Source: Natrinema saccharevitans (GTDB lineage: Archaea; Halobacteriota; Halobacteria; Halobacteriales; Natrialbaceae). From it: a DNA stretch of 64,000 bases. The notes under the pieces are model-generated. The model had not been told where the DNA came from. It did no database searches and saw only the letters and a list, made by a program, of their open reading frames with translations. The DNA lies in assembly GCF_001953745.1 (NCBI RefSeq), contig NZ_LWLN01000001.1, forward strand, positions 2,542,001 through 2,606,000, in the 5' to 3' direction. Of the stretch, positions 1-64,000 are shown piece after piece (the first letter of the stretch is position 1; every line of letters begins with the position of its first letter). The position numbers and the translations under genes were made by a program.

Positions 1-106
1 CGCGGTTGAGCGCCTCGACGATCTGCTCGGCCTTCTCGGGCTCGAGCCTGAGCGCGTTCTCCTCGACGGTACCGGCTTCCTGTTGGACGGACTTCTGAGA
101 GTTCAT
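1..106 (-). CDS. dpsA: DpsA ferritin-like protein, N-terminal part (runs off the window)
   Basis: The 35 visible residues begin MNSQKSVQQEAG and continue through LRLEPEKAEQIVEALN. This matches the N-terminus of haloarchaeal DpsA as I recall it, a Dps/ferritin family protein that stores iron and shields DNA from oxidative damage in the cytoplasm. The ferroxidase residues lie outside the window. The start is the ATG read from base 106 on the minus strand, preceded by a TATA-like box at the spacing of a nearly leaderless transcript. Identification rests on a short stretch, so it is good but not certain. Confidence 0.7.
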   Translation of the reverse strand, partial: MNSQKSVQQEAGTVEENALRLEPEKAEQIVEALNR

Positions 107-127
107 CACAGTAGTCGGTAGGGCACC

Positions 128-150
128 CACACTCATATAACTTATCTTAT
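128..150 (-). promoter_or_regulatory. Probable dpsA promoter
   Basis: On the minus strand the AT-rich stretch ATAAGATAAGTTATATGAG ends about 25-30 bases before the dpsA ATG, the usual place for an archaeal TATA/BRE element with a very short leader. Just upstream lies TTTAGGCAATAC, which could be one half of a DtxR-type metal-regulator site, but I do not see the second half. Confidence 0.5.
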
Positions 151-248
151 GTTTTTCGTATTGCCTAAAACCGCGTCGCGGGTACACGGCGATCGTGTCC
201 GAGTTCCCGTCCCGATCGGCCGGCACCGGGCTAGCGTTGCAGCCACGC

Positions 249-332
249 TATCGTAACAACTGAAACGATTTACACACCGATCGCACGACGACTGTGCGAT
301 CGGGTGTGCAGGGACCTTCAGTGGCTACTGTA
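249..332 (-). repeat. 84-base palindromic repeat, family A, copy 1
   Basis: One of three copies of exactly 84 bases in this window; the others are at 14572-14655 and 46994-47077. Read on the minus strand it begins TACAGTAGCCACTGA and carries an inner inverted repeat built on CCGATCGCA / TGCGATCGG. The outer arms are also partly complementary, so the RNA could form a long hairpin. The beginning of the unit encodes the last codons and stop of the regulator ending at base 318. Confidence 0.85.
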
Positions 333-2021
333 CTCGCCGATGACCGACTCGAAGAACTTTCGCTCGGCCGTCCGCAGGTGCTGGTTGAACGTCGCGGGCG
401 CGATACCGAGGCGCTCGGCGATCTCCTCGCCCGTACTCTCCCGCGGCCAGTCGAAGTAGCCAGCGAAGTAGGCCGTCTCGAGGGCCGCCCGCTGTTTGTC
501 GGTCAGTTCGTCCGCGAGGATCGACAGCGGGCCGGCGTCGTTGCGCTCGCCCCGTTCGGTGGTCCGCTGGGCGAGGTAGGTCGCGTCGTCGCGCTGGTCC
601 TGAATGAGTTCGATCATCCGGCGCGTGTCCCGGCCCCGCGGCAGTTCGACGACGAACCGGAACTCGCCGTCGGCGATCGTCGCCGACGCGACGCGACCGC
701 CGTGGGTCGCGATCGTCTCGAACAGCGACACCGCCGCCGGAGCGACGAGTTCGAACTCGAGTTCGTCGCGCCTGACCGAGAGGAACCGAACGTTGCCGAT
801 CCCGTCGGTGTCGTCGATGCTGTCTTCGAACTCCTCCTGTGAGACGCCGCGTGCCGTGCCGTATGCCAACAGCGCCTCGCCGCCGCCGACCAGCTGTTCG
901 AACTCGATCGTACACGACTCCCCCGCCGAGAGTTCGACCAGTTCCTCCGCCATGTCCTCGACGCGGAACTCGAGTTCGACGACGGCGTCGCTGACGAGGG
1001 CGTCCTTGCGTTCGATCGCCGTGATCGCGTGGGCGATAACGTCGCCGGTCCGGGCGAGGACCTCGGTCTCGGCCCCCACGAACGCCCGCGGCGACGACGA
1101 GTAGACGTTCAACACGCCGTAGACGAGATCCTCGTGGACGATCGGGACCGCGGCCGACGACCGGTAACCGCGAGAGCGTGCGGCCTCCCGCCACGGTCCG
1201 AACGCCGGATCCGCCTGCGCGTCGTTCATGACCTGCACCTCGCCGGTCCGGACGGCCGTCCCGGCCGGTCCCCGTCCGGCCTCGTCGTCCTCGTCGACGG
1301 AGACGTCGATCTCGTCGAGGTAACCCTCCTCGACGCCGGCGGCCGCCTTCGGCACGACGCGGTCGCTGCCCGGATTGACGCCGCCGATCCACGCGAACCG
1401 GTAAGCGTCGGAGTCGGCGAGCCGATCGCAGACCTGCTGCTCGAGTTCCGTGCGCGTCTCGGTCGTGATCACCGCGTGACCGATGTCGTGGCCGATCCGA
1501 TTGAGGCGGTTCAGCGCCTCGAGTTGCTCGCGTTGTTGGCGGCGCTGTCGCTCCTGATGGGCGCGCTCGATCGCGTGATGGATCGTTCGCACCAGCAGTT
1601 CGCTGGTCACCTCGTCCTTGACGAGGAAGTCCTGTGCGCCCCGCTGGATCGCCTTGACCCCGACCTGCTGGTCGCGGACGCCGGTCAGCACGACGATCGG
1701 CGTCTCGCCGGTCTCCTCGTGGACCGTCTCGAGGGTCTCGAGTCCCTCGCTGTCGGGGAGGTTCAGATCGAGCAACACGACGTCGGTCGGGTCGGCCTCG
1801 GCGGTCGCGAGTCCGTCCTCGAGGCGGGTTTCGCGGTCGATCTGGGGAGCCCCGCGGGCCGCGTCGCCGGGGCTGACCCGCTGGGCCAACTCCTCGGTGT
1901 CCCGGAGCATCTCCTGGATCAACCGGGCGTCTCCGGGGTTGTCCTCGATCAGGAGGACGCGGAGGGAATCGGCCGCGTCGCCCTCTCTACCCGCCTCCGC
2001 TCTGGTGTCGGTCTCGCTCAT
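318..2021 (-). CDS. Receiver-GAF-HTH_10 (bacterio-opsin activator type) regulator
   Basis: The 567-residue cytoplasmic transcription regulator has an N-terminal response-regulator receiver (about residues 20-145; phospho-acceptor Asp85 in [10 protein letters not shown] and the conserved Lys near DFLVKDE). A GAF-like sensor domain follows (about 180-335), then the Bat-type middle region, and a C-terminal HTH_10 DNA-binding domain (about 510-560, with [20 protein letters not shown]). The start overlaps the stop of the upstream receiver gene in an ATGA, so the two are co-translated. The histidine kinase that should precede them is broken. The last residues YSSH and the stop are encoded inside palindromic repeat A. 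Confidence 0.9.
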
Positions 2022-2482
2022 CGGGAATCGACCTCCGGTGGCAACCGAACGACCGAGAACCAGAACTTCTCGAAGGCCCGAACGGTCTCGATGAACTCGT
2101 CCGGATCGACCGGCTTCGTGAGGTAGGCGTTCGCGTGGAGCTCGTAGGACTGGGCGATGTCCTCTTCCGCCCGGGAACTCGTCAGCACGATCACCGGGAT
2201 CGACCGCAGTTTCGGATCGTCCTTGAGATCTTCGAGGACGTCCTCGCCGTCCTTGCCGGGGAGGTTGAGATCCAACAGGATCAGATCCGGACGGGGTGCG
2301 TCGGCGTACTCACCACGCCGAGAGAGGTAGTCGAGCGCCTCGGCCCCGTTCGAGACGACGGACAGATCGTTCTCGATGCGCCCCTGTTCGAACGCCTCCT
2401 TGGTCAGTCGAACGTCGCCGGGGTTGTCCTCGACGAGCAGGATTCGAGCCGGCTCGGACTGGGTGTGTGCTGTTTCAGTCAT
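2018..2482 (-). CDS. Stand-alone response regulator receiver protein
   Basis: The 154-residue single-domain receiver has the acidic pocket in LLVEDNPGD, phospho-acceptor Asp71 in [13 protein letters not shown] and the conserved Lys in AYLTKPVD. Such small haloarchaeal receivers (Rcp1-like) relay phosphate from a histidine kinase to partners. It has no DNA-binding domain. It overlaps the next gene by ATGA, and its start overlaps the final codons of the decayed kinase gene. This order (kinase, receiver, receiver-GAF-HTH) points to a former phosphorelay whose kinase was lost or replaced by one encoded elsewhere. Confidence 0.92.
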
Positions 2483-3014
2483 CGCTCGGTGAGTCGTGGT
2501 CCGGTGAGGTGGGTACCGCGACGGGGAACGTCGGCCCCGCGCTCGGATCCGAATCGACGCTGATCGCGCCGCGCGTAGACTCGCTTCGCTCGCTCGACCG
2601 CCGTGGCGCTCGGCGACGTGCCGACAGAGCGCGAGCCCGATGCCGGTACCGGCGTACTCCTCGCGACCGTGGAGTCGATCGGATGCCCGGACGAGACGAT
2701 CCGTCTCGCTCGGATCGATCCCGATCGCGAACCGGCCCCTTCCATGTTAGGCCATCGTACTCGGCGAATACGGATATACGTCGGGTCCGGTCGTCAGTAC
2801 GGGTACTCGCGTTATCCAGCGGGTTCCGGAACAGTTGCCGAGGCCGTCCGGGATCGCCGTCGATGCGGGGCGGGGATCCGACCTCAGTCTCGGCGTCGAC
2901 CTTCTCGATCCGCACGTAGGCGGCCGACTCGAGCGTCCGCTGGCCGAGTGTCGCGATGGCCTCTTGATACTCGAGAGTCGAGCGCGCGCCCGACGTGGGA
3001 TCGCCAGCAGCCAT
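2475..3014 (-). pseudogene. Decayed histidine kinase (ATPase half only)
   Basis: Pieces of a histidine-kinase ATPase domain lie in order but in different frames. One frame reads GDPGRPRQLFRNPLDNA (N box). A second reads [20 protein letters not shown] and VAERHGG (G1 box). The first frame then resumes with [21 protein letters not shown], a typical kinase C-terminus. At least two frameshifts are therefore needed, near bases 2740 and 2590. The H box and sensor domains are not recognisable upstream, so the 5' part is deleted or too degraded. The remnant stop still overlaps the start of the receiver gene, as in an intact operon. Confidence 0.8.
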
Positions 3015-4209
3015 ACTACCGTTCGGAAGGCCGGCGATAGGCGTAAACCTAGCGCCGGAATGTCCCTCGAGAGGGACTCTCCGGCGGTGGTAACTCTCAG
3101 TAGAACCTGCCAGTTACAGTAGACCGTCTCAGTGGCTACGATAGGCTCGCGTCCGGACTGGTTCTCTCAGCCGAACACCGGCTCGTTCGGGACCAGGAAC
3201 CGATCTCGATTTTGTATTGCCCTATGTGATTTATCAGACACGCTCATACGATCTTCCCATCAATTATTTCCGGTGGGACTGCAGGACAGCTCGCGATCAC
3301 ACCGAAACTGACTGATAGCAGTCCGTATCAGGGGAGAATCCCGTCGACTTCCGGGCCCCACATGCGATCGCTCGGGCGAACCGGCTGCCGAAACACAGGG
3401 GCTCGGGCCGGTAGCGACGCGTCGCAGTCCGTTCGGGAGTCGCTCGGCCGCCGGCACTGACAGGCCGGGACCGAACGACTACCACCAGGAGGCACGTCGC
3501 GGTTTCCGCGAGTAACGACAGTTCGAAACGGCCCCGGACGCACCAACCGAAGTCGAGAGGCAAGGATCGAATCGACGGCGGCGGTCGTTGCCGACCCCGA
3601 GGACTCGACCGGATCCGACGACGACGACCGACCCCTCACGCGTTCGGCAGATCGCAGGCGACTCGTCGGCAGCGATCGATCGGCCGCGGCCGAACGCTCC
3701 GTCGCCACTCGAGTCCGATCGGGATCCGGGCCTTCGTTCGATGATCGATCCCGCCGTTACCAGCCTCTTACCCAGGGGGTCACGGCCCGAAAACCGGCCG
3801 TTCCGAACGGGCCGACACCGACTCCCCGGTAGGAACTCGAGCGTCCGATGCCGGCGACTGGGCTTCGGCATCGCGGCCTGGTGTCGAGGTCCGGTTCGGC
3901 CGTGAGTGACGTCGTGTCGTCGTCTCGTGGAATCCGCGCGAACCGGGCAAGACGAAGGCTGGGAGATGAGCGGTCGGCTCGAGCCGGCGGTTCCGGAGCG
4001 AAACGGTGGTTCGTCCATCAGGACGGCAGTATATATCACATTTCGATATAGCAATTCGGAAGCTGGCCGTACGGACAGCGGCTGTGCCGGAGCGAGTCTA
4101 ATCGGAGATTGACCGGACGGAACAGAGTGATAGACGGTCCGAAACGGAATCGAAACCGCGGCGTCGCCTCGCGCGGTCCCGCGGGGCGGGCGATACGGAT
4201 CGCATACTA
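3015..4209. other. 1.2 kb without a convincing gene
   Basis: Open frames exist on both strands, but their products are Arg/Ser/Pro-rich and basic, unlike the acidic proteins of the neighbours, and none shows a recognisable domain. The stretch contains one palindromic repeat of family B (3267-3330) and a sequence at 3116-3137 that resembles one end of repeat A (TCAGTGGCTAC). It also has a TATA-like TATATATC near 4030 with no obvious gene after it. It may be the eroded remainder of the signalling locus to its left; that is inference. Confidence 0.6.
3267..3330 (-). repeat. Palindromic repeat, family B, copy 1
   Basis: On the minus strand it reads TGATACGGACTGCTATCAG, then GTCAGTTTCGGTG and a closing CCACCGGAAA. 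This aligns base for base over long stretches with copies at 5093, 11998 (minus), 14202 and 63953. The inner CGGTG...CACCG arms are complementary. Confidence 0.7.
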
Positions 4210-5079
4210 ATGGCGGCGGTCGGCGCGGGCGTAGATATGATACCGGACCCGGCGGGGTCGTTCGCGACCGACCTCCAGCGGCGCGTCTACGAGTACGTCG
4301 AACGTAACGGCTCCGTTACTCGCGACGAGTTGGCTCGCTCGATCACGGTCGACGACGGCCGGGCCACCTCCAAACCCGCGCGGTCGGGGACCTACACCGA
4401 GTCGGTGCCGCCGACGCCGGACGAACTCCGGACGTGTCTCGAGGCGTTACAGACGGAAGGCCATCTGACCGAGACCGACGGCGAGCTTCGGGTCGCGCTC
4501 GCAGCGACGACGACGGACCTCGACTGCGAGGACGGGCGCGTCACCATCCGGCCGGCACGGGGGCGGGACCGGGCGGGGATCATCGAGACGATGCGGACGG
4601 TCGCGACCGATGGGCCGTACGTCGTCGCCGACCACGTCGCGACGGACCTCGAGCGCGACCGAGCGCTCGTACGGGCCAACGAGGATCGATCGCGGGTCGT
4701 CTTCGTCGCGATCCTCGAGGGAGACGCGGCCGACGATGAAGACGGAGAGGAGCCGAGCGACTCGACGGACGGCGACGTCGTCGGCTGGCTCCACGTCGAT
4801 GCGCCCGAACGCCGGGCGCTCCGTCACACCGCCGAGGTGACCGTCGGCGTCGACCCCGACCACCGGCGCCAGGAGATCGGGACCGAACTGCTCGCGTACG
4901 GCCTCGAGTGGGCGGTCGACGCGGGCTACGAGAAGTGCTACCAGCACGTTCCCGCGACCAACGAGGGGGCGATCGCCTTCCTCGAGGAGAACGGCTGGGA
5001 GCGCGAGGGAACTCACGAGGGCCAGTACTGTCTCGACGGCGAGTACGTCGACGAAATTATGCTGGCGGTCTGGCCGTAG
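4210..5079 (+). CDS. GNAT family N-acetyltransferase with N-terminal winged-helix-like region
   Basis: The 289 residues (280 if the ATG at 4237 is used) include a C-terminal GNAT domain (about 105-285). The acetyl-CoA-binding signature is VGVDPDHRRQEIGTELL, followed by HVPATNEGAIAFLEENGWE. The first 90 residues look like a small winged helix (LQRRVYEYVERNGSVTRDEL, then a second helical part ending in EGHLTETDGELRV). It would transfer an acetyl group from acetyl-CoA to an unknown amine, with the front domain perhaps recognising the target. It is a single gene with a family B palindrome just after the stop. Confidence 0.8.
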   Translation: MAAVGAGVDMIPDPAGSFATDLQRRVYEYVERNGSVTRDELARSITVDDGRATSKPARSGTYTESVPPTPDELRTCLEALQTEGHLTETDGELRVALAATTTDLDCEDGRVTIRPARGRDRAGIIETMRTVATDGPYVVADHVATDLERDRALVRANEDRSRVVFVAILEGDAADDEDGEEPSDSTDGDVVGWLHVDAPERRALRHTAEVTVGVDPDHRRQEIGTELLAYGLEWAVDAGYEKCYQHVPATNEGAIAFLEENGWEREGTHEGQYCLDGEYVDEIMLAVWP

Positions 5080-5092
5080 CACGCCGCCGGTG

Positions 5093-5160
5093 TGATACGA
5101 TTTCCTGTCCGTCAGTACCAGTGGGACTGCAGGACGGTCGCGGTCCCGCCGGGAAATCGG
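5093..5160 (+). repeat. Palindromic repeat, family B, copy 2
   Basis: Starts TGATACGATTTCCTGTCCG 13 bases after the acetyltransferase stop and shares GTCAGTACC and a closing CCGCCGGGAAAT with the other copies. The position directly after a stop codon fits a role at the transcript end. Confidence 0.65.
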
Positions 5161-5254
5161 GGCGGCAAACCGTATGAGTCACTCGGTCCCACCGGTCTCG
5201 ACCCGGTTCGTGTTTGGCGATACCACTATACAGGTTCGTGTTGGATTCGGACGC

Positions 5255-5818
5255 ATGGAATCGAACGGACTCGCCGAACTCGGCGTCCTGGGAGTACTCG
5301 CAGAGGAGCCCGCCGACACGGACACCGTCCGCGAGCGGCTCCGGCACAACTTCAGCCGGTACTGGACAGCGGGATACGGAGCGCTCGAGCCGACCGTCGA
5401 GCGACTCCGGGAGGCCGGTCACGTCGCGGCGGTCACGTCGGTCACGGAGGCGGGACGGCGAGAAACGGAGTACGAGATCACGGACGACGGTCGCGAACGG
5501 CTCCGAACGCTGCTGAACGAACCCATCCCGGACGACGAGATTCCGATGGGCGGTCCGCGACTCGTCCTGACGCTCGGCTTTCTCCACCACCTCCCCGCCG
5601 ACGAACGGAGCGAGCGACTCGCGGCGCTTGTCGATCGGTTCGAGCGGGCCCGGAGTCGATGGACCGACATCAAAGCGACCCACGAAGAGACGCTGGCGGA
5701 GCCGACCGGGTACCGGCGCGACCTGCAGGATCTCGCGATCCGGCTCATCGACACGTACTGTCGGTGGCTGACCGACCTGCGAGACGAATTGGGGGCCGAG
5801 CCGCAGCGCCGGTCGTGA
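5255..5818 (+). CDS. PadR family transcriptional regulator
   Basis: The 187-residue protein has a PadR-type winged helix at the N-terminus (ESNGLAELGVLGVLAEEPAD, then GYGALEPTVERLREAGHV and TEYEITDDGRERL) and a helical C-terminal dimerisation part (about 95-180). It probably binds promoter DNA as a dimer and responds to an unknown ligand. The ATG at 5255 is chosen over an upstream one in the same frame because ACTATACAGG lies 25-30 bases before it, as expected for a leaderless transcript. Confidence 0.8.
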   Translation: MESNGLAELGVLGVLAEEPADTDTVRERLRHNFSRYWTAGYGALEPTVERLREAGHVAAVTSVTEAGRRETEYEITDDGRERLRTLLNEPIPDDEIPMGGPRLVLTLGFLHHLPADERSERLAALVDRFERARSRWTDIKATHEETLAEPTGYRRDLQDLAIRLIDTYCRWLTDLRDELGAEPQRRS

Positions 5819-5912
5819 CCGCATCCCATCGGTACGCGTCAAGCGCCGGACGCCGACGCCACCGCGGGGACGGAGGACCATCTTCTTGCCAGTCGATCCC
5901 ATATCACGTCGC

Positions 5913-6299
5913 ATGGAGGAAATTTCCCTTGGCGTGCCGGAACCGATCCTCGAGCGACTGCCGGACGACGACGAGAGCGCGGCGGCGGACATGCACAAGG
6001 CCGTCGCGGGCTGGGAGGACCAGCTCAACCGGGTCCGCGAGGAGGCCGAGGACGACCGCGAGGCGGCCGGCCGGATACTCGAGGCCATCGAGCGGTTCGA
6101 GGAGCGCTACGAGACCTACGACGCGTTCGTCCCCGAGCTGCGGGCGTGGGGCCAGTCGCCGATCTACGCGATCGCGTGGCGGACGCTGTACGCCGACGTG
6201 ATCGCCCAGCTGTACGACCACGACGACCTCGCCGATCACCTCGACCGGGAGCGAAACGCGCGACTGGTCGAGGACGGCATTCGGTTGCAGGACCTATGA
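5913..6299 (+). CDS. Conserved haloarchaeal hypothetical protein, helical
   Basis: The 128-residue acidic protein beginning MEEISLGVPEPILERLPDDD is rich in charged helices, with a possible short coiled coil at about 30-70. I recognise no domain and no membrane segment. Acidic composition and GC-rich third positions support coding. An in-frame ATG 27 bases earlier is possible. It is followed by an AT-rich spacer, so it is probably a monocistronic unit. Confidence 0.65.
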   Translation: MEEISLGVPEPILERLPDDDESAAADMHKAVAGWEDQLNRVREEAEDDREAAGRILEAIERFEERYETYDAFVPELRAWGQSPIYAIAWRTLYADVIAQLYDHDDLADHLDRERNARLVEDGIRLQDL

Positions 6300-6416
6300 C
6301 GGCCGGACAGTAAACGCACATAGTATATACATATGTATTCATATATGCCACTATACGACCAGTAAGGAGTGTCTCGGGCCGATATAGTGTGTTTCGAAGG
6401 TGACGAACAGGTAGTA

Positions 6417-6424
6417 TTTTATAG
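6417..6424 (+). promoter_or_regulatory. TATA box of the gene at 6446
   Basis: TTTTATAG is centred about 26 bases before the GTG start at 6446, giving a leaderless transcript. The 140 bases before it are markedly AT-rich and contain alternating TATACATATG-like stretches at 6327-6347. Confidence 0.6.
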
Positions 6425-6445
6425 TCTCGCTCGAGAGAACGTCGC

Positions 6446-6952
6446 GTGGCGACGACGACCGACGGGACGGCAAACGGCATCGACGCGCTCGATCTGACGA
6501 CCCGCGTTCGGCGTCGCGTCCTCCCCGCGCTCCATCGAGTCAAGGAACCGCTCGGCGGGTACGCGATCTGTCGGCAGCACCCGTCGGAGTTCGTCGGGAC
6601 GCTCGAGCGCGATCTGGACGCGGTCCGGTCGCTGCTCGTCGAGTTGGACTTCGAGCGGGAGCCGATCGCGTCGCTGAAGATCCGCGACGACGGCCGGCGC
6701 TCGGCGGGCAGTTGGGTCCGACGCGATTCGCCGCTGGCGACGCGACAGCTCCACGTGACGCTGTTTCGGGCCGAATCGGGGGCGATCGAGGTGTTCGCCC
6801 ACCGCGAGTACTCGTGGCTACGCCACCCCTACAAGCACTACACGCAAGACGGGTGGGACAGCCGCGGCGGCGTCGAACGGATGCGAGCGCTGCTGTCGGC
6901 CCGGAACGTGTCGTACCGACGCGACGGATCGGCGACGACCGCTGCCGACTAG
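6446..6952 (+). CDS. Conserved haloarchaeal hypothetical protein
   Basis: The 168-residue soluble protein starts at a GTG supported by a TATA box at the leaderless distance. It contains YAICRQHPSEFVGTLERDL near the front and an Arg/Tyr/Trp-rich part (EYSWLRHPYKHYTQDGWDS) near residue 125. I do not recognise a family. Acidic N-terminal half and regular codon bias support coding. It is followed after 45 bases by another small gene in the same direction, so the two may be co-transcribed. Confidence 0.65.
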   Translation: MATTTDGTANGIDALDLTTRVRRRVLPALHRVKEPLGGYAICRQHPSEFVGTLERDLDAVRSLLVELDFEREPIASLKIRDDGRRSAGSWVRRDSPLATRQLHVTLFRAESGAIEVFAHREYSWLRHPYKHYTQDGWDSRGGVERMRALLSARNVSYRRDGSATTAAD

Positions 6953-6997
6953 CGCCGTTCCCAAGCGTTGAAACTTCGGGCGAGCGTAGGAAACGGT

Positions 6998-7348
6998 ATG
7001 GAATTCGCCGTCTCCCGCGCCGGAACGACGCGTCTCACCCTCCACGGGGGGTCCGATACCACCGCCTGCAACGAGGCCGAGGCCGACCTCGCCGGGACCC
7101 TCAACTCGCTCACCGCCGATGGCCGACTGACCGACTGGGCAATCGCCGACACCGAGGTGTACGAACACCCGACCGCGCCGTTCGATCCCTACACCATCGC
7201 GCTCGAGGTCGAGGTGACGGTGACCGTCGACGCCGCCGACGCCGACGCGGCGGCAGAGGCGGGGACGGCCGCGATCGAGGCGGCGCTCGCCGAGACCGAC
7301 GCCGAGCCCGTCGACTACGCGTCGTCGCCGACGGTCGCGTCAATCTGA
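6998..7348 (+). CDS. Conserved haloarchaeal hypothetical protein
   Basis: The 116-residue very acidic protein begins MEFAVSRAGTTRLTLHGGSD. The front half alternates strands and helices. An Ala/Asp-rich helix (about 75-100) follows EVTVTVDAADADAA. No catalytic motif, signal peptide or membrane segment is visible. It lies 65 bases before the SAMP3 gene on the same strand, but a functional link cannot be read from the sequence. Confidence 0.65.
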   Translation: MEFAVSRAGTTRLTLHGGSDTTACNEAEADLAGTLNSLTADGRLTDWAIADTEVYEHPTAPFDPYTIALEVEVTVTVDAADADAAAEAGTAAIEAALAETDAEPVDYASSPTVASI

Positions 7349-7413
7349 GCGACCGCCACGCCCGACGCCGCGTTAGCGGTCGGACTTATGTCGCCGGACG
7401 ACGAGTACGGGGT

Positions 7414-7692
7414 ATGGACATCGATCTCCGATTTTTCGCCACGTTCCGGGAGGCCGTCGGCGAAAAGGAGCGAACGCGAACCGTGGCGGACGACGCCACC
7501 GTCGGCGACGTCCTCGCGAGCCTCGAGGCCGAGTACGAGGGTCTCGAGGGGCGATTGCTCGCCGACGGCGAGGTCCGGCCGCAACTGAGTGTACTGAAGA
7601 ACGGCCGCAACGTGGTCCACATGGCCGGCGTCGAGACGACGCTCGCGGACGGCGACGTGGTGTCGGTGTTCCCGCCGGTTGCCGGCGGGTAG
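7414..7692 (+). CDS. samp3: Ubiquitin-like small archaeal modifier protein SAMP3 (MoaD/ThiS fold)
   Basis: The 92-residue protein with a beta-grasp fold ends in VFPPVAGG, the di-glycine tail that an E1-like enzyme (UbaA) adenylates. SAMPs are attached to lysines of target proteins, and MoaD-type members also carry sulfur for molybdopterin or tRNA thiolation. Front sequence DLRFFATFREAVGEKER and length agree closely with Haloferax SAMP3 as I remember it, rather than SAMP1 or SAMP2. The tungsten enzyme at 12072 would need the related cofactor, but SAMP1 is thought to play the MoaD role, so no direct link is claimed. Confidence 0.88.
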   Translation: MDIDLRFFATFREAVGEKERTRTVADDATVGDVLASLEAEYEGLEGRLLADGEVRPQLSVLKNGRNVVHMAGVETTLADGDVVSVFPPVAGG

Positions 7693-7748
7693 GACGGGAG
7701 TCGAGCGACGACCCCGACGTTTTTGTTGGTCGGACGAAACTATCGCGT

Positions 7749-7958
7749 ATGCTCGACGACGCCGCCGAACTCGTCCTCGAGTTGGGGGTCGACCGGCTCA
7801 TCGAGCGGACCGACGATCGGTCCCGGACCCAGCAGGCCTGTCTGTTCCTCGGCGTCGTCGCCGCGCTGGTCGCGGTCGCGCTGGCGGCCGTCAGCGGCCT
7901 CCTGTACGGTGTCGCAGCCGGCGTTATCGCGGTGGCGCTGCTGCTCTACGGTGCGTGA
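7749..7958 (+). CDS. Small two-helix membrane protein
   Basis: The 69-residue protein has an amphipathic acidic N-terminus (MLDDAAELVLELGVDRLIER) and two hydrophobic segments (about 31-48 and 51-68) separated by SG. It probably sits in the cell membrane as a hairpin. No family was recognised. It lies 56 bases after samp3 and before azlC on the same strand. Confidence 0.6.
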   Translation: MLDDAAELVLELGVDRLIERTDDRSRTQQACLFLGVVAALVAVALAAVSGLLYGVAAGVIAVALLLYGA

Positions 7959-8031
7959 TTCCGAGCGGACGCCCGCGGCAGCTGCGGGCGATTTCGAGAA
8001 CGCTTTAGGCCTCGTCGGACTCGAGTCGAAC

Positions 8032-8814
8032 GTGACGGAAACCGACAGCAGTGACGCGGAGCGCGGTGCCGCCGGCGAGCGGCCGCCGGACGCCGTCGAC
8101 GGGAGCCGACCCGCGGCGGTCGAGGCCGAGTCGGTCACGTTCGATCGCGAGGGAATCCGCGCCGGCTTTCTGACCTGTCTCCCGGTCGCCATCGGCGTCG
8201 GCGGCTACGGGATCGCCTTCGGGATGCTCGCGCGCCAGGCGGGCCTGAGCGTCGCCGAGGCCGCGCTGATGAGCGCGACGGTGCTGGCCGGCGCGGCCCA
8301 GATCGTCGCCGTCGAACTCTGGGCAGAGCCGATACCCGTCGCGACCGTCCTCCTCGCGACGCTGGCGATCAACCTCCGGTACTCGCTGATGGGCGCGGCG
8401 CTTCGCCCGTGGCTCGAGCGGCTCTCCTCGCTGCGGAGCTACGGCAGCCTCCTGCTGATGGCCGACGAGAACTGGGCGCTGACGATGCGCGAACTCAAAG
8501 GCGGAGGCGGCCGGGGCGCGTTCCTGCTGGGGACCGGGATCGCGATCTGGCTCTTCTGGGTCGCGGCGACGATCGTGGGCGCGGCCGCCGGCGGCGTCAT
8601 CGGCGATCCGGCCCGGTACGGCCTCGACTTCGTCCTCGCGGCGGTCTTCGCCGCGCTCGCGCTCGAACTCTGGGAGGGGCGAGCGACCCTGGTGCCGTGG
8701 CTCGTCGCGCTCGCGACCGCCGTCGTCGCCGACGCGTTACTGTCCGGCCAGTGGTACATCCTGCTTGGCGGGTTCGCGGCCGCCGCCGTCGAGGTGGGTC
8801 GCCATGATCGGTGA
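8032..8814 (+). CDS. azlC: AzlC family branched-chain amino acid exporter, large subunit
   Basis: The 260-residue integral membrane protein has an acidic cytoplasmic N-terminus of about 45 residues. AzlC features follow: FLTCLPVAIGVGGYGIAFG, then LSVAEAALMSATVLAGAAQ, LAINLRYSLMGAA and the ADENWALT motif. With AzlD it forms a two-component transporter that exports branched-chain amino acids or analogues. The GTG at 8032 is chosen because the reading further upstream overlaps another gene and lacks family similarity. The stop overlaps the azlD start. Confidence 0.88.
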   Translation: MTETDSSDAERGAAGERPPDAVDGSRPAAVEAESVTFDREGIRAGFLTCLPVAIGVGGYGIAFGMLARQAGLSVAEAALMSATVLAGAAQIVAVELWAEPIPVATVLLATLAINLRYSLMGAALRPWLERLSSLRSYGSLLLMADENWALTMRELKGGGGRGAFLLGTGIAIWLFWVAATIVGAAAGGVIGDPARYGLDFVLAAVFAALALELWEGRATLVPWLVALATAVVADALLSGQWYILLGGFAAAAVEVGRHDR

Positions 8815-9124
8815 GGGACCGCTCGCGCTCGACCCGCTCGTCGTCGGCGTCGTCCTCGCGATGGCGATCGTGACCGCCCTCACGAAGGTCGGCGGCTTCT
8901 GGCTCCTCTCGCGGATCGAGGTGAGCGAGCGCCTCGAGGCCGGGCTCTCGGTCCTGCCGGGCGCGATCGTGATCGCGATCCTCGGGCCGGAGCTGGCGGC
9001 GGGCGGGCCCGCCGAGTGGGGCGCGGCCGGCGTCGTACTGGCGATCATGTGGCGCACCGAGAACATCCTGCTATCGCTGTGTGGCGGAATCGGGGCCGTC
9101 GTCGCGTTTCGGGCGCTCCTGTGA
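8804..9124 (+). CDS. azlD: AzlD family branched-chain amino acid exporter, small subunit
   Basis: The 106-residue membrane protein has four predicted helices and the AzlD hallmarks TKVGGFWLLSRIEVSERLEAGL and LPGAIVIAI, close in length to bacterial AzlD. The ATG lies 11 bases inside the azlC frame, so the two subunits are translationally coupled, as expected for partners made in equal amounts. Confidence 0.85.
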   Translation: MIGEGPLALDPLVVGVVLAMAIVTALTKVGGFWLLSRIEVSERLEAGLSVLPGAIVIAILGPELAAGGPAEWGAAGVVLAIMWRTENILLSLCGGIGAVVAFRALL

Positions 9125-9174
9125 TCCGGTGCCGCCGAACGCGACTTTATCCGTCGGGGCATCGAATCGGGCGT

Positions 9175-9435
9175 ATGGCAACCCGTATCGAGCGTTCCTT
9201 TCGCGGCATCTCCGAGCGGCTCGTCGTCCGTTACCTGACGAATCTGGGCGGCGAGCAGGTCGATGATCATACGATCGACGGCGAAGACTGGACCGCGACG
9301 TTCTCCTCGGAGACGGTCGGAATCGGCCCGTCGCTGCAGCTGACCGAGGTGACGATCGTCTTCGAGGGCGACGAGGAGACCCTCGAGCCGCTCGTCGAGA
9401 ACTTCGCACAGAAGGCGATGCGCGCGGGCGGATAG
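9175..9435 (+). CDS. Conserved haloarchaeal small protein
   Basis: The 86-residue soluble protein begins MATRIERSFRGISERLVVRY and ends AQKAMRAGG. An alternating pattern of strands in the middle (DWTATFSSETVGIGPSLQLT) suggests a small alpha/beta fold. I do not recognise the family. It is followed with no gap by the next gene (TAG then ATG), so the pair is an operon and the products may work together. Confidence 0.7.
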   Translation: MATRIERSFRGISERLVVRYLTNLGGEQVDDHTIDGEDWTATFSSETVGIGPSLQLTEVTIVFEGDEETLEPLVENFAQKAMRAGG

Positions 9436-9807
9436 ATGTCGGGCGAGCCGATCGAGGGGCAGGTCCTCCTGCTGACGGCCGCCAAGGCGAGCGTCCCGGC
9501 CACTCGCCTGCCGGACCTCGTCGAGCGGGCGCAGGCGAAGTTGGGCCCCGAACGCGAGCGGTACCGGCGGGAGTTCGAGCGGTGTTACGCCGACGACGAC
9601 CTCGAGGCATTCCTGGTCGGCTGGGGCCACTGGGAGGCGATCGGCGAGGAGATCGGGCTGACCGACCGCGAACTGTCGGCCGTTCGTCGCGCACACGAGG
9701 AGCAACTCCTGCGGATCGGCCGACGGACCGACCGCGAGGCGGAGTTCGAGACGGCACTGGAGATCCGCGAACCAGTCGTCATCGCCACGCCGGAAAACGG
9801 GGAGTAG
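9436..9807 (+). CDS. Conserved haloarchaeal helical protein
   Basis: The 123-residue charged protein starts on the base after the stop of the preceding gene. It is mostly helical, with RLPDLVERAQAKLGPERERY and a second long helix around RELSAVRRAHEEQLLRIGRR. No signal peptide or membrane segment is present. Function is unknown; the tight spacing implies it is made together with the 86-residue protein before it. Confidence 0.7.
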   Translation: MSGEPIEGQVLLLTAAKASVPATRLPDLVERAQAKLGPERERYRREFERCYADDDLEAFLVGWGHWEAIGEEIGLTDRELSAVRRAHEEQLLRIGRRTDREAEFETALEIREPVVIATPENGE

Positions 9808-9860
9808 CGCCCGCCGACGGACGCTCGAGGGCGTCGTGGTCGCGTCACTGTCGATGGCAA

Positions 9861-9868
9861 CTATAAAG
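9861..9868 (+). promoter_or_regulatory. TATA box of the PPOX gene
   Basis: CTATAAAG lies about 35-40 bases before the ATG at 9902, which would give a leader of only about ten bases. It is the clearest TATA element in this stretch and separates this gene from the operon before it. Confidence 0.5.
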
Positions 9869-9901
9869 ATCGTGTTTCACCTTTGCAGAACCACCCAGAC
9901 G

Positions 9902-10354
9902 ATGGCTATCGACCAGGAAACCGAGATGACCGACGCGGAGATCGACGACTTCCTCAGTCGTCACGAGACGGGGGTGTTGTCGCTCGCGCGGACGGACGAT
10001 CCGTACGCAATTCCGATCTCGTACGGTTACGACGACGATGCCCGGGAGTTCTACATGCGGATGGTATCGACGCCCGACAGCGAGAAGCGCCAGTTCCTCG
10101 AGTCCACGCCTGCGGCGCGACTCGTCGTCTACGACGAAGCCGATTCGACCTACCGGAGCGTTATCGCGACCGGCGAACTGCAGAGCATCGAGCCCGCGGA
10201 GCTGACCCCCGATCAGATCGCCCAGTACGGGGACACGAAGCGACCGCTGTTCGAGATCTGGGCCGAGGGGAAGGACGCGCTGAACATCGAACTCTATCGA
10301 TTCGAGCCCGCGACGCTGAACGGACGGCGGACCGAAGTCGATCGCGAGGAGTGA
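9902..10354 (+). CDS. Pyridoxamine 5'-phosphate oxidase family flavin-binding protein
   Basis: The 150-residue protein has the split-barrel flavin-binding fold: DDFLSRHETGVLSLARTDDPYAIPISY near the start, then REFYMRMV and a central ARLVVYDEAD strand. Members bind FMN or F420 and reduce or oxidise small molecules; the real substrate is not visible. Haloarchaeal genomes carry many such proteins. The start at 9902 follows a TATA box; a further in-frame ATG upstream would place that box inside the gene. Confidence 0.8.
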   Translation: MAIDQETEMTDAEIDDFLSRHETGVLSLARTDDPYAIPISYGYDDDAREFYMRMVSTPDSEKRQFLESTPAARLVVYDEADSTYRSVIATGELQSIEPAELTPDQIAQYGDTKRPLFEIWAEGKDALNIELYRFEPATLNGRRTEVDREE

Positions 10355-10399
10355 GATCGGACGATCGAGGGGGGTGAAAACACGACGGGGGAATCGAGT

Positions 10400-10549
10400 C
10401 TAATCCGGCTGCTGTTCTGGAACGAAATCCGCCGACGAGACCGACGCGCCACAGACCGGACAGCCGTGTGTGAGCGTGGCCTCGCGCATCGATTCGTTGA
10501 CCTCGATCTCCTGCCCGCACTCGGGGCACGTAAACTCGTATCTACTCAT
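10400..10549 (-). CDS. Small zinc-ribbon protein
   Basis: Only 49 residues: MSRYEFTCPECGQEIEVN followed by CPVCG in the second half. Two CxxC pairs would hold one zinc ion. Haloarchaea have many such ribbons of unknown function. A strong TATA element (TATATATA at 10605-10612) precedes the start. The gene is convergent with the PPOX gene. Confidence 0.75.
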   Translation of the reverse strand: MSRYEFTCPECGQEIEVNESMREATLTHGCPVCGASVSSADFVPEQQPD

Positions 10550-10604
10550 GTCGGGGGGAACTCGCGTGAACCGTCAGTTGTCTACCGTATAGCTGTGCGG
10601 CCGG

Positions 10605-10612
10605 TATATATA
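10605..10612 (-). promoter_or_regulatory. TATA box of the zinc-ribbon gene
   Basis: TATATATA lies about 55-63 bases before the ATG read from 10549, so the transcript would carry a leader of roughly 30 bases. The AT-rich block stands out against the GC-rich surroundings. Confidence 0.5.
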
Positions 10613-10724
10613 GGATTGCGGTTCGGTGCCGCCGGCCTGTAGGTCCCGTTACGTTCATAGGGCTCGAGTCAGTGGCCGCCGTACTCGCCCCGTTTTCTCC
10701 GACCGGCGGCCGCCGCGTCGTCGA

Positions 10725-11384
10725 TCACTCGTGGTCGAGGATCGCACCGAGGAGTTTTGTCTGGGCCGCCGAGAGGTGTTCGGTAAAGGTCGTACTGGTA
10801 ATATCGAGTTCCGCGGCGACCTCGCCGGCGTTGGCTCGCTTTGGGTGTTCGAAGTAGCCCATCCGGTGGGCCGTCTCCAACACCTCGGTCTGACGATCGG
10901 TCAGCGTGCTTCGGTCGACGAAGACGAGGTGTCGCTCGTCGTGGTCCTGCTGGGACTGGAGCAGTCGCTGGACGTCGAGCCCCGAATACCGCTCGCGCAG
11001 GTCGCCGATAACCGTCTGCAAGACGTGCATATCCGGAGTGTGGAACGTGAGATACAACGCGCTGCCGTGTGCCCGGACATCGACGACCGGACAGCCGTGA
11101 GCCTCGATACGCTCACAGGGACAGCCGTGGTCCAGTTCGCGCTCGAACCGGTAGACCTCGCTCGAGCCGTAGGAGAAGATCGACTCGATCTCGGCGTCGA
11201 CGTCGAACGCCGCGGGGGAGGCGTCGGCCTCGAGCATGAACTCCTCGGTCACACGCTCGGGCGCGGACGGGCTGGTACTCTTCGAGACCGAGTGGACCCG
11301 CCCGCTGGCCGCCGCGGCGGCCTGCGCGACGATGCAGTCCGGCGGATCGTCGATCGTTATCTCCGCGCGAATCCCCGAAGCCAT
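10725..11384 (-). CDS. HTH_10 (bacterio-opsin activator type) transcription regulator
   Basis: The 219-residue regulator lacks a receiver or PAS domain. The N-terminal 150 residues form the ligand-binding part seen in short Bat-like proteins, with a possible metal site in HGCPCERIEAHGCPVVDV. The C-terminal HTH_10 domain (about 160-215) contains LTDRQTEVLETAHRMGYFEHP and VAAELDITSTTFTEHLSAAQ. It would bind promoters in response to an unknown signal. The short stretch after its stop (10669-10689) resembles the end of palindromic repeat A (GTCAGTGGCCGCCGTACTCG) but lacks the rest of the unit. Confidence 0.88.
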   Translation of the reverse strand: MASGIRAEITIDDPPDCIVAQAAAAASGRVHSVSKSTSPSAPERVTEEFMLEADASPAAFDVDAEIESIFSYGSSEVYRFERELDHGCPCERIEAHGCPVVDVRAHGSALYLTFHTPDMHVLQTVIGDLRERYSGLDVQRLLQSQQDHDERHLVFVDRSTLTDRQTEVLETAHRMGYFEHPKRANAGEVAAELDITSTTFTEHLSAAQTKLLGAILDHE

Positions 11385-11581
11385 CGACCGGTACTCGGGG
11401 GGCCGACCCCCTAAACCCTGTGTCCGCGACCGTGTCTCGAGTGCGACGACAGTCGCGACTCCGTGACCGGCCGAACTCCCGGGAGGCGATCCCGCCGCCC
11501 GTATCCGACCCGATATAAAGGGCCCTGTATTTATTGGGACTCGTTTGGAGGGGGCTCGGTGAATACCACGAGGTGTAACAG

Positions 11582-11980
11582 ATGTCCGCTACGAACGCCG
11601 ACGCCGGGAAGCGAGGCTGGCACTGCGACGATCACGTCGATACGCAGGCCGTGTTGGCCGCCCTTGACGACGATGCCTGTCGGGCCATTCTCGAGGAGAC
11701 GACCGAGGAGGCACTGACCGCGACGGAACTCTCCGACCGTTGTGATATCCCGATGTCGACCGCCTACCGAAAGGTCGAACTGCTGACCGACGCCGACCTG
11801 GTCGAAGAGCAGGTCCGGATCAACACCACCGGCAAGCACGCGACCGAGTACGCCAAGAACTTCGACGACGTCCGCGTCGCCGTCGGCGACGACGGGTTCG
11901 AGATCGAACTGACCAAGCCCGAGGCCGACCCGAACGGTCAGTCGAGTTACGGGTCGACGCCGGCGGTCGCCGACGACTGA
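11582..11980 (+). CDS. ArsR-like winged-helix regulator
   Basis: The 132-residue protein has a winged helix at about 20-90: VLAALDDDACRAILEETTEEAL, then LSDRCDIPMSTAYRKVELLTDADLV. A short acidic tail follows. It probably controls transcription as a dimer. A GATATAAAGG element upstream at 11511 fits a promoter. It is convergent with the aldehyde oxidoreductase gene, so regulation of that gene is possible but not shown. Confidence 0.8.
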   Translation: MSATNADAGKRGWHCDDHVDTQAVLAALDDDACRAILEETTEEALTATELSDRCDIPMSTAYRKVELLTDADLVEEQVRINTTGKHATEYAKNFDDVRVAVGDDGFEIELTKPEADPNGQSSYGSTPAVADD

Positions 11981-11997
11981 GACGGTTCCCTGTCACT

Positions 11998-12060
11998 GGG
12001 TCCCGGAGACCGCAAACGTTCGCGGTCGCGCCGGTACTGACTGACAGCGGTCCGTATGAC
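11998..12060 (-). repeat. Palindromic repeat, family B, copy 3
   Basis: Minus strand reads TCATACGGACCGCTGTCAG, then TCAGTACCGGCGCGACCGCGA and GGTCTCCGGGAC. It lies in the gap between two convergent genes, 12 bases after the stop of the oxidoreductase gene, so it could end transcription on either side. Confidence 0.7.
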
Positions 12061-12071
12061 GGGAAACCGTC

Positions 12072-13997
12072 TCAGTCGTCGCTCGGCGCCGCGGCACCAC
12101 CCTCGCTGCTGACGCCGGTGCCGGGACCGATGTCGATGCCGAGTTCGTCGAGTTTCTCGTCGGGGACGACCCCGTCGACCCAGCCGCGGTGGTCGTAGTA
12201 TTCCGCTTTCATCTCCTCGAGTTCGCAGTACTCGCCCTCGCTCGCGCCCTGGCCACGGATGCCGTCCTCGAGGAAGCGTGCGGGCAGGGAGTCGTCGCTC
12301 CCGTCGAACCCGACGAGGTTGTTGTAGTAGCGCTCGAGGTTGTAGATGCGCTCGCCGGCCTCGAGCAGTTCTTCCTCGCTGACGTCGCGGCCGGTCATGC
12401 CGTTGTACTGTAGGACGTACTCCTCGATGCCCTCCGCGAAGGCGTTGAACTTGCAGATGTCGAAGGAGTCGCTGATGGCGTGGAGGTCCTGGAACTGGGC
12501 GGTGAGTTCGCCCTTGCCCTCGTACTCGTAGGGGTCGACCTTCTCGGGGACGCCGAGGATTTCGGCGGCGGGCGTGTACCCGCGCAGGTGGCAGGCCCCG
12601 CGGTTCGAGGTGGCGTAGCCGATGCCCATCCCCTTCATGCAGCGCGGGTCGTAGGCCGCGATGGTCTGGCCCTTGACCGCCAGCGAGTTGTCGTGGGCAT
12701 CTTTCGCCTCGGCGACGCGGCGTGGCCCCTCCGCGAGCAGGTCCGCGAACTCGTCCTCGCGGTGGGCGATGCGCTCGATCATGTCGATCATCGTCTCGGT
12801 GTCGCCCCACTCTAACTCGCCGACGCCCTCGAGTTTGCCCTCCTCGGTCATCTCCATGGCCATCGCCATCATGTTACCCGCGTCGATGGTGTCGACGCCC
12901 ATGTCGTTACAGCGCTCGAGCATGAGCGCGATCTTGTCGCGGTCGGTGTGACCGGAGTTCGGGCCGAGCGCGTAGGCCGACTCGTACTCGTAGGACTCGG
13001 TGCGGACGTTCATCTCCTCGCCCTTGTGCATCGCCGTCACCTCGACTTCCTTCTTGCAGGCGACGGGACAGGAGTGACAGGTCGGCTCGTCGACGAGGAT
13101 GTTCTCGCGGACGTTCTCGCCGGAGACGCGCTCGGCGTCGATGTCGACGCCCTCGGCCTCGCGCATGCTCTTGGTCGAGGTGTACTTGCCGTTCTTGGTC
13201 GGGAGGCCGTCCATCTCCTCGCCGATGTTCATCAGGACGTTGGTGCCGTACATCGAGAGACCGCCCTCGTTGGGCGCGGTGACATCCGACTCCTGGATGG
13301 CCTGCATGGCCTGCTGGTGGCCCTCCTTGAACGTCTCCGGGTCGGCCGGCTTCGGCATCTTCGTCGAGGACTTGACGACGACGGCCTTGAGGTTCTTCGA
13401 CCCCATGACACAGCCGGTGCCGCCGCGGCCGGAGGCCCGGTCGTCCTCGTTCATAATGGAGGCGTACTTGACGCCGTTCTCGCCGCCGGGGCCGATCCCC
13501 ATGATCGAGAGGTTCTTGCCGTAGGATCCCTCGACTTCCTCCTCGATCGTATCGCGCGTGCCGTGGAAGCCCTCTCCCCAGAGGTGAGAGGCGTCGCGCA
13601 GTTCGACTTCGCCGTCCTCGACGAAGGCGTAGACCGGTTCGTCGGCCTCGCCTTCGAAACACAGGCCGTCGAAGCCGGCCCACTTGAGTCGAGCGCCGGA
13701 CCAGCCGCCGTGGTGGCTGTCGGTGACCGTGCCGGTCAGCGGCGATTTGGTGCAGATGGCGATCCGGCCGCTCATCGTTACCTGCGTGCCCGACAGCGGG
13801 CCGTTCATAAAGGCCAGCAGGTTGTCGGGTCCAAGCGGATCGACGTCCGGTCCCTGATCGAAGACGTACTTTACCCCGAGTCCCCGCGCACCGATGTACT
13901 GCTTTGCATCCTCGTCGTCGATCGACTCGTATGCGACCTCCCCGTCCGAGAGATCGATGCGGGCGACCCTGTCTTGAAATCCGCCGAGTTCAGTCAT
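12072..13997 (-). CDS. aor: Tungsten-containing aldehyde:ferredoxin oxidoreductase
   Basis: The 641-residue cytoplasmic enzyme oxidises aldehydes to acids and passes electrons to ferredoxin. It uses a tungsten-bis-pterin and one [4Fe-4S] cluster. Visible features are RGGTGCVMGSKNLKAVVVK (pterin-binding region, about 191-209) and the cluster ligands Cys307, Cys310 and Cys314 in CHSCPVAC. The fourth ligand is probably the Cys in DSFDICKFN. Length is typical for the family. It stands alone with its own upstream region. Which aldehyde it uses cannot be read from the sequence. Confidence 0.93.
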   Translation of the reverse strand: MTELGGFQDRVARIDLSDGEVAYESIDDEDAKQYIGARGLGVKYVFDQGPDVDPLGPDNLLAFMNGPLSGTQVTMSGRIAICTKSPLTGTVTDSHHGGWSGARLKWAGFDGLCFEGEADEPVYAFVEDGEVELRDASHLWGEGFHGTRDTIEEEVEGSYGKNLSIMGIGPGGENGVKYASIMNEDDRASGRGGTGCVMGSKNLKAVVVKSSTKMPKPADPETFKEGHQQAMQAIQESDVTAPNEGGLSMYGTNVLMNIGEEMDGLPTKNGKYTSTKSMREAEGVDIDAERVSGENVRENILVDEPTCHSCPVACKKEVEVTAMHKGEEMNVRTESYEYESAYALGPNSGHTDRDKIALMLERCNDMGVDTIDAGNMMAMAMEMTEEGKLEGVGELEWGDTETMIDMIERIAHREDEFADLLAEGPRRVAEAKDAHDNSLAVKGQTIAAYDPRCMKGMGIGYATSNRGACHLRGYTPAAEILGVPEKVDPYEYEGKGELTAQFQDLHAISDSFDICKFNAFAEGIEEYVLQYNGMTGRDVSEEELLEAGERIYNLERYYNNLVGFDGSDDSLPARFLEDGIRGQGASEGEYCELEEMKAEYYDHRGWVDGVVPDEKLDELGIDIGPGTGVSSEGGAAAPSDD

Positions 13998-14201
13998 GGT
14001 AACCGTTCCGTGTTATCTACGACGCCCAAGGTGTTAGGAGTTCTCAACCATACGTAACCGTAACGAGTTACGTCTCGAGGCAGACGGTCCGAGTGAAAAT
14101 AGGCAGACATTGTCCCGTCCCGAACCGGTAACCGGGTTGGCAAATCCTGCGAACCCGTAACCACCGATAGTGTCACCGGTGTAACCGGCGTGGTGACCGG
14201 T

Positions 14202-14267
14202 TCATACGGTCTACTGTAAGTCATTACCGGTGCAACTGCGAACTCTGCAGTTGCTCCGGTAAATCGG
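14202..14267 (+). repeat. Palindromic repeat, family B, copy 4
   Basis: The cleanest copy: TCATACGGTCTACTGTAAG, then TACCGGTGCAACTGC, a seven-base loop (GAACTCT) and GCAGTTGCTCCGGTA, a nearly perfect hairpin. It sits between the start of the oxidoreductase gene and the small membrane protein gene, just after the stop of the latter. Confidence 0.8.
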
Positions 14268-14281
14268 TACAGCAAACCCTA

Positions 14282-14467
14282 TCACAACAGCAACGCGACC
14301 ACCGCGAGGATGATAAAGATCAACACGAAGATCCGCGCGATCTCCATCGAGATTCCGGCGACGCCGCGGGCGCCGACGGCGGCGGCGACGATCGCGAGGA
14401 CGAAGAAGACGATCGCCCAGTACAGGAAGCCACCACCGGTCTGCAGCGGCATCGTGAACGCGAACAT
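14282..14467 (-). CDS. DUF1328 (YtjA-like) small membrane protein
   Basis: The 61-residue protein has two hydrophobic helices (about 14-32 and 43-61) and the DUF1328 pattern FLYWAIVFFVLAIVAAAVGA, then GVAGISMEIARIFVLIFI. It is probably a membrane hairpin of unknown function, often linked to stress. The ATG at 14467 is preferred over a GTG 15 bases earlier because TTTATGT at 14491-14497 lies at the leaderless distance. Confidence 0.85.
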   Translation of the reverse strand: MFAFTMPLQTGGGFLYWAIVFFVLAIVAAAVGARGVAGISMEIARIFVLIFIILAVVALLL

Positions 14468-14571
14468 GATCGTCGATCCCACGACCGCTCACATAAACCT
14501 CTGCGACCGTTCTGGGTACTAAGCCGTGGCTACAGGTCACGATCGAAAGCGGTCCAGACGGGCGGCTGTAG

Positions 14572-14655
14572 TATAGTAGCCGCTGCAACGATTTACACAC
14601 CGATCGCAACGCTGTCCTGCGATCGAGTATGCATTGACTTTCAAGAGCTACTATA
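14572..14655 (-). repeat. 84-base palindromic repeat, family A, copy 2
   Basis: Minus strand begins TATAGTAGCTCTTGA, contains CTCGATCGCA ... TGCGATCGGTGTG and ends GCGGCTACTATA. Both outer ends are TATAGTAG-type and complementary. The start of the unit is the coding end (YSSS and stop) of the LOV regulator, as in copy 1. Confidence 0.85.
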
Positions 14656-16536
14656 CGCGTCCCCGAAGAACGCGCGACAGAGCTTCGCCTCCGCCGTCCG
14701 CAGGTGTTCGTGGAAGGTCGGCCGAGAGACGCCCATCGACTGGGCGAGTTCCTCGCCGGTCGTCGGCCGGGGCCACTCGAAGTAGCCGCCGAGATAGGCC
14801 CGCTGTAGCGCCCCGAACTGGCGGTCGGTCAGTTCCTCCTCGAGTCGGGCGGCGAACTCCTGGCGAGTCTCGCCGTCGCGCTCGCGTTGCCGGAACGAGC
14901 GGATGTCGGTGCCGGCGTAGCGGTCCTCGAGGGCCTCGACGATCGAGCGGACGTTCGCCGAGCGGGGGATCTCGAGGGTGACCCGGGCCCGGCCGTCCTC
15001 GGCCTCGATCGCCTGCGTGCGGGCACCCCGTTCGGAGAGCCAGCCGACGAGGCCAGAATCGCCGGTCAGTTCGACCAGACACCCGTCATCGCGCTCGACG
15101 ACGACCCGGCAGTCGACACCGTCGAGGTCCGCGGCCGACGCGGTGAGTTCCTCGCCGGTCGCGCCGGTGACGGTAAACAGCGAGGCCGTCTCGTCGCCGG
15201 TGCGGTGGACCGAGCGGCGGTACTCGAGGCGACAGTCGGCCGCCGACGAGAGGGCCGTCGGAGCGAACGACCGGTCGGCCAGCTCGAGTTCGACGGCGAC
15301 GACGGCGTCGGTCGCGAGGACGCGACTCGTCTCACGAGCGTTGATACCGCTGGCGATCGATCGGGCCAGCGCGGAGAGGATGACCGTCTCTCGCTCGTCG
15401 ACGTCCCGGTCCCGGTCGGCTCGGACCGCCAGCACGCCGTACTCGATACCGTTGTACGACAGCGGGAGGGCGACGCAGGTGCGGCCGTCGACCGTGCCGA
15501 CGGTGGGCTCGGTCGCCTCGAGGGTCTCGACGGCGGGATGGTCCGCTCCGGTTTCGATCCGCTGGCGATCGGGCCCGGTCCCCGCGCTCGAGCGGACGTC
15601 GATCGTGCCGGTCGCCGGGTTTCGTTCCCCGATCCAGGCCCCGTCGTAGCCCGCCTCGGTGGCGATCCGGTCACAGACCTCGCTCTCGAGTTCCGAGCGA
15701 TCCGTCGAGCCGGCGACGACCCCGGTCACGTCCTGGATTAGCCCCTCGACGCGGTCGAGGATATACTCGAGTTCCTCGGTCCGTTCCCCGAGCGCGAGTT
15801 CGGCCTCCTTGCGCGCGGTGATGTCGTTCTGGAAGCCGACGTAGTTGGTGACCTCGCCGTCCTCGTTGCGGACGGGCGCGATGGTCACCTCGTTCCAGAA
15901 CTCGGTGCCGTCTTTCCGGTAGTTCTTGAGTTCGACGGTCACCGGGTGGTCCTCCGCGACGGCCGCCGCCATCTCCGCGATGGCCGCCTCGCTCGAGTCC
16001 TCGCCCTGGAGGAACCGGCAGTTCCGACCGACCACTTCGTCGTACTCGTAGCCGGTCATCTCCTCGTAGGCCTCGTTGACGTACACCAGCGGGTTGTCCT
16101 CCATGTCGGGATCGGAGATGGTGACCCCGACCGGCGCCTCCTCGAGCGCGCGGTCCTTGACGAGTCGGTCCCGGGTACCGGCCAGTGCCCCCTCGTCGTC
16201 GGCGTCGGTCGCCCCGCGGTCGAACGTGACCGTCGCGCCGTCGACGCCGCGGTGGATCCGAGCGCCCTGCCGGTCGTCGTCGAAATCGACCCGCCGAACG
16301 GTTCCGACCGTCGTCTCGTCGATCGCCGTCGCGAGTCGGTCCCAGTAACCGGGGAGTGCGGTCGCGGCGTCGCGGTCGGCTTCACCGATCCCGAAGGCGT
16401 CACGCGCGGCCTCGTTCGCGTACGTGATCGTCCCGTCGGCGACCGCTACGAGCGGATCGACGACGTGTTCGAGGGCACGCGCTGCGGCCGCGGGGTCGCC
16501 GACGTTGCCACGCCGGTCCGCATCCACATCGTCCAT
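14641..16536 (-). CDS. PAS-LOV-GAF-HTH_10 regulator (Bat-like), possible blue-light sensor
   Basis: The 631-residue regulator has a first PAS domain at about 18-90. The second PAS (about 130-245) carries the LOV signature GRNCRFLQGEDSS with the photoactive-type Cys173 and the flavin-pocket motif NYRKDGTEFWNEVTIAPVR. A GAF domain follows (about 265-410), then the Bat middle region and a C-terminal HTH_10 domain (about 570-620, GEELAQSMGVSRPTFHEHL). In the family, Bat controls bacterio-opsin and related genes in response to light or oxygen. The start MDDVDAD is chosen because the longer frame has no family similarity. The C-terminal YSSS lies in repeat A. Confidence 0.9.
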   Translation of the reverse strand: MDDVDADRRGNVGDPAAAARALEHVVDPLVAVADGTITYANEAARDAFGIGEADRDAATALPGYWDRLATAIDETTVGTVRRVDFDDDRQGARIHRGVDGATVTFDRGATDADDEGALAGTRDRLVKDRALEEAPVGVTISDPDMEDNPLVYVNEAYEEMTGYEYDEVVGRNCRFLQGEDSSEAAIAEMAAAVAEDHPVTVELKNYRKDGTEFWNEVTIAPVRNEDGEVTNYVGFQNDITARKEAELALGERTEELEYILDRVEGLIQDVTGVVAGSTDRSELESEVCDRIATEAGYDGAWIGERNPATGTIDVRSSAGTGPDRQRIETGADHPAVETLEATEPTVGTVDGRTCVALPLSYNGIEYGVLAVRADRDRDVDERETVILSALARSIASGINARETSRVLATDAVVAVELELADRSFAPTALSSAADCRLEYRRSVHRTGDETASLFTVTGATGEELTASAADLDGVDCRVVVERDDGCLVELTGDSGLVGWLSERGARTQAIEAEDGRARVTLEIPRSANVRSIVEALEDRYAGTDIRSFRQRERDGETRQEFAARLEEELTDRQFGALQRAYLGGYFEWPRPTTGEELAQSMGVSRPTFHEHLRTAEAKLCRAFFGDAYSSS

Positions 16537-16641
16537 ACGCTCGTATACGGACGGATCCCTAAGAACGGTTGCGATCGGACGGAGCGTCGCCGCCTCGTCG
16601 CAGGCCGGACTATTAAATACCGCCACGTTGTGTGGTATCAT

Positions 16642-16833
16642 ATGTCGGTGTATCGATCGCCGTTCGAGCGGCTCCGGGAGAAGTTCGACGAGTCCGAACT
16701 TCGGTGTTCGGCGTGTGGCTACGTCGACACCGAGGGCGGCTGGCGCGTGACCACGTCCGGCGACCGGGTCCGATACCAGTTCGTCTGTCCCACCTGCGAC
16801 GCCATCGAAACCAGGGAACTCCGACTCGAGTGA
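16642..16833 (+). CDS. HVO_0649-type small zinc finger protein
   Basis: The 63-residue protein begins MSVYRSPFERLREKFDESEL and contains CSACG and CPTC pairs for one zinc ion. It matches the haloarchaeal HVO_0649 family as I recall it; function is unknown. CTATTAAATA at 16608-16617 sits at the leaderless distance from the ATG. It is divergent from the LOV regulator. Confidence 0.82.
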   Translation: MSVYRSPFERLREKFDESELRCSACGYVDTEGGWRVTTSGDRVRYQFVCPTCDAIETRELRLE

Positions 16834-17230
16834 TCTCCCGCCGGGGCTCGAGCGGCCGCGACCGTTCGCGAGCGACGGCACCGATCGTCGACCGCTCAGT
16901 TTCGGACGGAAACCGGTCTTTTTCGACGGGAGCCGTCAGTAACGAGGAACTGAGACCGACGAGACGGTGCGAAAACACCGTGTCCGTCGTCGCGGCGGCG
17001 ATCCGGCGGCCACCGCCGACCGCTTGCGGTCGGTCGCGGCCGACGCAGTCGAACGAGAGTCGTTCGACCGCTATCGATCAGTGCCGGGCTCGAAAGGGCT
17101 GTTTTCCCCGGTCTAAACGAAAAACAGCGCGAGTTCCCCGCCCCACCGTGGGCGGGGGTGAAGCGCGTGCGCTCGACTGCCGTCAGGAGACATACCCACA
17201 TTTTTGAGAGAGTGAATGCCAAATCGAAGT

Positions 17231-18535
17231 ATGGGTGAGGAAGCCACGAAGACGATTCAGACGCGCCTACACATAGCGTCTGGTGACCGATCGTGGCTCC
17301 ACGACGCCCGCCTCGCCTCACGCGAGATATTCAACCAAACCATCCGCCTGAAACAACAAGGGTACACTCGCACCGAGATACAGAAAGAGGTTGACCGCGA
17401 CGACTTCTTGCGGCACAACAAGTGCGCAGTCGTCGGCAAGGCCCTCCAGACGTGGGACTCCTGTCAGTCACTTCTCGACTGGTGGCACGAACAGGACGAT
17501 CCCGACGGAGGGAAGCCGACGCCACCGAGTACCGATAAATCTGGTGCGTACCCGCTTGTGATGGCGCACACGGAAGGCTACCGGCTCACCGTTGATGACA
17601 ACACGAACCGCGTCCAGTTTCGTATCAGCCCGAAGCCCTACAAGAAGGTGAAGGGGAATCTGCGCGGTGAGTCGGACGCGATGGACGAACTTCGGGACGC
17701 TCTCACGTCGAATGAGGTGGACGTGGGGCAGGCCGAACTCCTGTACCGCGATGGCGTGTATTACCTACACGTCACGGTCACACGCGTGTTCAACATTCCT
17801 GAACCCGATACTAGCGACACGGTAGTCGGTGTGGACATCAACGAGCGCAACGTCGCTCTCACCGCCCTCGACCGCGAGACGATGCAGACGAAGGGTACGC
17901 TCGTCCTCGACTACGGACGAGTCAAGCAGGAACGCCAACGCTACCACACCATCACTACTCGCTGTCAGGAACACGGTAAAACGACTATTCATCGGCAATT
18001 CGGTGAGAGGGAAGAAAGGTTCATCGAGTGGGTATTGCATCGTCTCTCCCGTGCTGTCGTGAAGTTTGCAGAGCAGTTCTCGAACCCGGTCATCGTGTTC
18101 GAGGATATGAGTGGTATCCGCAACGAAATGCAGTACGGGTCGTACATGAACCGTCGGTTGCACAAACTGCCGTTTCACCAGTTCGAGAGGTTTGTGTCGT
18201 ACAAGGCGACGTGGCGAGAGATACCCACGGACACGGTGGATGCCTACTACAACTCGCGGACGTGTTCGTGCTGTGGCGAGCGTGGCAGTCGGCAGGGGCG
18301 GCGGTTCCGGTGTCCGAACGACGAGTGTGACGTGGCGCAAGACCACGCCGATCGGAACGCATCGGTGAACATCGCGTGGCGCGAGAAGGCGAAACTCGGC
18401 GATACGGATACGAATTACCGGACTCACAAAACCCAGCCGCAAGTTCGGTTGGTGCGTCTGTCCGGGTCGGGGCGCGTAAGCCGCCCACCCTCATCCCGTT
18501 CCCTCGCGGAACAGGGAGTGCTAGCGCACGGCTGA
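17231..18535 (+). CDS. tnpB: TnpB RNA-guided nuclease (IS1341-type)
   Basis: The 434-residue protein has an N-terminal helical domain, then a split RuvC nuclease: Asp202 (VVGVDINERNVAL), Glu291 (VIVFEDMSGIRNEM) and Asp374 (DHADRNASVNIA). A zinc ribbon (CSCCGERG and CPNDEC) sits between the last two. All catalytic residues are present, so it is probably active. TnpB proteins are guided by an RNA from the element's right end and cut matching DNA, which helps the element persist. The ATG at 17231 is preferred to an in-frame ATG 15 bases earlier. Confidence 0.93.
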   Translation: MGEEATKTIQTRLHIASGDRSWLHDARLASREIFNQTIRLKQQGYTRTEIQKEVDRDDFLRHNKCAVVGKALQTWDSCQSLLDWWHEQDDPDGGKPTPPSTDKSGAYPLVMAHTEGYRLTVDDNTNRVQFRISPKPYKKVKGNLRGESDAMDELRDALTSNEVDVGQAELLYRDGVYYLHVTVTRVFNIPEPDTSDTVVGVDINERNVALTALDRETMQTKGTLVLDYGRVKQERQRYHTITTRCQEHGKTTIHRQFGEREERFIEWVLHRLSRAVVKFAEQFSNPVIVFEDMSGIRNEMQYGSYMNRRLHKLPFHQFERFVSYKATWREIPTDTVDAYYNSRTCSCCGERGSRQGRRFRCPNDECDVAQDHADRNASVNIAWREKAKLGDTDTNYRTHKTQPQVRLVRLSGSGRVSRPPSSRSLAEQGVLAHG

Positions 18536-18590
18536 GGGAACGCATAAAAGCCTCGGGCCACCGCGCCCAAGGCCGTTTACTCCCGTAACA
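18440..18590 (+). ncRNA. Probable guide (omega) RNA of the TnpB element
   Basis: In known TnpB systems, and in haloarchaeal sense-overlapping transcripts of IS1341 genes, the guide RNA spans the 3' end of tnpB and the right end of the element. Here that region can fold: GTTCC..GGAAC at about 18500-18515, and CTCGGGCCACCGCGCCCAAGG near the end. The guide itself would be the flanking sequence after about 18585. Boundaries are inferred, not seen. Confidence 0.4.
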
Positions 18591-18632
18591 GTCGACCCGT
18601 TTTAGCCGGGGACCGCTCCTACGTCTGTCCGT

Positions 18633-19667
18633 ATGGTTTCACGACCACGAACACTCGGTGTCGCGTTCGTCGCCGTGCTGGTCGCGCTCTCGGGGGGTCC
18701 CGCCCTCGCAGGGGCGACCGCCCCGGCTGCGAACGACGACCCCGGAGACACGAGCGACACGAGCGACACGAGCGCAACGCTGGAAAACGTCCAGGTCGGA
18801 ACGCTCGAACTCGAGAACGTCACGGTTCGAAACGCAACGATCGAAGCACTCGGCGTCCAGCGGTTGGACGTACAGAACAGCGAGGGGCTCGAGGGCGAAC
18901 TGAACGAGTCCGCGAACGACCAGTCCGCCGGAAACGACACGACGGCCGGCAACGAGTCCGCCGACGGCGAAGCCACGATCTCGAACGTCGCGTTCGAGTC
19001 GCTCGCGCTCGAGGACGTCTCGATCGAGGACTTCGGCGGAACCGACGGCGCCAACGCGACCGACGACGAGAGTGCCGCCGGCGAGAACGCCTCGTCGGCC
19101 GGCATCGGGCAGGCGATCGACGAGGGAACCACGAACGTCACGGTCGGAAACATGACGATCGAGTCGATGACCACCGGGCAACTGACCGTCGAGGACCTGA
19201 CCGTCGAGGGCGGCGGCGGCATCCTCTCGGGACTCTCCGACTTCATCGGCGGCCTGTTCGGCGGTGACGGCGACGGCGAGGCCAACGAGAGCGAGAACGC
19301 CAGCACGCAGGAGATCGAGGAACTGACCGTCGAGGAATTCGACGTCGACGAGGTCACGGTGACCTCGATGACCGTCGGCAGCCTCGAGACGCGGGCCGAC
19401 GGGAACGAGACGGTCGACGACGAGACCGCTGGCAGCGAAACGGCGGCGAACGACACCACCGACGCCGAGACGGCGATGGGCGAGACGATCCCGTCGCTCG
19501 AGGCCGGGTCGATGACGATCGACGACGTCGCCGCGGGCAGCGTCACCCTCGGTGAAACCGACGGGTTACAGGCCGCCCTCGAACAGCCACAGGGCGAGAA
19601 CGAGACGGTCGCCAACGAGAGTGGAAACGAGACAGCAGCTAACGAAAGCGACGACGAAACCGGCTGA
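18633..19667 (+). CDS. Secreted, sequon-rich acidic repeat protein
   Basis: The 344-residue protein has a Sec-type signal peptide (VAFVAVLVALSGGPALAGA, cleavage about residue 27). The mature part is very acidic and built of irregular strand-like repeats such as TLELENVTVRNATIEAL, LTVEDLTVEG and VDEVTVTSMTVGSLE, suggesting a beta-helix or stacked-strand rod. I count 17 N-glycosylation sequons (N-x-S/T). The tail (GENETVANESGNETAANES) is sequon-dense. It is probably a cell-surface or released glycoprotein. No membrane anchor is seen. I do not know a named family. Confidence 0.75.
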   Translation: MVSRPRTLGVAFVAVLVALSGGPALAGATAPAANDDPGDTSDTSDTSATLENVQVGTLELENVTVRNATIEALGVQRLDVQNSEGLEGELNESANDQSAGNDTTAGNESADGEATISNVAFESLALEDVSIEDFGGTDGANATDDESAAGENASSAGIGQAIDEGTTNVTVGNMTIESMTTGQLTVEDLTVEGGGGILSGLSDFIGGLFGGDGDGEANESENASTQEIEELTVEEFDVDEVTVTSMTVGSLETRADGNETVDDETAGSETAANDTTDAETAMGETIPSLEAGSMTIDDVAAGSVTLGETDGLQAALEQPQGENETVANESGNETAANESDDETG

Positions 19668-19732
19668 CGCGGGACGGCGGCCACCCCGGTCCCGGTAGCC
19701 GCTTCGCGACTCCGCCCGCCGGTCTCCGGAGA

Positions 19733-20302
19733 CTACGCCTCGTCCGAGTCGCGGTCCGCCCCGAACAGCCGATAGTACGAGAGCGCGAGGACGGTCCGAC
19801 CGTCGCGGATCTCGCCGTCGGCCACCGCGTCGGTCAGGGCCTCGAGCGATCGGGTCCGGACGCGGATGCTCTCGTTGTGATCGAGGCGCTGTTCGGCGGT
19901 CGGTCGACAGCCCCGGGCGACGAAGCAATGCAACACGATGTCGGCGATCCCGTTGGCCGGTTCGACGGTCACCAGCGGCTCCAACTCGTCGGCCTCGTGG
20001 CCGGTCTCCTCGGCGAGTTCGCGACGCGCCGCCGCCTCGAGGTCGTCGTCCTGGGGTTCGGTGCCGCCGACGGGGAGTCCGTGACTGACCCGGGAGACGG
20101 CCTGTCGCCACTCGTCGATACAGACGACGTCGCCGTCGGGGGTCAACGGCAGCACACAGACGCTGGCCGGCTCCGAGAGGTAGTCGAAGTCGGTTTCGGT
20201 CCCGTCGGGGAGTCGAACGGACTCGTTAACGATGTCGAACCCCGGACAGGAGTAGGCTACGCGACGGTCGCGGGTCTCCCACTCGAGCGGATCGGTTGGC
20301 AC
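19733..20302 (-). CDS. NUDIX hydrolase (ADP-ribose pyrophosphatase type)
   Basis: The 189-residue protein has a complete Nudix box, VGGTEPQDDDLEAAARRELAEETG, at about residues 85-110 (Gly, then REL-EETG). It resembles ADP-sugar pyrophosphatases, which cleave nucleoside diphosphates linked to a second group. The GTG at 20302 is chosen because GTTTTTGAC lies 26-33 bases before it; the frame remains open further upstream. It is convergent with the secreted protein gene. Confidence 0.87.
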   Translation of the reverse strand: MPTDPLEWETRDRRVAYSCPGFDIVNESVRLPDGTETDFDYLSEPASVCVLPLTPDGDVVCIDEWRQAVSRVSHGLPVGGTEPQDDDLEAAARRELAEETGHEADELEPLVTVEPANGIADIVLHCFVARGCRPTAEQRLDHNESIRVRTRSLEALTDAVADGEIRDGRTVLALSYYRLFGADRDSDEA

Positions 20303-20488
20303 AGCCGCGACTACGGCCGACCGGGTCAAAAACGCCGCGTCACGCGGCCGTCGGGCAGCGAGGTCACGGTCAGACGCCGGTTACGGCAGAGACCGATTCT
20401 ACGCGGTCCGTTCGGGGTTTCCCGGCCGACGTACCCGTTCTATAACAAAGCCACAGCACGGTGAACGTCGTCACTCAGAGGGTGATCC

Positions 20489-20764
20489 ATGGACCAGCTA
20501 ACTGGCTTCCAACGTGACCTGTTGTACGTGATCGCAGGAAAAGACCGGCCGTCCGGACAGGCCATTCTCGACGACATCAACGACTACATCGAGCAGCCGG
20601 TGACACACGGCCGGCTGTATCCGAACCTGGATACGCTCGTCGAGAAAGACCTCGTCGAAAAGGGGCAACTCGACCGCCGGACGAACTACTACGCGCTGAC
20701 GCCCAAGGGCCGACGCGCGCTCCAGCGCCGTCAGGAGTGGGTCGACCAGTACGTCGACGTCTGA
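20489..20764 (+). CDS. PadR family transcriptional regulator, short form
   Basis: The 91-residue protein is a single winged helix: LTGFQRDLLYVIAGKDRPSG, then VTHGRLYPNLDTLVEKDLVEKG and the wing TNYYALTPKGRRAL. It probably binds DNA as a dimer. A TATA-like TTCTATAAC lies about 50 bases upstream. This minimal form is common in haloarchaea; the target is unknown. Confidence 0.87.
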   Translation: MDQLTGFQRDLLYVIAGKDRPSGQAILDDINDYIEQPVTHGRLYPNLDTLVEKDLVEKGQLDRRTNYYALTPKGRRALQRRQEWVDQYVDV

Positions 20765-20845
20765 CTTCTGACGCCGTGATCGTTCTACCCAGCCCGGGAG
20801 CCACGGCTATCCCCGGCAATACTCTGGGCGGCCGCCGGTCGGCAC

Positions 20846-21073
20846 TCACCGGGCGTCGTCGAGGTCGACGACCGTCTCGAGGTCCGCCGCGAGCCAGGCG
20901 TTGAGTTTCGCCTCGGTCGATCCGTCGCGTGGCACGAGCGTACAGCGGTCGCTTCCCGACTCGTAGCGGACCACGACGGCCTCGAACAGGGCCGTATCGG
21001 CGGGCCCGGCTCCGTCGCCGATCGCGTCCTCGTTGCCAGTGCCCCCGTCGGTCCCATCAGTAGCGCCGTCCAT
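20846..21073 (-). CDS. Small haloarchaeal protein, DUF7511-like
   Basis: The 75-residue acidic protein has a core VVVRYESGSDRCTLVPRDG followed by a helix and LETVVDLDDAR. The same pattern (V..y....D.C...PR ... W ... VDLE..R) recurs in the 63-residue protein at 27938-28129, so the two are paralogs. I associate it with DUF7511, from memory. An in-frame GTG 27 bases earlier is an alternative start. Function is unknown. Confidence 0.65.
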   Translation of the reverse strand: MDGATDGTDGGTGNEDAIGDGAGPADTALFEAVVVRYESGSDRCTLVPRDGSTEAKLNAWLAADLETVVDLDDAR

Positions 21074-21241
21074 GGTGATCTCGGCGAGCGTCGTCGCCAC
21101 CGGTGACTAGGGGCCGGTCAGTACAAAACGGCTACTAGTTGGAGTATAGAGAGGTCACGTGGACTCGGTACCGTTCGAAAATAGCCCCGAGCGCGCCGGC
21201 CGCTCACCGAGCCTCGATACGACGACTCCCCCGCGACGGCC

Positions 21242-21970
21242 TCAGTTGGCCTCGAAATCGACCGTCTCGAGGTCGGCCTCGAGATCCCGTACGTGGTCGT
21301 TGAACGCGGTGACGAACGCAGGAACGTCCTCGACCAGCCGACGGACTTCCGGGGCCGGCGGCGGCCCGTACTGCGAGAGGAGATAGATCCCGTCCTCGCC
21401 GCCGACGCGCAGGTAGGAGACGGCGTCGCCGTCCCACTTCAGCTCCCAGCGGGTCCCGTCGATCGTCGTCGCGTAGGTGCCGTAATCGCCGTCGTAGCGG
21501 TGGAGTTGACCCGCCATCGCGGTACAGACCTCGCGGATCCGCTCGAGGGTCCGATCCCGCTTGGCGGCCAACTCCGCGGTCGACTCGACTTCGGGGAACT
21601 CGTCGGGCACGTCCGCGAAGAGGTCCGCGAACGACCGGACGTACTCGTTGAACGCCGCGACGAAGGCGTCGTAGTCGGTCATCGCCCGCTCGAGCGCGTC
21701 GGGCTCGGGCGGCTGCTTGCTCGAGACGGCGTAGATCTCCGACCCCGACTGGGGCTCGTACCGCAGGTACTGCACGTCGCCGGCCTCGTACTTGAGCGTC
21801 CAGCTGCCGGCGTCGGTGGTGAACGTCTTCTGGCCGTAATCGCCGCCCTGCAGGACGGCCAACTCCCGCGCGATCCGTCCGGCGTGGGTCCGGACGCGGG
21901 CCGCCAGCTCGTCGCGCTGTCGGGCGATCTCATCGGCCCCTTCGACGTCCGCCTCGAGTCCGTCGGTCAT
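21242..21970 (-). CDS. Haloarchaeal protein with an internal domain duplication
   Basis: The 242-residue soluble acidic protein consists of two similar halves. The first has GDYGQKTFTTDAGSWTLKYE and DVQYLRYE, ending DYDAFVAAFNEYVRSFADL. The second has GDYGTYATTIDGTRWELKWD and AVSYLRV, ending DVPAFVTAFNDHVRDLEADL. Each half is a helix, a five-strand-like block and a helix. I do not recognise a named family. The ATG at 21970 is used because upstream sequence in frame is Arg/Thr-rich and overlaps the next gene. Confidence 0.75.
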   Translation of the reverse strand: MTDGLEADVEGADEIARQRDELAARVRTHAGRIARELAVLQGGDYGQKTFTTDAGSWTLKYEAGDVQYLRYEPQSGSEIYAVSSKQPPEPDALERAMTDYDAFVAAFNEYVRSFADLFADVPDEFPEVESTAELAAKRDRTLERIREVCTAMAGQLHRYDGDYGTYATTIDGTRWELKWDGDAVSYLRVGGEDGIYLLSQYGPPPAPEVRRLVEDVPAFVTAFNDHVRDLEADLETVDFEAN

Positions 21971-22046
21971 CACTCGAGGGAGGAGTCGAGGGCCGGTAAC
22001 CGTTTCGCCACGGAAGCGGGGACGAGAAGCGATCCCGGCGAGCGAG

Positions 22047-22322
22047 TTACTCGCTTTCGTTGGTGGCGTTCTCGGTCTCGTTGGTCGCGTTCCCGGTCTC
22101 GTTGCCTGCGGTCTCGTTCGCCGCCGTTTCGTTGCCGGTCGCCTCGTTCTCCTCTGTCTCGTTCGCCGTCGTTTCGTCGTCGACCGTCTCGTTTTCCTCG
22201 GTCTCGTTATCGGTCTCGTTGTCGGCGCCCGGCCCGCCACAGCCGGCGATGAAGGCCGTCGAGGCCGCTGCGCCGGTCAGTTGCAGTACGCGTCGGCGAG
22301 TCGTCGGTGAGTCGTCGGTCAT
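22047..22322 (-). CDS. Tat-exported lipoprotein with a sequon-repeat tail
   Basis: The 91-residue protein has a twin-arginine signal (TTRRRVLQLTGAAAST) and a lipobox FIAGC, so it should be exported folded and anchored by a lipid on Cys. The whole mature part after GCGGPGA is a low-complexity run of NET/NAT/NES units. I count 11 sequons in about 58 residues, with acidic spacers. It may be a heavily glycosylated surface brush. The start at 22322 places the twin arginine at the normal distance. Confidence 0.72.
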   Translation of the reverse strand: MTDDSPTTRRRVLQLTGAAASTAFIAGCGGPGADNETDNETEENETVDDETTANETEENEATGNETAANETAGNETGNATNETENATNESE

Positions 22323-22471
22323 ACGGACCGAGTCGACAGCGACCGGCATAAGCTGTCAGGCGGCATGTGCGTGTCGACACCGTTTACGACCGCGCACCGC
22401 CGGACCGCGACATCTCGGCCCCGGTCGATGTAGGCATCACGCCCAAGCACGAGGCCGGTGAACCGGTCCCC

Positions 22472-22861
22472 ATGGTCTCGATCCCCGAGAAGTTCCACGA
22501 CCTGTTCGAGAAGGAAACGTTCGCCCACGTCGCGACGCTGACCGACGGGGGACTGCCCCACGTCACGCCGGTCTGGATCGACTACGACGAGGCCGACGAC
22601 CGGCTGCTCGTCAACACCGAGCGGGGCCGACAGAAGGAGCGAAACGTACAGAACAACCCCGGCGTCGGCGTCAGCATGACCGACCCCGACGACCCCTACC
22701 GGTTCCTCTCGGTGATCGGCGAGGTCGAGGAAGTCACGACCGACGGCGCTCGAGCCCACATCGACGAACTGGCCCGGCGCTATCAGGACGTCGACGAGTA
22801 CCAGCCGACGATCGAAACCGAGCGCGTGATACTGCGAATCCGGGCGGATCACGTCCTGTAG
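22472..22861 (+). CDS. PPOX-class F420-dependent oxidoreductase
   Basis: The 129-residue split-barrel protein begins MVSIPEKFHDLFEKETFAHV and continues with TLTDGGLPHVTPVWIDYDEA, then RQKERNVQNNPGVGVSM. The pattern matches the F420-binding branch of the pyridoxamine-phosphate-oxidase-like family, which uses reduced F420 to act on small organic molecules. The start at 22472 is chosen by family length; the frame is open for 35 codons more. It is divergent from the lipoprotein gene. Confidence 0.82.
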   Translation: MVSIPEKFHDLFEKETFAHVATLTDGGLPHVTPVWIDYDEADDRLLVNTERGRQKERNVQNNPGVGVSMTDPDDPYRFLSVIGEVEEVTTDGARAHIDELARRYQDVDEYQPTIETERVILRIRADHVL

Positions 22862-22970
22862 CCGGCCGCGGGACGGATCGCTCTCGAGCGCCAGCGATCG
22901 CTGTGGCGGAGTCTCGATCGGGAGTGTGAGTCCCGGAACAGTTATGTTGCGTAGCTATCAAGTATCCGGT

Positions 22971-23399
22971 ATGGAGGTGCCGGGAGCGATCGCCGAACCG
23001 CAGTGGCGCGAGCCGATCGTCGCGGGGGTCGCCTCGGTGCCGGTCACGCTCGTCTGCCAGTGGCGGTCCGCCGGCACCTACGTCTTCGTACCCGTGCTTC
23101 TCGCGGGGCTGCTCGTCGGGTATCTGTTCGCCGAGCGCCCGCCCTCGAGCCGCCGGGCCGGGACGCGAGCCGGACTGGTCGGCGGACTCGCCCTGCTTGG
23201 GGACGGGGTCCGGTACCTCACGGACATCCCCGAGTACTCGTTCCCGATCGGTCTCTCGGTCCTCGCGGGACTCTACACGGTCCTCGTCGTCGTCCTCTAC
23301 GCCGGCTACTTCGGGCTCGTCGGCGGGCTCGGGGGACTCGTCGGCGGCTGGCTGGCGAACTGGATCGACGGGCCCCGATCGGAGCCCGTCGCGAGGTGA
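22971..23399 (+). CDS. DUF5518-like four-helix membrane protein
   Basis: The 142-residue integral membrane protein has four hydrophobic segments (about 15-32, 35-52, 70-95, 100-130) and Gly-rich helices near the end (GLVGGLGGLVGGWLANWID). The pattern fits haloarchaeal DUF5518 proteins as I recall them. Its stop overlaps the start of the next small gene in GTGA, so the two are coupled. Confidence 0.68.
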   Translation: MEVPGAIAEPQWREPIVAGVASVPVTLVCQWRSAGTYVFVPVLLAGLLVGYLFAERPPSSRRAGTRAGLVGGLALLGDGVRYLTDIPEYSFPIGLSVLAGLYTVLVVVLYAGYFGLVGGLGGLVGGWLANWIDGPRSEPVAR

Positions 23400-23623
23400 C
23401 GCGTCGGTCGGTCGCGGTCGAATCCGAAGGTGATACCGACGACGATGACGACGGTTCGTCGACCACCGTCACCGGCCTCGAGCGGGCCAGCGAGCGGCTG
23501 ACCGCGGCGGAAGAGGACGTGCCCGTATCGCTCTCGCGGGCGACCGAGAAGCGCCTCGTTCGGACGGCACCCGAGCGGCCGTTCGACCGCGAGGGTTTTC
23601 CGATTAGGGAGCGTTACCAATGA
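23396..23623 (+). CDS. Small acidic protein in a coupled three-gene set
   Basis: The 75-residue frame starts at a GTG that overlaps the previous stop (GTGA). It ends in TGA overlapping the next ATG (ATGA). The product is acidic at the front (EGDTDDDDDG) and helical later (ERASERLTAAEEDVPVSLSRATEKR). No domain was recognised. Overlap at both ends and acidic composition argue that it is real, though it could be missed because it begins with GTG. Confidence 0.55.
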   Translation: MTRRSVAVESEGDTDDDDDGSSTTVTGLERASERLTAAEEDVPVSLSRATEKRLVRTAPERPFDREGFPIRERYQ

Positions 23624-23868
23624 TCGAAGAGGAGATCCGTTCTGTGACGAAATCCGACGACGAGCGGGAGAAAGCGGCCGGTATCTGCCGACGCTGTGGG
23701 GACCTCTTTACCGTGTGGGACTCCAACGACGGGACCGTCCGGCCGGTAAGCCCACACAACGCCTGTTCGTGTACGGACCCGTCGCCGCGGGTCATCGACG
23801 GGGGCGAGGTCTTCGAGGACGACGACGCGGACTCGGACGAAAACGGAACGGCACATCCCGGGGTGTGA
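23620..23868 (+). CDS. Small zinc-binding protein
   Basis: The 82-residue acidic protein contains GICRRCGDLFTVWDSND and later HNACSC, a possible zinc site of four cysteines. The C-terminal 25 residues are Asp/Glu-rich. Its ATG overlaps the stop of the preceding gene. Function is unknown; the last gene of the coupled set. Confidence 0.65.
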   Translation: MIEEEIRSVTKSDDEREKAAGICRRCGDLFTVWDSNDGTVRPVSPHNACSCTDPSPRVIDGGEVFEDDDADSDENGTAHPGV

Positions 23869-23943
23869 CCGCCTCGAGTGGCCACGGGGCACCGGTACTG
23901 GGGTCGACCGTTCAACGGGCGGTCCCGTCCACTGCGAGATCGA

Positions 23944-24756
23944 TTAGTGGGAACGGTCGTTTTGGAGGGGTTCGCCGCAGTGGGGGCAGTAGTCCCACTC
24001 CTCGTCGTTCGGTTCCGAGGCCTCCTCGATGAAGCCCGAGGCGAGTATCGACGCTGGAAGGGCGAACAGTCCGACCCCGAGGAAGGCGGAAAAGCCCGCC
24101 AGAACCTGACCAAGCGGTGTGATCGGAAACACGTCGCCGTAGCCGACTGTGGTGAGCGTTACGAACCCCCACCAGAACGTCGCGGGAATACTCGAGAAGG
24201 CCTCGGGCTGTGCGGCGTGTTCGACGTAGTACATCGCGCTACTGGTCAACACGAGCAGCATCGAGGTGACGACGACCGTGATGACCAGATCCGGCCGCTT
24301 CTTTCGAAGTACGGTCCCGATCGTCCGCAACGCGTTCGAGTATCGTGCGACCTTCATCACCCGGAAGATCCGGAGCAGTCGGAGAACCCGGATGAATCGG
24401 AGATCGACGACGCCGCCGAGGTAAAACGGGAGAATAGCCAGCAGGTCGATCAGCATGTACGGGGTCGCGGCGTACTTGAGCCGGCCAGTCACCGGATGGC
24501 GATACTTCTCCGCGGTCGTGATGCTCCAGAGTCGGCCGAGATACTCGAGCGTAAACATCGCGACCGTGACCCGTTCGAACTGGGTGAAAACTGCCCCGTA
24601 CCGGGCTGCCACCGGATCGACGGTCCGGAGGACGATCGCGACGATCGACAGCAGGATCAGTGTCATGATCGCCAGATCTATCGCTCGCCCGACTCGCCCG
24701 CCCCGTTGGGGATCCAACAGTCGATGCGCTTTGCCCCTCGTACTGGATGTCGCCAT
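23944..24756 (-). CDS. Voltage-gated-type potassium channel with C-terminal zinc ribbon
   Basis: The 270-residue membrane protein has six transmembrane segments. S4 carries regularly spaced arginines (RFIRVLRLLRIFRVMKVAR, residues 120-138), the mark of a voltage sensor. The selectivity filter is TVGYGD at 203-208, preceded by the pore helix FWWGFVTL. It would pass K+ across the cell membrane. A short cytoplasmic tail ends in WDYCPHCGEPL, half a zinc ribbon; two such halves could pair between subunits. The start MATSSTR is chosen because the longer frame is Arg-rich. Confidence 0.9.
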   Translation of the reverse strand: MATSSTRGKAHRLLDPQRGGRVGRAIDLAIMTLILLSIVAIVLRTVDPVAARYGAVFTQFERVTVAMFTLEYLGRLWSITTAEKYRHPVTGRLKYAATPYMLIDLLAILPFYLGGVVDLRFIRVLRLLRIFRVMKVARYSNALRTIGTVLRKKRPDLVITVVVTSMLLVLTSSAMYYVEHAAQPEAFSSIPATFWWGFVTLTTVGYGDVFPITPLGQVLAGFSAFLGVGLFALPASILASGFIEEASEPNDEEWDYCPHCGEPLQNDRSH

Positions 24757-24929
24757 GACCGCTATCTGCGAGTGAACGGTAAAGAAACCAATCGGAAGCG
24801 ATCGGATGCCTCGAGTTCGGTTTCTCACCGTGGCCGGGAACCGACTCGAACCATCGCCGACCGTCGGCCGTACCCGTAGGCGTCCGCGAGGCGTTCGACG
24901 CGATCGCGGACTGCCCCGTGCTACCGGCG

Positions 24930-25043
24930 CTACAACGACCACCCGTAGTAGTCGGCGAGAACGTCTCTCGCCCCGTACGCGACCGCCAACACGACAGCGG
25001 CACAGATCACCAGGGAGAGAAAATACGAGGGGTCAGAGTCCAT
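24930..25043 (-). CDS. 37-residue single-helix membrane protein
   Basis: The short frame MDSDPSYFLSLVICAAVVLA is followed by VAYGARDVLADYYGWSL. It has one transmembrane helix and an acidic N-terminus. It follows the decayed gene at 25081 by about 40 bases on the same strand. It may be a real microprotein, but a chance frame of this length cannot be excluded. Confidence 0.4.
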   Translation of the reverse strand: MDSDPSYFLSLVICAAVVLAVAYGARDVLADYYGWSL

Positions 25044-25080
25044 AACAATCGATCAGCGACGGTCTGGGAAAACGCGGTGA

Positions 25081-25362
25081 CTACCGCTCCCTGACCGAAT
25101 TGGCGACGGTTTCGATCGACTCGATCTTTTCGGAGAGAGCGTCCAACTGCCACCGCTTGCTTGTTTCAGATCCAGTTGGCCAACAGGGCTATTGTCGTCT
25201 AATTCGAAGCCATGGATGGCGAGGCACGATTCAGTCGTTCCCGACAGAATCCGCCGACTCCGAGACAAGCGGCACCTCGCCGATGAGATCAGTCCGACGC
25301 CAATGGCCACATTGACAGCGATCTCAGAACCCACCGATTGATTCCCACCATCGAAAGGGGGC
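25081..25362 (-). pseudogene. Decayed gene with coiled-coil end
   Basis: The frame that ends at 25081 finishes with RWQLDALSEKIESIETVANS, a clear amphipathic coiled coil. A hydrophobic-looking stretch (SEIAVNVAIGVGLISS) sits in another frame upstream. No single intact frame connects them, so the gene looks frameshifted. Base composition is lower in GC than the neighbours. Family unknown. Confidence 0.4.
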
Positions 25363-25364
25363 TC

Positions 25365-25388
25365 AAACGCTGGCTCCCGCCAGCGTTT
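25365..25388 (-). terminator. Perfect hairpin in the AT-rich strip
   Basis: AAACGCTGGC and GCCAGCGTTT form a perfect ten-base stem with a four-base loop, 15 bases after the stop of the 31-residue frame. It could end the short transcript that starts near 25740. No long T run follows, so a terminator role is tentative. Confidence 0.4.
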
Positions 25389-25402
25389 CTCGAGGGACTG
25401 AT

Positions 25403-25498
25403 TCACTCTGTAGTGACGACGATCTCGTCTTCGATATCGAACGTCATCGCTCGCGTCGACAGCGTCTCGGCAATCTCCCGGCGCTGCTCGACAAACAT
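25403..25498 (-). CDS. 31-residue possible microprotein
   Basis: MFVEQRREIAETLSTRAMTF is followed by DIEDEIVVTTE. It starts 14 bases after the stop of the 75-residue gene on the same strand and is acidic and helical. It could be a real short gene or the front of a broken one. No family recognised. Confidence 0.35.
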   Translation of the reverse strand: MFVEQRREIAETLSTRAMTFDIEDEIVVTTE

Positions 25499-25512
25499 AA
25501 CAAAAACTACAC

Positions 25513-25740
25513 CTACTCCACGTCGATAGGTGGCTCGAATCCATCAGCAGAATCGAGTTCGTCAACTACTCTAAGCGCGTCGATACTCTGATACGAATCA
25601 AGATCATATGTCTCTCGAATTTTGTCGGCAAGAACCCATGCCCTTCTCGCTAATTCAGCATCAGTGTCTTGATGACGGTATGAAAACTCCGCCAAGGCCA
25701 CAGCGATCATTAGGTCATCACGGAGACGATCAATAGTCAT
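25513..25740 (-). CDS. Small hypothetical protein of a low-GC strip
   Basis: The 75-residue helical protein starts MTIDRLRDDLMIAVALAEFS and contains ELARRAWVLADKIRETYDLD. It is soluble, acidic and of unknown family. Codon use is much more AT-rich than in neighbouring genes, suggesting transfer. TATAAAT at 25764-25770 sits 26 bases before the ATG read from 25740, which decides that start over one 12 bases upstream. Confidence 0.6.
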   Translation of the reverse strand: MTIDRLRDDLMIAVALAEFSYRHQDTDAELARRAWVLADKIRETYDLDSYQSIDALRVVDELDSADGFEPPIDVE

Positions 25741-25763
25741 AGCTGTAAACATGTGAGACAGGG

Positions 25764-25770
25764 TATAAAT
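25764..25770 (-). promoter_or_regulatory. TATA box of the 75-residue gene
   Basis: ATTTATAC on the minus strand is centred 26 bases before the ATG read from 25740, the standard distance for a leaderless archaeal transcript. Confidence 0.55.
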
Positions 25771-26034
25771 AAATTCTCGTAGAGTAAGGTTTGAGAATCA
25801 CTTGTACATTCAAATCTGAAACTATATCCATCTATTGACTGTGAGACGATCAGATAGATAAATGTCTGAACACCTTTATTATATTCAGCTGGCATTTAAA
25901 CAACGACAGTGAGTAGAATGGCTGGGAGAACCTGCACTACGCGCAGAACCTCGGTCTGATTCGAATCTGCTTAGTTCCATTTACCCGCACCGCAGACTTG
26001 TTACTCCGTTCCTCGTGTTGCGGTGCGGGAAAAG
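25771..26034. other. AT-rich spacer and inverted repeat next to tRNA-Pro
   Basis: Bases 25771-25920 are the most AT-rich in the window and hold no gene. Bases 25984-25994 (CCCGCACCGCA) and 26019-26029 (TGCGGTGCGGG) form a perfect 11-bp inverted repeat just beyond the tRNA 3' end, which could end the tRNA transcript. A sequence at 25957-25970 contains GCAGATTCGAA on the minus strand, shared in part with the T-arm region of the tRNA. Confidence 0.5.
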
Positions 26035-26107
26035 TGGGCCGGCGCAGATTCGAACTGCGGTTACGGCCACCCGAAGGCCGAAGGATACCAAGCTACCCCA
26101 CCGGCCC
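26035..26107 (-). tRNA. tRNA-Pro (anticodon CGG)
   Basis: The 73-base gene folds completely. The acceptor stem is GGGCCGG with CCGGCCC. The anticodon stem is CGGCC with GGCCG and the loop is TTCGGGT, giving anticodon CGG. The T-arm is CGCAG, TTCGAAT, CTGCG, followed by discriminator A. CCA is not encoded. It reads the proline codon CCG. An AT-rich, decayed strip begins right after its 3' end. Confidence 0.95.
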
Positions 26108-26191
26108 GCATTCGAATCGTACGCGGCCGGGCGTTTAACGCTTGCGAAAGCCGCCGTCGGACCGCCCGAAGGGAGTCGGTCCCCGCGCGCC

Positions 26192-26794
26192 TCAGAACCG
26201 CCCGTAGCCGTCGGTGTCCAGATAGTGATGCGCGATCGTGATCGCCTGATCGGCGTGGAGGAGTTCGGGGCCGAGCCGCAGTCGCTGGTCCGCAACGTCC
26301 TCGAGCAGCGCCGCTTCGTCGGCGGTGAAGTCCCGATGGTCGGACAGTACGAAGATCCCGTCGGCGAGTCCCTCGGGGTCGACGTCGACGACCGCGTCGC
26401 CGTCCTCGTGGAGCTGGACCACCGGACCGTCGTCGGCGATCGCCTCGAGGGTCCCCTCGAATCCGCGCCGGTACAGCTCCACTCCGGGGCTCGGCTCGGC
26501 GGGAAGGGCACCGATGGCGTCCGCGCGATGCTCGAGGGCGTTGCGGACCAGCGCGGCTGTGCTGCGCTCGTCAGGGTTGAGCCGCTGCAGCTCGCGCCCG
26601 TCGAACGTGATCGTGAGTTCGTCCCGTGCGATCAGGTGGACGCGGACGGCCTCCCGGATGCCGTGGGAGGTGACGAACGCGGCGGTGATCGACCGACAGA
26701 GCGCGTCGAGGCGGCCGGCTCCGCCCGCGAGGTCGTCCAGCGAGAAGTCGGGCTCGGTCGGGACGTCGTGACCGAGCAACACGAACTGGCGCAT
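26192..26794 (-). CDS. trmY: tRNA (pseudouridine-54 N1)-methyltransferase TrmY
   Basis: The 200-residue SPOUT-class enzyme begins MRQFVLLGHDVPTEPDFSLD and has the C-terminal knot region GIFVLSDHRDFTADEAALLE. It uses S-adenosylmethionine to methylate pseudouridine 54 of archaeal tRNAs. Length and both ends match the family. Pus10 (29680), which makes pseudouridine at positions 54/55, is encoded 3 kb away, so two consecutive steps are encoded close together. Downstream, 85 bases separate it from the tRNA-Pro gene. Confidence 0.92.
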   Translation of the reverse strand: MRQFVLLGHDVPTEPDFSLDDLAGGAGRLDALCRSITAAFVTSHGIREAVRVHLIARDELTITFDGRELQRLNPDERSTAALVRNALEHRADAIGALPAEPSPGVELYRRGFEGTLEAIADDGPVVQLHEDGDAVVDVDPEGLADGIFVLSDHRDFTADEAALLEDVADQRLRLGPELLHADQAITIAHHYLDTDGYGRF

Positions 26795-26876
26795 ACCGGA
26801 GCGACGGGGACGAGCCGAATAGCTGCCACGATTCGCGACGGCTGGGTCGAGCCGGCGCGAGCGGTCGCGAACGCGC

Positions 26877-27428
26877 CTACGCGCTCGTCCACCGCTCGAG
26901 GGGGGTGACCACGAGCCCCAGTCCCGGCATGCCGTCGCGGTACCAGACGAGGGCCGCGACGGCGAAGAGGCCGAACTGGACCCACTCGAAGGTCCCCAGC
27001 TCGTAGTAGTTGAGGAACGCATCGAGGATGCCGGCGACCGGTTCCTCCGGCGGCGGCTCGAGGGCCGGCCACAGGAGGTAGGTCGCGCCGGAGACGTCAC
27101 CGCTCAGTACTGCCGGCGGAACGTCGGCCAGCAGGTGCGAGCCGTAGCCCGCGAGAAAGCCGCCGCCGAGCGGGCGACGGCGCAGCCGCGTCGCGACGGC
27201 CAGCACCGCCACCGCGAGGGCGGCGAGGGCGAACACCGAGTGCGAGAGGGTCCGCCCGCCGGGCAAGAGCCCGGCGTTCCACGCGAGGGGCTTGTCGATC
27301 AGGTCCGGCGTCTGCGAGCCGACCGCGAGAGCGATCGCCGGCAGGGCACGCGGCGGTCGACCGAACCGGCGGTGAACGACGGCGGTATACAGCAGGTAGG
27401 CGACGGCGAGGTGTCCCCAGGGCCACAT
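26877..27428 (-). CDS. YdjM/DUF457-type membrane metal-dependent hydrolase
   Basis: The 183-residue membrane protein begins MWPWGHLAVAYLLYTAVVHR. It has the conserved polar residues of the family in QTPDLIDKP, RTLSHSVF and GSHLLADVPP (His and Asp within helices). Four or five transmembrane segments are likely. The family is annotated as an inner-membrane metal hydrolase, but no substrate is firmly known. Confidence 0.82.
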   Translation of the reverse strand: MWPWGHLAVAYLLYTAVVHRRFGRPPRALPAIALAVGSQTPDLIDKPLAWNAGLLPGGRTLSHSVFALAALAVAVLAVATRLRRRPLGGGFLAGYGSHLLADVPPAVLSGDVSGATYLLWPALEPPPEEPVAGILDAFLNYYELGTFEWVQFGLFAVAALVWYRDGMPGLGLVVTPLERWTSA

Positions 27429-27533
27429 CCTGCGGGTTTACTCCGGAAACCGGCATAGGCGCTTCGACTCGCCGCCGTCGGGCTGCATAGGCATGGCCAA
27501 CCGTTTCCCCCGTCTCGAGTATGGGGTGCGTAT

Positions 27534-27710
27534 ATGGCGAAATCAGAGTCGTCGCAGTCCGGCGGTAGTCGGCAGTTGCTCGCGATCCTCGAGGGGCGGC
27601 CCTGTCCGGACTGCGTCGACGGCGAACTCGAGCGGGACAGCTACAAGGACAAGCGAGCGGTCGTCTGTGACAGCTGTGGCACGCCGCGGGCGCAGGTCTG
27701 GACGGGCTAG
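27534..27710 (+). CDS. HVO_A0556-type small zinc finger protein
   Basis: The 58-residue protein has CPDC and CDSCG pairs around an acidic/basic middle (GELERDSYKDKRAVV) and ends AQVWTG. It matches the haloarchaeal HVO_A0556 zinc finger family as I recall it. Too short for most gene finders. Function unknown. Confidence 0.78.
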   Translation: MAKSESSQSGGSRQLLAILEGRPCPDCVDGELERDSYKDKRAVVCDSCGTPRAQVWTG

Positions 27711-27740
27711 GCCGTGCGAACCGGCCCGGCCGGGACCGGC

Positions 27741-27929
27741 TCACCGCGAGCGCGAGCCGGGGTAGTCGTGGCCGACGACGAGCGCGAGCGCGTGGACCGC
27801 GATGAGCCCGAGGAACATCGTGAGTCGGCCGAACGAGTCGATCCCAGCGACGATGACGGGGACGTAGACGATCGGGAGCAGGGTCCCGAGCCAGAAGCCC
27901 GCCGCGGTAACGGAGCTGTGCAGATGCAT
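27741..27929 (-). CDS. Small two-helix membrane protein
   Basis: The 62-residue protein starts MHLHSSVTAAGFWLGTLLPI and has hydrophobic segments at about 8-30 and 36-54, ending in a charged tail. Eight bases separate it from the stop of the upstream DUF7511-like gene, so the two form an operon. A GTG six bases earlier is an alternative start. Function unknown. Confidence 0.6.
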   Translation of the reverse strand: MHLHSSVTAAGFWLGTLLPIVYVPVIVAGIDSFGRLTMFLGLIAVHALALVVGHDYPGSRSR

Positions 27930-27937
27930 CGGCACGA

Positions 27938-28129
27938 TCAGCGCATCGTTTCGAGGTCGACGAACCCCGCTTCGTGGGCGGATATCCAGGTCGTCGTCAA
28001 CACGCTACCGCTGGCGTGACGCGGGAAGATGGCACACTCGTCGGGCGCGTCGTCGTTTTCGACGGTGACGTGTTCGAGTTCGACGGGCGGTTCCTCGCTG
28101 TCGGAGCGGTGGACATCGGCGTCGGTCAT
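27938..28129 (-). CDS. Small haloarchaeal protein, DUF7511-like paralog
   Basis: The 63-residue protein has the core LEHVTVENDDAPDECAIFPR and ends AGFVDLETMR. It aligns along its length with the product at 20846-21073 (conserved D.C...PR, a Trp or Ala near the middle and VDLE..R). Function unknown; first gene of a two-gene operon. Confidence 0.7.
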   Translation of the reverse strand: MTDADVHRSDSEEPPVELEHVTVENDDAPDECAIFPRHASGSVLTTTWISAHEAGFVDLETMR

Positions 28130-28409
28130 TCGGGATCAGGCGACGGGTACGCGCGCCGATGGCTCCTATCCGATCCCCTACTATTGTTATCGAGTGTGTA
28201 ACGCCTCGAACTCGGGCGATAGCGTTCGGTTCACCCGATTGTAGATCGTTCACTGCCGCGAAACCGACCGCAACGAGGGCTGACGTGTACGACGCTGCTA
28301 TGGCACGAACTCCGGACAGTCACCGCCGTCTCAACGCAATAAGAGGTTGTTTCCGCCGATCGCGCGCCGTCGAACGGCCGCGGGGACGCCGCGACTCCGA
28401 CGGCCGGGC

Positions 28410-29525
28410 CTACGCGGAGGCGGGCTCCGGCCGGGCGTCGAGCGTGAGTCGCGTTGTCTCGGTGCGCCCGTTCCGGCGGAACCGCACCTCGAGGGTCTCG
28501 CCGGGGCTGGTCTCGAGCGCGAGATACGTCGAGAGGGCGTGGCGGTCGGGGATCGGCGTTCCGTCGAACGCGCGGATCACGTCGCCGCCGACGGGGATGG
28601 CCTCGCCGCGGCGCTCGACGGTCCCCGTGGCCGGCTCGAGGACGCCGTCGGCCGCCGAGCCGTCGACGACGGCGGTGACGAGGACGCCGCTGGCCTCCTC
28701 GAGGTCGTTTTCCTCGGCGACGAGCCGGTCGACGGATCGGAGCCCGATTCCCGTGTAGGAGTGATCGTAGGAGCCGTCCGCAAGCAGCGACGGAACCACG
28801 CGCTCGGTGAGCGCGGCGGAGATGGCGAAGCCGATGTTGTCGCCGCCGCCGGAGTTGACGACGCCGACGACCTCGCCGTCGAGGTTCGCGAGCGGCCCGC
28901 CGCTGTTGCCGGGATTGACCGCGGCGTCGGTCTGGACGACGTTCGGGAACGAGAACTCCCGCTGCGGGACGTCCAGCGTCCGATCGACGCCGCTGACGAT
29001 CCCCGCGGACATCGACCCCTCGAGGCCGTAGGGGTTACCGACCGCGGCCACCTGCTGGCCGACGACGGGCCGGTCGTCGGTCAGCGACAGCGGCGTCGCC
29101 GAGTCGGGGACGTAGTCGACCTCGAGGACGGCCAGGTCGCTGTGGTAGTCGCTCCCGACGAGCGTGGTACCGGCCCAGTCGCCGGTGACGTACTGGAGGT
29201 CAGCGTCCTCGGCACCGGCGACGACGTGGTGGTTGGTGACGACGTGGTCCGCGTCGTAGAGAAAGCCCGATCCCTGGCCCCGTCCCCGTTCGCCCGTCGA
29301 CGGGTCCTCGACGCCGAAGGCACGGACCTGCGTCACCGATTCGATGATCGCATCGTAGAGGTCGGTAAACGCCGAGCCGTCGGCGATGTTCTCCCGATCG
29401 ATGTCGTACGAGGAAGCCCCCTCGATAGAACTGTCGGCACGGGGTTCGGCACAGCCGGCGACCGCGGCGATCCCCGCACTCGCGGCCGCGAGAAAGGAGC
29501 GTCGATTCAGTCGGGAATCGTCCAT
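28410..29525 (-). CDS. HtrA/DegP-like trypsin-type serine protease, lipid-anchored
   Basis: The 371-residue protein has a twin-arginine signal (LNRRSFLAAASAG) and lipobox AVAGC, so it is exported and anchored outside the membrane. The protease domain (about 60-250) has the triad His in VTNHHVVAG, Asp in YHSDLAVLEVD and Ser in NPGNSGGPL. A PDZ domain follows (about 260-365, with GGDVIRAFDGTPI). Family members degrade or refold damaged extracytoplasmic proteins. The start at 29525 puts the Tat motif at its usual distance. It is divergent from pus10. Confidence 0.92.
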   Translation of the reverse strand: MDDSRLNRRSFLAAASAGIAAVAGCAEPRADSSIEGASSYDIDRENIADGSAFTDLYDAIIESVTQVRAFGVEDPSTGERGRGQGSGFLYDADHVVTNHHVVAGAEDADLQYVTGDWAGTTLVGSDYHSDLAVLEVDYVPDSATPLSLTDDRPVVGQQVAAVGNPYGLEGSMSAGIVSGVDRTLDVPQREFSFPNVVQTDAAVNPGNSGGPLANLDGEVVGVVNSGGGDNIGFAISAALTERVVPSLLADGSYDHSYTGIGLRSVDRLVAEENDLEEASGVLVTAVVDGSAADGVLEPATGTVERRGEAIPVGGDVIRAFDGTPIPDRHALSTYLALETSPGETLEVRFRRNGRTETTRLTLDARPEPASA

Positions 29526-29679
29526 GTCGGGGACTTGGACCCGACCCATTTCAACACCGGGGCTAGCGATCCGCGCGTTCGAGCGACGGCTCCGACCGGG
29601 TCGTCGTGATTACCGCCGACGCCGTCGTCGGCCCCGCGAAGGGAAAACGTGTTACCCGCGGCTCCCCGAGTCCCGAGAC

Positions 29680-31053
29680 ATGATCACGGAAGACGCCCGC
29701 GCGCTGCTGTCGACGGGTGCCGTCTGCGACTCCTGTCTCGGGCGGCCATTCGCCGATCGCAGTTTCGGGCTGACCAACGCCGAACGCGGCCGGGCGCTGC
29801 GGACGACGATCGCGCTAGAAGACGACGAGGACTTCGAGCCGACCGACCCGGCGGACTGCTGGGTCTGTGAGGGCTACTGCGGCGCGTTCGACGCCGTCGC
29901 CGAGACGATCGCCGACGCCCTCGAGGGAACCGAGTTCGCCACCTACCAGGTCGGGACCCGCGTCCCGCCGCTGGTCGAGGAGAACGAACGCCTGCTCCGG
30001 GAGGACGCCGGCCTCGAGCCCGACGCCGGCGAGTCGATGAAACGCGAGATGAACCGCGAAGTCGGCCGGCGCGTCGGCGCGACGACCGGCACAGAGGTCG
30101 ACTTCGACCGCCCGGACGTCCTCGCGATCGTCGATCTCGAGGGGTTCGACCCGCTCGAAGCGCTCGAGTCGGACACCGTCACGAGCCACGCGGTCGACGT
30201 CCAGATCAACCCCGCGTTCGTCTACGGCCGCTACCGCAAGCTCGAGCGGGACATCCCCCAGACCGAGTGGCCCTGCCGGGAGTGTGGCGGCAGCGGCGTC
30301 CAGCTGGGCGACGACGGCGAGGAGCCCTGTGACTACTGCGGCGGCTCGGGCTACATGTACGACACCAGCGTCGAACAGGTCGTCCGTCCCCACGTCGTCG
30401 ACGCCATGGAGGGCGACGAGGGCACCTTCCACGGCGCGGGACGGGAAGACGTCGACGCCCGCATGCTCGAGGAGGGTCGGCCGTTCGTCCTCGAGGTGAA
30501 ACGCCCCGCGGTGCGCGACCCCGACCCGGCCGAACTCGAGGCCGAGATCAACGACGCCGCCGACGGCGCGGTCGAGGTCGACGGCCTGCGGCTGGCGACC
30601 TACGAGATGGTCGAGCGCGTCAAGGAACACGACGCGAGCAAGCGCTACCGCGCCGACGTCGCGTTCGCCGAGCCGGTCGACGAGGACGCCTTCGAGACCG
30701 CCCTCGCCGAACTCGAGGGGACGACCGTCGAGCAGTACACGCCCGAGCGGGTCGACCACCGCCGGGCGGGGCTGACCCGCGAGCGGACCGTCTACGCCAT
30801 CGACGGCGACCTGCGATCCCCGACCGAGGCGGAGGTGCGACTCCACGGCGAGGGCGGGCTCTACGTGAAGGAACTGATCAGCAGCGACGGCGGCCGGACC
30901 GTGCCCAGCCTCGCGGGCCTGCTCGAGACCGACGCCGAGGTGACGGCGCTTGACGTGACCGGCGTCGAAGGGGAAACCGAACCGTTCGAGCACGAGGCGT
31001 ACTTCCTGGACGAGCCGCGCGACGGCACCGAGACGGCGGCGGGAGACGCCTGA
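29680..31053 (+). CDS. pus10: tRNA pseudouridine synthase Pus10
   Basis: The 457-residue enzyme makes pseudouridine at tRNA positions 54 and 55. The N-terminal part has zinc-type pairs CDSCLGRP and CWVCEGYC and a THUMP-like region. A second ribbon near 200 has CRECGGSG and CDYCGGSG. The catalytic Asp lies in GAGREDVDARML at about 250, followed by RPFVLEVKRP. The C-terminus holds KELISSDGGRTVPSLAGLL. Length is typical. A short frame extension upstream is not used because family similarity begins at MITEDAR. Confidence 0.93.
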   Translation: MITEDARALLSTGAVCDSCLGRPFADRSFGLTNAERGRALRTTIALEDDEDFEPTDPADCWVCEGYCGAFDAVAETIADALEGTEFATYQVGTRVPPLVEENERLLREDAGLEPDAGESMKREMNREVGRRVGATTGTEVDFDRPDVLAIVDLEGFDPLEALESDTVTSHAVDVQINPAFVYGRYRKLERDIPQTEWPCRECGGSGVQLGDDGEEPCDYCGGSGYMYDTSVEQVVRPHVVDAMEGDEGTFHGAGREDVDARMLEEGRPFVLEVKRPAVRDPDPAELEAEINDAADGAVEVDGLRLATYEMVERVKEHDASKRYRADVAFAEPVDEDAFETALAELEGTTVEQYTPERVDHRRAGLTRERTVYAIDGDLRSPTEAEVRLHGEGGLYVKELISSDGGRTVPSLAGLLETDAEVTALDVTGVEGETEPFEHEAYFLDEPRDGTETAAGDA

Positions 31054-31094
31054 GACGCGACGGCTCGAGCGCTCGACGCCGCTGTACGCCGCGA

Positions 31095-31394
31095 TTAGCG
31101 TTCGGGGACGCCGTCGACGGACGCCGACTCGAGTTGTCCCTTGAGGAGCCGGAAGTCGGCCGCGCGCCGCGTTCCGACCAGAGCGGTCAGTTCCTCGAAC
31201 GTGATCTCGTCGTCGTAGTAGGCCGCGGCGACCTCCCCTTCGAGCGGCCCCTCCCGCGCGTTCTCTACGTAGTCCCGAAGCGCGGCGACGAGCAGTTCGG
31301 ACCGGCTCGTCCCGAGCGCGGTCGCGAGAACGTCGGCCCGCTCGAGGAGCCGGTCGGGCGCGTCGACCTCGATTCCCTCGCTGTCGGATTGCAC
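31095..31394 (-). CDS. Ribbon-helix-helix/UPF0175-like small protein
   Basis: The 99-residue protein starts at a GTG with GATATTTGTCC 27 bases before it. The front (GIEVDAPDRLLERADVLATA, then GTSRSELLVAALRDYVENA) looks like a ribbon-helix-helix DNA-binding unit. The rear (YYDDEITFEELTALVG, then RRAADFRLLKGQL) resembles UPF0175-type antitoxin-like proteins. No toxin gene is adjacent, so it may be an orphan antitoxin or simple regulator. Confidence 0.65.
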   Translation of the reverse strand: MQSDSEGIEVDAPDRLLERADVLATALGTSRSELLVAALRDYVENAREGPLEGEVAAAYYDDEITFEELTALVGTRRAADFRLLKGQLESASVDGVPER

Positions 31395-31500
31395 GACGCG
31401 CCGGTTTCGAGTCCACGGACAAATATCGTGCGACACGCGACGCGGCGAGTCGGGGACCGACAACGCAACGATTTAGCGCCCGGCGACGGATCCACGTCGT

Positions 31501-32169
31501 ATGCCATTCGGCGTCGACGAGGCCGGCAAGGGCCCCGCGCTGGGATCGATGTTCGCCGCGGCCGTCCACTGCGAAGCGCCCGACGACCTCCCCGACGGGA
31601 TCAGGGACTCGAAGCGGCTCTCGCCCGAGCGCCGCGAGGAACTGGCGGCGACCCTGCGCGGCGACGACCGTATCGCGGTCGGCGTCGCCGAGATCACGCC
31701 GGCGCGGATCGACGACCCCGAGACCGACATGAACTCGCTGGCGGTCGCGGCCCACGCCGACGCCATCGAGGCCGCGCTCGCCGACCGCGAGCGCGACGCC
31801 TCGGGCGAGCCGTTCTCGGGGCTCTGTGACGCCTGCGACACCGACGCCGATCGGTTCGCTCGGCGGGTCGCCGACGCCTGCTCGCTCGAGGCCCTCGCCG
31901 TCGACGCGCGCCACGGGGCCGACGACGAGTCGCCGCTGGTCGGCGCGGCCAGCGTCGTCGCCAAGGTCGAACGCGACGCCCACGTCGCCGCGCTGGCCGA
32001 CGAGTACGGCCCGATCGGCAGCGGCTACCCGGGCGATTCGACGACCCGCGAGTTCCTCGCGACGTACGTCGACGACCACGGCGAGCTGCCGCCGTTCGCG
32101 CGCGCGTCGTGGGCCACCTGCGAGGACCTCCTCGCGGACGCCGAACAGACCGGGCTCGAGCAGTTCTAG
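31501..32169 (+). CDS. rnhB: Ribonuclease HII
   Basis: The 222-residue enzyme removes RNA from RNA/DNA hybrids and misplaced ribonucleotides. Catalytic acids are visible in MPFGVDEAGKGPALG (Asp and Glu), in RDSKRLSPERR and in LAVDARHGADD. The C-terminal part has ASVVAKVERDAHV and GSGYPGDSTTREFL, as in archaeal RNase HII. GATTTAGCG lies at the leaderless distance before the ATG. It is divergent from the small RHH-like gene. Confidence 0.94.
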   Translation: MPFGVDEAGKGPALGSMFAAAVHCEAPDDLPDGIRDSKRLSPERREELAATLRGDDRIAVGVAEITPARIDDPETDMNSLAVAAHADAIEAALADRERDASGEPFSGLCDACDTDADRFARRVADACSLEALAVDARHGADDESPLVGAASVVAKVERDAHVAALADEYGPIGSGYPGDSTTREFLATYVDDHGELPPFARASWATCEDLLADAEQTGLEQF

Positions 32170-32539
32170 CGGGTCCGGTACGGACTGCGCGCAGACAGCA
32201 CGGTCGAGGTCTGTCTCGTCCTGAATTGATCTCCCGATGTGCGGTGGCACGCGCTGTCGGTCGGCCGAACGACAGTGAGGACGCCCGACGATACTGTGTG
32301 AGGGATGAGCGAGGACGTAGTCCGAGCGTTAGCGCGGAACCTCCGTTCCGCGAACCATCCGAACGGGGCTTCGCCCCGTGAGGAGAAATCGGCTGGGGAG
32401 GGCGTGGCTATTCAGTGTTGCCACGATAGCAGAGCGCTTCCGCTGTATATCCTTCCACCCCTCGACACGATAAGTTCACGACTGATAACTGCGGAGCTCC
32501 GCCCGAACGGTATCAGCACTAATTCGTCCGGAACAGTCG
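32170..32539. other. 370-base gap with a run of small hairpins
   Basis: No gene seen. Bases 32333-32352 form a perfect 8-bp hairpin (CGCGGAAC, loop CTCC, GTTCCGCG). Bases 32363-32379 form a 7-bp hairpin (ACGGGGC, loop TTC, GCCCCGT). They are followed by GAAATCGGCTGGGGAGG. I recall similar hairpin-and-phrase mosaics scattered in haloarchaeal intergenic regions. Their origin is unclear. Confidence 0.5.
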
Positions 32540-32890
32540 TCACCGAGACCGCCAGACCACGTAGACGTAGCAGCCGACGCCGAGAAAGACCAGCAGCGAG
32601 GAGAGCGTCTCGAGGGCGCTCGAGCGCGCGAGGACGGCCGCGATGTTCAACAGGCCGCCCGCGACGAGACTGCCCGCACCCACGCTCAGTACCGATCTCG
32701 GTCCCGCCGTCGACCGCTGCCCGTACAGCATCACCCCCACGGCGATCGCGATGACGCCGAAACCGAGTTCCGTGAGCGTCACCGCCCGCGGGTCGTTCGT
32801 GGCCGTCGCGTAGGCGAAGACGGCGAAGTAGCTCAGAATCATGGCGGTGACCGCTCGAGAGCGGGCCGGTGAGCCGGCGTGCAGGTCCAT
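32540..32890 (-). CDS. Four-helix membrane protein, unknown
   Basis: The 116-residue protein has four hydrophobic segments (about 14-31, 40-58, 66-85, 92-111) and ends in the basic tail YVVWRSR. It lies 24 bases after the stop of the CPBP protease gene on the same strand, so it may be the third gene of a lonB operon. No family recognised. Confidence 0.62.
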   Translation of the reverse strand: MDLHAGSPARSRAVTAMILSYFAVFAYATATNDPRAVTLTELGFGVIAIAVGVMLYGQRSTAGPRSVLSVGAGSLVAGGLLNIAAVLARSSALETLSSLLVFLGVGCYVYVVWRSR

Positions 32891-32914
32891 GTCCGGTCGA
32901 GGGACTCCCCGCCC

Positions 32915-33994
32915 TTAGCCTTCGAGGGTTTCGGCCCACTCGAGTCCCAGCCCCTCGTGGACGACGAACTCGAGGGCGTTGACGAGGTAGTGAGCGACGA
33001 CGACGACCAGCAGGCTGCCGGTGAGGACGTAGACGGCCGCGAGGCCGAACCCGAGCAGGCCGGTGACGACGACGCCGACCGAGCCCTGCATCCCGTGGCC
33101 GAGGGCGAAAGCGATCGAAGAGCCGACCGCGAGCAGCCACGGCGAGACGCCGTAGCCGGCCGCCGGGACGCCGATCAGCGCCGCTCGGAAGAGCAGTTCC
33201 TCGAAGCCGGCGATGATCGGCAACACCCCGACCAGCAGGACGATCCACCCGCCGAGCGAGTCCGGCGAGAGCAACTCCCGCAACGCCTCGTCGTGATCGA
33301 ACCCGAACCGGGTCGCCCCCGCCGCGGCGAGTTCGTTCGCGACGTAGAACGCGAGCCCGGCGACGGTCCCCAAAAGCAGGCCCGACTCGAGGTATCCGAG
33401 CGAGAACTCGACGCCCAGTGCCGACGCCGGAATCGCCGTATAGATCGCCGCGCCGAGCAAGAGGAGCGCGAACAGCCCCTGCGAGAACGCGACGTTCGCG
33501 AGGACCATCCCCGTCGAGAGCGAGTCCGGATCGACGCCGCGATCCGCCGGGCCGAGTTGGCCACCCTCGAGGGCGGGGCCGGGCGCGCGACTCGAGGTGC
33601 GGTCGCGTTCCGAATCGGGGGCGGGATCGTCGTCGGTGGCGGTGGGCGGGGTCGTCGGTGACTGCCCGTCGGCGCTGGCACCGTCGCTCGCGTCCCGTTC
33701 GGGCGTCGAACCGGGCCGATCGCGACCGTCGCGCGAGCGCGAATCGGTATCGGTCCGGGACGTCGGATTCGCGTCGTCCGCGGGCGACTCGGGGGAAGCG
33801 TCGGTCGACGACCGCAAACCGGCGTCAGTGGGCGGGTCGCGTCCCGCCGTCGAGTCGCCGGCGGTCGGATCAGCGACGCCGTCGGAGGAACCGTCGATCC
33901 CGTCGGTAAACGCCGACTGGGTAAGATGGGATAAAACGAGCAACAATGCGAGGACGACGCCCGTGAGACCGAGGAACGTCGCCCACTGAGGCAT
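32915..33994 (-). CDS. CPBP family intramembrane metalloprotease (Abi/Rce1-like)
   Basis: The 359-residue protein starts with a single membrane helix (WATFLGLTGVVLALLLVLSH), followed by about 120 residues of Ser/Asp/Pro-rich linker, then the CPBP protease core. The core motifs are GFEELLFRAAL (EExxxR), the first His in IAFALGHGMQG and the second in VVAHYLVNALEF. These residues bind zinc and cut within membranes in the Rce1 model. The gene starts on the base after the lonB stop, so the two membrane proteases are co-expressed. Confidence 0.87.
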   Translation of the reverse strand: MPQWATFLGLTGVVLALLLVLSHLTQSAFTDGIDGSSDGVADPTAGDSTAGRDPPTDAGLRSSTDASPESPADDANPTSRTDTDSRSRDGRDRPGSTPERDASDGASADGQSPTTPPTATDDDPAPDSERDRTSSRAPGPALEGGQLGPADRGVDPDSLSTGMVLANVAFSQGLFALLLLGAAIYTAIPASALGVEFSLGYLESGLLLGTVAGLAFYVANELAAAGATRFGFDHDEALRELLSPDSLGGWIVLLVGVLPIIAGFEELLFRAALIGVPAAGYGVSPWLLAVGSSIAFALGHGMQGSVGVVVTGLLGFGLAAVYVLTGSLLVVVVAHYLVNALEFVVHEGLGLEWAETLEG

Positions 33995-36148
33995 CTACTG
34001 CGGGCTCGGATTCGAGCCGCCGGCGGAGCCGACGGTGCCCTGATCGAACGCGGTGCCGGTGATCGATTTGAGTCGATCGACCAGCGAGTCCTTCTTGGGT
34101 TCGCCCATCAGGGCGACGTCGAGGACTTCGCTGATGTTCGAGCAGGGGACGATCTCGATCATCTCCTCGTACTCGTCTTCGATCATCACGTCCTGTTCGT
34201 TCGCCTCGGGGATGATGACCTTCGTGCAACCGGCCTTGGCGGCGGCCTCGATCTTGTGGGTGACGCCGCCGACCGGCAACACGTCACCGCGGACCGACAG
34301 CGAGCCGGTCATCGCGACCGACTGGTCGACCGGGATGTTCTCGAGCGCCGAGATAACGGCGGTCGCCACGGTGATCGAGGCGGAGTCGCCGTCCACGCCC
34401 TGTTGGCCGGCCTGGACGAACTGGATGTGGATGTCCTTCTCCGAGAGGTCGACGTCGGAGAACTTCTTGATGATCGCGGAGACGTTCTGAACCGATTCCT
34501 CGGCCATCTCCTGGAGCTTCCCGGTGGCGATGACCTGCCCGCCGCCCTGTGCGGGGGCGATCTCGGCCATGACCGGGAGCATGATGCCCGAGTCCTCGCC
34601 CATGACGGCGAGGCCGTTGACCCGTCCCTCGACGCCGCCCTCGTTGACCTGCAGTTCGTAGTCCTTGCGGCGCTCGATGTAGTCGTCGGCGAGCTGTTGC
34701 TCGATCGACCGGGATCGCTGCTTGGCCTGCAGGACGTCCTCGCGAGTCGTGCGGTCGCGGTCCTCGGCGCGGGCGATGTCGCCGGCGACCCGCACGAGAC
34801 CACCGAGGCTGCGGAAGTGCAGCGTGAGGTGGTTCTTGCGGCCCGAGCGGCGCTTGGCCTCGAGGATGAGTTCCTCGACGGCGTCGTCGGTGAAGTGGGG
34901 GAGGCGGCCGTCGCGTTCGACCTCCTGGGCGATGAAGCGGGCGTACTTGCGCCGCATCTCGGGGGTGTCCTCGATGGTGTCGTCCATGTAGACCTCGTAG
35001 CCGTACCCTTTGATGCGGTTGCGGAGCGCGGGGTGCATGTTCTCCATGGCGTCGAGGTTCCCGGCGGCGACCATGATGAAGTCACAGGGGACGGGCTCGG
35101 TCTGGACCATCGCGCCCGAGGAGCGCTCGGACTGGCCCGTGATCGCGAACTCGCCTTCCTGGATGGCCGTCATCAGCTTCTGCTGGGTGCGGATGTCGAG
35201 CGTGTTGATCTCGTCGACGAACAGCACGCCCTTGTTGGACTTGTGGATCGCGCCGGGTTCGACGCGGTCGTGGCTCGGCGTCTCCATGCCGCCGGACTGG
35301 AAGGGGTCGTGGCGGACGTCGCCCAGCAGCGCGCCGGCGTGGGCACCCGTCGCGTCCTCGAAGGGAGCGACGCGCTGATCGCCGTTGTTGACGATCATGT
35401 TGGGCACCATCGCGTCCGAGCCCCGGGAGGTGTAGCGGAAGATCAGCCAGATGATCCCGGCCGCGAGGATGCCCAGCAGGATACTCGCGGGACTGAGGAT
35501 CGCGTACCCGATGACGATCGCGATGATGATCCACATCAGGATCGACCGCATCTGGTTGCGCTTGCGGGCCTCTTCCTTGTGTGCGTCGATGATCTGTTCG
35601 CCCTTGCCAGCGGGAACGGTCCGGACCTTCGGCTCGTTGCCGTCGTCTGGGTTGTGATAGACCAGGACGTCCTGGAGGTCCTCCTTGGGGAGCAGCTGGC
35701 TCATCGCCTTGGCCAGCATCGACTTGCCGGTCCCGGGCGAGCCGATCATCATGACGTGGCGGCGCTGTTTGGCCGCCTTGATGATGATGTCGCGTGCTTC
35801 GTCCTGGCCGATGACCTGATCGACGAGCCGATCGGGGACCTCGATGTCCTCGGTCGAGTCGATCTGTAGCCCGCCCAGGAGGTCGTCCTCGGCGATCTCC
35901 TCGTCGACCTCGACGCCCGGATCGACCTCGACCGTGCTGCCGAGGTCCTCGACCGTCTCGAGGTCGTCCTCGTCGGACGACGGCTCGAAGTCGTCGATCG
36001 GGTCGTCGACGTCGTCGCCGCGGTCGCCCTCGTCCTCGAGCGGCGGCCGGTCTCCCTGACGCTCGGGGGACTGCTCGCGCCCGCCCTCGTCGGGAGCAGC
36101 GTCCGAAGCGTCTTCGGGAGGATCGTCAACGTTCGTATCGTTACTCAT
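33995..36148 (-). CDS. lonB: Membrane-anchored ATP-dependent protease LonB
   Basis: The 717-residue archaeal Lon has an acidic N-terminal region of about 105 residues, then the AAA+ core (Walker A IGSPGTGKSML, Walker B GVLFVDEINTLD). Two transmembrane helices sit in the ATPase domain (about 205-245, MWIIIAIVIGYAILSPAS and ILLGILAAGIIWLIF). The C-terminal protease domain has Ser in DGDSASITVA and Lys in VTHKIEAAAKAG. It degrades regulatory and damaged proteins and is essential in studied haloarchaea. TGATATACTT at 36187-36196 is a likely promoter. Confidence 0.96.
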   Translation of the reverse strand: MSNDTNVDDPPEDASDAAPDEGGREQSPERQGDRPPLEDEGDRGDDVDDPIDDFEPSSDEDDLETVEDLGSTVEVDPGVEVDEEIAEDDLLGGLQIDSTEDIEVPDRLVDQVIGQDEARDIIIKAAKQRRHVMMIGSPGTGKSMLAKAMSQLLPKEDLQDVLVYHNPDDGNEPKVRTVPAGKGEQIIDAHKEEARKRNQMRSILMWIIIAIVIGYAILSPASILLGILAAGIIWLIFRYTSRGSDAMVPNMIVNNGDQRVAPFEDATGAHAGALLGDVRHDPFQSGGMETPSHDRVEPGAIHKSNKGVLFVDEINTLDIRTQQKLMTAIQEGEFAITGQSERSSGAMVQTEPVPCDFIMVAAGNLDAMENMHPALRNRIKGYGYEVYMDDTIEDTPEMRRKYARFIAQEVERDGRLPHFTDDAVEELILEAKRRSGRKNHLTLHFRSLGGLVRVAGDIARAEDRDRTTREDVLQAKQRSRSIEQQLADDYIERRKDYELQVNEGGVEGRVNGLAVMGEDSGIMLPVMAEIAPAQGGGQVIATGKLQEMAEESVQNVSAIIKKFSDVDLSEKDIHIQFVQAGQQGVDGDSASITVATAVISALENIPVDQSVAMTGSLSVRGDVLPVGGVTHKIEAAAKAGCTKVIIPEANEQDVMIEDEYEEMIEIVPCSNISEVLDVALMGEPKKDSLVDRLKSITGTAFDQGTVGSAGGSNPSPQ

Positions 36149-36434
36149 AGAACTCTGTTCGGTATCTGTTTCGAAGGGATTGGGACTGATATACTTTCTC
36201 CATGCGGAGGATGGTGTCAGTTGCTGATACCGGACGGAACAGCGCCCGACGTGGCTGATCAGGACGTGACCGTCGCAGTTTTAATTCGATATAGAAAATC
36301 TCGAATGTATCGTTCGGTGATCGGTCAGTGTGACCGACGCGGGACGAGCGGAAATCGACGGTTCGCTGCCGGCCGGTATTCCGCGCTCGAGACGACTCGC
36401 CACGCTTAAGCGCCGTGCCCGAGCAGTTTCCGGC

Positions 36435-36953
36435 ATGACTCGGGGGTTCTACATCGGTCGGTTCCAGCCGTTTCACAACGGCCATCTGAACATGGTCAAG
36501 CAGATCGCCGAAGACGTCGACGAACTCGTCCTCGGGATCGGGAGCGCCGACGACTCACACACCGTGCGCAATCCGTTCACTGCGGGCGAACGCATCATGA
36601 TGATCACGAAGTCGCTGGTCGACTACGATCTGGTCACCTACGCCGTCCCGATCGAGGACCTGGAACGGAACTCGGTATGGGTGAGCCACGTCCAGAGCAT
36701 GAGTCCCGATTTCGACGTGGCCTACTCGAACAATCCGCTGGTCATCCAACTCTTTCGGGAGGCCGGCATCGAGATCCGCCAGTCCCCGATGTTCAACCGC
36801 GACGTCTTGGAGGGATCGGAGGTCCGCGAACGGATGATCACCGACGGCGACTGGGAGTCGCTCGTGCCCGACGCCGTCGTCGAGGTCGTCGAGGAGATGA
36901 ACGGTATCGAGCGGATACAGATGGTCAGCGATTCGGACTCGAACGGGGACTGA
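36435..36953 (+). CDS. nadM: Nicotinamide-nucleotide adenylyltransferase
   Basis: The 172-residue archaeal NMN adenylyltransferase makes NAD+ from NMN and ATP. It has the nucleotidyl-transferase motif YIGRFQPFHNGHLNMV at the front and GSEVRERMITDGDWESLVP near the end (phosphate binding). Length is typical. The ATG at 36435 is set by the motif position. It is followed after 28 bases by the SAM hydrolase gene. Confidence 0.95.
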   Translation: MTRGFYIGRFQPFHNGHLNMVKQIAEDVDELVLGIGSADDSHTVRNPFTAGERIMMITKSLVDYDLVTYAVPIEDLERNSVWVSHVQSMSPDFDVAYSNNPLVIQLFREAGIEIRQSPMFNRDVLEGSEVRERMITDGDWESLVPDAVVEVVEEMNGIERIQMVSDSDSNGD

Positions 36954-36981
36954 TTTGGCCTCGAAGGCCGTAGCCGCGACC

Positions 36982-37818
36982 ATGCTCACGCTCGCGTCCG
37001 ACTTCGGTTCGCCCTATCCCGCGGCGATGAAGGGTGTACTGTTGCAGCGCACCGACGCTCGACTGGTCGATGTCGCGCACGGTTTCCCTCGACAGGACGT
37101 CCGTACGGCCGCCTTCTGGCTCCGAGAAGTGTTGCCCTACTTTCCGCCGGCGACCCATCTGGTCGTCGTCGACCCCGGCGTCGGAACCGACCGCGACGCG
37201 ATCGTTCTCCGCGCGGGCGATCACGTACTCGTCGGCCCCGACAACGGCGTCCTGGTGCCCGCGGCGAACCGACTCGCCGGTGCCGAGGACCCCGAGTGCT
37301 ACGCCGTCGACGAGGCGGCGCTCGAGCCGGTCGAACCGACTGCACCCGTCGAGTCGACCGACGGCGCGAGCCCACAGCGACCGCCGGATGGCCGGAGCAA
37401 CACGTTCCACGGTCGGGACGTCTTCGCGCCCGCTGCCGCGGCCGTCCACGATATGGCTCCGGACGAGTTGGGTTCGCTCGAGTGGCTCGAGCCGACGACG
37501 GTCGGCGTCGAGTTGACGTTGCCGACGCCGACGCTGGAAGACGAGCGGGCGGTCGGCGAGGTGCTGGTAGTCGACGGCTTCGGGAACGTCATTACGAACG
37601 TTCCGGGCTCCTATCTCGAGGGGCGGGAGCGGATCGTCGCGAACGGCGGTTCGGTCCCGGTCGGCGAGACGTTCGCCGCGGTGCCGGCGGGTGAGCGACT
37701 CGCGACCGTCGGGAGCCACGGCTACGTCGAACTCGACGTCAATCGCGGCCGCGGCGACGACGCGTTCGGCCTCGAACCCGGCGATCGGGTGGTCCTCGAA
37801 CCCGAGGGCAACGAGTGA
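36982..37818 (+). CDS. SAM hydrolase (DUF62, SAM hydroxide adenosyltransferase)
   Basis: The 278-residue member of the fluorinase/chlorinase/DUF62 family opens with LTLASDFGSPYPAAMKGVLL and has DVAHGFPRQDVRTAAFWLRE and VVVDPGVGTDRDA. The C-terminal part carries VDGFGNVITNVPGSYL. Studied archaeal members split S-adenosylmethionine to adenosine and methionine using water. The ATG at 36982 begins the conserved sequence. It sits in a likely operon with nadM; both handle adenosyl compounds. Confidence 0.88.
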   Translation: MLTLASDFGSPYPAAMKGVLLQRTDARLVDVAHGFPRQDVRTAAFWLREVLPYFPPATHLVVVDPGVGTDRDAIVLRAGDHVLVGPDNGVLVPAANRLAGAEDPECYAVDEAALEPVEPTAPVESTDGASPQRPPDGRSNTFHGRDVFAPAAAAVHDMAPDELGSLEWLEPTTVGVELTLPTPTLEDERAVGEVLVVDGFGNVITNVPGSYLEGRERIVANGGSVPVGETFAAVPAGERLATVGSHGYVELDVNRGRGDDAFGLEPGDRVVLEPEGNE

Positions 37819-37828
37819 GACGGGGCCG

Positions 37829-38200
37829 TCAGCCGTCGGCCGGCCGCGGTTGCTGTCGCGCCGGATCGATCACGATCTCACCGTCGGCATACACCGTCAC
37901 GCCACACTGCGAGAACGTAAACGACACCGAGCCGTCACCGACCCGTGACTCGTTCCCCTGCCAGTGGACGAACAGGGCGTTCAGCGCGTCCGGATCGATA
38001 CACTCCGAGAGCGCCTCGAGATCGTCGGGTTCGACGCCGAGAACCGACGAGACGGTCACGAGCAGGGCCGTACTCACCGGTTCGTAGACGCGATCGTCAC
38101 ACCAGGTGTGGTAGGTCTCGCGGTCCTCGTCGTAGTAGACCGTCCGACCGTCAGAGTCACCGATCGGCGTCAGGGCGTCTCGCGGAGCGGTTCCGGACAT
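37829..38200 (-). CDS. HalOD1 output-domain protein
   Basis: The 123-residue acidic protein has the HalOD1 pattern: TVYYDEDRETYHTWCDD, then EPVSTALLVTVSSVLGVEPD, then the closing GCGVTVYADG-like strand (SQCGVTVYADGEIVI). The domain is found in haloarchaeal signalling proteins and as stand-alone output modules; the partner is unknown. It lies convergent with the SAM hydrolase gene, with only ten bases between stops. Confidence 0.85.
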   Translation of the reverse strand: MSGTAPRDALTPIGDSDGRTVYYDEDRETYHTWCDDRVYEPVSTALLVTVSSVLGVEPDDLEALSECIDPDALNALFVHWQGNESRVGDGSVSFTFSQCGVTVYADGEIVIDPARQQPRPADG

Positions 38201-38271
38201 ACTAGACGAATCTGAGGTTTGTTAACACTTAACAGTGTCGGCCATGATCGACCGGAACCGGCAGCAAGCGA

Positions 38272-38283
38272 CACGAAAAAACG
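38272..38283 (-). terminator. Probable terminator of the thermosome gene
   Basis: About 25 bases after the thermosome stop, the minus strand has CGCGTTCGCG followed by six T residues (complement of 38276-38281). A short GC-rich stem followed by a T run is the usual archaeal terminator pattern. Confidence 0.55.
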
Positions 38284-38304
38284 CGAACGCGGGAAATAGC
38301 GACG

Positions 38305-39882
38305 TTACTCGGCGGCGATGACGTCGTCGATACGGGCGATCATCGTCGCGGCCTCGGTCGCGCTCTCGACGGCCTCGCGCTTGACGTCGGCGGGATCGAC
38401 GACGCCGTACTCGAAGGGGTCGTCGATCGTGACCTCGTCAGCGTCGGTGATCAGGCCCGCACGACCCTCGGAGTCGTGGGCGGCACGGAGGTCCACGAGC
38501 GCGTCGATGGGGTCGCGGCCGGTGTTGGCCGCGAGCGTCCGCGGGACGATGTCGACCGCGTCGGCGAAGGCCGTCACGGCGAGCTGTTTGCGGCCCTCGA
38601 TACCGGCGGCTTCCTCGCGGATCATGTCCGCGATCGCGATCTCGGTCGCGCCCGCGCCGGGGACGACCTCGCCCGACTCGAGCGCCGTCGCGACGACGTC
38701 TAAGGCGTCGCCGATGGCGCGCTCGAGTTCGTCGACGACGTGTTCGGTGCCGCCGCGGACGAAGACGGTGACCGTCTCGGCGGCCGCGCCGCCCTCGACG
38801 AACGCCAGGTCGTCGTCGCCGAAGTTCTCGGTGCGGATCCGGTCGGCGGCGCCGAGGTCCTCGTCCTCGAGGTCGTCGAGATCGCCGACGCGGCGCGCGC
38901 CGGTCGCCGACGCGACCTGTCGCGCGTCGCTGTCGCCCAGCCCTTCGAAGACGAGAACGCCTTCGTTGGCCAGCGCGTTCGCGACGCGGTCGTGGACGTC
39001 TTCGGTCGTGAAGACGACGTCGGCCCCGCTGGCGGCGACGGTCTCGGCGTAACCCTCGAGTTCGCCCTCCTCGGCGTCGATGGCGGCGTTGAGCTGGTCG
39101 ATCGAGTCGATGGCGTACTCGGCGTCGACGTCGCCGGTCCGGACGTCGAGTTCGACGTCCAGGATGGCGATCGACGCGTCCTCGACCGCGCTCGGCATGC
39201 CGTCGTGGGCGGGCTCCTCGTCGACGACGATCCCGGGGACGAGTTCGGTCGCGTTCGAGGACGCACCGATCTGGGTGTGAACGGTGACGTTGTCGCGGGC
39301 GACGCCCTCGTCGGTATCGACGTGGCGAATCGCCTCGACGACGGTCTCGGCCAGGGACTCGGCGGTGAGTCCGCCGGTGCCCTTGCCGGTCATGCTCGAC
39401 TGGGCGACCTGTCGGAGGATTTCGTCGTCGACGTCGGCCTCGTTGACCTGCTCGTCGATCGCCTCGAGGGCGATCTCGGCGGCCTCGTGGTAGCCCTCGA
39501 CGATCGTCGTCGCGTGGACGTCCTGTTCGATCAGGTCCTCGGCCTCACCCAGCAGGTTGCCGGCCAGTACCGCGGCGGTGGTCGTCCCGTCGCCGACTTC
39601 CTCCTCCTGGGTGTCGGAGACTTCGACGATCATCTGGGCCGCGGGGTGTTCGATGTCCATCTCGTTGAGAATGGTCGCGCCGTCGTTGGTGATGACGACG
39701 TCCCCGCCGGAGTCGACGAGCATCTTGTCCATGCCGCGGGGCCCGAGCGTCGTCCGTACCGACTCGGCCACGGCCTTGCCGGCCATGATGTTGGACGACT
39801 GGGCGTCCCGACCCTGCGTTCGCTGACTGTCCTCGCTCATAATGAACATGGGCTGCCCACCCATGCGTCGCTGTTGTGCCAT
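38305..39882 (-). CDS. Thermosome (group II chaperonin) subunit, Cct3-like
   Basis: The 525-residue chaperonin subunit has ATP-site motifs [25 protein letters not shown] and [15 protein letters not shown], and near the end [13 protein letters not shown]. It folds proteins in a double-ring complex. It lacks the Gly/Met-rich C-terminal tail of major haloarchaeal subunits and ends DDVIAAE. By length and missing tail it resembles Haloferax Cct3, a minor subunit. A strong TATA box lies upstream. Confidence 0.93.
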
Positions 39883-39913
39883 CGTTGATCCTCACTACCT
39901 ATGTCGTTAGCAC

Positions 39914-39926
39914 TTCTATATAAGTA
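39914..39926 (-). promoter_or_regulatory. Thermosome promoter
   Basis: Minus strand AATACTTATATAGAAG carries a textbook TATA box (CTTATATAG) with a purine-rich BRE-like stretch (GGGAGGGAAA) just before it. It is centred 38 bases from the ATG, so the leader is about ten bases. The strength of the element fits a highly expressed, heat-responsive gene. Confidence 0.7.
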
Positions 39927-40036
39927 TTTCCCTCCCACCGCCACTCCGTCTTGCGATTGCCCGTGTGAACCGTCGACACGACGGGTCGGCGACGAGCCGG
40001 TAGGGAAATATGGGTCCGCTCGGAATGACCGGACGA

Positions 40037-40870
40037 ATGCTGGAGCTGGAACACGGGTTCCGCGTCGTCGACGTCGCGACGCGGCTGCCGCCGGCCGACG
40101 GTACGGGGGGCCCCGGCGTGCCGACGATCACCGCGGACCGCCTCGAGCGGGAGATGCATCAGGCGGGGATCACGGGGTCGATCGTCTTCCCGCCCTCGCT
40201 CCCCGAAGCGGACTATCTCGCGCCGAACAACGGCGTCGCCAGACGCAGCGTCGACCGGCCGTTCGTCGCTTTCGCCCGGATCAACGGCACCGAGACGCCG
40301 GGCCAAACGGCCACCGACCGGCTGCGCAACGCCGTCTCCGGCCGCGAGGACCGCCACACCTCGCCGAGCGACGTCGAGAAGTTCGCCTACGACGACCGCT
40401 TTCACGGGTTCGTCCTCGACCCCGCCGTCGACGGCTACCCCGACGAGGACGTGCTGGCGGCGCTCGAGAACGTCGACCTCCCCGTGATCGTCCGCGGCGG
40501 CGTCGACGCGCCCCCCGAGACGCTCGCCGAGACGCTGCTCGGCCGGTCGTTCCCCGTCGTCGTCGGCCGGTTCGGCGGCCACCCGCTGAATCGGGAGCTG
40601 ATGGACGAGATGATCGACCTCCTCGACGAGTACGACGACTGCTACCTCGAGACGAGTTTCGTCCGCTACCGCGAGCAACTCGAGCGCGCCGTACTCGAGC
40701 ATCCGGACCGCGTCTTCTTCGGCAGCGGTGCCCCGGACTGTCACCCCAACGTCGCGGTCATGGAGATCCTCACGCTGGACGTCTCCGAGGACATGCTGCG
40801 CCGCGCGTTCTCGAAGAACGCCTGCCGCGTGATCGACGCGCTCGCGCCGGAAGCGGACAACTGGAACTGA
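40037..40870 (+). CDS. Amidohydrolase-family metal-dependent hydrolase
   Basis: The 277-residue TIM-barrel protein begins MLELEHGFRVVDVATRLPPA. Conserved barrel pieces are HGFVLDPAVDGYPDED, VIVRGGVDAP, VVVGRFGGHPLNRELMDEMI, CYLETSFVRYRE and VFFGSGAPDCHPNV. The first-strand HxH metal motif is absent (DVATRL instead), so metal binding may be reduced. In the ACMS decarboxylase-like branch this site normally binds zinc. An in-frame ATG 27 bases upstream is possible. Confidence 0.78.
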   Translation: MLELEHGFRVVDVATRLPPADGTGGPGVPTITADRLEREMHQAGITGSIVFPPSLPEADYLAPNNGVARRSVDRPFVAFARINGTETPGQTATDRLRNAVSGREDRHTSPSDVEKFAYDDRFHGFVLDPAVDGYPDEDVLAALENVDLPVIVRGGVDAPPETLAETLLGRSFPVVVGRFGGHPLNRELMDEMIDLLDEYDDCYLETSFVRYREQLERAVLEHPDRVFFGSGAPDCHPNVAVMEILTLDVSEDMLRRAFSKNACRVIDALAPEADNWN

Positions 40871-40930
40871 GCGCGCCACACTCGTCGCCCGTCGTCCTCC
40901 GAACCGTCGCGGGACTGGTCCCCTACCGTT

Positions 40931-42259
40931 CTACTGAACGACCAGCACCCGCAGATCGTTCAGGTTCGTCCCCGTCGGCCCCGTGAGAACGAGGCCGTTT
41001 CCGGACTCGAGGTACGGACAGACGTCGTTGTCGGCCAGCGCCGCCCGCGCCGCGTCGGGGTCCTCGACGGTCGCCCCGTCGACCAGCGCGCCGGCCGCGT
41101 CGGTCGCCCCGTCGATACCGTCGGTGTCGACCGCGGCGACCGCGGCGTCGGTTCCGCTCGCCGCGAGCGACAGCGCCGCGCTCGTCGCGAACTCCTGGTT
41201 CGGACCGCCCGCCCCGTCGCCGCGGACCGTCACCGTCGTCTCGCCGCCGGAAAGGACCGCGGCCGGCGGTTCGATCGGCGTCCCGGTGGCCCGGATCTCC
41301 TCTGCGATCGCGACGTGGGTCGTCGCCGCCTCGCGGGCCTCGCCGCGGACGCGCGAGGAGAGAACCAGCGGCTCGTACCCCCGCTCGGCCGCCGCGTCCC
41401 GCGCCGCCTCGAGGACGGTCATCCCGTCCGCGACGACGTGATTCGAGACGCGCTCGAACGCCGGATCGGCCGGCCCCGGCGTCTCGTCGATCTCGCCGGC
41501 CGCGCCGCGCTCGAGGCGCTCGCGGACGGCCTCGGGCACGTCGATCCCGTAGCGCTCGAGGACGGAGCGCGCGTCGGTGAACGTCGACTCGTCGGGGGCG
41601 GCCGGGCCGCTGGCGAGCACGCTCGGGTCGTTCCCGACCACGTCGCTGAGGATCACGCCGGCGACCGTCGCGGGGGCGGCCCGGCGGGCCAGTCGGCCGC
41701 CCTTCAGCGCCGAGAGGTGCTTGCGGACCGCGTTGATCTCGCCGATGTCGGCCCCGCTCTCGAGCAAGGCCTCGGTCGTCGACTGCAGGGCGGCCAGCGA
41801 CACGTCGCCGGCGGGCGCGGCCATGAGCGCGCTGCCGCCGCCGGTGATCGCCGCCAGCACGAGCGCGTCCTCGCCGGCCGCGGCCGCCGCCTCGAGCAGG
41901 GCCCGCGTTCCCGCGACCCCGCGCTCGCTCGGCGTCGGATGGTCGCCCTCGCGGACCGTCACGCGCTCGGTCTCGACGGGGTCGTCCGTGACGACCACGC
42001 CCCCGTCGATCCGATCGCCCAGGATCTCCTCGAGCGCCGCGGCGACGTGGGCCGCGGCGTTGCCGCCCCCGAGGACGACGATCTCGGCGTACGCCTCGAG
42101 GTCGTAGGTCGCGTCGGCGACGCGAAGGGTCTCGCCCTCGAGCGAGACGGCCTCGCGGACGACAGTGCGTGGATGCCCCGCCTCGATGCCGGCTTCGACG
42201 CAGGCGAGCGCGGTCTCGCGGGCGTCGCTCGTCGCGAGTCGGTCGCGGTCCGCGATCAC
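40931..42259 (-). CDS. Glycerate 2-kinase (MOFRL family)
   Basis: The 442-residue enzyme has the two-part GckA/TtuD fold: VVLGGGNAAAHVAAALEEIL in the N-terminal domain, TGGGSALMAAPAGDVSL in the active-site region, NAVRKHLSALKGGRLA, and VLSGGETTVTVRGDGAGGPNQEF of the MOFRL domain. It phosphorylates D-glycerate to 2-phosphoglycerate, linking sugar breakdown to glycolysis. The start is a GTG that overlaps the stop of a 30-codon frame upstream. Confidence 0.93.
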   Translation of the reverse strand: MIADRDRLATSDARETALACVEAGIEAGHPRTVVREAVSLEGETLRVADATYDLEAYAEIVVLGGGNAAAHVAAALEEILGDRIDGGVVVTDDPVETERVTVREGDHPTPSERGVAGTRALLEAAAAAGEDALVLAAITGGGSALMAAPAGDVSLAALQSTTEALLESGADIGEINAVRKHLSALKGGRLARRAAPATVAGVILSDVVGNDPSVLASGPAAPDESTFTDARSVLERYGIDVPEAVRERLERGAAGEIDETPGPADPAFERVSNHVVADGMTVLEAARDAAAERGYEPLVLSSRVRGEAREAATTHVAIAEEIRATGTPIEPPAAVLSGGETTVTVRGDGAGGPNQEFATSAALSLAASGTDAAVAAVDTDGIDGATDAAGALVDGATVEDPDAARAALADNDVCPYLESGNGLVLTGPTGTNLNDLRVLVVQ

Positions 42260-42348
42260 GCCTTCCCACCCCGGGCGGCGTGCGGTCGCGGACCGGCGTC
42301 GGCGCTCGAGTCGGTCGCGGTTCGATCGGCGGCTCCCGTCGCCGTCAT
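42256..42348 (-). CDS. 30-residue leader peptide coupled to glycerate kinase
   Basis: MTATGAADRTATDSSADAGP is followed by RPHAARGGKA. Its TGA overlaps the GTG of the kinase gene (GTGA). GTTTTAGCC at about 42373-42381 is at the leaderless distance from this ATG, whereas nothing TATA-like lies at that distance from the kinase GTG. Ribosomes may therefore load on this short frame and restart at the kinase. It may be a regulatory leader or just an entry site. Confidence 0.45.
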   Translation of the reverse strand: MTATGAADRTATDSSADAGPRPHAARGGKA

Positions 42349-42467
42349 GTGTGAGCGGTCAGTCGCGACCGGCTAAAACTCGCGGGGTCGGCGCGCTTCG
42401 TGTCAGGACGCTCGCAGGAGTCGGGTGGGAAACGCGTCGAACGAAATAGAGGCGGAAAACCGCCCGC

Positions 42468-44099
42468 TCAGTCGTGTCGAAAACTCCGCTGACCCGTAAA
42501 CGCCATCGCCATCCCGTGTTCGTCCGCGGCCTCGATCACGTCCTCGTCGTTGACCGAGCCGCCGGGCTGAATCACCGCCTCGATGCCCGCCTCGACGGCC
42601 TCCTCGATGCCGTCCGGGAACGGGAAGAACGCGTCCGAGGCCATCACCGCGCCCTCGGCGTCTTTCCCCTCCGCGTGTTCGTCGGCCTTCATCGCCGCCA
42701 GTCGGACCGCGTCGACGCGAGAGACCTGTCCCATGCCGATACCGACCGTCTCCGTGCCGTCCGCGAAGAGGATGCCGTTGGACTTGACGTGTTTCAGGGT
42801 CTGCCACGCGAAGACCATCGTCTCGAGTTCCTCGTCGGTGGGCTCGCGCTCGGTGACGACCTCGAGGTCGTCGGTCGAAATCGACTGGAGGTCCCGTTCC
42901 TGAACGAGGCGGCCGCCGACCAGCGGCTTCTCGGTGAAGCGCTCTGTTCGTTCGCCGAGTTCGCCCACATCGAGGACGCGGAGGTTGTCCTTCTCGCAGA
43001 GCACCTCGAGGGCGTCGTCGGTGTAACCGGGGGCGACGACGACCTCTTTGAAGGAGTCGACGACCTGCTCGGCGGTCGCGGCGTCGCACTCGCGGTTCAG
43101 CGCGACGATGCCGCCGAAGGCGCTCATCGGGTCCGTCGAGAGGGCCTTCTCGTAGGCCGTCGCGAGGTCGTCGGCGGTCGCACAGCCCGCCGGGTTGGTG
43201 TGTTTGATGACCGCCGCGGCGGGCTCGTCGAACTCCTTGATGAGATTGAGCGCGCCGTCGGCGTCGTTGTAGTTGTTGTACGACAGCGCCTTCGCGCCCT
43301 CGTTCAACTGGTCGGCGTGGACGACGCTGGCCTCGTCGGCGGTGTAGTCGGCGTAGACCGCGGCGTCCTGATGGGGGTTCTCCCCGTAACGGAGTTCGTC
43401 GGCGCGGTCGTCCGAGACGAGTCGACGGGCGGGCAGCCCCTCCGAATCCGGCGCGGTCGGGGTATCGGCGTCGACCGTCACGTCGCCGGCCTCGAGGTCG
43501 ATATCGACCGCGTCCTCGGCGAACCACTTCACGGCCCGGGGATAGGCGCGGAACTCGCCCTCGTGGAGGACCCGCTCTTTGAGGTCGTCCTCGTCGTCGC
43601 CCTCGTAGACCGGGAGCGGCTCCTGCGTGACGATCGGGCCGGCGTCGACGTCGTCTTCGATCACGTTGCCGTCGGCGTCGGTCGCGTCCGTGACGACGTG
43701 GACCGTACAGCCCGTGACCGAGACGCCCGCCTCGAGCGCGTCGCCCCAGGCGTCCATCCCGGGGAACGACGGCAGCAGCGCGGGGTGGACGTTCAGCGTC
43801 GTGGGGGCCGCCTCGAGGAAGGTGTCCGAGAGGATCCGCATGTAGCCGTCCAGGCAGACGAGGTCGAACTCGTAGCCCGAGAGGGCCTCGAGAACCGCTT
43901 CCTCGTGTTCGGTGCGGTTCATGTCGTCCTCGAGCGGGACGATTTCGGTCGGAATCCCCCGCTCGGCCGCGCCCTCCAGCACCGGCGCGTCCGGATCGGT
44001 CGCGAGGATCACGGCGAACTCGGCCCCGCCCGGCGCTCGGTCGACGATGTTCAACAGGTTGCGCCCTCGGTTGCCGGCCATCCCGGCGATTCGCGTCAT
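42468..44099 (-). CDS. Fused GAR transformylase (PurN) and AICAR transformylase
   Basis: The 543-residue protein joins an N-terminal PurN-type domain (about 1-210, with LNVHPALLPSFPGMDAW carrying Asn and His, and DAGPIVTQEPLPV carrying Asp) to the AICAR transformylase part of PurH (about 225-543, with RYGENPHQDAAVY, LSYNNYNDADGALNLI, IKHTNPAGCA and HGMAMAFTGQRSFRH). It would use formyl donors at two steps of purine synthesis. The IMP cyclohydrolase domain of PurH is absent, as in other haloarchaea, which are thought to use PurO. The start is at MTRIAGM. Confidence 0.92.
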   Translation of the reverse strand: MTRIAGMAGNRGRNLLNIVDRAPGGAEFAVILATDPDAPVLEGAAERGIPTEIVPLEDDMNRTEHEEAVLEALSGYEFDLVCLDGYMRILSDTFLEAAPTTLNVHPALLPSFPGMDAWGDALEAGVSVTGCTVHVVTDATDADGNVIEDDVDAGPIVTQEPLPVYEGDDEDDLKERVLHEGEFRAYPRAVKWFAEDAVDIDLEAGDVTVDADTPTAPDSEGLPARRLVSDDRADELRYGENPHQDAAVYADYTADEASVVHADQLNEGAKALSYNNYNDADGALNLIKEFDEPAAAVIKHTNPAGCATADDLATAYEKALSTDPMSAFGGIVALNRECDAATAEQVVDSFKEVVVAPGYTDDALEVLCEKDNLRVLDVGELGERTERFTEKPLVGGRLVQERDLQSISTDDLEVVTEREPTDEELETMVFAWQTLKHVKSNGILFADGTETVGIGMGQVSRVDAVRLAAMKADEHAEGKDAEGAVMASDAFFPFPDGIEEAVEAGIEAVIQPGGSVNDEDVIEAADEHGMAMAFTGQRSFRHD

Positions 44100-44276
44100 G
44101 GTCGTACGCCCGCCCGCGAGGGGCAAAGCCGTTGCGGTCTCGATCCCCGAGTTATGCACAACTGTGTATCGTTCGGACAGTATTTCCGAATCGGACGCTC
44201 GAGATATGCACGCTCGTGACTCCGTGCGGGTCGCGGTTTCGATACGCTTTTGCACCGCGCTGGAAAGACTCGCACG

Positions 44277-45662
44277 ATGACCGACACCGACGCCCTGTAC
44301 GCCGTCTCGCCGCTGGACGGCCGGTACGACGGCCGGACCGCACCGCTGTCGCCGTACGCGAGCGAGGCCGCCCTGATGCGGGCCCGCGTTCGCGTCGAGG
44401 TCGAGTACCTGATCGCGCTGGCCGACCTCGAGGCGACGCCGCTGGAACTCGGCCTCGAGGACCGCGAGGAGCTACGGGGCCTCTACAAGCACTTCGCCGA
44501 GGAGGACGCCGAACTGATCAAGAAACTCGAGACCGAGGGCCACGCCGGCTTCGAGGCGACCAACCACGACGTCAAGGCCGTCGAGTACTTCGTCCGCCAC
44601 CGGCTGCCCGACGGCAGCGACGCCTCGGCCTGGATCCACTTCGGGCTGACGAGCGAGGACGTGAACAACCTCGCCCACCGGCTGCTGGTCCGCGACGCCG
44701 TCGACGAAGTGCTGCTGCCCGAGCTGTACGACGTCCGCGACGCCCTCGCGGAGATGGCGCGGGAGTACCGGGACCTGCCGATGCTGGCTCGCACCCACGG
44801 CCAGCCCGCGACGCCGACGACCTTCGGGAAGGAGATGGCCGTCTACGCCGCGCGGCTGGGTCGCGCGACCGGCCGGATCCGACGGGCGACAGACGACCTG
44901 CGCGGCAAACTCGGCGGCGCGTCGGGCACCTACGCGGCCCACGTCGCCGCCTATCCCGACGTCGACTGGCAGGACTTCGCGGAGAGTTTCGTTCGGGAGT
45001 TGGGCCTCGAGTTCGAACCCCTCACCACGCAGGTCAACCCGTGTGACGATCTGGCGGCGCTGTTCGACGCCGTCCGCGGGGCCAACGACGTGCTGCTCGA
45101 CCTCGATCTCGACATGTGGCTCTACGTCTCCGACCGCTACCTCGGCCAGGAGGCCGTCGAGGGCGAAACCGGCTCCTCGACGATGCCCCACAAGGTCAAC
45201 CCGATCGACTTCGAGAACAGCGAGGGGAACCTCTCGAAAGCGAACTCCGATCTGACCTTCCTCGCCGACTACGTCACCACTTCCCGGCTCCAGCGGGACC
45301 TCTCGGACTCGACGGTCAAGCGCAACATCGGCGGGGCCTTCGCCCACTGCCTGATCGCCTACGGGAAGACCGCCGCCGGCCTCTCGAAGGTCGTGCCGAA
45401 CGAGCAGGTCATGCGCGACGACCTCGCGAACACGCCCGAGATCATCGGCGAAGCCGTCCAGACGATCCTCCGGCGCGAGGGCCAAGAAGACGCCTACGAG
45501 CGCGTCAAGGCCGTCACCCGGGGCAAGGACGTCACCCTCGAGGACTTCCGCGACATGTTCGACGACCTCGAGATCGACGAGAGCGTTCTCGAGGAGCTGC
45601 GCGCGCTGACGCCGGCCGGGTACACGGGCGTGGCGAGCGAGTTGGTCGACGGCCTCGAGTAG
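44277..45662 (+). CDS. purB: Adenylosuccinate lyase
   Basis: The 461-residue enzyme splits adenylosuccinate to AMP and SAICAR to AICAR in purine synthesis. It has the fumarase-superfamily signature GSSTMPHKVNPIDFENSEGN, with catalytic His in RTHGQPATPTTFGKE and in the AGFEATNHDVKAVEYF region. It is divergent from the PurN/AICAR transformylase gene, which uses AICAR. The 3' end (45591-45662) is repeated imperfectly at 46850-46921. Confidence 0.96.
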   Translation: MTDTDALYAVSPLDGRYDGRTAPLSPYASEAALMRARVRVEVEYLIALADLEATPLELGLEDREELRGLYKHFAEEDAELIKKLETEGHAGFEATNHDVKAVEYFVRHRLPDGSDASAWIHFGLTSEDVNNLAHRLLVRDAVDEVLLPELYDVRDALAEMAREYRDLPMLARTHGQPATPTTFGKEMAVYAARLGRATGRIRRATDDLRGKLGGASGTYAAHVAAYPDVDWQDFAESFVRELGLEFEPLTTQVNPCDDLAALFDAVRGANDVLLDLDLDMWLYVSDRYLGQEAVEGETGSSTMPHKVNPIDFENSEGNLSKANSDLTFLADYVTTSRLQRDLSDSTVKRNIGGAFAHCLIAYGKTAAGLSKVVPNEQVMRDDLANTPEIIGEAVQTILRREGQEDAYERVKAVTRGKDVTLEDFRDMFDDLEIDESVLEELRALTPAGYTGVASELVDGLE

Positions 45663-45744
45663 ACGGGTTCCGGCGGGATCTGCATCGCCCGCCGCGTCGA
45701 CGAAGCCGGTAGTAAAATTACGTTTCAGGCACCTATCTCGGTCG

Positions 45745-46617
45745 CTACCGGCGGCTTCGGAGTCGAACGTCGTACTCACACGCCGTCGAGATTCGATTCA
45801 GGGACTCCCTGACGGCTGCCATCGTTTCCGCGTCGGGAAACCGTAGTTCGGACGGTCGATGTCGGCCGAGTAGCCGGTCGAGTCGTCGGCGTAGCCGCGT
45901 CGATGCCGCTCCGTCCGGGGTCGACCAAGTGACGACGGCGGTCAGGTCCGTCTCGTCGAATTCGATAGCTGCGATCGCCTCGAGATCGTACGCTCGAGAC
46001 CGCGTGGAGTCGTCGATGACGAGTTCGACGCAGGTCGTCCCCGCCCGCAGTTCGTACCGTCGTTCACCGACGGCCCAGGAGTGCAGGTCCGACCGGGCGA
46101 GCAGGCACGTTTCGGTGAGCGAACGAACGGACTCCCGTAACTCGGCTTTCGTGGTCGCATCGAGACCTCGGAGATTGGCGTTTCTGACGTGTGCCTCGTC
46201 CGGCGTCGAGTGATACCGCCACTCGTCGTCGTCGACGACCAAAATCTGTTTGACGTCGTAGAGCCGCCACGTCCGCTCCGGTTCGGAAGAGATCGAGAAC
46301 GGGACCATCGCCGTCCGCCCGTCGCCCTCGAGCGATCGGTGGAACTCGGTTCCGAGATTCGGTGCCCACGTCCGACGCTCGTCGGAAACGCGTCGGAAGT
46401 CGGTTCGAAGCGCCTCGAGCGCTCCCGGGGCCCGAGTGGCGAGTTCGTCTTCCCACACGAGGACGCGAAGCGCCGTTCCGTGTTCGACGGCCCACTCGAG
46501 GACCGCGTTTTCGGCCTCGATCAGTCGAGCATTGTAGCTCCGGTCGGTCGCGTCCGTCTTTCGCACGAGGAGTCTGTGCGTCCAGTTCGACGGGTATGGA
46601 TCGAATCCGGACAGCAT
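45745..46617 (-). CDS. Unrecognised 290-residue protein between two purB ends
   Basis: The soluble protein begins MLSGFDPYPSNWTHRLLVRK, unusually rich in Arg and Trp for this genome. It has a strand-rich middle (ERTWRLYDVKQILVVDDDEW) and a second strand-rich part (LELVIDD-like, then DLTAVVTWSTPDGAASTRLRRRL). It ends DVRLRSRR. I know no family. It reads opposite to purB and lies between the real purB end and a degraded copy of that end, so it may be the cargo of an inserted element. Confidence 0.65.
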   Translation of the reverse strand: MLSGFDPYPSNWTHRLLVRKTDATDRSYNARLIEAENAVLEWAVEHGTALRVLVWEDELATRAPGALEALRTDFRRVSDERRTWAPNLGTEFHRSLEGDGRTAMVPFSISSEPERTWRLYDVKQILVVDDDEWRYHSTPDEAHVRNANLRGLDATTKAELRESVRSLTETCLLARSDLHSWAVGERRYELRAGTTCVELVIDDSTRSRAYDLEAIAAIEFDETDLTAVVTWSTPDGAASTRLRRRLDRLLGRHRPSELRFPDAETMAAVRESLNRISTACEYDVRLRSRR

Positions 46618-46795
46618 CAGTTGATCAGTCGGATAAAATTTATCACAGCTACATATAATTTGTCCGCTGACGATCCCGAACCCGTCGTTACGCGGGGACG
46701 CCGGTCAGCGGTTTAACGACCATACCCGGTTGCGATCGCGTACGCAATAGCCTGACGACCGCAGGAATCGAACCGTGGTGCATCTGCGGTTTCTC

Positions 46796-46921
46796 GAGCG
46801 CGTCGGAGCCGTCACCAACTTCGACGAGGTCGCCCCTGCGGATATCCGCGAGGAACTGCGGGCGTTGACGCTGGCCGGGTACACGGGCGTGTCGAGCGAG
46901 GTAGTCGACGGCCTCGAGTAG
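46796..46921 (+). pseudogene. Fragment of the purB 3' end
   Basis: Reads ERVGAVTNFDEVAPAD, then REELRALTLAGYTGVSSEVV and DGLE with stop. The last 72 bases match the end of purB (45591-45662) at 65 positions. The first part resembles YERVKAVTRGKDVTLEDF of PurB with the piece between deleted. An in-frame stop lies 20 codons before this segment, so it is not a gene on its own. Confidence 0.8.
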
Positions 46922-46993
46922 GCGGTCGACGCGTTCTGGAGATCGGACGTCTTGGAGACAGAGATCGGATAGCATGAGCGGTCTCGTCGGAAC

Positions 46994-47077
46994 TATAGTA
47001 GCCACTGAAAGTCATTGTACACCCGATCGCACGACGGCTGTGCGATCGGTGTGTAAATCGTTTCAGTTGTTCCTATA
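46994..47077 (+). repeat. 84-base palindromic repeat, family A, copy 3
   Basis: Plus strand begins TATAGTAGCCACTGAAAGTC, holds CCCGATCGCACGACGGCTG followed by TGCGATCGGTGTG, and ends TTTCAGTTGTTCCTATAG. It is the same length and has the same order of blocks as copies 1 and 2. It lies 72 bases after the purB fragment and is not joined to a regulator gene. Confidence 0.85.
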
Positions 47078-47180
47078 GACGTCGTATATTGACGAGATCT
47101 ACGTTTCAACGATCTGTTTATCGATCTTATACGGACTCTCAGACGAATTGAGGGTCCCCCTCTCGTATTGTCAGGTGGTG

Positions 47181-47188
47181 TATATATA
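47181..47188 (+). promoter_or_regulatory. TATA box before the TasA-like pair
   Basis: TATATATA in an AT-rich setting about 107 bases before the ATG at 47295 implies a leader of about 80 bases, longer than for most genes here. This leaves room for post-transcriptional control. Confidence 0.45.
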
Positions 47189-47294
47189 CTGGGGTGTGTA
47201 GCATAGCCGTTCTCGAGTCGCTCCGGACGTGGGGAGGTGACGGACGGTGGGTCCGGCCGCCGAACGCGATGGAGCGGCTACGGAGAATACGACT

Positions 47295-47837
47295 ATGACG
47301 GACAAGAAATTCGACCTCTCGCGGCGCAAGGTACTCGGAAGTATCGGCCTCATCGGCGCTGGCAGCGCGGTTGCAGGCGCAGGGACGATGGCGTATTTCA
47401 GCGACACTGAGGAAAGTACAGGCAACACCGTATCCGCTGGGACACTCGATCTGAAGGTCAATGGGAATGACATTCAGGATGGAGCTAGCGTGAATATCGG
47501 CCCTCTCGTCCCTGGTGATTCAGAATCTTACTCGCTCAATCTGGGGGTTGAAGGCGATACCGGCGGAGATCTGTACCTCAAGTTCGATTCTGGGGGGGCG
47601 CTTGAGGACGATCTCGATCTGTCCTGGGACGTAGCCGGTGGTAACTCAGGGGATGTCAACCTCGAGAATACACCGACCGGCTGGATCTCTACGAACCGAG
47701 GAATCGACCCAGAGGACGACCCTGTTAGTGGCACCTTCACTGCGACACTACCTGAGAGTGTCGGGAACGAAGCTCAGGAGGAAGAAGTCGACATCGATGT
47801 CGCGATGAAAATCGTCCAGTACGGCGGTTCCCCCTAA
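47295..47837 (+). CDS. TasA/camelysin-like secreted protein with SipW-type signal
   Basis: The 180-residue protein begins MTDKKFDLSRRKVLGSIGLI. The hydrophobic signal ends in GAGTMAYFSDTEESTGNT, the hallmark of SipW-dependent signal peptides. The mature part is a strand-rich jelly-roll domain (GTLDLKVNGNDI, then LVPGDSESYSLNLGVEGDTG) as in TasA and camelysin. Such proteins polymerise by strand exchange into extracellular fibres in bacteria, and archaeal bundling pili are related. The matching peptidase is encoded at 49130. First of a two-gene operon; lower GC than the surroundings. Confidence 0.87.
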   Translation: MTDKKFDLSRRKVLGSIGLIGAGSAVAGAGTMAYFSDTEESTGNTVSAGTLDLKVNGNDIQDGASVNIGPLVPGDSESYSLNLGVEGDTGGDLYLKFDSGGALEDDLDLSWDVAGGNSGDVNLENTPTGWISTNRGIDPEDDPVSGTFTATLPESVGNEAQEEEVDIDVAMKIVQYGGSP

Positions 47838-47870
47838 CTGAGCCCGTTCCCTCGCCGGAATCCTCTAATT

Positions 47871-48569
47871 ATGTTTGACGACAACAGTAGCACTCCACTG
47901 ACCCGGCGTCGTCTGCTCGGTGTCCTAACAGCTATCGGCGTGACAGGAGCGGCATCAGGTGCCGGAACGTGGGCGTACTTCAGCGACACGGAGGAGAGTA
48001 CCGGAAACACCATTGAAGCCGGTACGCTCGATCTGAAAGTCTCCGACGACGGCGACGGGTTCGGGGACGGCGTCTCCGGTTCGTGGACGATCTCGAACGC
48101 AAAGCCCGGTGACAGCGTGATGACCAACGTCTCGCTCCAGAACGCCGGCTCGCTGGAAGCGGACCACGTCGAGATCGGCTTCTCGGTCGACGAAACCGAG
48201 TCCGACGGGTCGACAGGGACCAATGCGGCGGACACCATGCCCTCGAGTGCCGATGGCATGACCGAGCAGTTCAAGGTCACCGTGTTCACGTACAACGGTA
48301 CCAACGTCCTCGAGGACCTGTTGGACGCGAACGGCAACGGCCTCGTAGACGTCGATGATCTGGTGACTGGGAACGACGCACCGCTCGACGATCTCAATCC
48401 GCCGCCGAGCGCGAACGGCGGCACCGAGACGATGACGATGCAGTTCCGGTGGGCTCACGACGACGAGTTCGACAATTCGGTATCCGGTACCAACAACGAC
48501 TATCAGGGCGACGAGTTCGACCTCACGGTCACCTACGCCCTGCATCAGGACACCAGCCAGGACCTGTAG
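47871..48569 (+). CDS. Second TasA/camelysin-like secreted protein
   Basis: The 232-residue protein has the same signal end (AGTWAYFSDTEESTGNT) and the same first strands of the mature part (EAGTLDLKVSDDG, then SNAKPGDSVMTNVSLQNAG). A longer insert (FTYNGTNVLEDLLDANGNGL and VDVDDLV) looks like a dockerin/EF-type calcium loop. It starts 33 bases after the first TasA-like gene. The two may be major and minor fibre subunits. Confidence 0.87.
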   Translation: MFDDNSSTPLTRRRLLGVLTAIGVTGAASGAGTWAYFSDTEESTGNTIEAGTLDLKVSDDGDGFGDGVSGSWTISNAKPGDSVMTNVSLQNAGSLEADHVEIGFSVDETESDGSTGTNAADTMPSSADGMTEQFKVTVFTYNGTNVLEDLLDANGNGLVDVDDLVTGNDAPLDDLNPPPSANGGTETMTMQFRWAHDDEFDNSVSGTNNDYQGDEFDLTVTYALHQDTSQDL

Positions 48570-48710
48570 CGTCCCCTCCCACCTCATCCTTCTCGGCGAC
48601 TCGAGGTACTGAGAGGGTACAAAGCGAACATACCGCCTATCGCGACTGAGTAGATATCTGTCAGCGACACGAACGGGGAGCCGCCAGTCAGAAGTCGATC
48701 GATGAAACGG

Positions 48711-49124
48711 CTACTGACGGGTCGACACGTTCGCTGCCGTCTCGTTGGTGCCCTGTCCGTTCGGTTCGGTTGTCGACGCGTTCTGAGCGGTCTCAGCCGT
48801 CACCGGACCGTCGGCGTCGGATTCTTCACTAATAGGGTCTCCCAATTCTGATTGGGTTTCACTCTCGTTCATTTCGCGTTCGTTCTCGTCGCTGCTCGTG
48901 TGGCTGTCGTTCGTCTCATTGCCATCGGATTCGTTTTCGTTGCGTTCGTTCGGTTGCGGTTCGTCGTCGGTACCCATCGACTCGTTCCAGTCGGCCCCGA
49001 CCTCGCCGAGCGTCACCACCTCCTTGTCGGTTAACCCGCTCGTCGTCGTCGACGCCGTCGCCCCTGTCAGCGCGAACGCGATCACCGCTAGCAGCACGAA
49101 TCGGGTTCGTTGGTTCGGTTGCAT
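48711..49124 (-). CDS. Secreted Asn/Glu-rich protein of the SipW cluster
   Basis: The 137-residue protein has a signal peptide (TRFVLLAVIAFALTGATAS) followed by an acidic, disordered mature part. I count eight N-x-S/T sequons (for example ESDGNETNDSHTSSD and MNESETQ). It lies five bases after the stop of the signal peptidase gene, so the two are co-transcribed. It could be an accessory or matrix glycoprotein of the fibre system; no family recognised. Confidence 0.7.
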   Translation of the reverse strand: MQPNQRTRFVLLAVIAFALTGATASTTTSGLTDKEVVTLGEVGADWNESMGTDDEPQPNERNENESDGNETNDSHTSSDENEREMNESETQSELGDPISEESDADGPVTAETAQNASTTEPNGQGTNETAANVSTRQ

Positions 49125-49129
49125 TGGTA

Positions 49130-49753
49130 TCAATCGTCTTCCGTCGGTTCCGGAGCGCCGTGGTCCGCCGCTCGAGCCCCCGCAGAATCGCCGTTACCGT
49201 CCGCGTCGGAGGTATCATCGTCGCCTTCAGCTCTTATCCATGCGCGGTACAGGTTCCATACTTCCGAGACGGCCAGCAACGTACCCGGGACGATCACGAA
49301 CAGTGCGATCCCGAGCCTCGAGCCGGCGAACAGAACCACGTGACCGATGTGCGGCAGCGTCTGCGTGTGCCGGCCCTCGACGGCGCTGGCCGACACGAGA
49401 TCACCGTCGGGTTCGTCGTTCGCGTCGCCCTGCGTCCGGAACTGTCGTTCGCCGTCGCGTTCGACGACCTCGACCACGCGGTGAGTAGTCCGCTCGCCGC
49501 TGCCGTCCGCGTACGTGATCACGTCGCCCGACTCGATCGACGCGGGATCGACGTCCTCAACGAGGATCACGTCGCCCGACTCGAACGTCGGGCTCATGCT
49601 GTCGGAGAGGACGACGTGGCTCTGGCTGGCACCCGCCAGTTGCGGGACGCCGACGATCAGGAACGGGACGACGATCGCGAGCAACACGAGGACGCCGACG
49701 ACGTTGACGAGAGACCGCCGCTCCGGAAGGGCCTCGCGTATGGCATCGTTCAT
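49130..49753 (-). CDS. Signal peptidase I, SipW/Sec11 type
   Basis: The 207-residue membrane protein has one N-terminal helix (about 15-40), catalytic Ser52 in VVLSDSMSPTF and His91 in ERTTHRVVEVV, the Ser-His pairing of archaeal/ER-type peptidases. A second helix follows at about 138-165, then an acidic tail. It should remove signal peptides outside the membrane. Its place among two AYFSDTE-type secreted proteins argues that it is the dedicated peptidase, as SipW is for TasA. The start is 11 bases after the stop of the upstream regulator gene. Confidence 0.9.
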   Translation of the reverse strand: MNDAIREALPERRSLVNVVGVLVLLAIVVPFLIVGVPQLAGASQSHVVLSDSMSPTFESGDVILVEDVDPASIESGDVITYADGSGERTTHRVVEVVERDGERQFRTQGDANDEPDGDLVSASAVEGRHTQTLPHIGHVVLFAGSRLGIALFVIVPGTLLAVSEVWNLYRAWIRAEGDDDTSDADGNGDSAGARAADHGAPEPTEDD

Positions 49754-49764
49754 CGTCGGTCACC

Positions 49765-50370
49765 TCACGCCGGCGGGTCCCCGGCCGAACCGAGTCGGTT
49801 CGCTCGTTCGTGATACCGATGCGCGATCGCCGACCCCACGAACAACAGCGTGACGAGGGCGGCGAGTCCGAGCCCGGGGACCTCCGAGAGCGGGAAGAGA
49901 CCAACTCCCGAAAGCGTCACCGCGACCGCACAGAGACCCCCGAGCCCGAGGTAGTACGTACTCCAGGGAATCTCGTCGTGCGGAACGACGTCCAAGTACA
50001 CCTCGAGTTCGGACGCGTCGTCAGTCAGTTCGATGACGCCGGCCGAGGAGTCGAACTCGACGATGTCGTTCTCGTCCATCTTCGGCAGGTGAGACTGCCG
50101 AAGCGCCGTATAGACGCGCATTCGCTGCTTGTGGGTCACGGCGTCGACGTCGACATCGTTCTCCCAGGCCGCGAGCTCCCTCGATAGCTCGCGGAGAGAC
50201 ACTTCCCGCTGTTCCCGCATGAGATAGTGCAGGCTGTACCGCCGTCGCGGACAACTCAGCACGGTGAACGCCACGTCCTGAGTCAGTCCGTCGCTCGCGT
50301 CGTCGATCCTTTCGTCAGTCTCCTCGATCGCGGTCTCGCCGATCGATTCGACGCTCATCCGTTCGACCAC
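49765..50370 (-). CDS. Membrane-bound winged-helix regulator (DUF7344-like)
   Basis: The 201-residue protein has an N-terminal winged helix (about 30-125: VAFTVLSCPRRRYSLHYLM, then KQRMRVYTALRQSHLPKMDE and GVIELTD). Two membrane helices (about 138-185) and a short basic tail follow. The arrangement suggests a membrane-anchored transcription regulator controlling its own operon and perhaps the convergent TasA-like genes. An ATG at 50358 is an alternative start. First gene of the regulator-peptidase-secreted protein operon. Confidence 0.78.
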   Translation of the reverse strand: MVERMSVESIGETAIEETDERIDDASDGLTQDVAFTVLSCPRRRYSLHYLMREQREVSLRELSRELAAWENDVDVDAVTHKQRMRVYTALRQSHLPKMDENDIVEFDSSAGVIELTDDASELEVYLDVVPHDEIPWSTYYLGLGGLCAVAVTLSGVGLFPLSEVPGLGLAALVTLLFVGSAIAHRYHERANRLGSAGDPPA

Positions 50371-50769
50371 CGGGGTCGGCGGCGAACGGTCCCCTGTACC
50401 GTTCTCGGTCGAAGTCTCCCCCTCATACGATAGTGTGATCCGTCCTGTGGCGACTGTGGTAAATAGTTATTAACTGGTTGTCTCTCGGCGAGACGTTCTA
50501 GCCGAGATTAATAATAGAATTACGTACTCGAGGATAGGCCTATTATCGAATTATAGCGAATACGTCCGTATTCACCCCTGTACTGTAGCTTTCGGACATT
50601 TCTGATAGTGTTTGATACCAGACATTAGTACTGGGCGCGAATCGGAACCGAAACCCGGTCACCAACGAGCGAGTTCGAGGGCTCACCTCGAGCCGCCCGT
50701 CCGCTTCGCGATACCGGATCGCGGTACCGGAATAGTGACACTATTGGACGCCCTCAATCGAGGGCTCGT
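50371..50769. other. AT-rich promoter region between divergent units
   Basis: No gene seen. Bases 50456-50640 are AT-rich (for example AATAGTTATTAACTGG and AATAATAGAATTACG) and contain several possible TATA boxes for the regulator operon on the minus strand. Bases 50735-50769 contain TAGTGACACTATTGG just before the transporter gene, with an inverted repeat TAGTG/CACTA that could be an operator. Confidence 0.5.
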
Positions 50770-51192
50770 ATGGAGTATCTGCTCTGGGTGATCGTCGCCC
50801 TCCTCGCCTACGGGCTGATGGCACCGCTGACGAGTTTCGTGACGGCGGAGGTCCCGCCCGCGGTCGCGCTCTTTCTCTCGACGACGGTCTTCCTCTGTCT
50901 GACGGCGGTCGTCCTCCTGGTGACCGGGACGGGCCAACTGGCCGACGTGACGACGCCGTCGGCGGGGATCGTCTACGTCGCCGGCCTCTTCCTCTCGACG
51001 GGGATCCTCGCGTACTATCAGGCCCTAGAGCAGGGCCCGGTCAGCGTCGTCGTCCCGATCTACGGCCTCTTTATCGTCGGCAGTTCGATCGTCGGCATCG
51101 CCGCACTGGGCGAGGAGTTGACCGCCACGCGGGCGGCCGGGATCGCCGTCGCGACGGCTGCGATCTACCTCGCGGCCGGAGGTGAGCAGTGA
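50770..51192 (+). CDS. Half-size EamA (DMT) transporter, first of a pair
   Basis: The 140-residue membrane protein has five predicted helices, equal to one EamA domain. Motifs are LLAYGLMAPLTSF and the closing GPVSVVVPIYGLFIVGSSIV. Normal EamA transporters have two such domains in one chain. The stop overlaps the ATG of a second half-size gene, so a two-chain transporter is likely. Substrate unknown. Confidence 0.85.
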   Translation: MEYLLWVIVALLAYGLMAPLTSFVTAEVPPAVALFLSTTVFLCLTAVVLLVTGTGQLADVTTPSAGIVYVAGLFLSTGILAYYQALEQGPVSVVVPIYGLFIVGSSIVGIAALGEELTATRAAGIAVATAAIYLAAGGEQ

Positions 51193-51608
51193 TGCGCCGG
51201 TACCTCGAGCTGTCGGTCCTCGCCTGTCTGGCCTACAGTCTGGTCGCCCCGCTGCTCTCGATCGCGATGACCGACCTGCCGAGTTCCCTCGCCGTGTTCC
51301 TCTCGAACTCGGTGATGTTCGTCACGGTCGGCCTCGTCGTCCGCTATCGCGGACATCCCGTGCGGCCGTACCTGCGCCATCCCCGCACCCCCTACATCCT
51401 CGCGATGGGCGTGCTGCTGACGATCGGGCTGTTGACCTACTACCGGGCGCTCGCGCTCGGTCCGGTGAGCATCGTCGTCCCGATCTACGGCCTGTTCATC
51501 GTGGTCAGTTCCCTGCTCGGGATCGTCGCGTTCGACGAGGCCGTCACCCCGCGAAAGCTCGCCGCCATCGCCCTGAGCGTGGTCGCGATCGCACTGATGT
51601 CGGTCTGA
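51192..51608 (+). CDS. Half-size EamA (DMT) transporter, second of a pair
   Basis: The 138-residue membrane protein has five predicted helices and is similar to the preceding product along its length, especially LACLAYSLVAPLLS and GPVSIVVPIYGLFIVVSSLLG. The ATG shares a base with the previous stop. Together they equal one ten-helix EamA transporter. A GTG three bases earlier is another possible start. Confidence 0.85.
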   Translation: MRRYLELSVLACLAYSLVAPLLSIAMTDLPSSLAVFLSNSVMFVTVGLVVRYRGHPVRPYLRHPRTPYILAMGVLLTIGLLTYYRALALGPVSIVVPIYGLFIVVSSLLGIVAFDEAVTPRKLAAIALSVVAIALMSV

Positions 51609-51687
51609 CGGCGGCCGGACGACCGTTCCGGCCGTCGAGCAGTTCACGAAGCGAACAGTATTGTTCGTGCCGGCTCAAGTGACACTA

Positions 51688-51951
51688 ATGCGAACCGCCC
51701 TCCGCTATCACGCGTCCATGGCCGTCATCGGCGGCGCGCTCGCCCTCATGGGACTGGCCACGCTCTCGTCGTGGACCGTGTCCGTCCCGGCCGTCCTGCT
51801 CTCGGTCGGCGGCGTCGGAATGGTCCTCGCGACGGGCTACGAGGTCGTGCTGGCCGACGATCCGACGATCCCCGACGACCGACTGGTGAACGTCGTGACG
51901 ATCGGCGCGGTCCTCACCGTCCTCGGGGGACTCCTGACGCTGCTGTCCTGA
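51688..51951 (+). CDS. Small three-helix membrane protein
   Basis: The 87-residue protein starts MRTALRYHASMAVIGGALAL. It has hydrophobic segments at about 10-27, 31-50 and 66-86, with an acidic loop (LADDPTIPDDRL) between the last two. No family recognised. It lies 80 bases after the transporter pair on the same strand and may belong to it. Confidence 0.62.
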   Translation: MRTALRYHASMAVIGGALALMGLATLSSWTVSVPAVLLSVGGVGMVLATGYEVVLADDPTIPDDRLVNVVTIGAVLTVLGGLLTLLS

Positions 51952-51990
51952 GGCCACGCCCGTCGAAACTGAGACGAGTCGTCCGTCGAC

Positions 51991-53160
51991 TTATCCGACC
52001 AGTTCCGCCAGCGTCGCCTCGAGCGCCCGCGCCGCTGCTCGAACCGACTCGACCCGAACGTACTCCCGGGGCGCGTGTGCGACCGCGCCCTCGTCGTCGG
52101 CGAGGACGCCGGGGCCGAAGACGACCGTGGGGGCGTCCGCGGCGAAGTAGGAAGCTTCCGTCGCCGCGGTGAACGGCCGAACCTCGCCGCCGGCGGCGTC
52201 CGCGAGCGTCCGCACGACCGGCGCGTCGGGATCGGTGTCCCAGGCCTCGAGGAACGGCGTCGGCCGGTCGGTGAAGCGAAACTCGAGGCCGACGTCGTCG
52301 GGGACCGCGGCCCGGAGGCGCGCGGTCAGCGCCTCGTGGAACTCCTCGGCGGTCTCGGGCGGGACGCTCCGGCGGTCGACGGTCAGTGCGGCGTCGGCCG
52401 GCACCTGATTCGTGGCCGCGCCGCCCTCGACGACGGTCGGGGTCAGCGTCGCCGCGCCGAGTTGCGGGTGGGCCGGCGGCGCGTCCGCGCGCTCGCCGAA
52501 CGTCCGGACCGCCTCGAGGACGCCCTCGAGGGCGGCGACGGCGTTGGTTCCGGTTTCGGGCTCGGCGGCGTGGGCGTTGGCTCCCGAGAGGTGGATCGTT
52601 CCCTGAAATCGGCCCTTGGCGGCCGTGCAGACGTCGAGGTCGGTCGGTTCGCCGACGATCACGGCATCGGCGTCAGCGGTCGGCGACTCGTCGCCGGAGA
52701 CGAGCGCGTACGCGCCCGTCGAGAGGACTTCTTCGTCGGGCGTGACCGCGAGCGTGACGCGGTCGTCGGTCGGCTCGACTGCGAAAAAGGCCGACAACAG
52801 CGCCGCGAGCGGTCCCTTGGCGTCACAGGAGCCCCGTCCACGGATCACCGCGCCGCCGTCGGCCTCGGGCGCATCCGGAGCGCGCTCGCAGGGGACGTGA
52901 GGCGAGACCGTGTCGATGTGGGTGTTCAAGACGACGTGGGTCTCGGCCTCGGCCGCGGGCGAACCGCGACTCGCGAGCACGTTCCCGGCGTCGTCGACGC
53001 GGGGCTCGAGCCCGCGGGCCGCGAGCGTCTCGCGGAGGTAGTCGCGCATCGGGCCGACGTCCTCGTGGGAGGCATGTTGCACCGCCGTCTCGAGGAAGTC
53101 GATGGGATCGAACTCGTCGTCGCCGTCGGGGCCGCTCGCGGCCGGCTCGCTCCCGCTCAT
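51991..53160 (-). CDS. dapE: Succinyl-diaminopimelate desuccinylase-type M20 peptidase
   Basis: The 389-residue M20 metallopeptidase has metal ligands in LNTHIDTVSP (His), GRGSCDAKGPLA (Asp), TPDEEVLSTGA (catalytic Glu and ligand Glu), VGEPTDLDV and the final AHAPREYV (His). It would remove succinate from N-succinyl-LL-diaminopimelate, the step before DapF. Position at the end of a lysA-dapF-dapE run supports this over other M20 activities. Thirteen bases separate it from dapF. Confidence 0.87.
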   Translation of the reverse strand: MSGSEPAASGPDGDDEFDPIDFLETAVQHASHEDVGPMRDYLRETLAARGLEPRVDDAGNVLASRGSPAAEAETHVVLNTHIDTVSPHVPCERAPDAPEADGGAVIRGRGSCDAKGPLAALLSAFFAVEPTDDRVTLAVTPDEEVLSTGAYALVSGDESPTADADAVIVGEPTDLDVCTAAKGRFQGTIHLSGANAHAAEPETGTNAVAALEGVLEAVRTFGERADAPPAHPQLGAATLTPTVVEGGAATNQVPADAALTVDRRSVPPETAEEFHEALTARLRAAVPDDVGLEFRFTDRPTPFLEAWDTDPDAPVVRTLADAAGGEVRPFTAATEASYFAADAPTVVFGPGVLADDEGAVAHAPREYVRVESVRAAARALEATLAELVG

Positions 53161-53173
53161 CGCTGGGCCCCGT

Positions 53174-54055
53174 TCACAGTTCGGTCGGCGACCGGACGGG
53201 CACCTCGCCGTCGAACTCGTGTTCGACGGGGCCGGCGAGCGTCGCGTTCCCCCGGTCGTTGAAGCTCACCTGCAGGTCCCCGCCCGGGGGCCGGACCTCG
53301 ACCGGGTCGGCGTCGGTCAGTCCGAGCCGTCGCGCGACGACCGCGATGGCGACCGCGCCGGTGCCACAGGACTCGGTCTCGCCCTCGACGCCGCGTTCGT
53401 AGGTCCGCTGGTCGAAGCCGCCCTCGCCGTCGGGGCTGGCGATCGTGACGTTCGTCCCGACGGGAAAGGCGTCGGCGTAGCGGACCCGCGGCGCGACGGC
53501 CTCGAGGTCGACCGCGTCGATAGCGTCGGACGAGGTCCGACTGACCCCCGACTCGAAGAACTCGTCGGGAACGTCGTCGACGAAGCTCACGGCGTGTGGG
53601 ACGCCGGTGTTGACCATCGTCACCTCGAGGCCTTCGATCTCCTCCTCGAAGACGGGTTCGTCCGCCCTGACGGGGACTTCGTCGGGGTCGAACGTCGGCG
53701 TCCCCATTTCGACGGTGATACCGCCGTCGGCCCGGTCCGCCCGCAGGGTGCCGGCCTGCGTGTCGATCATGACGCTGTCGGCTCCGGTCCGTTCCATCGC
53801 CCAGTCAGCCGCACAGCGCGCGCCGTTGCCACACATCGGCGCGGTCGCGCCGTCGGGCTGGACCAGCGTCATCACGACGCGGGGCGGTTCGAACCGGTCC
53901 TCGAGGGCGAGATAGAGGATCCCGTCGGCACCGACGCCGTCGTCGCGGTCGCACTCGCGTTCGGCGAGCGCGCCGCGGTCGGGGACGTACTCGTCAGCCT
54001 GAATGATTAGAAAGTCGTTGCCGGTGCCGTGGTACTTCTGGAATGGGACACTCAT
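53174..54055 (-). CDS. dapF: Diaminopimelate epimerase
   Basis: The 293-residue enzyme converts LL- to meso-diaminopimelate with two cysteines acting as base and acid: CGNGARCAADW and ETESCGTGAVAIAVV. The start MSVPFQKYHGTGNDFLII is characteristic. Its ATG overlaps the lysA stop (ATGA), so it is translated with lysA. Confidence 0.95.
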   Translation of the reverse strand: MSVPFQKYHGTGNDFLIIQADEYVPDRGALAERECDRDDGVGADGILYLALEDRFEPPRVVMTLVQPDGATAPMCGNGARCAADWAMERTGADSVMIDTQAGTLRADRADGGITVEMGTPTFDPDEVPVRADEPVFEEEIEGLEVTMVNTGVPHAVSFVDDVPDEFFESGVSRTSSDAIDAVDLEAVAPRVRYADAFPVGTNVTIASPDGEGGFDQRTYERGVEGETESCGTGAVAIAVVARRLGLTDADPVEVRPPGGDLQVSFNDRGNATLAGPVEHEFDGEVPVRSPTEL

Positions 54056-55413
54056 CGTACTGGGTCGTTGTCGGTGTCGGTCGCTCGGTCGTGGTCGTTC
54101 TTTCGGTCCGTCGGCGAGGCGCTTCGCGCCTCGCGTTCGGGTCGCGTCACGTCGGTAACCGTCTCGCGGCGGCGGGCGAGTCGCGCCTCGCTGTCCGCGA
54201 GGACGATCGATGCCGGTCGGGGTCTGCTGTTGTACTGGTTCGCCATCTCGTAGCCGTAGGCCCCCGCATTGCCGATCGCGAGTACGTCCCCACGTTTGCT
54301 TGCCGGTAGTTGACGGTCGGTACAGAAAACGTCGCCGCTCTCGCAGATGGGGCCGGCGACGGTCTGGGGGACGCGCTCGCGACCGGCGGGACCGTTCTCG
54401 GCCTCGATCGAGCCGTCCCCCGCCTCGGCGGTCAGGTTCCGGATCGGATGGTAGGCGTCGTACATCGCCGGCCGGAGCAGAGTCGTCATCCCGGCGTCGA
54501 CGCCGGTGACGGTCGTCTCGCGGGCTTCCTTGACGGTGTTGACCTCGGTCAGCAACACGCCCGCGTCCGCGACGAAGTAGCGGCCGGGCTCGATCGTCAG
54601 ATCGGCGTCGACCGCGCCCAGCGCCTCGCGGGTCGCCTCGGCGACGCTCTCGAGATCGAGCGGGGCCTCGTCCTCGCGGTAGGGTACCCCGAAGCCGCCG
54701 CCGACGTCGACGAACTCGAGGCCGCCGACGACCCCCGCAACGTTCCGCGCGAGGTCGCCCATCCGCGCGACGAACTCCCGGTGGGCCTCGAGCTGATCGC
54801 TCGAGACGCCGGAGCCGACGTGGGCGTGGATCCCGACGACGTCGAAACCGCGGTCGGCGGCATCCGCGAGTACGTCGACGGCTCGCTCAGCGGGGACGCC
54901 GAACTTCGCGGCCGCGCCCGTCGCGACCTTCTCGTGGTGGCCCGCGCCGATCCCTGGGTTCACGCGCAGGCAGAGCCGGCCGTCGTAGCCGCGTTCCTCG
55001 AGGCGGTCGATCGTGTCCTCCGAGCCGGCGGTGACCGTCAGTTCCGGCCCGTCGGCCCAGGCGTCGACGACCCAGTCGAGGTCCCGCGCCGGCGGGTTGA
55101 CCGCCGTGTAGTGGACCTCGGACCCGGACGCGCCGGCCCCGAGCGCCCGCTGGACCTCGCCGGCGGAGGCACACTCCAGTCCCGCACCGGCCTCGCGCAG
55201 CGTCGAGAGGACCTCCCCCAGCGCGTTCGCTTTCACCGCATACAGGATCTCGGCGTCGGGAAAGGCGGTCTCGAGGCGGCGGTAGTTCTCCCGGACCCGC
55301 TCTCTGTCGAGGACGTACAGCGGCGAGCCGTAGTCCTCGACGAGCGTGTGTAGTTCGGCCGCGTCCCAGTCGGAGAGGCGGCGGACGGGCACCGAAGCCG
55401 CGGCGTCAGTCAT
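54052..55413 (-). CDS. lysA: Diaminopimelate decarboxylase
   Basis: The 453-residue pyridoxal-phosphate enzyme makes lysine from meso-diaminopimelate. It has PLP Lys in ILYAVKANAL, HAHVGSGV, the phosphate-binding EPGRYFVADAG, and CESGDVF with the active-site Cys at the dimer interface. The tail (PTDRKNDHDRATDTDND) is longer than usual and charged. The ATG at 55413 is used; a GTG-free upstream extension lacks family similarity. It heads the lysA-dapF-dapE unit now separated from dapA-dapB-dapD. Confidence 0.95.
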   Translation of the reverse strand: MTDAAASVPVRRLSDWDAAELHTLVEDYGSPLYVLDRERVRENYRRLETAFPDAEILYAVKANALGEVLSTLREAGAGLECASAGEVQRALGAGASGSEVHYTAVNPPARDLDWVVDAWADGPELTVTAGSEDTIDRLEERGYDGRLCLRVNPGIGAGHHEKVATGAAAKFGVPAERAVDVLADAADRGFDVVGIHAHVGSGVSSDQLEAHREFVARMGDLARNVAGVVGGLEFVDVGGGFGVPYREDEAPLDLESVAEATREALGAVDADLTIEPGRYFVADAGVLLTEVNTVKEARETTVTGVDAGMTTLLRPAMYDAYHPIRNLTAEAGDGSIEAENGPAGRERVPQTVAGPICESGDVFCTDRQLPASKRGDVLAIGNAGAYGYEMANQYNSRPRPASIVLADSEARLARRRETVTDVTRPEREARSASPTDRKNDHDRATDTDNDPVR

Positions 55414-55580
55414 TGGTACCTCAAAGTGAGCGGGAGGATTCAAGCGTTTGGGTTCGGATCGGGACGGAAGTCAGCAGTTCCGTCGCCGACCCGCTCGAGG
55501 CGGGACTCATCGACGGGAGAACCGACGGGGCCCGAGACGGCTTTCCGGCGGACGGTGTCCGGAAGGATCGAACAAAGCCA

Positions 55581-55586
55581 TTATAT
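55581..55586 (+). promoter_or_regulatory. TATA box of the membrane-protein gene
   Basis: TTATAT (within CCATTATATTCC) is centred 27 bases before the ATG at 55611, so this gene has its own leaderless promoter. Confidence 0.55.
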
Positions 55587-55610
55587 TCCTGTCGTTAATT
55601 CCGAGGACCG

Positions 55611-56384
55611 ATGGCAGCCACGAGAACGTCGACGCCGCGCCTGGACGTCTTCCTGGCTCTCGTCGCCGTCGGCTTACTCACCAGCCCGGCCCTGATGGTG
55701 CTTCTCGACGTGGGCGAGCGCACCTATCGGTACGAGCGCGTCGAAGTGACGACCGACGGCTCGAGCGTCGAATACGCGGACGAGAGCGCCGCGCCGGACC
55801 GAACGCCGGTCGACGGGGCGATCGCCTGTGCGGAATCGGGGCCGTACGCGTGGGAGGTCCGTGCGTGTACGTTCGAGGAGTCGGTACTCGAGAACGGAAC
55901 CGTTCCGACCGAGTTCTCCTACGGGGCACCCGGCCGCGTCGACCTCCCGTTCCACCCGGAGCGATACCGGTACGTCTCGCTCAACGGCACCGTCTACGAG
56001 ACGACCTACGTCGCGAACGAATCGGCCCCGCGAGACGACGGCTACCGCATCGACCTGACACTCGACCCGTCCTCGCCCGAGGCGGCGCTCGAACACGCGA
56101 GCCACGACGTGACCGCGAGGGAGGTTTCGTCGACGGCCGCCGAAGCGGCCCGGACCGGTGACGCCACGACGCTCCGGAAGGCGACCGTTCCCGACCGACC
56201 GATACGGCTCGAGGACGGGACGTACTACCGAGTGTACCTCGCCGAGGAGATCGAGCCGTCGGAGACGACTCGCAACCAGATCCTCGTTCTGACAGCGCTC
56301 GCGTCGCTTTCGGGACTCGGGCTGCTCGTCCATCTCTTCGGGCGGATCGAAGTGACCTACGTCGGGGGTCGTCACCGCCGCTAA
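55611..56384 (+). CDS. Membrane-anchored extracytoplasmic protein, unknown
   Basis: The 257-residue protein has membrane helices at both ends (about 12-32, VFLALVAVGLLTSPALMVLL, and 225-245, ILVLTALASLSGLGLLVHLF). The acidic loop of about 190 residues lies probably outside the cell, with sequons NGT and NES. Two cysteines (IACAES and RACTFEE) could pair. It reads against the lysine genes and sits inside the break of that operon. No family recognised. Confidence 0.68.
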   Translation: MAATRTSTPRLDVFLALVAVGLLTSPALMVLLDVGERTYRYERVEVTTDGSSVEYADESAAPDRTPVDGAIACAESGPYAWEVRACTFEESVLENGTVPTEFSYGAPGRVDLPFHPERYRYVSLNGTVYETTYVANESAPRDDGYRIDLTLDPSSPEAALEHASHDVTAREVSSTAAEAARTGDATTLRKATVPDRPIRLEDGTYYRVYLAEEIEPSETTRNQILVLTALASLSGLGLLVHLFGRIEVTYVGGRHRR

Positions 56385-56429
56385 CGCGGGGCCGAGCGGT
56401 CGGCGGCGGGTATCGATCGCTCCGGTCCC

Positions 56430-56480
56430 CTACTCCCGAAGCGCGTCCTCGCGCTCGGTCGCCTCGAGCGTCTCCGCCTC
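56430..56480 (-). pseudogene. Remnant copy of the dapD 3' end
   Basis: Minus strand reads EAETLEATEREDALRE then stop, as at the real end of dapD. The 43 bases 56434-56476 are identical to 57288-57330 within dapD. The two copies lie 854 bases apart in direct orientation with vapBC between them. There is no upstream dapD sequence here, so this is the discarded old end or an element-borne copy. Confidence 0.88.
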
Positions 56481-56535
56481 GAGAGCAGCGGGAAGATGCG
56501 GGGAGCCGAGTGTATTCGAGCGTCCGGACGCCCGA

Positions 56536-56916
56536 TTACTCGGGACCTCGTTCCTCTATCGCGATCCGATCGTCCGTCACGTCGTCGATCGATTTGTCCG
56601 ACGAGACGATCGGATCTTCCGCCGCGTAGGCGACGTGGTACGCGTCGAACGCGGTGAGACCGTCTTCGTCCATGTAGTCCGCCGCCTGGAACAGGACGTC
56701 CTCGTCTTCGGGGACGGTCGCGATTTCGAGCGCTGACGTAAGCGCCTCCATTCGATCGAATTCGAAGCGGTCCGAGATTACGAGCAGTTCGAGCAGCGTC
56801 GCTCGCGAGGTGTAGATTTCCCCCTCGTTCTCGAGCGCGATCTCGGCCGCCCGATCCTGCAGCCAATCGTCGTCTTTCACCAACGCGATGAAGAAGTCGG
56901 TATCGGCGTAGATCAT
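56536..56916 (-). CDS. vapC: VapC-type PIN-domain toxin
   Basis: The 126-residue PIN nuclease has acidic residues in YADTDFFIALV, ATLLELLVIS, GLTAFDAYHVAYA and IVSSDKSIDDV, the complete four-acid site for metal-dependent RNA cleavage. The start is six bases after the stop of the AbrB-type antitoxin gene. VapC toxins cut tRNA or rRNA when free of antitoxin. The pair lies between two copies of the dapD end. Confidence 0.9.
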   Translation of the reverse strand: MIYADTDFFIALVKDDDWLQDRAAEIALENEGEIYTSRATLLELLVISDRFEFDRMEALTSALEIATVPEDEDVLFQAADYMDEDGLTAFDAYHVAYAAEDPIVSSDKSIDDVTDDRIAIEERGPE

Positions 56917-56922
56917 CGGCTC

Positions 56923-57174
56923 CTACTCGCTCGCGTCGCCTATCGCGTCCGTTCGAGCGGCCTCGCGTGCCTCACGCTTGATCTCGTCGATCGATTTGCC
57001 GTCGAAAGCGTCACCGACGGCATCGCGAAGGCCTTCGATCGGATCGTCGTTCAACGGGATCAGTTCGATCCGATCCTCGAGTTCGACGACGCGGTACCGG
57101 TCGCCGTGTCTCTCGCGGATCTCGTGGGGGATGACGATGCGACCCCGATCGTCGGCCTCGGCCCGTTTGCTCAT
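56923..57174 (-). CDS. vapB: AbrB/SpoVT-type antitoxin (VapB)
   Basis: The 83-residue protein has a swapped-hairpin AbrB DNA-binding domain (KRAEADDRGRIVIPHEIRER, then YRVVELEDRIELIPL) and a helical acidic tail (KSIDEIKREAREAA) that would bind and block the toxin. Such antitoxins also repress their own promoter. A short palindrome at 57240-57256 upstream may be the operator. Confidence 0.88.
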   Translation of the reverse strand: MSKRAEADDRGRIVIPHEIRERHGDRYRVVELEDRIELIPLNDDPIEGLRDAVGDAFDGKSIDEIKREAREAARTDAIGDASE

Positions 57175-57239
57175 TACGACCGACTACGAGGGGAACGACC
57201 AAAAGTCCTCCCACGATCTACGGCAATTTCCCCGGATCG

Positions 57240-57256
57240 AGTGCGATCACCGCACT
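57240..57256. promoter_or_regulatory. Possible vapBC operator
   Basis: AGTGCGATCACCGCACT is an inverted repeat with six-base arms and a five-base centre, 66 bases before the vapB start and 27 bases after the dapD stop. An AbrB-type antitoxin could bind it. It could equally be part of a dapD terminator. Confidence 0.35.
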
Positions 57257-57283
57257 TCGTACGGGATCGTCGGGACGGCTCGT

Positions 57284-58120
57284 TTATTCCCGAAGCGCGT
57301 CCTCGCGCTCGGTCGCCTCGAGCGTCTCCGTCTCCAGATCGGTCGCCACGACGGCGGGCTTGTACGCGCCGCCCTCGAAGAGGTCGTGGTCGCTGATCGA
57401 GGACTCGACGAAGCGGGTGAACGCGCGGCGGTCCGCGGGCAGTTCGCCGTAGACGACCTCGTCCTCGACGAGGTCGTAGACGGGGATGCGCGGGGTCAGC
57501 AGCGTGTTCTCGCCGACGACGCTGTTCTCGCCGACCACGAAGCCCGAGGTCACGCGACAGCCCGCGCCGAGCGAGACGTCGTCCTCGACGATCACGGGGG
57601 CGTTCTCGACCGGCTCGAGGACGCCGCCGATGAGGGTGTTCGCGCCGAGCTTGACGTTGTCGCCGATCTGGGCGCAGGAGCCCACCGTATCGCAGGAGTC
57701 GACGAGCGTGCCGTCGCCGACGTAGGCCCCGATGTTGACGAACGACGGACTCATCATGATACAGTCCGAGCCGACGTGCGCGCCCTGCCGGACGACGGTC
57801 CCGTCGGGCGTGTTACGGCTCCCGCGGTCGCCGTACTCGCTCGAGTCGGCGAGCGGCAGGACGTCGTTGTACGTCGTGTCGCCGTGGTCGTACTGCCGGA
57901 TCTCGCGGAGGCCGAAGTTCAGCAGGATGCCCTGTTTGACCCACTCGTTTGCCTCCCACTCGCCGCCCTGCTTCTCGGCGGCGCGGACGTCGCCGGACTC
58001 GAGGGCGTCGAGGAAGGCCGCGAGGGTGTCGTAGGCGTCCTCATCCGCGGTCTCCGCACTGATCTCGCCGCTTTGCTTGCGCTCCCACAACTCGCCGATT
58101 TCGGTTTCGAGTGCGCTCAT
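57284..58120 (-). CDS. dapD: Tetrahydrodipicolinate N-succinyltransferase
   Basis: The 278-residue enzyme has an N-terminal helical part (MSALETEIGELWERKQSG) and a left-handed beta-helix with hexapeptide repeats (GAHVGSDCIMMSPSFVNIGA, then IGDNVKLGANTLIGGVLEPV). It attaches succinate from succinyl-CoA to tetrahydrodipicolinate. The ATG overlaps the dapB stop. The last 14 codons are repeated beyond vapBC at 56430-56480, so this gene's present end may have come with the inserted element. Confidence 0.93.
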   Translation of the reverse strand: MSALETEIGELWERKQSGEISAETADEDAYDTLAAFLDALESGDVRAAEKQGGEWEANEWVKQGILLNFGLREIRQYDHGDTTYNDVLPLADSSEYGDRGSRNTPDGTVVRQGAHVGSDCIMMSPSFVNIGAYVGDGTLVDSCDTVGSCAQIGDNVKLGANTLIGGVLEPVENAPVIVEDDVSLGAGCRVTSGFVVGENSVVGENTLLTPRIPVYDLVEDEVVYGELPADRRAFTRFVESSISDHDLFEGGAYKPAVVATDLETETLEATEREDALRE

Positions 58121-58884
58121 TCTCCGATCACGTCCGCGAAGTCGTACCAACCGGCCTTCTGTCCAGCGATCCAGACCGCCGCGTCGACCGCGCCCGCGGC
58201 GAAGACCCCGCGGTCCTCGGCGCGGTGGGTGAGCCGAACCTCCTCGTGGTTGTCCGCGAGGACGATCTCGTGTTCGCCCGTGATGGTGCCCGCACGAAGC
58301 GCGTGGACGCCGATCTCTCCCTCCTCTCGAGGGGCCTCGCCCTCGCGGCCGTGAACGCGCTCGCCGAAGTCACCGTTGTCCTCGATCTCCTCGAGCAGCC
58401 GGTTGGCGGTGCCGCTCGGGGCGTCGCGCTTGGCGTTGTGGTGGGTCTCGACGAGTTCCACGTCGTAGCCCTGCAGGTTCCGGACCGCCTCGCCGACGAC
58501 GTTGAGCAGGGCCTGGACACCGCGGGCGAAGTTCGGCGCGTGGAGGACCGCGACGTCTTCGCTGACGGCCTCGAGGGCCTCGTACTGATCGTCGTCGAAG
58601 CCGGTCGTGCCGGTGACGAACGCGACGCCGGCGTCGGCACAGGCCCGGGCGTAGTCGACGGCCGACGCGGGGCCGGTGAAGTCGATCACGGCGGTCGGCT
58701 CGCGGTCGGCGACCAGCGCATCGAACTCGGCCGCGGGCTCGATTTCGACGCCCTCGACCGTCTCGCCGTCCGGATCGCGGTTGACCGCGACGGCGACCTC
58801 GCAGTCCTCCCGTCCTGCTGCCGCGGCGATGACTTCCCGGCCCATTCGCCCGGTCGCGCCGGTGACGCCCAGTCGGACCGTCAT
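58117..58884 (-). CDS. dapB: 4-hydroxy-tetrahydrodipicolinate reductase
   Basis: The 255-residue enzyme has a Rossmann motif LGVTGATGRMGREV, TGTTGFDDDQ, and the substrate-binding ETHHNAKRDAPSGTA with catalytic His/Lys. It reduces the DapA product with NAD(P)H. Overlaps dapA upstream and dapD downstream by ATGA, so dapABD is one translationally coupled unit. Confidence 0.95.
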   Translation of the reverse strand: MTVRLGVTGATGRMGREVIAAAAGREDCEVAVAVNRDPDGETVEGVEIEPAAEFDALVADREPTAVIDFTGPASAVDYARACADAGVAFVTGTTGFDDDQYEALEAVSEDVAVLHAPNFARGVQALLNVVGEAVRNLQGYDVELVETHHNAKRDAPSGTANRLLEEIEDNGDFGERVHGREGEAPREEGEIGVHALRAGTITGEHEIVLADNHEEVRLTHRAEDRGVFAAGAVDAAVWIAGQKAGWYDFADVIGE

Positions 58885-59804
58885 CGATCGCCCTCCGCCG
58901 GGTCTGCCAGTTCCGTCTCGTCGCGCTCGAGGTCGGCCAGCACTGCCTCGAGGTCCGCGCGGTACTCGTCGGCCAGGCGGGAGAGCGGCGAGCGCAGGCG
59001 AGCCGGGCCGTAGCCGCGAATCTCCATGGCCTCCTTGACCGGAATGGGGTTGGTCTCGACGAACAGTTCGCGAAACAGCGGGCCGAGTTCGTGGTGCAGT
59101 TCCCTTGCACGTTGGTAATCGCCGTCCAGCGCCGCACCGACCATGGCACACGTGCGCTCGGGTTCGATGTTCGCGGCGACGCTGATCGTCCCGGTGCCGC
59201 CGACCGAGAGGGTCGGCAGGGTCATGCCGTCGTCGCCCGACAGCACCGCGAAGTCCTCGTCGCGCGTGCGTTCGACGACCTCACTGATCTGGCCCAGATC
59301 GCCGCTGGCGGCCTTGTAGCCCGCGACGTTCTCGTGGCTCGCCAGTTCGACGGCGGTGTCGGGCTCGATGTTCCGGCCCGTCCGGGAGGGGACGTTGTAG
59401 ACGATCTGAGGCAGGTCGACGGCGTCGGCGATCGTCCGGTAATGCTCGATCAGCCCGCGCTGTTCGGGCTTGTTGTAGTACGGCGAGATGAGCAGGAGGC
59501 CGTCCGCGCCCGCGTCTGCGGCCCGCTCGGACAGTTCCAGTGCCTCGCGGGTGTTGTTCGAGCCGGTGCCCGCGATGACGGGCACGTCGTCGACGGCCTC
59601 GATGACGGCCTCGACGACCTCCACGTGTTCGTCGTGGGTCAGCGTCGCCGACTCGCCGGTCGAGCCGACCGGGACGAGCCCGTCGACGCCCGCTGTCTCG
59701 AGGCGCTGAGCGTCGGCCTGCAGCGTTTCGAAGTCGATTCGTTCGTCCTCGTCGAAGGGCGTACACATCGCCGGAAAGACGCCCGAAAGGTCGATAGCAG
59801 TCAT
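58881..59804 (-). CDS. dapA: 4-hydroxy-tetrahydrodipicolinate synthase
   Basis: The 307-residue TIM-barrel aldolase joins pyruvate and aspartate semialdehyde, the first committed lysine step. It has the Schiff-base Lys in VAGYKAASGDL, the catalytic Tyr in IVYNVPSRTGRN, and GSTGESATLTHDEH. It is first in the operon; two CCGATCGG palindromes lie 30-60 bases upstream. Confidence 0.96.
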   Translation of the reverse strand: MTAIDLSGVFPAMCTPFDEDERIDFETLQADAQRLETAGVDGLVPVGSTGESATLTHDEHVEVVEAVIEAVDDVPVIAGTGSNNTREALELSERAADAGADGLLLISPYYNKPEQRGLIEHYRTIADAVDLPQIVYNVPSRTGRNIEPDTAVELASHENVAGYKAASGDLGQISEVVERTRDEDFAVLSGDDGMTLPTLSVGGTGTISVAANIEPERTCAMVGAALDGDYQRARELHHELGPLFRELFVETNPIPVKEAMEIRGYGPARLRSPLSRLADEYRADLEAVLADLERDETELADPAEGDR

Positions 59805-59835
59805 GTGTTGGTGTCGTTGAGTCGTGTGTCGGACT

Positions 59836-59866
59836 CCGATCGGTAGGTCCTATCGGTTCCGATCGG
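59836..59866. promoter_or_regulatory. Paired palindromes upstream of dapA
   Basis: CCGATCGG occurs at 59836-59843 and again at 59859-59866, 23 bases apart (about two helical turns), 32-62 bases before the dapA ATG. Such spacing suits a dimeric repressor or activator. No known regulator can be named from this alone. Confidence 0.4.
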
Positions 59867-60140
59867 TCGTTGGTGATCGATCGCGCGCGGTCGAAGCGTG
59901 CCCGGGACGGGGGCGCTACGCCCGCCGCGAGCACTCGCAGGCGCGTTTGCGTTTCGAAAAACGAGGGGCGACGCCGCTCACGGCGGACTCGAGTCCCGAG
60001 CGAGCGACGTGGCGCATGCCCGAGAGACTGGGCCGGACCGACTTAGCCGTTGTGTCTTCGACCGGACTGATCGACGCGAGTGCGGAGAGCTGACATACGA
60101 ATCCACGTAGCTTATGCCGAGTCGTTGTCTAGAGTCAGCT
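59867..60140. other. Spacer between divergent dapA and htpX
   Basis: No gene seen. Frames are short and Arg-rich. The htpX promoter must lie near its right end. Confidence 0.5.
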
Positions 60141-60965
60141 ATGACGAATTTCGGATTGAAAGTGCGAATGGCGATCGTCGGCTCGATCCTGTTCGCGTTC
60201 TACATGCTCGTCGGTGCCTTCGGCCTGGCGATGTTCGGAGTCGGCGCGTGGCCGTTGGTCGGACTCGGCCTGCTCGTCTTGCCCGTCATCCAGTACAAGA
60301 TTGGGACCTGGTCGGCCACGAGACGCGCCGAGGAGATGCCCGAAGACGGCCAGTACCGCGAGGTCCACCAGATGACGGAGTCGCTCTGTCGGGACATGGG
60401 CATCGAAAAGCCCACGCTGATGGTCATGGACATGGGCGTCCCCAACGCCTTCGCGACCGGCCGGAAGGGCAACGGCTACGTCGTCGTCTCGACCGAACTC
60501 ATCCGCCTGCTCCAGCGCGACGAACTCGAGGGCGTCATCGCCCACGAACTCGCCCACATCAAGAACCGCGACGTCCTCGCGATGGTGCTTGGTAGCTCCA
60601 TCGCGATGATGGTCGGCTGGGTCGCCTACATGGTCTACATGATGGGCGACGACCGCAGCATCGGCAGCATCTTCGTCGGGATGATCATCTCGAACATCGC
60701 CCAGATGCTCGTGATGGTGTTCGTGCTGGCGATCTCGCGGTACCGCGAGTACGTCGCCGACGACGACGCCCGCCAGTACATCGGCAGCGGCGACCCGCTC
60801 GCCCGCGCCCTCGAGAAGATCTCGCAGGGCTCGCAGGGCCGGGAGTCCGAACTCGACGACAGCGTGAGCGCGCTGTGTATCTTCAACTCCGAGAAGGGCC
60901 TGCTGCAGACGCTGTTTGCCACCCACCCGCCGACGGAAAAGCGCATTCGGAAGCTTCGGAACTAA
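60141..60965 (+). CDS. htpX: HtpX family membrane zinc metalloprotease
   Basis: The 274-residue M48 protease has two N-terminal helices (about 8-28 and 33-50), the zinc motif HELAHIKN in LEGVIAHELAHIKNRDVL, two more helices (about 155-205), the third ligand Glu in SRYREYVADDDA and the closing ATHPPTEKRIRKL. It degrades damaged membrane proteins. The start MTNFGLKVRM is typical of the family. Confidence 0.93.
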   Translation: MTNFGLKVRMAIVGSILFAFYMLVGAFGLAMFGVGAWPLVGLGLLVLPVIQYKIGTWSATRRAEEMPEDGQYREVHQMTESLCRDMGIEKPTLMVMDMGVPNAFATGRKGNGYVVVSTELIRLLQRDELEGVIAHELAHIKNRDVLAMVLGSSIAMMVGWVAYMVYMMGDDRSIGSIFVGMIISNIAQMLVMVFVLAISRYREYVADDDARQYIGSGDPLARALEKISQGSQGRESELDDSVSALCIFNSEKGLLQTLFATHPPTEKRIRKLRN

Positions 60966-61004
60966 TCCGGCGACACCCCATCGTGACCGTCCCGAACGCC
61001 GCGA

Positions 61005-61014
61005 TTTTTTATAG
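61005..61014 (+). promoter_or_regulatory. TATA box of the NYN gene, overlapping the htpX end
   Basis: TTTTTTATAG is centred 26 bases before the ATG at 61036 (leaderless). The T run could also serve as the htpX terminator, 40 bases after its stop. Confidence 0.6.
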
Positions 61015-61035
61015 CCGCCCGCGACATGCTAGTAT

Positions 61036-61533
61036 ATGACGGAAATTCATCCCGGGCAGCGCGTCGCCGTCCTCGTCGACGCCCAGAACCTCTATCACAC
61101 GGCCCAGAGCATGCACAGCCGGAACATCGACTACTCCGCCCTGCTCGAGAAGGCGGTTCAGGACCGCCAGCTCACCCGCGCGATCGCGTACGTGATCCGC
61201 GCGGACTCGCCGGAGGAGGAGAGCTTCTTCGAGGCGCTGATCGACATCGGCTTCGAGCCGAAGATCAAGGACATCAAGACCTTCGCCGACGGTTCGAAGA
61301 AGGCCGACTGGGACGTCGGGATGAGTCTTGACGCGGTGACGCTTGCCAACCACGTCGACACGATCGTCCTCTGTACGGGCGACGGCGACTTCTCGCGGCT
61401 GTGTTCGCACCTGCGCCACGAGGGCGTCCGCGTCGAGGTGATGTCGTTCCAGTCCTCGACGGCGGATGAACTCGTCGATGCCGCCGACTCCTTTCTCGAC
61501 CTGGGCGAACGCCACGAGACGTTCCTGCTCTAG
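61036..61533 (+). CDS. NYN-domain protein (LabA/DUF88-like nuclease)
   Basis: The 165-residue protein has the PIN-like acidic residues VAVLVDAQNLYHTAQ (Asp), ADWDVGMSLDAVTLA (Asp) and LCTGDGDFSRLCSHL (Asp pair). It is expected to cut RNA with metal ions. Length and motif order match archaeal LabA/NYN proteins. Target unknown. Confidence 0.88.
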   Translation: MTEIHPGQRVAVLVDAQNLYHTAQSMHSRNIDYSALLEKAVQDRQLTRAIAYVIRADSPEEESFFEALIDIGFEPKIKDIKTFADGSKKADWDVGMSLDAVTLANHVDTIVLCTGDGDFSRLCSHLRHEGVRVEVMSFQSSTADELVDAADSFLDLGERHETFLL

Positions 61534-61569
61534 CGCGGCGATCGAATCGTCCCCGGTTCGGACCGAGAA

Positions 61570-61746
61570 TCAGTTGGGCTGGCGGGTCTGCCAGAGACCG
61601 ATTACCAGCGCGTAGCCGGCAACGAATAGCGTCGCGCCGGTAATGAGGTAGACGAGCGGACCGGTGACGATCGCGGCCGGCCCGATCAGTGTCAGGGTCC
61701 CGACGACCAGCAGGGCGACCCCGAGACCGATTTGCGTGACGTCCAT
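61570..61746 (-). CDS. Small two-helix membrane protein
   Basis: The 58-residue protein is almost entirely hydrophobic: VTQIGLGVALLVVGTLTLIG, then VTGPLVYLITGATLFVAGYA, and a polar end LWQTRQPN. Probably a membrane hairpin. Convergent with the NYN gene. Function unknown. Confidence 0.62.
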   Translation of the reverse strand: MDVTQIGLGVALLVVGTLTLIGPAAIVTGPLVYLITGATLFVAGYALVIGLWQTRQPN

Positions 61747-61860
61747 GTGGATGCGATACTACTGAACCAATGATAATAACGTTCTCCATCTCGTTTCGGT
61801 CGCGTCGATGGCCGATCGCGGGTCGAAGGGCTTTCGACTCGCCGGTTCGAACCCGGCCCA

Positions 61861-62349
61861 ATGAGCGAGTCAGCAGACGGGAGCGCGGGCCTGTCCCAGC
61901 TTCGAACCATCGCGGACTACCAGTTCGGCGCGGACGCGGGGGCGGCGCTGTTCCCGCCGTCGGAATCGCTGACGGTCAAACGGACCACGTCGGGCCGCCC
62001 CCAGCAAGTCCACGCCGACGCCGGCCGGATCGTCTCCTTCGGCACCGACGGCCGGTTCACCCTCGGCCTCGAGGGCGGTCGCCGGCTCGCGGCCGCGCTC
62101 GAGCACCCGGCCTACCGGGTCGTCGTCGACGACGAGAGCGAGCCGTTCGTCCGCGAGGAGAAGAACGTCTTCGCGAAGTTCGTCCTCGAGGTCGGCGACG
62201 AGATCCGGCCGGGCGACGAGGTGCTGGTGGTCCACGAGCGCGGCGAGTTGCTCGCGGTCGGGACGGCCGAGCTGGACGCCGACGCCATCCGGGACTTCGA
62301 GACGGGGATGGCCGTCAACGTACGCGAGGGTGCGCCCGCAGAGACCTGA
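61861..62349 (+). CDS. PUA-domain RNA-binding protein
   Basis: The 162-residue protein has a pre-PUA region (TIADYQFGADAGAALFP) and a PUA domain (about 75-150: YRVVVDDESEPFVREEKNVFA, then PGDEVLVVHERGELLAVGTA). It probably binds structured RNA such as tRNA or rRNA. Archaeal homologs of this size are uncharacterised; some resemble the RNA-binding half of tRNA-modifying enzymes. Confidence 0.83.
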   Translation: MSESADGSAGLSQLRTIADYQFGADAGAALFPPSESLTVKRTTSGRPQQVHADAGRIVSFGTDGRFTLGLEGGRRLAAALEHPAYRVVVDDESEPFVREEKNVFAKFVLEVGDEIRPGDEVLVVHERGELLAVGTAELDADAIRDFETGMAVNVREGAPAET

Positions 62350-62384
62350 GGATCGGCGGACCGGCAGCCGATTCGCGAGGACCG

Positions 62385-62999
62385 CTACAGCTGGCACTCC
62401 CGGCCGATCTCCCGTTCGTACCGCGTCTTGATCGCCTCGAAGAGTCGCTCGCCGACGGGCGTCCCGAGCCGCGGTGCGGCCGTCGCGAAGAACTCGTCGA
62501 GGTCCTCGTACTCGTCGAACGCCTCGTTGCGCTCGGTCTCGTCGTAGCGGTCCCCGCGCTCGTATTTGAGCGCCTGCAGGCAGTTGTCGATCAGGTCCAT
62601 GTCCTTGACGAACCGCGCCGTCGGCGTCTCGCGGGCCTCGTACGCCGCCCAGAGCGAGCGAAACTCGTCGTCGCCGTCGAACGGCTCGAGCAGATCCGCG
62701 ATCGCGTCCCGCTCGCGGGCGACTTTCTCGCCTGCGTCGACCCGCTGGGTGCCGTCCTCGGCGCGCGTCGCGACGTCGCCGACGCGGGCCTCGCCCAGAT
62801 CGTGGAGCAGCGCCATCGACACCGCGCGGTCGCGGTCGACGTCGGCGGCCCGGTCGGCGTAGCACAGACACAGCGTCGCCACGCCCCACGTGTGGGCCGC
62901 GACCGACTCCGGGGCATCGATCCCGCGGAGGACCCAGCCGGTCCGGCGCTCGTCTTTCAGTTCGAGGGCCTCGAGCAGGGCGTCGAGTTCGTCGGCCAT
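62385..62999 (-). CDS. HD-domain hydrolase (YfbR-like 5'-nucleotidase)
   Basis: The 204-residue protein has the HD metal site: His in APESVAAHTWGVATL, the HD pair in SMALLHDLGEARVGD and the distal Asp in FVKDMDLIDNCLQAL. This order matches YfbR and the archaeal/eukaryotic HDDC2 type, which remove phosphate from deoxynucleoside 5'-monophosphates. The start at 62999 is chosen because the upstream frame is not acidic. Confidence 0.88.
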   Translation of the reverse strand: MADELDALLEALELKDERRTGWVLRGIDAPESVAAHTWGVATLCLCYADRAADVDRDRAVSMALLHDLGEARVGDVATRAEDGTQRVDAGEKVARERDAIADLLEPFDGDDEFRSLWAAYEARETPTARFVKDMDLIDNCLQALKYERGDRYDETERNEAFDEYEDLDEFFATAAPRLGTPVGERLFEAIKTRYEREIGRECQL

Positions 63000-63097
63000 T
63001 ACGGTCTCCCACGCGCCGCCGGGGATTGAAAACGTCGATCGTCGGCCCGGGAGTTTGAATGGACTATTATGGGTGCAGGTATGTGTATAGATCACTA

Positions 63098-63955
63098 ATG
63101 CCGCAGAAACCAGACCTGAGCGGACAGGCCGCATTCATAACGGGTACCACGCGTGGAATCGGGAAGCAACTCGCACTCGCGCTGGCCGAACAAGGCTGTG
63201 ACATCGTGTCGACGGGCAAGACCGTCGACGACTCGGACTCGGACCTCGAGGGGACGATCCACAAGACCGCCGAGGCCTGCGCCGAGAAGGGCGTCGAGAC
63301 GCACGCGATCCAACTGGACGTCCGCGACGAGGACGCCATCGAGGCGGCCGTCGAGGAGGCGATCGACGAGATGGGCGAGATCAACATCGTGATCAACAAC
63401 GCCTCGGCCATCCAGATGGGTGCGGTCGAGGACCTGCCGGCCGATCGCTACGACCTCCTGAACGAGGTCAACGTGCGCGGCACCTATCTCGTCTCGCGGG
63501 CGTTCATCGACCACCTCAAGGGCGTCGAGGAAGACGCCTGGATCCTGACGAACGCGCCGCCGGTCGAACTCGACCGCGCTCCGGGGTCGGCCGCCTACTC
63601 CTGGTCGAAGATGGGGATGTCGTTCGTGACGCTGTCGATGGCCCAGGAACTGGCCGACGACGAGATCGGCTGTAACACCTTCTGGCCGGTGACCGCGATC
63701 GACACGCGCGCGACCCGGTACTTCGAGATGGGGACCGAAGACGACTGGCGGACGCCCGACATCGTCTCGGACACCGTCCTCGAGATCCTGACCCGCGACC
63801 CCGCGGAGTTCACCGGGAACCGCGTCTACGACGAGGACTTCCTCCGGGAGGCCGGCGTCGAGGACTTCTCCGGGTACAACCTCACCGAGGGCGATCCCGA
63901 GCCGACGTCGGCGCAGCTGTTCGATCCGGACTACTCGCGGCCGGACGACGCCTGA
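63098..63955 (+). CDS. Short-chain dehydrogenase, HSDL2-like
   Basis: The 285-residue SDR has the cofactor motif ITGTTRGIGKQLALALAE, NNASAIQ, and catalytic Tyr and Lys in SAAYSWSKMGMS. The segments GKTVDDSDSDLEGTIHKTAE and CNTFWPVTAIDTRATRY resemble human HSDL2 and its bacterial relatives, which often carry an SCP2 lipid-binding domain that is absent here. Substrate unknown, perhaps an acyl or sterol-like compound. The stop codon is the first part of repeat B copy 5. Confidence 0.88.
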   Translation: MPQKPDLSGQAAFITGTTRGIGKQLALALAEQGCDIVSTGKTVDDSDSDLEGTIHKTAEACAEKGVETHAIQLDVRDEDAIEAAVEEAIDEMGEINIVINNASAIQMGAVEDLPADRYDLLNEVNVRGTYLVSRAFIDHLKGVEEDAWILTNAPPVELDRAPGSAAYSWSKMGMSFVTLSMAQELADDEIGCNTFWPVTAIDTRATRYFEMGTEDDWRTPDIVSDTVLEILTRDPAEFTGNRVYDEDFLREAGVEDFSGYNLTEGDPEPTSAQLFDPDYSRPDDA

Positions 63956-64000
63956 TACGGTCTGCTGTAAGTCATTTCCGGTGCGACCGCGACACGGCCT
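63953..64000 (+). repeat. Palindromic repeat, family B, copy 5 (cut by the window end)
   Basis: TGATACGGTCTGCTGTAAG, then TCATTTCCGGTGCGACCGCGA. It differs from copy 4 at few positions over the visible part. Its first three bases are the stop codon of the dehydrogenase gene. Confidence 0.75.

Follow-up and report, generated by a model that had tools for sequence, protein, structure and literature searches.

In Bacillus biofilms, fibres of the TasA type form the main protein scaffold, and a five-gene locus of Natrinema saccharevitans raises the question of whether a haloarchaeon encodes a fibre system of this type. A preliminary description of the window (i.e. the whole stretch of 64,000 nucleotides that was analysed) had placed at positions 47295-50370 two secreted proteins facing an operon for a membrane-bound regulator, a Ser-His signal peptidase and a glycoprotein-like partner. 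All five genes were present at these coordinates, and profile matches confirmed the families of all but the glycoprotein-like partner; the observation was correct, and its interpretation as a TasA/SipW-type system was right in substance. The features were as follows.

46926..50712, no strand: inserted block, approximate extent, from a purB 3'-end copy to the EamA gene; missing at this position in sister genomes
47295..47837, plus strand: TasA1, TasA/camelysin-type protein, 180 aa; Tat-type signal LSRRKVLG; predicted cut A33^Y34
47394..47453, plus strand: TasA1 mature residues 1-20, candidate donor strand and linker, YFSDTEESTGNTVSAGTLDL; most conserved stretch, with a low-pLDDT start
47871..48569, plus strand: TasA2, TasA/camelysin-type protein, 232 aa; Tat-type signal LTRRRLLG; predicted cut A35^Y36
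47976..48035, plus strand: TasA2 mature residues 1-20, candidate donor strand and linker, YFSDTEESTGNTIEAGTLDL; counterpart of the donor strand in B. subtilis TasA
48711..49133, minus strand: GP, sequon-rich secreted protein, 140 aa; degenerate SipW-like signal end TTSGLTDKEVV
49130..49753, minus strand: SP, SipW-type (ER-type, Ser-His) signal peptidase, 207 aa; NF046067, TIGR02228
49765..50370, minus strand: WH, DUF7344 winged-helix protein, 201 aa, two membrane helices predicted near the C-terminus; PF24035

TasA1 and TasA2 are separated by 33 bp on the plus strand, and WH, SP and GP form a minus-strand run converging on them, with WH and SP 11 bp apart and SP and GP overlapping by 4 nt. The start codon of GP is TTG, with an ATG 9 nt further on.

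Families, predicted folds and co-occurrence

Both TasA1 and TasA2 matched the SipW-dependent signal peptide model TIGR04088 (2.6e-9 and 8e-9, respectively; both above the cut-off) and PF12389 (3.3e-8, 34.0 bits and 8e-14, 52.3 bits, respectively; cut-off 22.5), and no other TIGR04088 protein was found in the whole genome. TasA2 additionally matched the TasA model NF046066 (2e-12, 46.9 bits), below the equivalog cut-off of 450 bits; by profile score, TasA2 is a relative of Bacillus TasA and not the Bacillus protein itself. A family profile compared with the PDB by sequence alone detected TasA (5of1/8aur) at 1e-15 and the archaeal AbpX at 9e-5.

A jelly-roll fold had been named beforehand as one of two points on which the preliminary description could fail. 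Single-chain AlphaFold2 models of the two proteins, for which alignments of 40 and 34 sequences served as input, exhibited a mean pLDDT of 82 in both cases (pTM 0.79 for TasA2), and both matched TasA best in VIA comparisons. The TasA2 model gave Z 10.5 to the TasA fibre (8aur) and 9.9 to TasA crystal forms, the next and unrelated structure scoring 6.7. For TasA1, Z was 9.2 to TasA (5of2), 8.3 to the TasA fibre (8aur) and 8.0 to AbpA (7ueg), bearing out the suggested likeness to archaeal bundling pili. Unrelated beta sandwiches reached Z 7-8 (7.8) against this model, and the small margin means that the TasA1 assignment leans more on sequence. Both proteins are predicted to have the TasA jelly-roll fold. 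The name of PF12389, Camelysin metallo-endopeptidase, would invite a reading of TasA1 and TasA2 as camelysin-type metallopeptidases (Pfam M73) secreted by their own peptidase, but their best structural relatives are TasA and not peptidases, and this reading is scarcely credible. A camelysin protease was rejected, as HEXXH is absent from both proteins and TasA1 contains no His at all.

SP scored 114.5 bits against the Bacillus SipW model NF046067 (4e-33), short of the 190 bits set as equivalog cut-off, and 103.5 bits against TIGR02228, the model for archaeal signal peptidases (1e-29), above its cut-off of 51.85. Ser52, His91, Asp110 and Asp116 were invariant among 26 sequences, and SP is, on sequence criteria, a SipW-type peptidase with Ser-His in place of Ser-Lys. 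These matches, the TasA-first predicted folds and the invariance of Ser52 and His91 uphold the proposal of a TasA/SipW-type system with a Ser-His peptidase. The genome has just one further archaeal-type signal peptidase that exceeds the family cut-off, a protein of 392 aa encoded elsewhere. As SipW-type signals occur in this genome only on TasA1 and TasA2, SP and the proteins that it is likely to cut make up a closed set.

Co-occurrence of the peptidase with the secreted pair, on which the preliminary description had also relied, was examined in 195 genomes of the order. An SP relative was found in 66, a TIGR04088 protein in 65 and both in 63 (Fisher P 8e-45, a value inflated by shared ancestry, with genomes that span many families and a pattern that is patchy within the genus). 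In the three genomes with SP only (G034, G099 and G130), TasA-like genes missed by TIGR04088 adjoin the peptidase gene. Proteins with SipW-dependent-type signals neighbour SP relatives in nearly all loci. The peptidase and the SipW-type proteins thus go together almost without exception, and neither of the two outcomes named in the preliminary description as refuting it was observed.

Export signals and the mature N-terminus

Twin arginines were present in 138/146 haloarchaeal TasA-type signal peptides as compared to 4/46 outside the haloarchaea, the latter set having been chosen by motif and including some unrelated frames. Both TasA1 and TasA2 have an (S/T)RRx-hydrophobic motif followed by a weakly hydrophobic core. 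The core had a median Kyte-Doolittle hydrophobicity of 1.65 in haloarchaeal TasA-type signals; the values were higher in homologues elsewhere (2.57) and in GP-type proteins from the same haloarchaeal loci (2.71). By these measures, the haloarchaeal TasA-type signals are of Tat type whilst those of the GP-type proteins and of the non-haloarchaeal homologues are of Sec type. The Tat-type signals of TasA1 and TasA2 had been missed in the preliminary description. Haloarchaea make wide use of Tat, and TatC homologues are present in the genome; an RR motif alone is not proof of Tat use. The combination of RR and weak cores in the subunits with Sec-type cores in GP suggests that the subunits probably leave the cell folded via Tat and the partner unfolded via Sec, with one peptidase probably cutting all three. 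Sec export has been reported or assumed for the donor-strand systems TasA and threads: in the published B. subtilis model TasA emerges unfolded from Sec and is caught by TapA (PMC10151520), and the thread subunit (Saci_0406) is described as leaving through Sec and being processed by signal peptidase I (PMC9715654). A literature search found no paper making the point that haloarchaeal TasA-type subunits are exported by Tat.

The two subunits share the motif GAGT(M/W)A^YFSDTEES-TGN. An AYFSDTE 'signal end' had been noted for both secreted proteins; the motif does occur in both, but it straddles the expected cleavage site and hence represents mostly the start of the mature protein. Of 178 stretches of 20 residues in the family alignment (A3), the equivalent of mature residues 1-20 was the most conserved, with a mean top-residue fraction of 0.69 as compared to 0.31 elsewhere. 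In the monomer model of TasA1, residues 1-7 had pLDDT values under 50, as a free strand would show, and the donor strand of B. subtilis TasA consists of residues 28-38, the first mature residues (PMC9674648). N-terminal conservation and low TasA1 model confidence at this end are consistent with a candidate role in strand donation. Recognition by the peptidase could be the source of part of the N-terminal conservation, possibly all of it.

The coupled partner, the putative regulator and the inserted block

The mature part of GP contains 8 NxS/T sequons as compared to 2.5 expected in shuffles (P 1.5e-4). Across 60 peptidase loci, a same-strand gene lies close behind the peptidase gene in 45, and 43 of these 45 encode secreted proteins. 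Members of this GP-type family (n=43) are mostly short, have a Ser/Thr/Asn/Asp-rich tail and a signal end of roughly GGxTxA(L/V)(F/L)(S/T)D, and together contain 320 sequons versus 124 expected (2.6 times). All 43 genes could begin no later than the stop of the peptidase gene, 26 of them with a 4 nt overlap, in an analysis that extended starts upstream and so favours overlap. TIGR04088 matched 10/43 members and the TapA model TIGR04087 matched 2/43 weakly (best 0.0097). GP of the window matched no family model, including TIGR04088 and the TapA model TIGR04087, and is among the most degenerate members, most relatives having signal ends that resemble those of the subunits. Judged by these models GP is not TapA. 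Overlap with the peptidase gene in 43/60 loci, the SipW-like signal end and the sequon excess together argue that GP and its family are probably a third SipW substrate in a TapA-like position and role. The 'glycoprotein-like partner' of the preliminary description thus stands as a sequon-rich secreted protein, and is better read as this third, probably Sec-exported substrate.

TasA1 and TasA2 might instead be surface or matrix proteins that have the TasA fold and undergo SipW processing without polymerising, e.g. S-layer-associated adhesins or decorations. Many homologues in related loci have 400-700 aa, an unusual size for fibre subunits, and a literature search found no report of a fibre of a haloarchaeal TasA-type protein. 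The pair in the window, however, has both the size and the fold of TasA, the donor-strand equivalent is its most conserved stretch and the peptidase gene has a TapA-like partner gene coupled to it; we regard the non-polymerising alternative as unlikely and fibre formation as the better reading.

WH matched PF24035 (DUF7344) at 3.7e-28 and 98.1 bits (cut-off 27.8), and a sequence search found no PDB relative. Membrane attachment, as had been proposed for this regulator, agrees with two predicted helices at about 141-159 and 161-179. A DUF7344 gene lies directly upstream of 11/60 peptidase genes, in four family groups, a pairing with a binomial P of about 1e-13 given 24 DUF7344 matches among the roughly 4000 genes of a genome. 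Ten of the 12 closest WH relatives are encoded directly upstream of a SipW-type peptidase, the 2 exceptions adjoining other Tat-type secreted genes; relatives at 1e-45 to 1e-54 were also found away from SipW loci. On the peptidase tree, the WH-coupled state required 3 changes versus 10.3 in shuffles. Gene position suggests that WH may control the neighbouring fibre genes. The regions upstream of both gene runs (46930-47290 and 50371-50712) are rich in A+T.

The interval between purB and the EamA gene measures about 80-160 bp in most sister genomes with both genes. In one genome of the same genus group (G184), an unrelated gene widens it to 1.4 kb, and the 5.1 kb interval of the window consists of this G184-type gene, a purB 3'-end copy and the five-gene block, with flank matches to sister genomes resuming at position 50713. 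The block genes have 56-66% G+C as compared to 68-69% in purB and the EamA gene, and no convincing direct or inverted repeats bounding the block were found. Less similar sets occur elsewhere in the genomes of G184 and of another member of the genus (G024), with SP identities of 43-46%. The nearest set found (G136) exhibited identities of 74% for TasA2, 57% for TasA1 and 55% for SP, and retains the TasA1-TasA2 order with further genes between TasA2 and SP. Several Haloferax species also carry related loci. The empty interval in sisters, the lower G+C and the less similar same-genus sets elsewhere indicate that the five genes most likely were acquired as one unit, and this clean insertion of the entire set fits the earlier term 'self-contained'.

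TasA first became known as a spore component with antibacterial activity, and the block could be an island that carries a secretion cassette, either bacteriocin-like or derived from a virus. Its position in an insertion hot spot, G+C below that of the flanks, patchy presence in the order (66/195) and the location of some peptidase relatives on plasmids would suit such an origin. In the block, however, no immunity, integrase or virion gene was seen, and the set is widespread on chromosomes, making a cassette of this kind highly improbable. A virus-derived origin was rejected, as the fold search gave no viral protein match at E 1e-3 in the library searched.

Proposed assembly and relation to known systems

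We consider it likely that the locus is a horizontally acquired, self-contained TasA/SipW-type fibre system with Tat-exported subunits cut by SP, an anchor in GP and control by WH. We infer that TasA1 and TasA2 would fold in the cytoplasm as jelly-roll monomers, probably self-complemented, and would cross the membrane via Tat whilst still held by their signal peptides. Cleavage by SP after the Ala of (M/W)A^YFSDTE would free the N-terminal strand, which may then insert into the next subunit, such that a donor-strand fibre grows. GP would be made by translational coupling with SP, probably exported by Sec and cut by SP, and, once N-glycosylated, may act like TapA as a membrane-near starter or anchor. 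Membrane-held WH, encoded just before SP, would control the set. A fibre could not start before the SipW-type peptidase cuts the anchored strand, and the peptidase would therefore be the assembly trigger.

The locus shares with B. subtilis tapA-sipW-tasA a Ser-His SipW-type peptidase, TasA-fold subunits, an A^(Y/A)F.D mature N-terminus and a secreted partner whose gene is coupled; the stop of tapA and the start of sipW overlap in B. subtilis as well (PMC10151520). The subunit signals are Sec in B. subtilis but Tat type here, and the window has two subunit genes on the opposite strand from the peptidase gene, a low-complexity, sequon-rich partner placed after the peptidase gene and an added membrane winged-helix gene in the operon, whereas no SinR-type control was seen. 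B. cereus sipW-calY1-bc_1280-calY2 similarly combines one SipW-type peptidase with two TasA/camelysin paralogues, one of which has been suggested to take the role of TapA (PMC10151520); the window differs in gene order, Tat-type signals, the added regulator and the sequon-rich protein.

Among archaea, AbpA (Pyrobaculum, 7ueg) and AbpX (Pyrodictium) are donor-strand fibres related to TasA that were matched by the TasA1 model or the family profile, and come from hyperthermophiles, unlike the set in the window. The thread of Sulfolobus acidocaldarius (Saci_0406, 7pnb) is a glycosylated donor-strand filament with a weak fold match to TasA1 (Z 7.4), for which a cap protein with a TapA-like role has been proposed (PMC9715654); its export and cleavage differ from the proposed Tat/SipW-type route of the window subunits. 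Long-type haloarchaeal SipW loci (e.g. L046, L051 and L086) share RR-signal TasA-type proteins, a SipW-type peptidase and an overlapping GP-type gene, but have larger subunits, two extra Tat-type secreted genes, a peptidase with a C-terminal extension and an operon without a DUF7344 gene. New with respect to known TasA/SipW systems are the Tat-type subunits, the glycosylatable coupled partner and the coupled membrane winged-helix gene.

For haloarchaea at large, we propose tentatively, rating it a little below an even chance, that fibres are built from Tat-folded subunits, with a SipW-type cut triggering assembly, a Sec-exported glycosylated partner starting or anchoring the fibre and a membrane winged-helix protein in control. 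Should the subunits leave through Tat in folded form, assembly must need no more than self-complementation and then a strand exchange triggered by the protease, and two steps that are difficult to disentangle in Bacillus would be separated. The set is a candidate haloarchaeal surface fibre with its own regulator, and the related loci in Haloferax make the system open to genetic testing.

The purB-EamA interval

The five-gene set lies in the purB-EamA interval, an insertion hot spot within the genus. Three further features were located around the set in the window:

45745-46617, gene with a weak match to the HVO_2833 C-terminal domain, inserted after purB
46795-46925, repeat of the purB 3' end
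50770-51608, two adjoining half-size EamA-type membrane proteins of ~140 aa each

The insertion of the first gene after purB was common to N. saccharevitans and a genome of the same genus group (G184); the gene was absent from this position in genomes G154 and G047. The purB 3'-end copy exhibited 90% identity to purB over the last 77 nt. The half-size EamA-type pair is kept across most of the genus.

Relatives of the regulator and peptidase

At three loci without a SipW-type peptidase (L101-L103 in G102, G124 and G186), close relatives of the winged-helix protein were observed adjoining secreted proteins of Tat type whose signal end looks ordinary, and these loci are possibly a related surface system. 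A long type of SipW locus (i.e. L046, L051, L060, L086 and similar loci) encoded a C-terminally extended peptidase (300-550 aa), two additional Tat-type secreted proteins and larger TasA-type proteins. A Pfam scan of one such peptidase returned no match for the extension.

TasA-type genes at other loci

One locus (L105, contig C23 of G061) contained TasA-type genes with a non-RR signal; no SipW-type peptidase was found in this genome. TasA-type proteins of a Methanocellales archaeon (L178) and an Actinomycetes MAG (L179) exhibited 40-43% identity to mature TasA2 in an alignment. As both were nearer to mature TasA2 than the haloarchaeal proteins of the same alignment, these sequence comparisons suggest transfer of TasA-type genes between phyla.
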